Source: a virus. Taken from it: a DNA stretch of 24,043 bases. The DNA lies in the IMG/VR virus record IMGVR_UViG_3300029893_000070, positions 1-24,043 of that record. One strand, written 5' to 3'. A program made the position numbers and the translations under genes. Under the pieces are notes generated by a model. That model was not told the origin of the DNA. It did not search any database and saw nothing but the letters and a program-made list of their open reading frames with translations. This document shows, in pieces, positions 1-24,043 of the stretch. Each line of letters opens with the position of its first letter. The stretch's first letter is position 1.

Positions 1-876
1 GTTGTGTTGCCAGAAGCTTGCCCGCAAAAGGCTGCCGGCGTGCCGGAACCTCGGCCTGCCGCCGTCATGCTTATAGGCTGTCCGGTAGGTCCGGCAGCCG
101 GGAATGATTTCCGGGCCTACCTGCACCGCCGCAGTCAGCGCCGGCATGCCGTCGCGCAGGCGGCCGGACTGGTAAAAGGCTTTGCCGTCATGTTTTACCC
201 CGTAAGGCGCTCCGGTGTGCAGCAGGATCGGCCCGGCGGCTCCATCTTCGGCTTGCCATGCGGCAGTTATCGCTTGCTGCTCCGTGAACACCAGGCGGTC
301 GCTCATGGCCAACTCCAGGGTTAGGGCGGCCAACTTGGAGTGAGAGGCCTTAACCTTGTTTATGGCGGCCAGCAGGGCCTGGCGCTCGGCGGCCGCATAG
401 TCCTTGCCGCCCTCTATGCCCATGAAAATCTTGAACTCCGCCCACCGGACGCCGCCCTGGTGCCTGGCCGCCCCATTGTATGAGTTCTGGCCGTTGTGCA
501 GGGGGGTTACCACGCCGTCTTTGAACAGCTCATGGATGCGGGCCTCCGGGTAGCCCATCACCTTCAGCACCGCCACCAGGCCCGGATTTGTGCCGCCCAG
601 GGCATAGGTCTGGTAGGCCGCTTTCAGGCGCTGGCGATAGGATTCATCGCTTTCTCCGGGTAATCTGGAAATACCCCTGTCCCTGCCATGCAGGTCCAGA
701 GCCGGCCCTGTGGCCGTATCTAAGAGCCAGGCCCGGCGCACTTTGAAGATGGCCTGCTTCAGGTCGTCCAGACTTACGCCCAGAGCCTCGGCCCAGCGTT
801 CAATATCTGTTTTTATCCCGTCCGGCCGCCGCAAAAACCCCGGCAGCAGGCTTAAAATATAATCCTTGAAGTTCAT
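1..876 (-). CDS. Baseplate/tail protein, P2 gpI / Mu gp48-like, partial at left edge
   Basis: An open frame starts with ATG at 876 and runs 292 codons off the window edge with no stop. It begins MNFKDYILSLLPGFLRRPDG. Residues 1-190 resemble the P2 gpI / Mu gp48 (YmfQ) group, which joins the baseplate wedge to the tail fibre; residues 81-115 (YRQRLKAAYQTYALGGTN, then GYPEARIHEL) are typical. From about residue 191 the protein continues into an extension with HDG-type motifs (KHDGKAFYQSGRLRDG and YKHDGGRPRFRHAGSLLR), the style of repeat seen in some tail-fibre proteins. The gene begins one base after the baseplate J stop codon, which fits the Mu order J then gp48. A second possible start lies at 306 (ATG with GGAG six bases upstream). 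The fold call is family recognition by eye; the function of the extension is unknown. Confidence 0.8.
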   Translation of the reverse strand, partial: MNFKDYILSLLPGFLRRPDGIKTDIERWAEALGVSLDDLKQAIFKVRRAWLLDTATGPALDLHGRDRGISRLPGESDESYRQRLKAAYQTYALGGTNPGLVAVLKVMGYPEARIHELFKDGVVTPLHNGQNSYNGAARHQGGVRWAEFKIFMGIEGGKDYAAAERQALLAAINKVKASHSKLAALTLELAMSDRLVFTEQQAITAAWQAEDGAAGPILLHTGAPYGVKHDGKAFYQSGRLRDGMPALTAAVQVGPEIIPGCRTYRTAYKHDGGRPRFRHAGSLLRASFWQHN

Positions 877-2019
877 TTACGCCACCCTCTGCACAGTAAT
901 GGTCAGGGTTCCCAGGACGGTTAACTCGTCAGGCTGCACAATCACGTCGCCGGCTGGGCTGGATATGACGGCGTTTACCGCGTCCGGCACGGTCATGAGC
1001 AGCGCTGTAATGCGCGACAGGTAGGCACTGTCTCCGATTTGCCTTGATTCCACGCCATCAACCTGACCAATGCCGAAGTAGGCCTGGACTATCTGTTCGC
1101 CGGCAAGCCGGGCGGCCGCCTCATCACCCTTGTCTGCCGGCAGGTAAATAATAGCCGCCACGTCCACCGTCCGGGTTGTCGGACCCTTCACAAGCACATT
1201 GGCCACGTTGGGCCGGCGCTGGTCAATGTAATCCTGGACCTGCTGGATCAGCTCCTGGGATGGCGCTCCCTCGGGGCCGGTGATGATCACGTCAACGGTG
1301 CCCTGGCCGCGCGGGAACTGGCTGTTTACTGCCACGTCCACCACGCCGGCCACCGCTCTGGCCCAGGAGATGTATGACGCATCGGTGCCGCCGGTGGCCA
1401 GCTCATTCCAGCGCAAAAAATAACGCTGCCGCAGGTCCTCGTCGCTCTCCGTGTCCGTGCCCTCCTCGGTGATCCAGGTGGCCCCGTTGGTCAGCTCGTC
1501 CACGCCGGGGATGTACGTCTCCAGCACGGTGATGTACCCTTCGCCAACGTTGTATTCAGCGCCGGCAAACTCCGCCTCCACCGGCACGCTGCCTTGGGCC
1601 TGCCCCGCCGGCAGCACCGTGTCGGTGGTAACGAAATATCTCAGGCTTCCGCCATCCGGCCCCAGTCCCGTTTTCATCACCGTGCCCGCCGGAATAAGCA
1701 GGGAGGAGGAGGCGTCTTGCCTGGTCACGGTCACCACGCCCTTGGTCTTTTTCGCCTCCAGCCTGGTGATGCCAACATCCTGGGCCTTAAGGTCCAGCCA
1801 TTGCCCTGTGGCATGGGCCGCAAAACCCTGGGGGACAACCTTCTCCAGTAGGTCGTTCAGTTCGGCCACGGGGGAGAGACCGCTTTCCGCCATGGTTCTG
1901 AGCACGCCGCCGGGGTTCAGGTTGGTGGCCTTGCCGCCGGCGTCCCTGAAACGCTCAAAAAATTCCTGCAGCAAGGTCTCTAAACCCTTTAAGCCTAGTA
2001 GCTGTCGGAAGTCAACCAT
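877..2019 (-). CDS. Baseplate J-like protein (Mu gp47 type)
   Basis: The 380-aa protein matches the baseplate J / Mu gp47 / XkdT family, which forms the baseplate wedge of contractile tails. Visible hallmarks are the N-terminal stretch on setting up the wedge (GGVLRTMAESGLSPVAELND), a middle beta-rich part with PAGTVMKTG, the conserved EEGTDTESDEDLRQRYFLRW segment near residues 180-200 and VDVIITGPEG. The length is normal for the family. The ATG at 2019 has GAGGTGAT five bases upstream and overlaps the stop of the W-like gene by one base, so the two are probably translationally coupled. The next gene downstream is the gpI-like protein, as in Mu and P2-type baseplate operons. Confidence 0.93.
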   Translation of the reverse strand: MVDFRQLLGLKGLETLLQEFFERFRDAGGKATNLNPGGVLRTMAESGLSPVAELNDLLEKVVPQGFAAHATGQWLDLKAQDVGITRLEAKKTKGVVTVTRQDASSSLLIPAGTVMKTGLGPDGGSLRYFVTTDTVLPAGQAQGSVPVEAEFAGAEYNVGEGYITVLETYIPGVDELTNGATWITEEGTDTESDEDLRQRYFLRWNELATGGTDASYISWARAVAGVVDVAVNSQFPRGQGTVDVIITGPEGAPSQELIQQVQDYIDQRRPNVANVLVKGPTTRTVDVAAIIYLPADKGDEAAARLAGEQIVQAYFGIGQVDGVESRQIGDSAYLSRITALLMTVPDAVNAVISSPAGDVIVQPDELTVLGTLTITVQRVA

Positions 2020-2429
2020 CAGATCACCTCAATCCGTATCTCGCCGCCGGAAATGTCGATAACCAGGTTCAGCGGGTTTGTCTCACCGATTATACTGCAG
2101 GTGGCCTGCAGCTTGATGTGGTCGCGCTCCCAGCTTATGACTTCGGCCACTGCGGACCCGGCCTCCACCCGCGGGTCGCTCTCCAGGCCCTCCTGGACGG
2201 CCTGCTGCAGGTCCAGCCTGTTCAGCGGGTCGTTGGCGGCCTGAATAAACCTCGTCAGTCCAGCGCCCCATCCAGGATGTAAGAACAGGGCGTCCTCGGG
2301 CGAAATGAGTCTGTGCTTAAGGTCCTGGGCCACGCACGCCCTGCCTGTTACAAGCTGCAGGTCGCCTGTCGGAGCGCTTACAAAGTCGCCGTTTTCAATG
2401 CGGATGTCTGTGCCTAACATGTAGCTCAT
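2019..2429 (-). CDS. Baseplate wedge protein, gpW/gp25 family (Mu gp46-like)
   Basis: The 136-aa protein has the gp25/W-like layout: an N-terminal strand region (GTDIRIENGDFVSAPTGDLQ), a helical centre with DLKHRLISPEDALFLHPGWG, then NRLDLQQAVQEGLESDPRV and a C-terminal beta part. In T4, P2 and Mu this small protein sits at the base of the wedge, contacts the sheath initiator region and works with the J-like protein. The ATG at 2429 overlaps the TAA of the OB-fold gene (TAATG) and is preceded by GAGGTG. The position between spike base and J agrees with the family call. Length is normal. Confidence 0.9.
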   Translation of the reverse strand: MSYMLGTDIRIENGDFVSAPTGDLQLVTGRACVAQDLKHRLISPEDALFLHPGWGAGLTRFIQAANDPLNRLDLQQAVQEGLESDPRVEAGSAVAEVISWERDHIKLQATCSIIGETNPLNLVIDISGGEIRIEVI

Positions 2430-2722
2430 TACTTCAGCACCTCGTCAATATAGGGCTGGCTGGGGTCGGCATAGTAGAAACCCACCCGCACCTGGTCCCC
2501 GATCTGGGCCGTTTGACTGGCCGGCACCCGGAGCTTGGCCAGCACCGGCCACGATGAAAGGGTGCTCCCTGCGCTGTCCAACACCTGAACGTCGGCCTGC
2601 CGGCCCTGGTTGTAGATTTTTATAACCTTGCCCTTCATGGGGTACATGGCCCCGTTCAGCACCGGGAACACCTGGCCCACCAGGGCCTTGAACACTTTCT
2701 CTACTTCTTCCCTAGTGACCAT
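2429..2722 (-). CDS. OB-fold baseplate spike-base protein (gpV / Mu gp45 / XkdR-like)
   Basis: This 97-aa protein has a strand-rich middle (MKGKVIKIYNQGRQADVQVL and a GDQVRVGFYYADPSQPYI segment) typical of the OB-fold that starts gpV/gp45 spike proteins and of the XkdR/DUF2577 group. It lies between the hub protein and the gp25-like protein, the normal place for the spike. It is much shorter than Mu gp45 (about 200 aa) because the C-terminal beta-helix needle is missing, so the tip is probably another protein or a PAAR-type cap coded elsewhere. The ATG at 2722 overlaps the hub gene by 22 bases, and its ribosome site is weak. Function is inferred from order and fold style. Confidence 0.72.
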   Translation of the reverse strand: MVTREEVEKVFKALVGQVFPVLNGAMYPMKGKVIKIYNQGRQADVQVLDSAGSTLSSWPVLAKLRVPASQTAQIGDQVRVGFYYADPSQPYIDEVLK

Positions 2723-3492
2723 TCCAGGGTCAGCCTCGCTTTCTGGGCGTCGTGGTGGTAATGGCAGCGCTCCACCCGTGCTTCCACCGGCTCCGTGAAA
2801 TGGCGCGGGTCCACGATGATCACCCGGTGGGAGTGCCTGATCCAGGGCATGGCAAAGGTGGTGATCAAGCCGCGCTGGCCGCCGTTTTCAACCCGCGTCG
2901 GCTCCAGGATGTTGACGCCGTATTCCAGCCTGGTAATCTCAGCCTGCCGGTACCTGGATGATTCCTCCCACGGCCCCCAGTAGAATTCTCCTTCCGGCTC
3001 GAAGTAATAGGCCCAGTCCAGGCTCCAGGCCGCATTTACGCGCCTGAAAACATCCAGGCAGTTGCCGCTGGCCACAAAGGAGGCCTTTGGCGGCAGCGTC
3101 TTGCTGCTTAAACGGTAGGCCGTTATCCCGGCCTTCTGCAGCCCCCGCTGGACAACCGCGCCGGGCTGGACCTGAACAAAGGTCTGCGAAAAGTCCGTCC
3201 GCTTCAGCTTCGCCCCCTGGTCCTGGGCGAAGATCAGGGTGGTGGTGGACCGTGGCTCCAGCCTGTCAATCTCCCCGTCGAATATCAGCCACAGCTTTTT
3301 TTCGCGATAACCCTGACTGATCCGTATCCTGGCCCCGGCGGCGACATCCGCAGGCAGGCCGGCCTTCGGCAGCTCCACCTCGGCCAGGTCCAGCGGTGCC
3401 TGGCGGGAGGAGAACACGTCAAACCGCGTCATTTTCTGCGCCGTATAAGGCCCGATCTCTATTCCCCAGGCCGGGGAGATGTACTCACTCAT
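2701..3492 (-). CDS. Baseplate hub protein, gpD / XkdQ / Mu gp44-like
   Basis: The 263-aa protein fits the tail hub family (P2 gpD, XkdQ, Mu P). It starts with a domain of the form FDVFSSRQAPLDLAEVELPK, followed by a beta-barrel segment (KKLWLIFDGEIDRLEP). Residues about 100-190 hold the conserved LQKAGITAYRLSSKTLPPK and SLDWAYYFEPEGEFYWGPWE parts seen in hub proteins that trimerise under the tube. It sits between the LysM protein and the OB-fold spike base, which is the usual XkdP-XkdQ-XkdR order. The ATG at 3492 follows a GGGGTGG ribosome site. No lysozyme domain is visible, so it is structural, not a cell-wall-cutting hub. Confidence 0.8.
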   Translation of the reverse strand: MSEYISPAWGIEIGPYTAQKMTRFDVFSSRQAPLDLAEVELPKAGLPADVAAGARIRISQGYREKKLWLIFDGEIDRLEPRSTTTLIFAQDQGAKLKRTDFSQTFVQVQPGAVVQRGLQKAGITAYRLSSKTLPPKASFVASGNCLDVFRRVNAAWSLDWAYYFEPEGEFYWGPWEESSRYRQAEITRLEYGVNILEPTRVENGGQRGLITTFAMPWIRHSHRVIIVDPRHFTEPVEARVERCHYHHDAQKARLTLEWSLGKK

Positions 3493-3504
3493 CCAGCGCC
3501 ACCC

Positions 3505-4176
3505 CTACACCACGTCGTCGTCCACCGCCGGGCTGTTCGTGCTTGCCACTGCCTGCTGGCCGGCGGGTATGTTCAGCCGTTGTCCCGCATATATCAGGTT
3601 CGGGTTCTCAATCTGAGGATTGGCCTTGACCAGTTCCGCCAGGGAGACCCCGTAAGTCCTGGCTATAGCCCACATGGAATCCCCTTTTTTGACCACGTAC
3701 TGCCCGTCGTCGGGCTGGGCCGTGGTGGTCTTCATGGCGGCGATCTGCTCGGTCTTCACCACCACGGGCTTAAACTCCAGCAGATTGATCTCGGCGGTGA
3801 TGGTGTCGTCCGCATTGCCTTCCGTGGTCCGCAAGTTTTGGTAGACCACCTGGCTGATGCCCCTGGCAGCGGCGTGTTTGTTGACAATGCGGTACACGAA
3901 GGGCTTGGCCTGACTGTCCACCTTCTTGAAACTACTTTCCAGCTTCGCCGCCTTGTCATAGCAGTTGTTTTGCTCGTCCGTCTGGAGGGTGATCCTGATG
4001 GTCATTTTGGCGTCCTCGTAACCCTGGGGCTGCTTGGATGCCCCGGACTGGCCGGGCACCTCCTCTATGTCCACCCGCACACTGCAGTCAATCTCTATCT
4101 GCTGGATTATGCCGGGCAGTATCTGGTCGCCCAGCTTTACCTGCCCGAAGTCGTCAGTTATAATCTCTCTTGCCAT
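3505..4176 (-). CDS. LysM-containing baseplate/tube-initiator protein (XkdP / gp53-like)
   Basis: The 223-aa protein has an N-terminal beta-rich domain of about 140 residues that resembles the spacer protein next to the tape measure in XkdP-type phages. A LysM domain follows at about residues 159-204 (YVVKKGDSMWAIARTYGVS, then NPNLIYAGQRLNIPAG). In such baseplates LysM is a structural module linking hub and wedge, although the same fold binds peptidoglycan elsewhere. The last 18 residues are a disordered Asp/Val tail. The ATG at 4176 overlaps the tape-measure stop (TAATG), so it is probably coupled. Mu itself carries a different protein (N, gp43) in this slot, so this phage is closer to the PBSX/XkdP arrangement here. 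Confidence 0.82.
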   Translation of the reverse strand: MAREIITDDFGQVKLGDQILPGIIQQIEIDCSVRVDIEEVPGQSGASKQPQGYEDAKMTIRITLQTDEQNNCYDKAAKLESSFKKVDSQAKPFVYRIVNKHAAARGISQVVYQNLRTTEGNADDTITAEINLLEFKPVVVKTEQIAAMKTTTAQPDDGQYVVKKGDSMWAIARTYGVSLAELVKANPQIENPNLIYAGQRLNIPAGQQAVASTNSPAVDDDVV

Positions 4177-6599
4177 TAGCCGTTCACTTCCTCAGCAAAG
4201 CGCCGCAGCGCCTGCCACAAGTCTTCCGGGCTGTCCACCTTGTCCACGTGCAGGTGAACGTCCCCATTGATGGTTACCGGTCTGGGTCCGGCCGCACTGG
4301 CCGTCCCTTGTTTTGCCGGCGGCGGGAAGTACCCGGTCAAGTCCGGCACCTCGGCCGTGAGAATATCCGTCACTTTCGGAGCCGCCGGAAGAGGTCCCTG
4401 GACCACCTCGTACTGAGCCACCCCGTTCAAGGGCGGCAGGGCGGAAGGGAGAGGTGGCAGGGGGGAAGCCAGGGCAATCCCGGCCAGGCCGGTGGCCACC
4501 GCCTTCTGCAGCCCGCCCATTTTCCTTTCCACGCCGCCCTGAAAGGTGGTAATCATGGCTTGGCCGCTCTTGGTCAGCTCGGAAAGCGGGCCTGTCTTGG
4601 CGTCGGAAAACGGCAGCATGTCGCGGATTTTTTGCAGGCCGCTCTTTACCACTTCCACCGGCTTGTTGATGATGGACCTCAACCCGTCGGTGAAGGCATC
4701 CCAGAGCGCCCGGCCGGATTCCTTGAACGTGTCCCATAATCCTCCCAGCCAGGCCAGGGCCTTGTCTATGCCGCCCTTGATGACCGTCCAGAAGCTGTTG
4801 GCCAGGTTGCCGACAAAGGCCACGCCAGCGCTTACAGCTCCCTTGATGGTCTCCCAGGCGCTGATCACCGCCGCCTTGACGGTATCCCAGTTCTTTATCA
4901 GCAGCACGATGACCGCGATCAGTCCGATAATCGCCAGCACAATCCAGGTGATGGGGTTGGCCAGCAGGGCGGCGGTAAAACTCCAGACGCCGGCGATAAG
5001 CCCCGGCAGCGCCCGGATGGCCGTAAAGAGGGCTTGCTTGCCGAAGTTGAACACAGCCAGTCCCATGGCTTTGGCGGCCTCCAGGCCCTTGCCCCCGGCC
5101 ACCATGGCGAACCTGCCGGCGTTGACGGCGGCCTGCCCCAGGTTCTTGCCCAGGGAGACCACCCAGCGGCCCGCCGACATGGCCCCTTGCCCGGCGGCGC
5201 TGAAGCCTGTCCTCATGCGGCCAAATAAATTTTGAATAGCCGTCAGGGTCGATTTGTCTGTCAGCTTGCCCTTCAACCAGGTGATGCCCTGGGCGGCCTT
5301 GGTGACCCCCTGCACGGCGTAACCCCCCATGGTGATGAACGCGCCGGCGACGGTAAGGATGGGGGCCAGGATCATCAGCAGTCCCGTGCCCACCATGGCC
5401 AGCAGCGCCCCGGTCTTGATCAGTTCCGGGTGTTCCTTGGCCCAGCCGGAAAACTGTGTCACAATCACCTTTAAGTCCGGAATGATGCCCTGCAGCACCG
5501 GCAGCAGTTCCTTGGCCACGTCCATTTTCAGGGCGTCAATATTGTTTTTGAGTATTTGCATCTGGGCGCTGGCCGTGGCCTCCATGGTCTGCTGGGCCTT
5601 GGTGGTCGCGCCCATGGAGTTGGTGACCGCATCCAGGTTTTTGCGCATGACATCGGTCTGGTTGCTCAGTAGTACCACCGCTCGCAGGCCTTCGTCGCCA
5701 AACGCCTGCTGGAAGGCCATCTGCACCTCCGGGCTTAACTTGGACAGGTCGCCGTACTTCTTCTTGATGTTTTCCAGGGTGCCGATGAAGTCCACGCTAC
5801 CGTCGGCCGTCTTGGCCACCTTAAACCCTAGTTCGGCTGACGCCTTGGTCATCTGCCGCATGGTGGCCGCGAAGGCGGTGCCGGCCATGCTGCCCTGCAG
5901 TCCGGCGTTGTTGAGCTGGCCGACGATGGCGGACAGTTGCTCAATGCTCATTCTCGCCTGCAAGGCTGAGGGGATGGCGTACTTCAACCCTTCACTCAAC
6001 TGGGCCATGTTGGCGATCTGGAACACTCCCTGGGTCGCCGTGACAACATCGCCCAGGCGGGCCATTTCAGTACGCACGTCTGCAGTCTTGTCGCCCATGT
6101 TGTTGTAGATCACGGCCAGCAGGTTGGCCGCCTCTGCGTTGTCGCCCATGGTGGCCGTCGCCACAGCCAGGGCCGTCCTGGTGCCCTCGATGGCCTGAAC
6201 GTCGTTCAGTCCCGCGCCGGCCATGATATACGCCGTGTTAATAAACTCATCCGCTGCGGCCCTGTGGTTCTTGCTCCAGTCCAGCGCGGCCGCCGTGGCC
6301 GCCTCCAGGGACTTTTCCACGCCGCCCATGGTGGAGGTGACCACCGTGGCCAGGGGGGCGGAGGCATCCTCCACCGCCTTCAACGGTTCCATGATGCCGA
6401 AAACAGAGTCCCGCATCTTGTCGGCCGCGCCCTGCACCAGCGCGCCGGAAAGGGTCATGCGCTGTCCAAACTCCACCATGCCCCTGGCGCGTTCCATGGT
6501 TTTGTCTAAATTTGTTACCGCCTGGGCCATTTTGCGGGCCGGGCCGGTCAGCTTGTCAATGGCCGTGACTATCACGCCCAGCTTGAACAGCGATTCCAA
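4176..6599 (-). CDS. Tail tape measure protein (TP901 type)
   Basis: The 807-aa protein sets tail length and passes through the tube during DNA injection. It starts with a helical region that includes KLTGPARKMAQAVTNLDKTM, then a TP901-type core (residues about 90-350, with NLLAVIYNNMGD, MSIEQLSAIVGQLNNAGLQG and FQQAFGDEGLRAVVLL). Two hydrophobic membrane-type segments lie near residues 396-425 and 530-570. The C-terminus has Pro-rich linkers (PLPPLPSALPPL). The first in-frame codon after the upstream stop is TTG at 6599, with AGGAGG nine bases upstream; an ATG at 6603 is in another frame. The moron promoter on the other strand overlaps this ribosome site. Confidence 0.95.
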   Translation of the reverse strand: MESLFKLGVIVTAIDKLTGPARKMAQAVTNLDKTMERARGMVEFGQRMTLSGALVQGAADKMRDSVFGIMEPLKAVEDASAPLATVVTSTMGGVEKSLEAATAAALDWSKNHRAAADEFINTAYIMAGAGLNDVQAIEGTRTALAVATATMGDNAEAANLLAVIYNNMGDKTADVRTEMARLGDVVTATQGVFQIANMAQLSEGLKYAIPSALQARMSIEQLSAIVGQLNNAGLQGSMAGTAFAATMRQMTKASAELGFKVAKTADGSVDFIGTLENIKKKYGDLSKLSPEVQMAFQQAFGDEGLRAVVLLSNQTDVMRKNLDAVTNSMGATTKAQQTMEATASAQMQILKNNIDALKMDVAKELLPVLQGIIPDLKVIVTQFSGWAKEHPELIKTGALLAMVGTGLLMILAPILTVAGAFITMGGYAVQGVTKAAQGITWLKGKLTDKSTLTAIQNLFGRMRTGFSAAGQGAMSAGRWVVSLGKNLGQAAVNAGRFAMVAGGKGLEAAKAMGLAVFNFGKQALFTAIRALPGLIAGVWSFTAALLANPITWIVLAIIGLIAVIVLLIKNWDTVKAAVISAWETIKGAVSAGVAFVGNLANSFWTVIKGGIDKALAWLGGLWDTFKESGRALWDAFTDGLRSIINKPVEVVKSGLQKIRDMLPFSDAKTGPLSELTKSGQAMITTFQGGVERKMGGLQKAVATGLAGIALASPLPPLPSALPPLNGVAQYEVVQGPLPAAPKVTDILTAEVPDLTGYFPPPAKQGTASAAGPRPVTINGDVHLHVDKVDSPEDLWQALRRFAEEVNG

Positions 6600-6602
6600 T
6601 CA

Positions 6603-6631
6603 TTGACACCTCCTCCGGCAGGGATTAAAAT
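6603..6631 (+). promoter_or_regulatory. Sigma-70/SigA-type promoter of the plus-strand moron gene
   Basis: TTGACA at 6603-6608, a spacer of exactly 17 bases, and TAAAAT at 6626-6631. This is a perfect -35 and a one-mismatch -10. It points into the only plus-strand gene of the window, whose ATG is at 6661, giving a leader of about 22 bases. The -35 lies inside the ribosome-binding region of the tape-measure gene on the other strand. Confidence 0.75.
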
Positions 6632-6660
6632 TTAACTAAAATTTGCTTGAGGTGATAAAA

Positions 6661-6873
6661 ATGTTTGTCGGATTTCTTGGCGTATTCTTTTTCTTTGTTG
6701 GTATCGGGACCTTGTTGGCCTTGGCCTGGGTCGCAATCAAATACGGCCCGCCGCTGCTGGCTTTGCTCCTGAAGTCCACGGGCGAAGTGCTGGCCGCCTG
6801 GGGAAAAGCCGCCAAACAGGGCTGGGACGAAGCGGGCCAGAAGACTAACGCCTCCGGAAAATCTCCCCGATAG
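6661..6873 (+). CDS. Small membrane protein, probable moron
   Basis: A 70-aa protein on the strand opposite to every other gene. It begins MFVGFLGVFFFFVGIGTLLA, with one clear membrane segment at residues 2-27 and a second hydrophobic part at about 31-45 (GPPLLALLLKSTGEVLAAWG), then a polar Lys/Gln/Asn-rich tail. ATG 6661 is chosen over the upstream TTG 6643 because GAGGTGAT ends four bases before it and pairs fully with the 16S end. It has its own promoter at 6603-6631. Its 3' end overlaps the end of the chaperone frameshift extension by 29 bases in a convergent way. Independent promoter, opposite strand and insertion between chaperone and tape measure fit a moron, perhaps for superinfection exclusion or a holin-like role; the role is a guess. 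Confidence 0.68.
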   Translation: MFVGFLGVFFFFVGIGTLLALAWVAIKYGPPLLALLLKSTGEVLAAWGKAAKQGWDEAGQKTNASGKSPR

Positions 6874-7386
6874 CCTTCAGCACTCCCAGCTTGACCAGCT
6901 CCACTTCCCGCTCCTCTAAAAAGTAGGCCTGGGCCGCCAGCTCTATGTACTCCTCGTCAGGCAGGTCTGCCACTTCCGTGTCGGACAGTCCAAAGCGCAG
7001 GGAGATAAGCATGTTCGTTTGGCCCAGGCCGTCCTGTTTTAGGGCCTCCAGCCGGCTTACAACCGCTTCACGAAAAAATCCTGGTTGGTACCCACGATCT
7101 TCTGCAGTTCGCTGCCCACCGAAATGGCCATACCAGGCTTCTCGTCAAACAACTTGCGCACCGCGTCCTGATCAGGGTACAGCAGGCAGTCAAAGGCCAG
7201 GTTGTGCATGGCCTTCAGGGCGTCGCTCATGACCTGCTTGGCGAACCGGCTTAAGGCCGCCCGGCCGGGCTTGCGGAAGATGAAGTAGTAGCTCTGGCTG
7301 CCGTCTTCCGTTTCGCCCGTCAGCTCGTACACGTCGCCGTACTGGCTTTTCCAGTTCTCCAGTTGCTCTTCTGTAGGCTTACTCAT
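6845..7386 (-). CDS. Tail assembly chaperone extended product made by -1 frameshift (G-T analogue)
   Basis: Reading the chaperone from 7386, slipping back one base at 7072-7078 and continuing in the -1 frame gives an open frame that reaches TAG at 6845-6847. The product is 105 residues of the normal frame plus 75 new ones, about 180 aa. The added part (starting REAVVSRLEALKQDGLGQTN and ending KAIGEIFRRR) is helical, charged and free of stops, with an EEYIELAAQAYFLEEREVEL segment that looks like a real coding region. It has no start codon with a ribosome site. In lambda and most tailed phages two chaperones made by frameshift (gpG and gpGT) coat the tape measure; the location directly before the tape measure fits exactly. 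Confidence 0.72.
7057..7386 (-). CDS. Tail assembly chaperone (G analogue, DUF6848-like)
   Basis: The 109-aa protein starts MSKPTEEQLENWKSQYGDVY and continues with YYFIFRKPGRAALSRFAKQV and a C-terminal helical part; this pattern is common to small chaperones between tube and tape measure in Mu-like and PBSX-like phages (DUF6848-type). It should bind the tape measure while the tail is built and be absent from the virion. The ATG at 7386 has GGAGG eight bases upstream. The zero-frame stop TAA is at 7057-7059, five codons after a slippery run (see 7072-7078). Confidence 0.78.
   Translation of the reverse strand: MSKPTEEQLENWKSQYGDVYELTGETEDGSQSYYFIFRKPGRAALSRFAKQVMSDALKAMHNLAFDCLLYPDQDAVRKLFDEKPGMAISVGSELQKIVGTNQDFFVKRL
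7072..7078 (-). other. Putative -1 ribosomal slippery site TTTTTTC
   Basis: On the minus strand the chaperone codons are GAT TTT TTC GTG, giving the heptamer T TTT TTC in the correct X XXY YYZ phase. After a one-base backward slip both tRNAs(Phe) can re-pair with TTT TTT, and translation continues CGT GAA GCG GTT past the zero-frame stop. Six T in a row in a GC-rich genome, close to the end of the gene and before an open -1 frame, makes this a strong candidate. No stimulating stem-loop was established. Confidence 0.7.
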
Positions 7387-7399
7387 CGTTTAACCTCCC

Positions 7400-7831
7400 T
7401 TAACTCGGCCCCAGGCCGTTCCATGCGATGCCGTTCAAGATGATGAAGCTCAGTTCCACGTTCACGCTGGTGTCGCCCTGGCTGCTGCTGGTGCTGGTTT
7501 CCGTGAACGTCACGCCCTTGATGCGGTCGGTGGTGATCGGCTCGTCATCGTTGGCGTAGCTGACCGATATATTGAAGGGGGCCAGCCGGTAAAGGCTCCG
7601 TTTTTGCGCCTTGGCATAGTCCACCAGCCGCAGGAACTCCTCGCGTTTCAGAGTCATCTTGCCTTCGCCCTCGTAATTGCCCACCCCGTAACCGCGCGGC
7701 ATGGAGCCACGGCCGTAAATGCCCTCTTTATCCTGCTTGTCGGAATACTCGATGCTGTCCACGTCCAGGAGGGGGCCGTGGGGCAGGTTGATGGTGATGT
7801 CCTCCCAGCCGTACCGCTTGCCATTAATCAT
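7400..7831 (-). CDS. Tail tube protein
   Basis: The 143-aa protein lies directly after the sheath gene and has a beta-rich tube-protein layout: MINGKRYGWEDITINLPHGP at the start, a centre with GYGVGNYEGEGKMTLKREEF, and a C-terminal SVNVELSFIILNGIAW strand pair. Similar proteins (XkdM / FluMu tube type) stack as hexamers to form the inner tail tube. Length is normal. The ATG at 7831 follows GGGGGTGA seven bases upstream. The order sheath-tube-chaperone-tape measure is standard for contractile tails. Confidence 0.88.
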   Translation of the reverse strand: MINGKRYGWEDITINLPHGPLLDVDSIEYSDKQDKEGIYGRGSMPRGYGVGNYEGEGKMTLKREEFLRLVDYAKAQKRSLYRLAPFNISVSYANDDEPITTDRIKGVTFTETSTSSSQGDTSVNVELSFIILNGIAWNGLGPS

Positions 7832-7844
7832 CCTTGCTCACCCC

Positions 7845-9242
7845 CTAAGACTGATACGGGTTTTCAAAACCAATTTCCACTTCAATCCAGCGCATGATCG
7901 GCACCGGCACAATCCGCACCTTGATCTGCAGGGTGGAGGTGGCGATCACGTCCTGGTCCTTCGGGATTATCACCCGGCCGTCCGTAATCTCACCAGCTCC
8001 GATCATAATGTCCAGGGGTGCCGTCAGGTTGCCTTCCAGGGCCTCAATGCCTGCCTCCGTTGCCTCGCCGTGCCCATGTCTGAGGGCCGCCGTCCGCACC
8101 TGGCTACAAGCCTTGTCCATGGCGCGGCGCAATTCCACGTAGCGGAAGTCGCTCGTTTCAGGGGCCATCATTCGCCCGTTGGTTACATAGAACCCGGCCT
8201 CGCCGATGTACTGCCGGAAGGTGACATAGCGCGCCTGGTCCAGTGCCAGGATGTGGGCGTCGTTCAGTCCGGCCGGCAGCAGCCGCACAATGCCGGGAAC
8301 AGCGCCCAGGGCCACTTCGCCGGGGCTTTTTTGTATCTTGCAGGCGCTCACCCAGCCGGCATAGATTCCCGCCAGGTTGCGGTCCACCTGCCTGCCGGTC
8401 AAGAGGTCGATAACCTCCGCCCTGGCGGCGCAAACGGAAACCCTGGTGGAGGCAAAACTCTGGGCCTCGGTCACCCGCGCGTTCACCCAGACATCAACCG
8501 TGTCCGTCGCGCCGGGTCCGGCAGCCTCGGCCAGGAAGTGGATATAGCGGAACTTGGTTTCGGCGGTGGTGGCCAGGCTGGCCAGGGCCGTCCAGACCGC
8601 CGCGTCCGCTTCGCCCACCACGTGGACGAACTCGAACTTGTAGGCCGAATCCAGCAGGGCCTGCACCGCCGCCTGGATGCTGGACACGCTGGCCTTGGGG
8701 GCGGTGGTGTTGAAGCTGTACAGGTCGCCGGTCTTAAAGCTGTTTTCCGGCGTCACCGCGTCCTCGCTGAAGTTAAGCGTGATTCCGGTGTCCGGAATGG
8801 CATAGGACACCTGCACCGTCAGCTTTCCGCTCCAGTTGTCCCCTCCGTCCAGGCTGTACCGGAAGGAGGCCACGTTTATCTTACCTGGGTCCTCAATCTT
8901 TACCTGCACCTGGTAGTTGTCCAGCGGACTGCCGGAGACGGTCATGCTGCCCGTTCCCGTCTTGGTGAAAGTAACGGTACCAGTTACGCCCGCGATGTCG
9001 CCGGCGGCCCTGACCGCATACATCACACTGCTGCCCGCCTGGAAGCTGTCCCCCAGGGCGTTGGCCAGGGGGCCGGTGCCAAAAAGGTCCTTAATCTTGC
9101 TGGGGTCGGACACGCCCACGATCTGGTTGGCCACTCCGGCCGAACATACCCCCACCTTGGCATGGACGCCGGTGGCGCTGGAACTTACCAATCCCAGCCC
9201 GCCGTCCAGAATATCAATGTTTACGTCCGGTAAAGTCGGCAT
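7845..9242 (-). CDS. Contractile tail sheath protein (Mu gpL type)
   Basis: The 465-aa protein matches phage tail sheath proteins. It opens MPTLPDVNIDILDGGLGLVS and has the typical sheath C-terminus (RRAMDKACSQVRTAALRHGH, then IVPVPIMRWIEVEIGFENPY), which is the part that links sheath rings. The middle (about 95-170) is a beta-rich inserted domain with TVTFTKTGTGSMTVSGSPLD and DNWSGKLTVQVSYAIPDTG, probably surface-exposed on the tail. The ATG at 9242 has AGGGGG about ten bases upstream and lies 22 bases inside the preceding small gene. The sheath shows that the virion is a myovirus. Length is close to Mu gpL (about 495). Confidence 0.95.
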   Translation of the reverse strand: MPTLPDVNIDILDGGLGLVSSSATGVHAKVGVCSAGVANQIVGVSDPSKIKDLFGTGPLANALGDSFQAGSSVMYAVRAAGDIAGVTGTVTFTKTGTGSMTVSGSPLDNYQVQVKIEDPGKINVASFRYSLDGGDNWSGKLTVQVSYAIPDTGITLNFSEDAVTPENSFKTGDLYSFNTTAPKASVSSIQAAVQALLDSAYKFEFVHVVGEADAAVWTALASLATTAETKFRYIHFLAEAAGPGATDTVDVWVNARVTEAQSFASTRVSVCAARAEVIDLLTGRQVDRNLAGIYAGWVSACKIQKSPGEVALGAVPGIVRLLPAGLNDAHILALDQARYVTFRQYIGEAGFYVTNGRMMAPETSDFRYVELRRAMDKACSQVRTAALRHGHGEATEAGIEALEGNLTAPLDIMIGAGEITDGRVIIPKDQDVIATSTLQIKVRIVPVPIMRWIEVEIGFENPYQS

Positions 9243-9463
9243 AGTCTGTTATCCCCCTCTTTCACCATCGGGCCGCCCAGGAACTCCTGGAGCGCCTTCT
9301 GGTATTCCTGTTCGGTTACCACTTTGCCGGCGGCCCAGTTTTGCCTGACCTTCAGGCCCTCGAAGGCCCAGGCCGGCGTTCCGGTCCCGGCCGCCCATTC
9401 CTCAATCGTCTTCTCCTCCAAAACCGGAGGGGTCTTGTCGTCCTTGTCCTTATCTTTGGCCAT
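9221..9463 (-). CDS. Small conserved phage protein before the sheath
   Basis: This 80-aa protein lies between the tail terminator and the sheath, where Mu-like phages have a small protein of unknown role. The centre reads EEWAAGTGTPAWAFEGLKVR followed by EQEYQKALQEFLGGP, a conserved pattern of such proteins; the N-terminus is a charged Lys/Asp run. ATG 9463 and GTG 9466 (GTGATG) are both possible, with GGAGG eight or five bases upstream. The 3' end overlaps the sheath gene by 22 bases. No function can be stated. Confidence 0.72.
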   Translation of the reverse strand: MAKDKDKDDKTPPVLEEKTIEEWAAGTGTPAWAFEGLKVRQNWAAGKVVTEQEYQKALQEFLGGPMVKEGDNRLCRLYRT

Positions 9464-9466
9464 CAC

Positions 9467-9994
9467 TTACACCTCCTGTGTCATCTCTGGTTCCAGGGCC
9501 AGTGTCTCGGGAACGCTGAAGAGAGGCGTTTGCTCGTCCCGGTACACCCCGCCCTGGAAGAAAACAACAGCCTCGGCTCCCGCCTGGCTGCGCAGCAGGC
9601 TGCCGTCGTCGTTCCTGCTGGCCACGTCCGCGTTCACCAACACCGCGTTGCCGCCGGCGTCCAGAAACCGCCGGTCCAGGTCGGCCAAAAACGCAGTCAG
9701 CGCCGCCTCGGCCTCGGCCTCCGTCCGGTGAACGATGGCCACCCGGAGCTGCAGGTGCCTGATATGGGTCCGCCACCGCACCCGGCGCACCTTGTTTATC
9801 AGGTCGTTTTCCATGGCCACCCGCCGGGGGCTATACTCCAGGCGCTCATGGCCGGAGAGCTGGCCCGCGTCGGCCGACACCAGGGCGTAGGGGAGGGAAT
9901 GGTGCTTTTGCCCCTGCTCGGCTGTCTGATACACTTCGTTAATCCCGGCCGCCCGCAGCTTCTGGTCCAGGTAGTTCTTGCACTCGCCGGTCAT
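9467..9994 (-). CDS. Probable tail terminator / head-tail joining protein (Mu gp37-38 position)
   Basis: The 175-aa protein has no motif that settles its role, but its size, place between the tail completion protein and the sheath, and layout fit a tail terminator: an N-terminal helix (KNYLDQKLRAAGINEVYQTA), a middle strand region with RTHIRHLQLRVAIVHRTEAE, and AEAALTAFLADLDRRFL. A terminator ring caps the tube and sheath and joins the tail to the head. The ATG at 9994 overlaps the tail completion stop (ATGA) and has GGAGG eight bases upstream. Another minor joining protein is the alternative. Confidence 0.58.
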   Translation of the reverse strand: MTGECKNYLDQKLRAAGINEVYQTAEQGQKHHSLPYALVSADAGQLSGHERLEYSPRRVAMENDLINKVRRVRWRTHIRHLQLRVAIVHRTEAEAEAALTAFLADLDRRFLDAGGNAVLVNADVASRNDDGSLLRSQAGAEAVVFFQGGVYRDEQTPLFSVPETLALEPEMTQEV

Positions 9995-10476
9995 TTAATC
10001 GCCTCCCCGATGTGCTCGGCCACAATCTCCCTGATCTCGGCCTGGTCTCCGTCGTTCAGTCCCAGCACCGGCCTGGCCGGCACCTTTACCCGTTTCTTGA
10101 CGGCCCACCGGTCGCCGATCCGGAAGCGCAGCGCCCTGGCCCGCCGGGGCTTGATGACGCGCCCCTCCTGGTGGACCTTGGCATACGGCCAATTGGTACC
10201 CACGTCCGCGCGGTCCGGGCCGGCCCGGCGGGTAAAGCTGTTCTCGTAATGTCTGGTGTCCACCAGGGTCTGGCCGCCTTCCGCCTTGGCCCGGAGGGAC
10301 TGGGGCCACTTCTTGCCGTCGGGACCTTCGCCTTTCTTGAAGCGGTCGTGGACCGTCCCCAGGATATACTCGCCGATCTCCCGGTGGATGCTGGTGAAAT
10401 TGAGTCTGGTCAGGCGTTCCAGCCGCCGTTCCACGGCCAGGAAGTCACCCTGGATTTGCAATCCCTCCCGCGCCAT
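9991..10476 (-). CDS. Virion morphogenesis / tail completion protein (Mu gpG, phage_tail_S family)
   Basis: The 161-aa protein matches the phage virion morphogenesis family (P2 gpS / Mu gpG). The family markers are IGEYILGTVHDRFKKGEGPD, then GKKWPQSLRAKAEGGQTLVD, the DTRHYENSF segment and VPARPVLGL near the C-terminus. These proteins act in tail completion and head-tail joining. In Mu the G gene lies between F and I, but here it comes after the gp36-like gene, so its position has changed. The ATG at 10476 has GGAG about nine bases upstream. Confidence 0.9.
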   Translation of the reverse strand: MAREGLQIQGDFLAVERRLERLTRLNFTSIHREIGEYILGTVHDRFKKGEGPDGKKWPQSLRAKAEGGQTLVDTRHYENSFTRRAGPDRADVGTNWPYAKVHQEGRVIKPRRARALRFRIGDRWAVKKRVKVPARPVLGLNDGDQAEIREIVAEHIGEAIK

Positions 10477-10477
10477 C

Positions 10478-10900
10478 CTACCAGCTCCTCATGCTCTCCC
10501 GGCCGAACACCCGGCCGCCGGACTGGAGGACCGCGCCGCCTTCCGCCGCCGGCTGGCCGGCCCCGATGGTCACCAGGCCCTTGGCCAGGTGCTCCAGGAA
10601 GTTAACCGCCCCTTTGTAGCGGTCTAAAACCGACTTGTCGGCGGTGTCCTCGTCGTATCCCCGCCGGGAAAAGAGGTTGTAGAGGGCAATGTCCACGGCA
10701 ATCTTCCTGATCACCCCCGGCACCGGGTTGAAGGGAATCGGGTACCGGGAGGCGGCGTAAGAGTTGATCAGGTCGGCGGCGTCCTCGATGGCCCGATCGA
10801 CCCGTCCGGTGTTGACCGTGCCCAGGCGCTCGTCATCCGTCAGCTCAACCAGCACCGCCTCGGGCACCTGTTTTTTCAAGTCCTCCAGGTCGCAGTACAT
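10478..10900 (-). CDS. DUF1320 head protein (Mu gp36-like)
   Basis: The 140-aa protein has the DUF1320 pattern: MYCDLEDLKKQVPEAVLVEL, then RVDRAIEDAADLINSYAASR, the short YPIPF motif, and IALYNLFSRRGYD. Mu gp36 belongs here and is thought to be a head-tail adaptor or connector. The gene overlaps the gp35-like stop at 10900 (TAATG). The C-terminus is Gly/Arg-rich. Length and neighbours agree with Mu, in which gp36 follows gp35 and the major head protein T. Confidence 0.9.
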   Translation of the reverse strand: MYCDLEDLKKQVPEAVLVELTDDERLGTVNTGRVDRAIEDAADLINSYAASRYPIPFNPVPGVIRKIAVDIALYNLFSRRGYDEDTADKSVLDRYKGAVNFLEHLAKGLVTIGAGQPAAEGGAVLQSGGRVFGRESMRSW

Positions 10901-11238
10901 TATTCGGAACCTCCCGCGTCACCGGCAGTTACCGGCTCCTTGGCAATCAGTTCAATCAATTGTTTCTTGGCGGCCTTATCGGGGATGTCCAGCCCCATGT
11001 CTTCGGCCAGCTTCTTGAGCTGGGCCGCCGTCATGCCCTCCAGGCTTTCCGGGTCCAGATGCCCGGTGTTGCCGGCGGGTGGCCCCGATGGCTCAACCTC
11101 CACCGTCAGCAGCGGGTCCGCCTGCAGCACCGCCAGCTCCTCCTCGGCGAACTTGCCGTCCTCGTATTCGGTGGGGCGGGCGGGATGAAGGACCCCGCAC
11201 CGCCTATAGCCGTCAACCTTGCTCGTTATCCGGATCAT
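10900..11238 (-). CDS. Mu gp35-like head protein with C-terminal HeH/SAP-type helix pair
   Basis: The 112-aa protein lies between major head and gp36 and resembles Mu gp35 / HI1506-type proteins: the N-terminus has a short strand region with DGYRRCGVLHPARPTEYEDG. Residues about 66-101 (EGMTAAQLKKLAEDMGLDIP, then AAKKQLIELIA) look like a HeH/LEM/SAP or Rho-N-type helix-extended-loop-helix, often a nucleic-acid or protein-binding unit. The middle is a Pro/Gly linker. The ATG at 11238 has AAGGGGTGA upstream. The role is unknown; a minor capsid role is inferred from context. Confidence 0.78.
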   Translation of the reverse strand: MIRITSKVDGYRRCGVLHPARPTEYEDGKFAEEELAVLQADPLLTVEVEPSGPPAGNTGHLDPESLEGMTAAQLKKLAEDMGLDIPDKAAKKQLIELIAKEPVTAGDAGGSE

Positions 11239-11251
11239 CCGCCGTCACCCC

Positions 11252-12145
11252 TTACGCCGTGGTGCCAGTGGAGCCGTAAGCCAGTTGCCACAGTCCGTAA
11301 CCGGCATTGTCCCGGCTGTCCACGCCGTACAGGTATTCCTTCTTCATGAATACGGTGTCGTCGTCGGGGCGATCCTTGGCCACAAACTCGGGGCGCTTGC
11401 GCTGCTGGAAGATCAGGGGCTTAATGGGCTTGCTCACATCCAACAGGAACCACATGTCGTCATTTCCGGCCAGCTCGGGGGCGACCAGCAGTTCAGCGGT
11501 GCCCTTCCAGGGGTTGGTCGCGCCGTTTGCGTCGGTTTCGGCCATCAGGATTTTCCGGCCGGTTTCTTCGTTCTTGGGCGCTACCACCAGGAGGTTGGGT
11601 ACAATCTTGAGCGGCCGCCCGTGCTCATCCTTGTAGCTCATCATGGCCGACCTGGCCGCCGCGTAAGAGGTGGCGGACAGCTTGACCGTGGTGGTGTTCG
11701 ACTGCGCGGGCTGGTTGCCGTCCACGTGCTCGGCTGCAAAGAACGGTTGGCCGTCGTAGCACTTCTGGGTAAACCCGTTGACCAGGAGTTCAAACACCAG
11801 CTCGTCCGGATGCAGGGCCGCCGACTGGGCCAGGGCCTGGATCAACGGGGTGTAAATGCCTATGGAGTCGTCCTCGATGTCGTTCCTGTCCACGCCCACG
11901 GTGGCTTCCCAGTCCCGGTTCTTAATTGCGTACCCGTAGGCCGCCAGGTTCTGGATCACCCGGTCGCCGATCCATTCCCGCATGCGCGGGACCTTGCCCA
12001 GCCACTTGTATTCCTCCTCGCGGGTGGAGGAGGGGACCGTCGTGGCAATGCGATCATATACCGGCTGGGCGGTGTCCAGCGCCTTGTTGAAAATGGTCTT
12101 AAAACTGCGGAAGATGCTCTGCAGTGTCGCCTGGTTTACAATCAT
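11252..12145 (-). CDS. Major head (capsid) protein, Mu gpT-like
   Basis: The 297-aa protein is a clear member of the Mu-like major head subunit (gpT) family. It opens MIVNQATLQSIFRSFKTIFN, then VPSSTREEEYKWLGKVPRMR and an LAAYGYAIKNRDWEATVGVD strand, followed by the DIEDDSIGIYTPLIQALAQS helix; these are all conserved in T. Length is nearly that of Mu T (305). The fold is HK97-like. The ATG at 12145 has AGGAGG about nine bases upstream. It follows the decoration protein and protease/scaffold genes, as expected for a prohead module. Confidence 0.96.
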   Translation of the reverse strand: MIVNQATLQSIFRSFKTIFNKALDTAQPVYDRIATTVPSSTREEEYKWLGKVPRMREWIGDRVIQNLAAYGYAIKNRDWEATVGVDRNDIEDDSIGIYTPLIQALAQSAALHPDELVFELLVNGFTQKCYDGQPFFAAEHVDGNQPAQSNTTTVKLSATSYAAARSAMMSYKDEHGRPLKIVPNLLVVAPKNEETGRKILMAETDANGATNPWKGTAELLVAPELAGNDDMWFLLDVSKPIKPLIFQQRKRPEFVAKDRPDDDTVFMKKEYLYGVDSRDNAGYGLWQLAYGSTGTTA

Positions 12146-12157
12146 CCTTTATCCCTC

Positions 12158-12676
12158 CTAAGATGCCATGATGCCGGCCGCTTTGAGCTTCGCCAGCAGG
12201 GCATTGAAATCGGTCTTGAGCGTGGCCACGTCGGCGGCGGCGCTGTCGGCCTGGGCCTGGGCCGTCCTGCGGTTGGCCTCGTCAATGTCAACCCAGACCT
12301 TGGTCGCCGCTTCCACTTCGGTGATGATGCCACAGCCCACGGCATTGCTGCCCGACAGGGCCACCGTCTGATCGTCGCTCACGAAAACCGGCTTGCCTAC
12401 GTCCGCCGCAGTCATACCGGCGGCCTCGAAGTCGAAAACCCCGTTTTTCCAGACCAACACCGTCTGGGCACCGTCGGCCCCGCCGGCATTGTCCACGTAC
12501 TGGCGGGACACGCCCACGAACTTCAGCCCGGCCGTGTTTGCGGCCGGCACCGCGTAGCCGCCGGCGTTCAGGCAGACCATGCCGCCGGCGAAAATCTTCG
12601 CTCCGGCCGCCACCGGGTAGGCCGCCTGGCCGCCTTCTTTCCTGGTAGTGTTCCTGTCCTTGGTTAACGCTGTCAT
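12158..12676 (-). CDS. Probable capsid decoration/cement protein
   Basis: The 172-aa protein lies between protease/scaffold and major capsid. The first 130 residues are Gly/Val/Ala-rich beta strands (KDRNTTRKEGGQAAYPVAAG, KIFAGGMVCLNAGGYAVPAA, GVSRQYVDNAGGADG), the style of small decoration proteins in Mu-like and lambda-like heads. The C-terminal 40 residues form an Ala-rich helix with heptad-like spacing (NRRTAQAQADSAAADVATLK), perhaps a short coiled coil. The ATG at 12676 has GGAGGTG upstream. Binding to the capsid surface is inferred from place and fold, not from a catalytic motif. Confidence 0.75.
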   Translation of the reverse strand: MTALTKDRNTTRKEGGQAAYPVAAGAKIFAGGMVCLNAGGYAVPAANTAGLKFVGVSRQYVDNAGGADGAQTVLVWKNGVFDFEAAGMTAADVGKPVFVSDDQTVALSGSNAVGCGIITEVEAATKVWVDIDEANRRTAQAQADSAAADVATLKTDFNALLAKLKAAGIMAS

Positions 12677-12679
12677 CCT

Positions 12680-13198
12680 TTACACCTCCGCCCCGTACTT
12701 CTTGAAGTCTTCCTCGGAAATCCCCAGCATCTTATTGACCGACATTTGCACGTCGTCCGCGCCAGCACCAGATTTGCCGCCGCCACCACCGGGTGCCGGG
12801 TTTAAGGGTACCACCTGCGGGGCCTGCTCCAGAAACGCCTTGAACCCTTCCTGATCTTTCAGGGCGTACTGCTCGGCCCACGCTTTTTGAGCCGGGGCGA
12901 TCTTGCCCTCCGTCAGCGCCCTGGTCACCAGCTCGTCGCGTTCGCGCTGGGCCAGCTTCTCCTGCAGGGCCTTGAACTCTTCCGCCCGCACGTAGCCCGA
13001 CGGGTTTTTCAGGGCGATCACCTTGCCCTTGACTTCCACCAGCCCGGCCCCTTCCTTGAGGTCCAGCAGCTCCAGGACCTCTTTGTGCGCCGCGACTTCG
13101 GCCTTGTCCTTCAGGGCCTTGACCGCCGCCAGCGCGTCCGCCTCGCTTGCCTGGCCAGTCAGGCCCAGCAGCCTGGCCAGTTCCTCCAGAAACTTCAT
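12680..13198 (-). CDS. Internal in-frame start: probable scaffold protein (Mu gpZ / lambda Nu3 analogue)
   Basis: Within the protease gene an ATG at 13196-13198 has a perfect AAGGAGG eight bases upstream, although it sits in the middle of a coding region. Translation from it gives a 172-aa helical, charged protein that begins MKFLEELARLLGLTGQASEA and ends with the same capsid-binding-type tail (NKMLGISEEDFKKYG). In Mu (I/Z) and lambda (C/Nu3) the scaffold is made in this way from the C-terminal part of the protease gene. The break falls exactly at the end of the protease domain, which supports the reading. Confidence 0.7.
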   Translation of the reverse strand: MKFLEELARLLGLTGQASEADALAAVKALKDKAEVAAHKEVLELLDLKEGAGLVEVKGKVIALKNPSGYVRAEEFKALQEKLAQRERDELVTRALTEGKIAPAQKAWAEQYALKDQEGFKAFLEQAPQVVPLNPAPGGGGGKSGAGADDVQMSVNKMLGISEEDFKKYGAEV

Positions 13199-13966
13199 AC
13201 CATCATCCTCCTTGGTGTGTTTGTTGACTATCGGCCGCACCCCGGACATGGCCGGGGCGTTGGTCAGCGCTACCGAATGAATGGCCACCGCCTTGTTATC
13301 CGCCCGGCGTACCAGCACCACCGGGGAAAGGTATCGGTATTCCTTATTCGCCAGGTATTCCCTGGCCCGTTCGGTCCAGTCCACCCTGGCCCAGAGGCCG
13401 TCCGGGCCTCTGTCCTGCAGTTCCTTGACCCAGCCCGCCGCCGGTGCCTGGCCGCCGTCCAGGGTCTGGTGCTCGTAGTCGATCACCACGTCGTTGCCCC
13501 TGGCCTCAAAGTAACCGATAATCTCGGCCAGGCTCTCCCCGTCCACATTGAAGTCGCCCTTGACCGACTTCACCAGGCCGAAGGGGAGGAGTTGTATCCA
13601 CTCCGGCACCTGGCCCGCCATGTCGCTGGCCAGTGTGACGGCGAAGGTGTTCTCCTGGGTGAACTCACCGATCTTGAACTTCTTCTTTTTCTCCTCCAGC
13701 CGGCGGGTAACGATCTCCCGTTCCGCCTCGGTGTATCCCTGCTGGTTGTCCGGCTGCCCCCAGTACCTGGCCGCCACCCTGGTCTGCTCCGCATCCGGGC
13801 AGGGGTAACGGTAATTCACCGGGTCCAGGTAATCCTCATCACTCATTCCCGGCCAGCGCCGCATGTGTTCCGCCGGCATGGTCACATTGCCGTCCGGCTT
13901 CACGCCGATGCCGTACCGTTTGGACCGGGCCTCCTGCGCCCGCTTTTCTTCCTCTGTCGCCGCCAT
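12680..13966 (-). CDS. Prohead protease-scaffold (Mu gpI-like) with N-terminal extra domain
   Basis: The 428-aa protein has three parts. Residues 1-100 hold an extra domain (RSKRYGIGVKPDGNV, then YLDPVNYRYPCPDAEQTRVA), of a type found alone or fused to prohead proteins in other phages (DUF6582-like by eye). Residues 105-240 match the Mu I protease: FGLVKSVKGDFNVDGESLAE, VVIDYEHQTLDGGQAPAAGW, EYRYLSPVVLV and SVALTNAPAMSGV. Residues 255-428 are the helical scaffold, also expressed from 13198. The ATG at 13966 has GGGGTGAT upstream, with five CGCGTTA repeats just before it. It should process the head during maturation. Confidence 0.9.
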   Translation of the reverse strand: MAATEEEKRAQEARSKRYGIGVKPDGNVTMPAEHMRRWPGMSDEDYLDPVNYRYPCPDAEQTRVAARYWGQPDNQQGYTEAEREIVTRRLEEKKKKFKIGEFTQENTFAVTLASDMAGQVPEWIQLLPFGLVKSVKGDFNVDGESLAEIIGYFEARGNDVVIDYEHQTLDGGQAPAAGWVKELQDRGPDGLWARVDWTERAREYLANKEYRYLSPVVLVRRADNKAVAIHSVALTNAPAMSGVRPIVNKHTKEDDGMKFLEELARLLGLTGQASEADALAAVKALKDKAEVAAHKEVLELLDLKEGAGLVEVKGKVIALKNPSGYVRAEEFKALQEKLAQRERDELVTRALTEGKIAPAQKAWAEQYALKDQEGFKAFLEQAPQVVPLNPAPGGGGGKSGAGADDVQMSVNKMLGISEEDFKKYGAEV

Positions 13967-13978
13967 GTCATCACCCCC

Positions 13979-14027
13979 CGCGTTACTACCGCGTTAAAAC
14001 CGCGTTAATTCGCGTTATTTCGCGTTA
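13979..14027. repeat. Five phased direct repeats CGCGTTA (iteron-like)
   Basis: CGCGTTA occurs at 13979, 13990, 14001, 14011 and 14021; spacing is 11, 11, 10 and 10 bases, about one helix turn each, so all copies lie on one face. They sit 13-61 bases upstream of the protease start, in the largest gap of the head module. Each copy holds a CGCG core. The array resembles a binding-site cluster for a protein, an iteron set, or a post-transcriptional leader; what binds is unknown. Confidence 0.85.
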
Positions 14028-14065
14028 CTGAACCCGCCCTGGTATCTAACTATCCCCCAGCCTTT

Positions 14066-14090
14066 CAGAGGCCTTTTCGGGGCCTCTGAG
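14066..14090 (-). other. Stem-loop after the MuF gene
   Basis: TCAGAGGCC and GGCCTCTGA form a nine-pair stem around a short loop (TTTTCGG region on the plus strand), starting about six bases after the MuF stop codon. There is no T tract on the minus-strand side, so it is a poor intrinsic terminator; it may be a processing or stabilising hairpin or a partial attenuator ahead of the protease/capsid genes. Confidence 0.55.
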
Positions 14091-14095
14091 GGGCT

Positions 14096-14833
14096 TTATC
14101 CGGACCGCTCCGCCAGCCGTTTCTGGTAGGCCTCCCGAAGGGGTGCCGGGTACCTGGTCAGGTCCGGCTTCCACGCCTCTTTCCCTGGGTTGAAGTCAAA
14201 CCCTGGGTCCGGTATCAGCGGCCTGGCTGGCTGACCCGGCGGCTCCACCAGTCCGGGGGCGGCTCCCGTCTGCACTGTTACGCCCCTGCGCCTGGCCTCC
14301 CGCTCGGAGAGGTTGCGCACCGCGCACCGGCACCGGTATCCGTTGGGCGGGTACCAGGTGTCCCAGAAGGGGTCATCCGCCCGGCGCGCCGTCCCGTCCA
14401 GGGCCAGGTGGGTGGGCCGGGTCCTCCTGTCATTCACCGCATCGTACACCCAGATGGGCCTGGCCTGCAGAATGTCCGGCTCGGTCATCTGCTTGTACCG
14501 CCCGACATTGAAGGCCGTTTGAATGTTGGTCCGGAAAATGTTGTCCAGCCGGTAGGGGGTGGCCCCTTCCCAGCCCCTGGCCTTGAATAGTTCGCCGGCC
14601 TTTTCCCGGAACTCGTTGATTGTCAGCCCTTCGGCAATGGCCTTGTCCAGGAGCCTCCATACCTCATTCAGCATGTCCAGCCCGGCCATGTCCGCCACCG
14701 TGAAAGCGTTTACCTTCACCGCGTCGGCCAGCCGGCGGAATTCCTCCGGGGTCATGACCACTTTGGACCGCCAGTAATCCATGGCTTCCTGGAAGGGCAG
14801 GGGTTCCAGCACGATGTGCGCCACGTCAGCCAT
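14096..14833 (-). CDS. Phage head morphogenesis protein (MuF / Mu gpF)
   Basis: The 245-aa protein carries the Phage_Mu_F signature: the helical region with FREKAGELFKARGWEGATPY, then FRTNIQTAFNVGRYKQM and the conserved C-terminal stretch IWVYDAVNDRRTRPTHLALD, with WYPPNGYRCRCAVRNLSE. MuF is a minor head protein made with the portal. Start ATG 14833 was chosen because it has GGGAGGT nine bases upstream and overlaps the portal end by eight bases; a longer reading to 14968 would lie inside the portal gene with GC-shadow residues. The Cys pair in CRCA is characteristic. Confidence 0.93.
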   Translation of the reverse strand: MADVAHIVLEPLPFQEAMDYWRSKVVMTPEEFRRLADAVKVNAFTVADMAGLDMLNEVWRLLDKAIAEGLTINEFREKAGELFKARGWEGATPYRLDNIFRTNIQTAFNVGRYKQMTEPDILQARPIWVYDAVNDRRTRPTHLALDGTARRADDPFWDTWYPPNGYRCRCAVRNLSEREARRRGVTVQTGAAPGLVEPPGQPARPLIPDPGFDFNPGKEAWKPDLTRYPAPLREAYQKRLAERSG

Positions 14834-16361
14834 TGACCGTATACCTCCCGTACAGGTCGGCGGCGTACATGGCCCGCTGCACCAGGTCCTCGAACTCCTC
14901 CAGGGCCATCTGGCCGTACAGTTCGGCCAGCCTTTCCCGCAGCTCCTCCAGGCTCCTGGCCTGGGCAATGGCCTGCCGCACAGGTTCCAGCAAGTCCTGC
15001 GTCGCCGGCACCGCCTGGACCACCACCAGGTCGGCCAGGCGGTCCACCTTGGCCTGGGCGTTAAGCAGGTCGTTGTCGGCCAGGGCCAGGCTCTTTAAGG
15101 GCACCGGCCCGCCGGCCGGCGGGGTCACCAGGGCCTGCCCGGCCTCCGGCTTCGGAATGCCGAACTTCTCATACAGGTGCTCCGCCGCAATGGGCAGGCC
15201 CACCTCTTTCACCAGGGCGGCGTATGTCTTGCTCTCGGCCGCCAGGTCTTCCGGCGGCTCATAGTGGAATTTGACCCAGGGAAGCCTGGCCTCCGGCCCG
15301 AAATTGAACAGCACCAGGGGCCTGATCAGGTCCCGGCGCAGTGTTTCCGCCAGCGCCTTGCAGTCCGCCTCCAGGAGGTCCTGTCGAACCTCGGCGTGGG
15401 TCTGGCTGGCGGCGTAGCTGCCCCTGCCGCCCACCTCGGTGGTCAGGGTCTGCCCCAGGATGGCCTTGCTCATTTCGGCATTGCAGAAACTGGCCAGTCC
15501 CTGGTATACACTGGCCCCGCCGGTGCTCTTGGTTTCGACGAATTCAATGTCCGTGTTCCGGCTGATGATGCCGGCGGCGTCACTCCCCAGTTGCACCACG
15601 GCCTGCAGCAGCTTGTCCCGGTCCTCCGGGGATGCGCCTGGGTCATATTTCCCCAGCCGCAACGGCATGCCGAAGATTTCCGCGAAGGCCACCCAGTCCT
15701 TCAGGGTGTAGTTCTTGAAAAGGTACATATAGGCCACCACCCGCAGCACCCCCTGGCGGGACGGGTGGCCGCTCCTGGCCTTGTATTTGTTGACAATAAA
15801 CTTGTTTGCCGGCAGCTCGATCCCTTGAACCGGGCTTGCATCCGTCAAAAGGCGCAGCTCCCCGGTGTCGTTGGTGAAGGTGAATCTCTTTTGGGGCACC
15901 CAGCGCAGTTCCCTGGCCCAGACCCTGCCCTCCGCGATCTCCCACATGATTTCCGTGCCGGAAAGCCCCTTGCCGATGGCGTCCAGCAGGTCCAGCAGGG
16001 CCTCCTCGAAGCCCAGGATGCGCTCCAGGGCCTCAGTGATAAAATCCGCCACTTCCTGGTCCTTCGGATCGTCGGAAAAGGCCACCACGTCATAGTCCAG
16101 GCCCAGCACCGCGTTCTTCCTGGTCTGCAGCAGGCTGTAGAGGTGAGGGTCTTTTTCCTCCATCTCCTCGAATAGTTCAGCCTGGCGCAGGATGTCGCCC
16201 TCGTCGGCCTCCCGGAAGATGCGGGCCAGTCGCTGCGGCGTCAGCCCGGAGGAGGGGTAAGAGGAGAAGCGGTCCCGGATGGAAGCCACCACCACCTCGT
16301 CCATTATCGGTTTTTCTCGCATTTTGATGGGCCGTCCGTCCGGCCCGTAAATTACGGGCAT
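14826..16361 (-). CDS. Portal protein, DUF935 family (Mu gp29-like)
   Basis: The 511-aa protein is a clear Mu-type portal. It begins MPVIYGPDGRPIKMREKPIM, then has the DUF935 hallmarks QAELFEEMEEKDPHLYSLLQ, TRKNAVLGLDYDVV, LLDAIGKGLSGTEIMWEI and HPSRQGVLRVVAYMYLFKNY, plus SKAILGQTLTTEVGGRG near residue 310. The portal is the 12-fold ring through which DNA enters and leaves the head. The ATG at 16361 overlaps the terminase stop (TAATG). Length is normal (Mu gp29 is about 510 aa). Confidence 0.96.
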   Translation of the reverse strand: MPVIYGPDGRPIKMREKPIMDEVVVASIRDRFSSYPSSGLTPQRLARIFREADEGDILRQAELFEEMEEKDPHLYSLLQTRKNAVLGLDYDVVAFSDDPKDQEVADFITEALERILGFEEALLDLLDAIGKGLSGTEIMWEIAEGRVWARELRWVPQKRFTFTNDTGELRLLTDASPVQGIELPANKFIVNKYKARSGHPSRQGVLRVVAYMYLFKNYTLKDWVAFAEIFGMPLRLGKYDPGASPEDRDKLLQAVVQLGSDAAGIISRNTDIEFVETKSTGGASVYQGLASFCNAEMSKAILGQTLTTEVGGRGSYAASQTHAEVRQDLLEADCKALAETLRRDLIRPLVLFNFGPEARLPWVKFHYEPPEDLAAESKTYAALVKEVGLPIAAEHLYEKFGIPKPEAGQALVTPPAGGPVPLKSLALADNDLLNAQAKVDRLADLVVVQAVPATQDLLEPVRQAIAQARSLEELRERLAELYGQMALEEFEDLVQRAMYAADLYGRYTVNG

Positions 16362-17659
16362 TAGTAAGCCCCCTTCACAATTACCCGCCGCCTGGCCACT
16401 GACCGGTAATCCGGTTTGCCGGGCGGGTTGGTTCCGGCGTGGAGCGCCAGGGCCGACGCCCAGAACCGGTCAGCGTGGCCGCTTGCCTCGGTTCGCTCTG
16501 CGTCGTATCTGATATTTCCGGCCGCCGTGGTGACTTTCTTGACCCGGTGCAGGTCCTCGCGGATTTCCCGGCTTGCGGGAATGCGCACCAGGCGATCTTC
16601 AAATTTGCGCCGCTGGGTGACTGCCAGTTCCTGCTTTACCCCGCCGGTGAAGTTCACCGCCTCCACCAGGTACCCGTACCGCTCCTGGGCCTCCTCGGCA
16701 AGCTGCATTCCTAAACCTGTGCTGTCAATGCAGGCCCTCCGCAAGCGGGGCAGGGAAAGGTACCAGAAAAGTTCCTGCCGCTGTACCCTGAACGGCGTTT
16801 TAAGCAGTTCCCGGACCGCCCTGGTCCAGAACACGTCACCCAGGACCTCATAGAGCCAGAACACCGTCAGGTCGCGCTTGCGGCCGATGTCCACCCCCAG
16901 GTAGAGATCGCCTTCAGGCTCCCAGTTCTCGGGCAGCTCGATGTGGGCCGCGTCGTCCTCGCAGGAGGAGATCAGCTCGTAGGACAGGAGGGAGTCGGCC
17001 TCGTCCAGGAACTCGCAGCAGAATTCCTGCAGCCAATCGTCCTCCGATTCAACCCCCTTGCGCAGCTCCTCGATGTCCACGTCCATGCCCTGTTCCTTAG
17101 CCTGGTAAATGTCAACCCGGTGCTTGGACCAGGTGCCGGTATCGTCCATCCAGAGGTTGTAATACTTGTTAGACTTGCCCTGGGGCGTGCTGACCACCCT
17201 GATCTTGTAACCCCTGGTGATGGTGGGGTAAAGGGCTGTCCAAATCTTTCTGCTATCCGCATGAAAGGCGAACTCGTCCAGGACCACGTTTCCGGAAAAA
17301 CCCCGGGCCGTGTCCGGGTTCGCCGGCAGGCCGATGATTTTGGACCCGTTGGGGAAGCGCACTTCAAGCTGCTTAATCTCCCGGTCCTCGATCTGGAACA
17401 CCGTCTCCAGCTCCTGGCAGGCCACCCCAATGGCACGGGCATGCATAGCCACTTTCTCCATCAGTTCCTTACTCTGCCGTTCACCACGGGAGAGAAGCAC
17501 CCACAAAGTCCGGTGCTCCACCGCGTCCAGCACCACTTCCAAAGCCACAGCGAAGGAAAAACCGGTCTGCCGTGCTTTCAATGCAATCTTGAACCGGCTC
17601 TGATCTTCAACCCATTTCTTTTGGTATTCGGCTAGGCGGATAGCGCTAGATGATGCCAT
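16361..17659 (-). CDS. Terminase large subunit (Mu gp28-like)
   Basis: The 432-aa protein is the ATP-driven packaging motor and nuclease. The Walker A position has the FluMu-type form KARQTGFSF (residues 28-36), Walker B is NVVLDEFAFH (124-133), a motif III-type STPQG lies at 157-161, and the nuclease begins at VDIGRKRDL (256-264), with CIDSTGLGMQ further on. The A-motif lacks the usual GKT, which fits the non-classical Mu gp28 form. The ATG at 17659 overlaps the DUF3486 gene by 14 bases and has AAGGAG upstream. It is shorter than Mu gp28 (about 550), so the C-terminal portion may be reduced. Confidence 0.93.
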   Translation of the reverse strand: MASSSAIRLAEYQKKWVEDQSRFKIALKARQTGFSFAVALEVVLDAVEHRTLWVLLSRGERQSKELMEKVAMHARAIGVACQELETVFQIEDREIKQLEVRFPNGSKIIGLPANPDTARGFSGNVVLDEFAFHADSRKIWTALYPTITRGYKIRVVSTPQGKSNKYYNLWMDDTGTWSKHRVDIYQAKEQGMDVDIEELRKGVESEDDWLQEFCCEFLDEADSLLSYELISSCEDDAAHIELPENWEPEGDLYLGVDIGRKRDLTVFWLYEVLGDVFWTRAVRELLKTPFRVQRQELFWYLSLPRLRRACIDSTGLGMQLAEEAQERYGYLVEAVNFTGGVKQELAVTQRRKFEDRLVRIPASREIREDLHRVKKVTTAAGNIRYDAERTEASGHADRFWASALALHAGTNPPGKPDYRSVARRRVIVKGAY

Positions 17660-18176
17660 ATATCTGCTCCTTGATCAGGGCCAGGGTTTCCGGGTCCAGG
17701 CCCTTCTTCTGGGCGGCCTGCTCGATTTGCTTCACCGCCGCGTCGGCCTTCTGCCTGAACTCCAGTTTCAGCCGCTCCCTCGCCACGGCGCTGCGCTCCA
17801 GCAAAGCCAGGGCCTTGATGGCTTCGGTGACCTTTTTGTCCAGTCCCTTCCCGGCGTCGCCGGCAGCCAGCAGGGCCTCGGTGATAAGCTGGCTGGCCAG
17901 GGCGCTGGCCGCTTCGTTTAGTTCCGTGGCCGGCCGGTCGGCGTTGTCCTCCACAATCGCCCTGGCCTGGTCGCGGACGATGCGCAGCCGTTCCAGCCTG
18001 GACAGGAAGTCCTTGCCGTAGCGGCCCACGGAGGACTTACTGACCTGGTGGCCCATCTGCTTCAGCCAGTCGGCCACCTCCTGGTAGGTGTGGCCCTCCA
18101 CCAGGCGGGCATTGATTTCCTCCACCAGTTCCGCCGGCAGCTCTTTCTCAATCTTGGAATGCTTCCGGCGTGCCAT
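17646..18176 (-). CDS. DUF3486 protein, small-terminase position (Mu gp27-like)
   Basis: The 176-aa protein has an N-terminal helix-turn-helix region (EEINARLVEGHTYQEVADWL, then QVSKSSVGRYGKDFL), then a long helical region with EDNADRPATELNEAASALAS and a charged heptad-like end. DUF3486 (Mu gp27) is found before the large terminase and is thought to act as the DNA-recognition small terminase. The ATG at 18176 overlaps the winged-helix stop (TAATG). Length and order agree with Mu. DNA recognition is inferred. Confidence 0.9.
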   Translation of the reverse strand: MARRKHSKIEKELPAELVEEINARLVEGHTYQEVADWLKQMGHQVSKSSVGRYGKDFLSRLERLRIVRDQARAIVEDNADRPATELNEAASALASQLITEALLAAGDAGKGLDKKVTEAIKALALLERSAVARERLKLEFRQKADAAVKQIEQAAQKKGLDPETLALIKEQIYGII

Positions 18177-18475
18177 TATACATTCACTCCCGGATCGGGC
18201 GGGATATTGCCCTCCAGGAGGTCTTTGCCTTTCGCCGTGAGCTTGGCCACCATCAAGGTCAAGTTCAGGTCGTCGGATTCAAGCTGGCGGCACTCCACAT
18301 ATTCCTTGTCCTGCAGATAATCCAGGTAGCCGTGGAGGATGGCCGGGTTGACGTTGTAGCTTATGTCGTTCAGCGTAAGGGCGATCACCCGGTCGGAAAC
18401 TTCATGTGGGTAGTCCAGGTCCAGAATTTTTAAAATGCGGCCCCTGATTTCTCGGACCTCGGCTCGATTTGCCAT
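18176..18475 (-). CDS. Small winged-helix phage protein (VpaChn25_0724-like, Mu gp26 position)
   Basis: The 99-aa protein has a winged-helix layout: EIRGRILKILDLDYPHEVSD, then LTLNDISYNVNPAILHGYLD, a YLQDKEYVEC wing and LTAKGKDLLEG at the end. The pattern matches the VpaChn25_0724 family placed between gp25 and gp27 in Mu-like phages. It may bind DNA or a partner in packaging or late control. The ATG at 18475 has GGAGGTG about eleven bases upstream, a longer spacing than its neighbours. The family call rests on order plus the LTAKG ending. Confidence 0.8.
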   Translation of the reverse strand: MANRAEVREIRGRILKILDLDYPHEVSDRVIALTLNDISYNVNPAILHGYLDYLQDKEYVECRQLESDDLNLTLMVAKLTAKGKDLLEGNIPPDPGVNV

Positions 18476-18476
18476 A

Positions 18477-18776
18477 TTATTTTACACCTCCCACCAGCTT
18501 GGCTATGGCCTCCTTGATTTCTTTGATGTTTGTGTCCACCCGGTCGATCTTGGCCTCCAGGGTGGCCGTGGTCCTGATGAAGTCCTCACGCAGGACATAC
18601 TGGCGGGGCATTGCCGCCTTGAAGTCCGATAGCTCCTTGCTCAGGAGTTCCGTCGCTTCTTCCTGCTTTTCCTGCCGCTGTTTCAGCGCTCCCCTGGTAT
18701 CCTGCACCAGGTAGCCCAAAGCGGCCAGGGTGGCCGAAAGGACCATGAGTAAAATTTGCACGCCTATACCGTCCAT
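18477..18776 (-). CDS. Transmembrane-coiled coil protein (DUF2730 / Mu gp25-like)
   Basis: The 99-aa protein starts MDGIGVQILLMVLSATLAAL, a single membrane segment at residues 4-23, followed by a charged coiled coil (RGALKQRQEKQEEATELLSK, and IKEIKEAIAKL at the end). Mu gp25 (DUF2730) has this design, and this is the first late gene after mor. Start ATG 18776 was chosen because GAGGTG lies seven bases upstream and the membrane segment follows directly; a longer start at 18806 would add a Cys-containing polar leader. It could also be a holin or spanin-like protein, since no lysis gene is seen in the window. Confidence 0.72.
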   Translation of the reverse strand: MDGIGVQILLMVLSATLAALGYLVQDTRGALKQRQEKQEEATELLSKELSDFKAAMPRQYVLREDFIRTTATLEAKIDRVDTNIKEIKEAIAKLVGGVK

Positions 18777-18810
18777 GCCGCACCTCTCGCTCCGATTTTT
18801 GAACAAAAAG

Positions 18811-18840
18811 AAAAAATCCCAGCCTCTACTGGGATTTTAA
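18811..18840 (-). terminator. Rho-independent terminator after mor
   Basis: On the minus strand AAAATCCCAG and CTGGGATTTT pair around a six-base loop and are followed by more T residues (TTTTTTCTTTTTG). It lies 60 bases after the mor stop and just before the first late gene, so it separates the early/middle from the late transcript. Confidence 0.85.
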
Positions 18841-18863
18841 CGTGTCGCGGTATTCGCTTTCAA
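18834..18863 (-). promoter_or_regulatory. Weak candidate promoter at the early/late border
   Basis: On the minus strand TTGAAA (18858-18863) and TAAAAT (18834-18839) are 18 bases apart. A second TTGAAA/TAAAAT pair at 18879-18904 has only 14 bases between. A start from the first pair would lie inside the terminator hairpin, so this is doubtful. A Mor-dependent late promoter is expected in this gap but no dyad was recognised. Confidence 0.25.
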
Positions 18864-18900
18864 AGAATGTCCTTGAGAATTTTACTTTAGAAAACTACTT

Positions 18901-19215
18901 TCAAGCCATTTCCTCTAACTCGAACAGCCTGATCTGGTTGCTCTCGTCCGGCCGCTCAGCCAGTATCTTCCTGACCCAGGCCTCGGTAAGGCCGTATTTC
19001 ACCGCCAGCTCCTTATGGTTGCCGCCGTTGAATTCCTCCCTGATCTTCTTGTCTCTGATTAGCTTCAGGGTGCTATCCAGTTTTGCAAAGTACAGGGTGG
19101 TGCCCTGGAACTCCTCCGCCAACTTCATGGTGTGTTCCAGGCCGATGAATGAAGTCAGCTTCCTGTAAGGCTCCGGCAGCACTTCGGGGTTTAGTTCTTT
19201 CATCCACTCTTCCAA
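18901..19215 (-). CDS. mor: Mor-family transcription activator
   Basis: The 104-aa protein matches the Mor/C activator family of Mu-like phages. The N-terminal half is the dimer part (YRKLTSFIGLEHTMKLAEEF, GTTLYFAKLDS); the C-terminal helix-turn-helix is at about 66-92 (FNGGNHKELAVKYGLTEAWV and RKILAERP). Mor turns on middle or late transcription with host RNA polymerase. The first codon is TTG at 19215 with AAGGAGG eight bases upstream; an internal ATG at 19203 is too far from that site. It ends 60 bases before a terminator and the late operon, exactly where the switch should be. Confidence 0.92.
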   Translation of the reverse strand: MEEWMKELNPEVLPEPYRKLTSFIGLEHTMKLAEEFQGTTLYFAKLDSTLKLIRDKKIREEFNGGNHKELAVKYGLTEAWVRKILAERPDESNQIRLFELEEMA

Positions 19216-19258
19216 ATTGCCGCCCTCCTTGTTATCTTAATCTTCATTTTCCAAGTCG

Positions 19259-19681
19259 TCAAGGTGCCGCCTGCTCCTCTTGCCGTTCGGCCAGCGCCTT
19301 GAGTCCTTCGATGATCTTCCCGGCCTGGACCAGGGTCAACCAGCGGGGATGGTCAACCTTGGCGTATTTCCTGATGAAGCCCTGCAAGCGCTTGGGATTG
19401 TCGTCCCAGCCCAGGTCTTTCACCAGTTTGTTGATCATCCAGAGTTGCTTCCTGGTGGCCATGACCGTCCTCTTGCCGCCGCGCCCCGCCGTGGCCTGGG
19501 GCCGCCTGACCCGCCGCTCCAGGTCGTCTATCACCAGGACGGCTTCCCGTTTGGTCAGATCGGAGATGTGCTCCTTCCTGGTCAGGCCGTAGACCACATC
19601 GTGCAGCAGGTCATCGTCCAGCTTCAGTTCCCTGGCCACCGCAAAAATCTTCCTCCTTTGTGCCGCCGTCATGTTTTCCAC
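19259..19681 (-). CDS. gemA: GemA-like regulatory protein (Mu gp16, DUF1018)
   Basis: The 140-aa protein has the DUF1018/GemA layout: MTAAQRRKIFAVARELKLDD at the start, then LLHDVVYGLTRKEHISDLTK, and a C-terminal ATRKQLWMINKLVKDLGW helix region. GemA of Mu modulates host gene expression and DNA topology during growth. It stands before mor, as in Mu (gp16 then gp17). A GTG at 19681 is used, with AAGGAGG about seven bases upstream; the ATG three codons later is too distant from it. Length is close to Mu gp16. Confidence 0.9.
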   Translation of the reverse strand: MENMTAAQRRKIFAVARELKLDDDLLHDVVYGLTRKEHISDLTKREAVLVIDDLERRVRRPQATAGRGGKRTVMATRKQLWMINKLVKDLGWDDNPKRLQGFIRKYAKVDHPRWLTLVQAGKIIEGLKALAERQEEQAAP

Positions 19682-19746
19682 CGTCAGCCCTCCTTACAAG
19701 CCTTCGCTGTCGCTCAGGTTCCAGATTACAGTTTTCAGACTACAGA

Positions 19747-20670
19747 CTACAAGACAAAAGCGGCGCGGAAGCCGAGGCCGATGCTGATGTCCGTGGCCGA
19801 CGGCGGATAGAACAGGTGGAGGGCGAATACCGAACGGGCGTAGGACCCGTTGCTCCAGTCCCCGCCACGCAGAGCCGCGCGCTCACCTTCCACTCCGGCC
19901 CAGAAGTAATCCGTGATAGTGTCGTCAACCGGGTACAGGGCCAGCTCCTTCAGGATGTCCGGCACATCTATGTCGGCCTCCAGGGCGTTGAAGCGGCACC
20001 CGTTCCAGCTCCCCTTCGGTTTGTTCGTGGTGAGCATCAGCCCGCCTTCCGTCTCGGAGTATTTCAGCGTTTTGCCGTCCACTGTCACCGTCTCCCACCG
20101 ATCCGTGCGCCTGGCGGCGTTGTTGTCCGGGACGATCTGCAGTTCTCCGTTCAGCAGCCGCACCCCGGAGCACCACTCCCAGACATTGCCGCACAGGTCG
20201 AAGATGCCGTCCCGCGTGTGGTCGTGCGCCCAGGTGTCAGGGCCTGAGCCGGTCAACACCTTGCAGTCGTCGAAGCAAATGCCCTTTTCGTCCGGGTGGT
20301 CGATATTGGAACCCCAGTCATTGTTCCCGCGCGGCAGGGTGCCGTTCTTCTTCGACCAGAGCGCCAGTGCTGCCCATTCGGCGTTCGTCATCAGGTGCCA
20401 GCCTGGGCCTTTGAGTTCGCAGGCGGCGACCGCCTCGTCAAAGGTCACATTAACCGCCGGCTCCTGGAACGGAAGGCTGTAGGCCCTTTCGTTCACTATG
20501 ATGTTCTGGTACTTGCTGATGAACAGCTCGTCCTTCTCGACGCCATCCACAATAAAGGCCGAATGAATTTTGTCCGGTCCTCCCGGTATCACGTCCGAAA
20601 CCCGGAACTTCGGAATTCTCACCATAATGCTGGGCTTGCCCGCGTCATCGTAAATCAGAGCGTTCGACAT
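19747..20670 (-). CDS. C-type lectin / FGE-fold protein, likely DGR variable protein
   Basis: The 307-aa protein is of the SUMF1/FGE C-type-lectin type that diversity-generating retroelements mutate. Visible parts are an N-terminal strand region, WHLMTNAEWAALALWSKKNG (91-110), LPRGNNDWG, GNVWEWCSG (161-169) and the final RGGDWSNGSYARSVFAL with GLGFRAAF. The catalytic Cys of FGE enzymes is absent from that C-terminal part, so it is probably a ligand-binding, non-enzymatic display protein. The ATG at 20670 has GGAGG about seven bases upstream. It is not next to the tail genes; it sits between small early genes and gemA. No reverse transcriptase or template repeat was found in the window. An FGE-like protein not tied to a DGR is the alternative. 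Confidence 0.85.
   Translation of the reverse strand: MSNALIYDDAGKPSIMVRIPKFRVSDVIPGGPDKIHSAFIVDGVEKDELFISKYQNIIVNERAYSLPFQEPAVNVTFDEAVAACELKGPGWHLMTNAEWAALALWSKKNGTLPRGNNDWGSNIDHPDEKGICFDDCKVLTGSGPDTWAHDHTRDGIFDLCGNVWEWCSGVRLLNGELQIVPDNNAARRTDRWETVTVDGKTLKYSETEGGLMLTTNKPKGSWNGCRFNALEADIDVPDILKELALYPVDDTITDYFWAGVEGERAALRGGDWSNGSYARSVFALHLFYPPSATDISIGLGFRAAFVL
19750..19869 (-). other. Candidate variable region (VR) of a diversity-generating retroelement
   Basis: The last 40 codons (residues 268-307) follow the VR design RGG-x-W-x-NG ... FAL-x-L ... GFRAA. Many codons at the positions expected to vary are NNC/NNT (GAC, AGC, TCC, TAC, CAC, TTC, TAT, ATC), as expected from AAC/AAT template codons, while the fixed frame residues are typical. 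The segment ends in a GC-rich stretch next to the stop, like an IMH, and is followed by short repeats (AGTCTG twice) that could form structure. The template and RT are not in this window. Confidence 0.6.
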
Positions 20671-20705
20671 AATTTAACCTCCGTTCGTTTTTTAATAAGG
20701 GGCGG

Positions 20706-20945
20706 CTATTTCACCGTCACCGCCACCCAGATGTCCTTTTCCCTGGCCAGCACCGCCTGGTGGCGGCTGCCCACCAGCTTCAGCCTGTACTTGCCGTCCC
20801 GCTGCCTCTTGGGCCGGCGCACTTCCAGGCTCCTGGTCACCCAGGCCCGCTGGGCGGAAGCGGGGGCGGTGCCTACCCGCTCCCGGTAGCGTTCCTGAAA
20901 GTGTTCCGTGAGAATAACCGTGATTTGCCTGATCTGTCGCCGCAC
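20706..20945 (-). CDS. Small basic hypothetical protein
   Basis: A 79-aa protein from GTG 20945, chosen because AAGGGGGTG lies about six bases upstream and the gene begins 13 bases after the previous stop. It reads RRQIRQITVILTEHFQERYR, then RSLEVRRPKRQRDGKYRLKL, and ends in VAVTVK; it is strongly basic with a TEHFQERYRERVG motif common in small phage proteins of unknown role. A longer reading to 21020 would overlap the small membrane gene with Trp/Pro-rich shadow residues. No function can be stated. Confidence 0.65.
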   Translation of the reverse strand: MRRQIRQITVILTEHFQERYRERVGTAPASAQRAWVTRSLEVRRPKRQRDGKYRLKLVGSRHQAVLAREKDIWVAVTVK

Positions 20946-20958
20946 CGCCGGCACCCCC

Positions 20959-21066
20959 TTAAGGGAGCCAGCCCCAGTACCTGGCCACCACCAGGGCGGC
21001 CACAAAATACCCGGCGACAAAGCCGGTGAAGATATAGGCCAGGGCCTCCGCCATCTTATTCCGCAC
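20959..21066 (-). CDS. 35-aa single-span membrane protein
   Basis: A small frame from GTG 21066 to TAA 20959-20961 reads MRNKMAEALAYIFTGFVAGY followed by FVAALVVARYWGWLP. One membrane segment covers residues 9-28. AAGGAGG lies eight bases before the GTG, and the gene fits tightly between its neighbours (14 bases before, 13 after). Such miniproteins are frequent in early phage operons. No known family was recognised. Confidence 0.6.
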   Translation of the reverse strand: MRNKMAEALAYIFTGFVAGYFVAALVVARYWGWLP

Positions 21067-21080
21067 AGCCTACACCTCCT

Positions 21081-21743
21081 TCACATAACGCCTTCGGCTT
21101 CCAGGCCCACTTTGATGCCCTCTTCGACCACCACGGCGTGCCGGATGGCGTCCAGGGCCTTGGTGAAGTCCTCGGTGTTCCGCGCGTACCCGGCGGCCTC
21201 TAGCAGGTGAACGATCTTACCGTAGTTAACCGCCTCTTGAACGAAATAGGCAAAGTGCTCCGCGTCTTTGTCGGCCAGGCCGGCGATCACCTTCAGGCTC
21301 TCCACGTCCTTCTCGTAGTTGCCTTTCAGCTTCTTCTTCAAGGTCTTCCTGGTCTTTTCGTCGCCGGTGATCTGGGCGATCACTTCATCCACCGACTGTT
21401 CCACGTATGCGCCCTGAAAAATGGCGGTCAGCAGGCGCTTGAACGGTTCCGACAGCTTATACTGCGGCTCTTCCTTCACAAAGTCCTTGAGCAGCGTTTC
21501 GCCGACAACCTGCAGCAGGAAGTGGTACGACACCAGCTTCAGGGTCTCGGTGGTCGTCACCGCCACCTTGGCGTTTTGCGTCCCCCAGAACTCCACCTGC
21601 TTGACCTTCCTGTCCTTCATGAGTTCAACGGCCTGCCGTTGAAATTCGGCCTTCAACTTTTCGATCTCTTTCTTGGCTTCGGCGGCCAGGTTGACCCACT
21701 TGGCAAACTCGTCTACCTTGGCTTTCATTACCGCCTCATCCAT
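21081..21743 (-). CDS. Coiled-coil early protein in Gam-like position
   Basis: The 220-aa protein starts MDEAVMKAKVDEFAKWVNLA and has an N-terminal coiled coil (EAKKEIEKLKAEFQRQAVEL), then strands with VKQVEFWGTQNAKVAVTTTE and a helical C-terminal half. The arrangement coiled coil plus beta segment before gemA recalls the host-nuclease inhibitor Gam of Mu, but it is longer than Mu Gam (174 aa) and no diagnostic motif is seen. ATG 21743 was chosen for its GGAGGAGG site and its eight-base overlap with the AbrB gene; a longer reading to 21821 lies inside that gene. Function remains open; a nucleic-acid end-binding role is a guess. Confidence 0.72.
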   Translation of the reverse strand: MDEAVMKAKVDEFAKWVNLAAEAKKEIEKLKAEFQRQAVELMKDRKVKQVEFWGTQNAKVAVTTTETLKLVSYHFLLQVVGETLLKDFVKEEPQYKLSEPFKRLLTAIFQGAYVEQSVDEVIAQITGDEKTRKTLKKKLKGNYEKDVESLKVIAGLADKDAEHFAYFVQEAVNYGKIVHLLEAAGYARNTEDFTKALDAIRHAVVVEEGIKVGLEAEGVM

Positions 21744-21993
21744 TGGTTCCGACCTCCTCCGCCATCCTGGCCACGCAGGACCGGCAGACGTTTCTGCCCA
21801 TGTATTTGCCGACGTTCTCATGGCTCTGACAGAACATGCAGCGCGGCGTGTGCTGGCTTATCACTATCCGCCCGTCGTCCACGGTGATGTCCACCGCTTC
21901 GCCGGCCAGGAAGTTGTATTCCCTTCGCACATCCGCCGGGATGGTCAGGCCGCCGCCTTTACTAATCACCTTGTGCTTCATTGCTTGGTTCAT
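21736..21993 (-). CDS. AbrB/SpoVT-type protein with C-terminal zinc ribbon
   Basis: The 85-aa protein has a swapped-hairpin AbrB-type start (MKHKVISKGGGLTIPADVRR, then LAGEAVDITVDDGRIVIS; residues 5-46) and a C-terminal treble-type zinc site with C52-x2-C55 and C70-x2-C73. AbrB/SpoVT proteins bind DNA as dimers and are common in Firmicutes. The fused zinc ribbon suggests a stable DNA-binding or protein-contact unit. The ATG at 21993 has GAGGAGGG upstream. It lies in the early operon and is a candidate regulator of phage or host genes. Confidence 0.85.
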   Translation of the reverse strand: MNQAMKHKVISKGGGLTIPADVRREYNFLAGEAVDITVDDGRIVISQHTPRCMFCQSHENVGKYMGRNVCRSCVARMAEEVGTNG

Positions 21994-22007
21994 CTTTTGT
22001 CCCTCCT

Positions 22008-22223
22008 CTAAAGTCTTGCTGTGCCTGCCCGTGCCGTCCGGAGTAGGCAGTTAAACCTTTTCTCGGCCGCCGTCAGTTCCAGGACGGCCACCTCCACGAA
22101 GTCGCCCTCGGCGTGATTCAGCCTCGCTTCGGCAGCCCTCACGGCCCGCAGGGCGTCCTCGAACTCCTCCTTTGTGACCGGCGGCGGGTATTGCGCCGCC
22201 CTTTTCCGTCGCAATAGCTTCAC
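22008..22223 (-). CDS. DUF2508/YaaL-like small helical protein
   Basis: The 71-aa protein begins MKLLRRKRAAQYPPPVTKEE and continues with a helical hairpin (EDALRAVRAAEARLNHAEGD, then VLELTAAEKRFNCLLRTAR). The pattern of a helix, a short acidic turn and AAEKRF-x3-LLR resembles DUF2508/YaaL of Firmicutes and phage relatives. The start is GTG at 22223, sharing bases with the DnaC-like stop (GTGA). Function is unknown; it is clearly part of the replication gene string. Confidence 0.68.
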   Translation of the reverse strand: MKLLRRKRAAQYPPPVTKEEFEDALRAVRAAEARLNHAEGDFVEVAVLELTAAEKRFNCLLRTARAGTARL

Positions 22224-23005
22224 CTTTTACCCCCTTTCCGGTAGTCCGGCCCGTCCACCCGCACCAGGTGGCACATTTCAAACAGCCGGCTGGTGATCCG
22301 CTCCCAGCCCGGCAGCTTCTCCAGTTCCTCCAGCTCCAGGTTGGAAGTGATGATGGTGGGCAGCATTTCCCCGTACCGGGCGTTGATGATGAGGTACAGG
22401 CGCTCCGTCACCCACTCGGTGTTCCGCTCGGCCCCCAGGTCGTCCAGGATCACCACGTCCATGGTCTTCAGAAGCTCCAGGCGCTCCTGGGCCTCCTGGC
22501 CGGGGCCGGCCTGGGGCCGCAGCAGGTCCATGATCTCCGGGACGCTCCCGCATATTCCCGGCACACCCCTGGCCAGGAGTGTGTTCAGGATGCCATAGGC
22601 CAGGTGGCTTTTGCCCGTGCCCGGCGGGCCGACGAAGCAAAGACCGTTTTTATTCTCCTGGCGCAACGCCTCGAACTGCTCCGCGTACCGGCAGGCGATT
22701 TTCCAGGCTCCTTTTTGGTAGGTGGAGTCGAAGTCCTCCAGCCGCCGTTCCCGGAAGCGCCGGGGTATCCTGGCCGTCTTGAACAGCCGTTCCAGCCTGG
22801 CCTGCTCCTTCCGGGCGATAGCGCAGCGGCATTGCCGCATCCTTTCGCCGTCCTCGTCCCTCACAAACACCCAGCCGCCGCCGTCGCACTCGTTAAAAGG
22901 GCATGCCGGTTTCGTCGCTTCCGTCGATGTAGTGGCTCCGGTATTTGCCTTGACCGTAGCCGCCACGCGCCGGGTGATCTCCCCCAGGTTTTCCACCCGT
23001 TTCAC
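22220..23005 (-). CDS. DnaC-like replicative helicase loader (AAA+ ATPase)
   Basis: The 261-aa protein has an N-terminal linker, a possible four-Cys zinc site (C35, C40, C59, C61), then the DnaC/IstB-type AAA+ core: FVGPPGTGKSHLAYGIL with Walker A at 126-133, VVILDDLGAE Walker B at 184-193, sensor TIITSN at 217-222 and SRLFEM with an arginine finger near 240. It should load the host replicative helicase at phage DNA. The start is GTG 23005, inside the DnaD-like gene, giving an overlap of about 113 bases; a second GTG lies three codons on. In Mu the ATPase in the early region is the target-DNA protein B, but the motifs here are of the DnaC type. Confidence 0.9.
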   Translation of the reverse strand: MKRVENLGEITRRVAATVKANTGATTSTEATKPACPFNECDGGGWVFVRDEDGERMRQCRCAIARKEQARLERLFKTARIPRRFRERRLEDFDSTYQKGAWKIACRYAEQFEALRQENKNGLCFVGPPGTGKSHLAYGILNTLLARGVPGICGSVPEIMDLLRPQAGPGQEAQERLELLKTMDVVILDDLGAERNTEWVTERLYLIINARYGEMLPTIITSNLELEELEKLPGWERITSRLFEMCHLVRVDGPDYRKGGKR

Positions 23006-23258
23006 CCCTTTCCCGCGCCAGCCCCCGCATGATGCCCCTGGTATAGGCTTCTTTCTTGGCCGGGTACTTCCTGATGTGGATGCCCAGGGCCTCCGTCACC
23101 ACCTCGGGCGGGAACTTGGCCCAGTATTCCATTTCCTTGACCAACACCGACGCGGCCACCCTGCCCGTCTTGCGGGTGGACCGCAGCACCTCGAAGTACC
23201 GGTCCACCACCTGAAGCTGGGCCGGCGTGTACCGCCGTCGCAGCTCATCCAGTTCCAT
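22893..23258 (-). CDS. DnaD-like replication protein
   Basis: The 121-aa protein reads MELDELRRRYTPAQLQVVDR, then EMEYWAKFPPEVVTEALGIH, and IRKYPAKKEAYTRGIMRGLA. A YW-x-PPEVV-x-EAL helix pair followed by an IRKY-x-KK-x-YT-x-GI-RG segment is typical of DnaD-type C-terminal domains in phage replication proteins, and it stands directly before DnaC, its usual partner. The ATG at 23258 is preceded by GGAGGTGA and overlaps the stop of the small membrane gene (TAATG). The last 34 residues are Gly-rich and overlap the DnaC start, so the true C-terminus is less sure. Confidence 0.72.
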   Translation of the reverse strand: MELDELRRRYTPAQLQVVDRYFEVLRSTRKTGRVAASVLVKEMEYWAKFPPEVVTEALGIHIRKYPAKKEAYTRGIMRGLARERGETGGKPGGDHPARGGYGQGKYRSHYIDGSDETGMPF

Positions 23259-23395
23259 TACTCCGTCACCTCCGGCCGTCGCAGCGCTTCGGCCTCCTCG
23301 TCGGCCCGGCCGGCTGCGGCCAGAAGGGCCATCGTGAAGATGCCCACCCAGCCGCCGACAACAAAAGCCGCTAATAGCCACCATGCGGAAATCAG
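23258..23395 (-). CDS. Small membrane protein (DUF3789-like), unclear start
   Basis: A frame ending TAA at 23258-23260 (TAATG with the DnaD-like gene) encodes ISAWWLLAAFVVGGWVGIFT followed by MALLAAAGRADEEAEAL. This membrane segment with GRADEE at its end is the pattern of small DUF3789-type phage proteins. There is no ATG, GTG or TTG between the 10-G tract and the hydrophobic part; CTG at 23395 is used here only as a placeholder. If the tract had 11 G, the frame would join the upstream 152-aa gene. See the finding on the tract. Confidence 0.5.
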   Translation of the reverse strand: MISAWWLLAAFVVGGWVGIFTMALLAAAGRADEEAEALRRPEVTE

Positions 23396-23850
23396 GATAA
23401 CCCCCCCCCCGGCTTGCGGGCCACCAGCATGGCGTTTTGTTCATCGAAAACACACAGCGCCCGGCAGGGGACGGGCCAGCCGTCGCCGGCCAGCTTTCTG
23501 ATTAACTGAGTGGCCGAAATCAGCAGCCCGTGGGTGGAAGTCTTGCCCCTGTCCGAATTGGCCGGGACGCCGGTCCCGCTTTTCTTGAGCGCCAGGAATT
23601 GCTTGTTGACCCCGATCTGCACCCGGTCGCCGGCCTTCATGCCGGCCGCCAGGGCCGCAGCGCTGGAGACCCTCATTTGTGACTTGCCTATGTAGATGAA
23701 GAGGGTATTCCCGCCGCCCTTCGCGCGCGCCTCCTCACCGTACCAGGTGAACGCCTCCGGCTGCCAGGTGGTTTTTACCTCGCCGGCCGGTCCGGCGTCC
23801 CGCAGGTCGCGGGGGTAGCCGCTCCTTGTCGGCTTATGTTCCCGTGCCAT
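23392..23850 (-). CDS. Unknown 152-aa early protein
   Basis: The ATG at 23850 has AGGAGG nine bases upstream, so this start is preferred to one 29 codons further out. The protein has a basic N-terminus (REHKPTRSGYPRDLR), a beta-type region with FIYIGKSQMRVSSAAALAAG and GDRVQIGVNKQFLALKKSG, which faintly resembles AbrB-type strands, and ends CVFDEQNAMLVARKPGGG just after a 10-G tract. The last residues depend on that tract length. I do not recognise a family, and it lies at the head of the replication gene string. Confidence 0.75.
   Translation of the reverse strand: MAREHKPTRSGYPRDLRDAGPAGEVKTTWQPEAFTWYGEEARAKGGGNTLFIYIGKSQMRVSSAAALAAGMKAGDRVQIGVNKQFLALKKSGTGVPANSDRGKTSTHGLLISATQLIRKLAGDGWPVPCRALCVFDEQNAMLVARKPGGGLS
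23401..23410 (-). repeat. 10-base G tract at a gene junction
   Basis: The plus strand has ten C (ten G on the coding minus strand). It ends the 152-aa frame two codons before its stop and directly precedes the small membrane frame. Tracts of this length are prone to polymerase slippage and to sequencing error. Confidence 0.95.
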
Positions 23851-23864
23851 TCTAACCCTCCTTT

Positions 23865-24043
23865 CTAATTTGCAAGCTCTGTCAGGCAGTACGGTATGGG
23901 CAGGTCGTCCAGCCTGTCCCGTATTGCCTCCAGGCACGCCAGCAGCTCCTCTTGATTGACGCAGATGTACGGCGTCATCTTGTACATCAGCTCCGGCTCA
24001 TCCTGGCCGGACAGCAAGATGACGGTGGGCTTGCCCGCACCCG
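23865..24043 (-). CDS. Unknown protein, 3' part only (truncated by window edge)
   Basis: An open frame enters from the right edge and stops at TAG 23865-23867, giving 58 residues: GAGKPTVILLSGQDEPELMY, then KMTPYICVNQEELLACLEAI and RDRLDDLPIPYCLTELAN. A C-terminal helix and two Cys are visible, but the family cannot be called without the missing part. It ends 14 bases before the next start and is in the same operon. Confidence 0.6.
   Translation of the reverse strand, partial: GAGKPTVILLSGQDEPELMYKMTPYICVNQEELLACLEAIRDRLDDLPIPYCLTELAN

Follow-up and report, generated by a model that had tools for sequence, protein, structure and literature searches.

The locus described here raises the question of what a DGR target does away from the tail genes, and what diversifies it when no reverse transcriptase (RT) lies nearby. 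Discussions of phage DGRs usually take the targets to be virion host-receptor proteins. The DNA that we analyzed (hereafter, the window) is a linear virus record of 24,043 bp, taken in full as stored, and ends inside a baseplate gene. An initial annotation, made from the letters alone, had proposed that gene 19747-20670 encodes a DGR-diversified protein. It cited the C-terminal motifs, a lectin/FGE body and variable codons that are mostly NNC/NNT, and it placed the gene between early genes and gemA, far from the tail, with no RT in the window. The reading that we favor is that the gene would be an accessory DGR target, diversified in trans and with a non-tail role; we put the probability of this statement as a whole at about 0.5.

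Results

A TaqVP-like protein encoded among early genes

The window features that define the position of the gene are listed below.

1-876, minus strand: baseplate/tail gene, cut by the record end; a sibling contig runs on from here into a DGR cassette
18901-19215, minus strand: Mor/C-like late transcription activator gene (phrog_836/532)
19259-19681, minus strand: GemA-like gene, downstream neighbor (phrog_286)
19747-20670, minus strand: putative DGR variable protein gene, second target, in the early region (307 aa; FGE-type C-type-lectin fold; PF03781, phrog_2889, 5VF4)
20706-21020, minus strand: 104-aa ORF, upstream neighbor, conserved in sibling G052
22220-23005, minus strand: DnaC-like helicase loader gene, early operon (phrog_50)

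The ORF at 19747-20670 is intact, and a GGAGG ahead of its ATG provides a strong ribosome-binding site. It lies outside the tail cluster, between the 104-aa ORF (which has no Pfam match) and gemA, and not beside Avd and RT. The terminase and portal genes are downstream of the gemA-mor side, the DnaC-like gene is upstream of the target, and the tail genes are at least 13 kb away, which agrees with the placement first proposed.

The C-terminus of the 307-aa protein reads RGG-D-W-S-N-G...FALHL...GFRAA, and its lectin/FGE body is likewise as described at the outset. The protein matches PF03781 (FGE-sulfatase; Pfam, 1.2e-10), phrog_2889 (3e-109) and, by sequence, the DGR variable protein TaqVP of a Thermus aquaticus prophage (5VF4, 7e-52; PMC6328139). 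An AlphaFold model, built from an alignment of the window and locus proteins, has a mean pLDDT of 93.5 and a TM of 0.93 on TaqVP 5VF4, and in this model the variable region (VR) is carried by a C-type-lectin fold. The fold is common to nearly the whole chain, with 35% identity in the fold alignment, and both proteins have a C-terminal VR of about 40 residues that ends in an invariant strand. By eye we saw no signal peptide, and we propose a soluble protein with an FGE-type C-type-lectin fold and a randomized binding face.

A DGR cassette in a sibling contig

We searched the 24-kb record for an RT and found none, as the initial annotation had noted. Because the record is truncated within the baseplate gene, this absence is uninformative. 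A search with the baseplate gene recovered a sibling contig, IMGVR_UViG_3300029892_000126 (L196), which overlaps the window end with ~97% nucleotide identity over 663 bp. Beyond the overlap, it carries the following features.

L196:2173-3711: tail target, 512 aa
L196:3783-4127: Avd (PF22296, 5e-32)
L196:4143-4258: template repeat (TR) core, aligned with the window VR
L196:4422-5483: RT (RVT_1)

L196 continues from the same baseplate gene into the DGR, and the missing DGR of the window is therefore expected just past its end. We infer that the window's own phage probably carries a cassette of the L196 type, and the early suggestion of a DGR elsewhere in the phage agrees with a TR, Avd and RT that continue where the window stops. 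A second RT-domain ORF is present on a sibling contig (L268 10672-11394; G051 20704-21039). We considered it as a DGR RT and set it aside, as by eye it looks more like a group II intron RT fragment.

Adenine-specific match between the VR and the sibling TR

Two features of the VR are needed for its comparison with the TR.

19759-19880, minus strand: VR core, codons about 263-304, aligned to the TR at L196:4143-4258
19771-19782, minus strand: 6-nt tandem duplication in the VR, ATCGGC CTCGGC, absent from the sibling L196 TR

Relative to the L196 TR, the window VR is changed at 12 of 24 adenines and at 2 of 92 other bases (hypergeometric p 2.9e-8). A copy differing at adenines, with RT and Avd nearby, is what the initial annotation had suggested looking for; its range for the repeat, 19750-19869, was nearly right, the core being 19759-19880. 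Ten codons differ from the L196 TR at adenines, nine of them NNC/NNT, in keeping with the expected codon pattern, and the remaining one is CTG. The GC-rich end of the VR is identical to the TR over 17 nt. The tail VR of L196 itself has 15 A changes from its own TR and no others. Compared with seven TRs in a matrix, the window VR differs from the L196 TR at 2 non-A positions and from the six others at 17-24. The TRs of siblings L193 and L194 were also tried and fit worse, with 9 and 13 non-A mismatches, respectively. The ARS and PPS residues of the window protein are encoded by the L196 TR and occur in none of its scaffold relatives; the window VR therefore follows the local TR, not scaffold descent. 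An earlier inference of VR degeneration from these same motifs was dropped, since the sibling TR holds both.

The two non-A changes are adjacent (GG>TA). The second copy of the 6-nt duplication differs at an adenine, and the duplication may have arisen when the error-prone reverse transcriptase slipped. An exact search of viral contigs with 26 nt of the window's 3' VR end, including the duplication, gave no match; thus, none of the contigs searched yielded a TR with the duplication. The two non-A changes and the duplication require either a slightly different TR of the phage's own or later mutation. We found the window's own gene in no other strain. We hold with high confidence that 19747-20670 is a DGR target, and the sequence comparisons make it very probable that its own phage's DGR diversifies it in trans. 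The adenine-specific match and the TaqVP-type fold thus bear out the original proposal of a DGR-diversified protein.

VRs of early targets in related phages

Most window-like early targets match the TR of their own phage. The early VRs of L030, L081, L083 and the Faecalibacterium phage FP_Lagaffe (gp40, NC_047911) have no non-A mismatches with their own phage's TR; the TR matching L081 is in L093, at a distance of about 22 kb within one contig. The early VR of L004, for which no TR of its own was found, has no non-A mismatches with the L030 TR, and the Dulem virus 37 early VR shows 4 with its own phage's TR. With foreign TRs, the early VRs show 10-25 non-A mismatches. The early VR of L003 (L003:2530-3531) differs from its phage's TR in L047 by 12 A and 9 non-A mismatches; judging from these, the VR may be decaying and the target may have escaped from homing.

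A comparison of strains, also suggested at the outset, could be made between L030 and L004, whose early genes share 93.7% identity in the part outside the VR. Within the VR, differences fall at 18 of 26 TR-adenine sites and at 1 of the 79 remaining sites (p 3e-13). The initial annotation would have been contradicted by a lack of TR and RT together with conserved variable positions in related strains; we found a TR and RT in the sibling and divergence at these positions in the relatives.

A clade of window-like targets in early regions

We built a tree of early and RT-adjacent targets with the VR left out and with the labels "early" and "tail" fixed beforehand from gene context and RT distance. 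In this tree, which leaves out targets that were neither window-like nor close to an RT and includes some short early contigs (L004 and L082), 11 early targets fall on one side of a branch and 65 RT-adjacent targets on the other (support 100/99, 200 of 200 bootstrap trees). The two longest early branches, Lagaffe and Dulem, join each other, a grouping that the tool warns may be false.

Early placement was read from neighboring genes, and expression is presumed to be early. The order gemA-target-amidase-mor occurs in L081, L001 and L068, and that of the window is target-gemA-mor. L030 and FP_Lagaffe share the order target-exonuclease-Gam-ERF-SSB. L003 has ATPase-target-RecT-MBL with SSB further on, L005 is similarly ordered, L082 has a related gene set, and the second target of Dulem virus 37 sits in a non-tail region. 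On the evidence of these sequences, the window-like proteins are a clade of second targets in the early regions of several phage types.

Two further observations concern homologues of this family. A frameshift splits the window-like early target of L068 (L068:8525-9492), which lies between gemA and mor; this is either a pseudogene or a sequencing error. Another subfamily, L137-L143, comes from Lachnospiraceae and other Clostridia, with no Avd or RT detected within 2.5 kb; several members share a C-terminal tail past the VR, FRSALYLKDWKLVTDLL, and L140 has two homologues in tandem. These are possibly further remote DGR targets.

N-terminal differences and an empty site

RT-adjacent targets have an extra N-terminal stretch, e.g., MSNFDDMKLAVEALSGGKN, ahead of a shared PSIM motif, which lies at an offset of at least 27. 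The offset is 12 in the window and 12-13 in most early targets, and the window ORF has no start codon further upstream that would add an N-terminal extension. The N-terminus of the L083 early target is even shorter, and the early target of Dulem virus 37 has a long N-terminus of a different kind. We assume that the extension docks the tail targets.

Sibling G052 shares the gene order and has both a tail target and an RT of its own, but lacks the early target gene. Its identity to the window is 90% for TerL, 87% for Mor, 82% for the DnaC-like protein, 73% for the 104-aa ORF and 65% for GemA. In G052, gemA directly follows the 104-aa ORF, which defines the missing segment.

19693-20705, minus strand: segment absent from G052, approximate extent; holds the target gene, a CTG array and a hairpin

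Because the corresponding site in the sibling is cleanly empty, we consider gene 19747-20670 accessory; the empty site reflects either gain in the window phage or loss in G052.

Candidate cis elements past the VR

Two candidate elements follow the VR within this segment.

19715-19749, minus strand: five spaced CTG words, at and past the stop codon; common to most VRs of the family
19701-19718, minus strand: imperfect hairpin CCTGAGC-GACA-GCGAAGG, candidate DGR target-site hairpin (5 of 7 pairs, GRNA loop; by eye)

CTG arrays with a spacing of 7-12 nt follow the VRs of 7 of 10 early and 48 of 65 tail targets, against 0 and 0.5, respectively, expected from composition-keeping shuffles; none was seen after TRs. 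The words are often AATCTG. In L006, L008, L046, L042 and most other loci, the array lies just past the VR, and translation runs through it in L030, L003 and Lagaffe, where it forms part of a C-terminal extension. The array is possibly a DGR cis signal, and we know of no description of one after VRs.

A GC-rich hairpin with a 4-nt loop after the VR, and a rule for its loop, have been described for phage DGRs (PMC3240598). Many VRs of this family are followed by such a hairpin. That of the window is imperfect, and a search for a perfect-stem hairpin past the window VR found none. The VR of L019, whose record carries an RT, is also followed by a similar imperfect hairpin.

Discussion

We propose that 19747-20670 would be an accessory second target in a Mu-like phage whose opposite end holds the TR, Avd and RT together with the tail target. 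By the enzymology of known DGRs, the RT would copy TR RNA while introducing errors at adenines, and the resulting cDNA would replace the VR of 19747-20670 in trans, at a distance of roughly at least 20 kb from the cassette. Homing is probably still current in the window's phage. The product would act on a variable partner, either within an infected cell or a lysogen or as a free protein. Candidates are a host defense factor, a rival phage or a surface ligand, and the protein would not be the main tail receptor-binding protein. The initial annotation had left open whether the gene encodes a displaced receptor or a protein with a non-tail role. We favor the latter, because the clade resides in early operons, the N-terminal extension is missing and the gene is absent from a sibling phage; granted that the gene is a DGR target, we rate a non-tail role as slightly better than even.

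The same gene could instead encode a second virion receptor-binding protein that merely lies in the early region, with both targets on tails widening the host range. Homology between early and tail targets covers most of the protein, and one TR serves to diversify both. Those phage DGR targets whose function is known are receptor-binding proteins (PMC3240598), and one report proposes a "doubling" of this kind for Lagaffe (PMC11792537). However, an N-terminal extension like that of the tail targets is missing from nearly all early targets, the clade stays in the early regions of unlike phages, and G052 manages without an early target. We regard a virion role as a serious possibility, though on balance doubtful.

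Two other explanations concern whether the VR is still, or was ever, fed by a DGR. The two non-A changes, the 6-nt duplication and the imperfect hairpin could mark a former target that no longer receives cDNA, its VR a fossil of past homing and its protein fixed. Yet the non-A identity to the L196 TR (90/92) is not below the identity of the two phages elsewhere (about 97%), the ORF is intact, a comparable hairpin follows the VR of the RT-carrying L019 record, and A-directed change is recent in L030 and L004; we consider such a fossil improbable. An ordinary FGE-like enzyme or lectin that resembles DGR targets only in fold would explain the Pfam FGE-sulfatase match, but the best match in both sequence and fold is a DGR variable protein. 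In TaqVP, positions of the hFGE triad fall within the VR, where D348 and N351 correspond to hFGE Ser333 and Cys336 (PMC6328139); by motif match, the window protein has D271 and N274 at the triad positions, not Ser and Cys. The adenine-specific TR/VR match in effect refutes a protein with no DGR tie, an explanation to which we give almost no credence.

Several known systems can be set beside the accessory trans target proposed here. The DGR of the Bordetella phage BPP-1 shares adenine-directed retrohoming and a hairpin past the VR (PMC3240598), but its Mtd, unlike the window protein, is a tail receptor-binding protein encoded in the cassette itself and is trimeric with extra domains (PMC6328139). 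The tail target gp50 of the Bacillus phage BalMu-1 (NC_030945) is homologous and has a C-terminal VR; unlike the window gene, it lies directly upstream of Avd and RT and has the N-terminal extension. FP_Lagaffe gp40 belongs to the window's clade and lies in the early region, ahead of exonuclease and Gam. It differs in a C-terminal extension of roughly 100 residues, and its phage has an IS30-type transposase.

Two-target DGRs and distal second VRs are already published. Two-VR phage DGRs are reported for Lagaffe_CP, CP11 and Lelie (PMC11792537) and for tentaclin phages (PMC10743442); in the accessible part of the former, both Lagaffe_CP targets are treated as Mtd-like and early placement goes unremarked. 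Four gut prophage species have a distal second VR near counter-defense genes (PMC12629997). These second VRs are likewise far from the RT cassette and among non-structural genes, mostly in Bacteroidota phages and beside methyltransferases. For early-region or Mu-like second targets, the literature searched gave only general two-VR reports; it contained no account of the clade, of its placement in the early operons of different phage types or of the difference at the N-terminus. The largest DGR survey states that remote targets escape its pipeline (PMC8144416), and such targets are therefore probably under-counted.

If our reading is correct, the reach of adenine mutagenesis extends to a protein whose action precedes virion assembly or takes place outside it. 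The clade offers a concrete gene set for testing a non-tail role, including FP_Lagaffe gp40, for which there is a cultured host. More generally, and as a tentative view that we hold at somewhat less than even, temperate phages may maintain old, separately evolving accessory DGR targets in early operons, working in the cell or as free proteins, such that one retroelement would diversify both the tail tip and an early binder directed against variable host defenses or rival phages.
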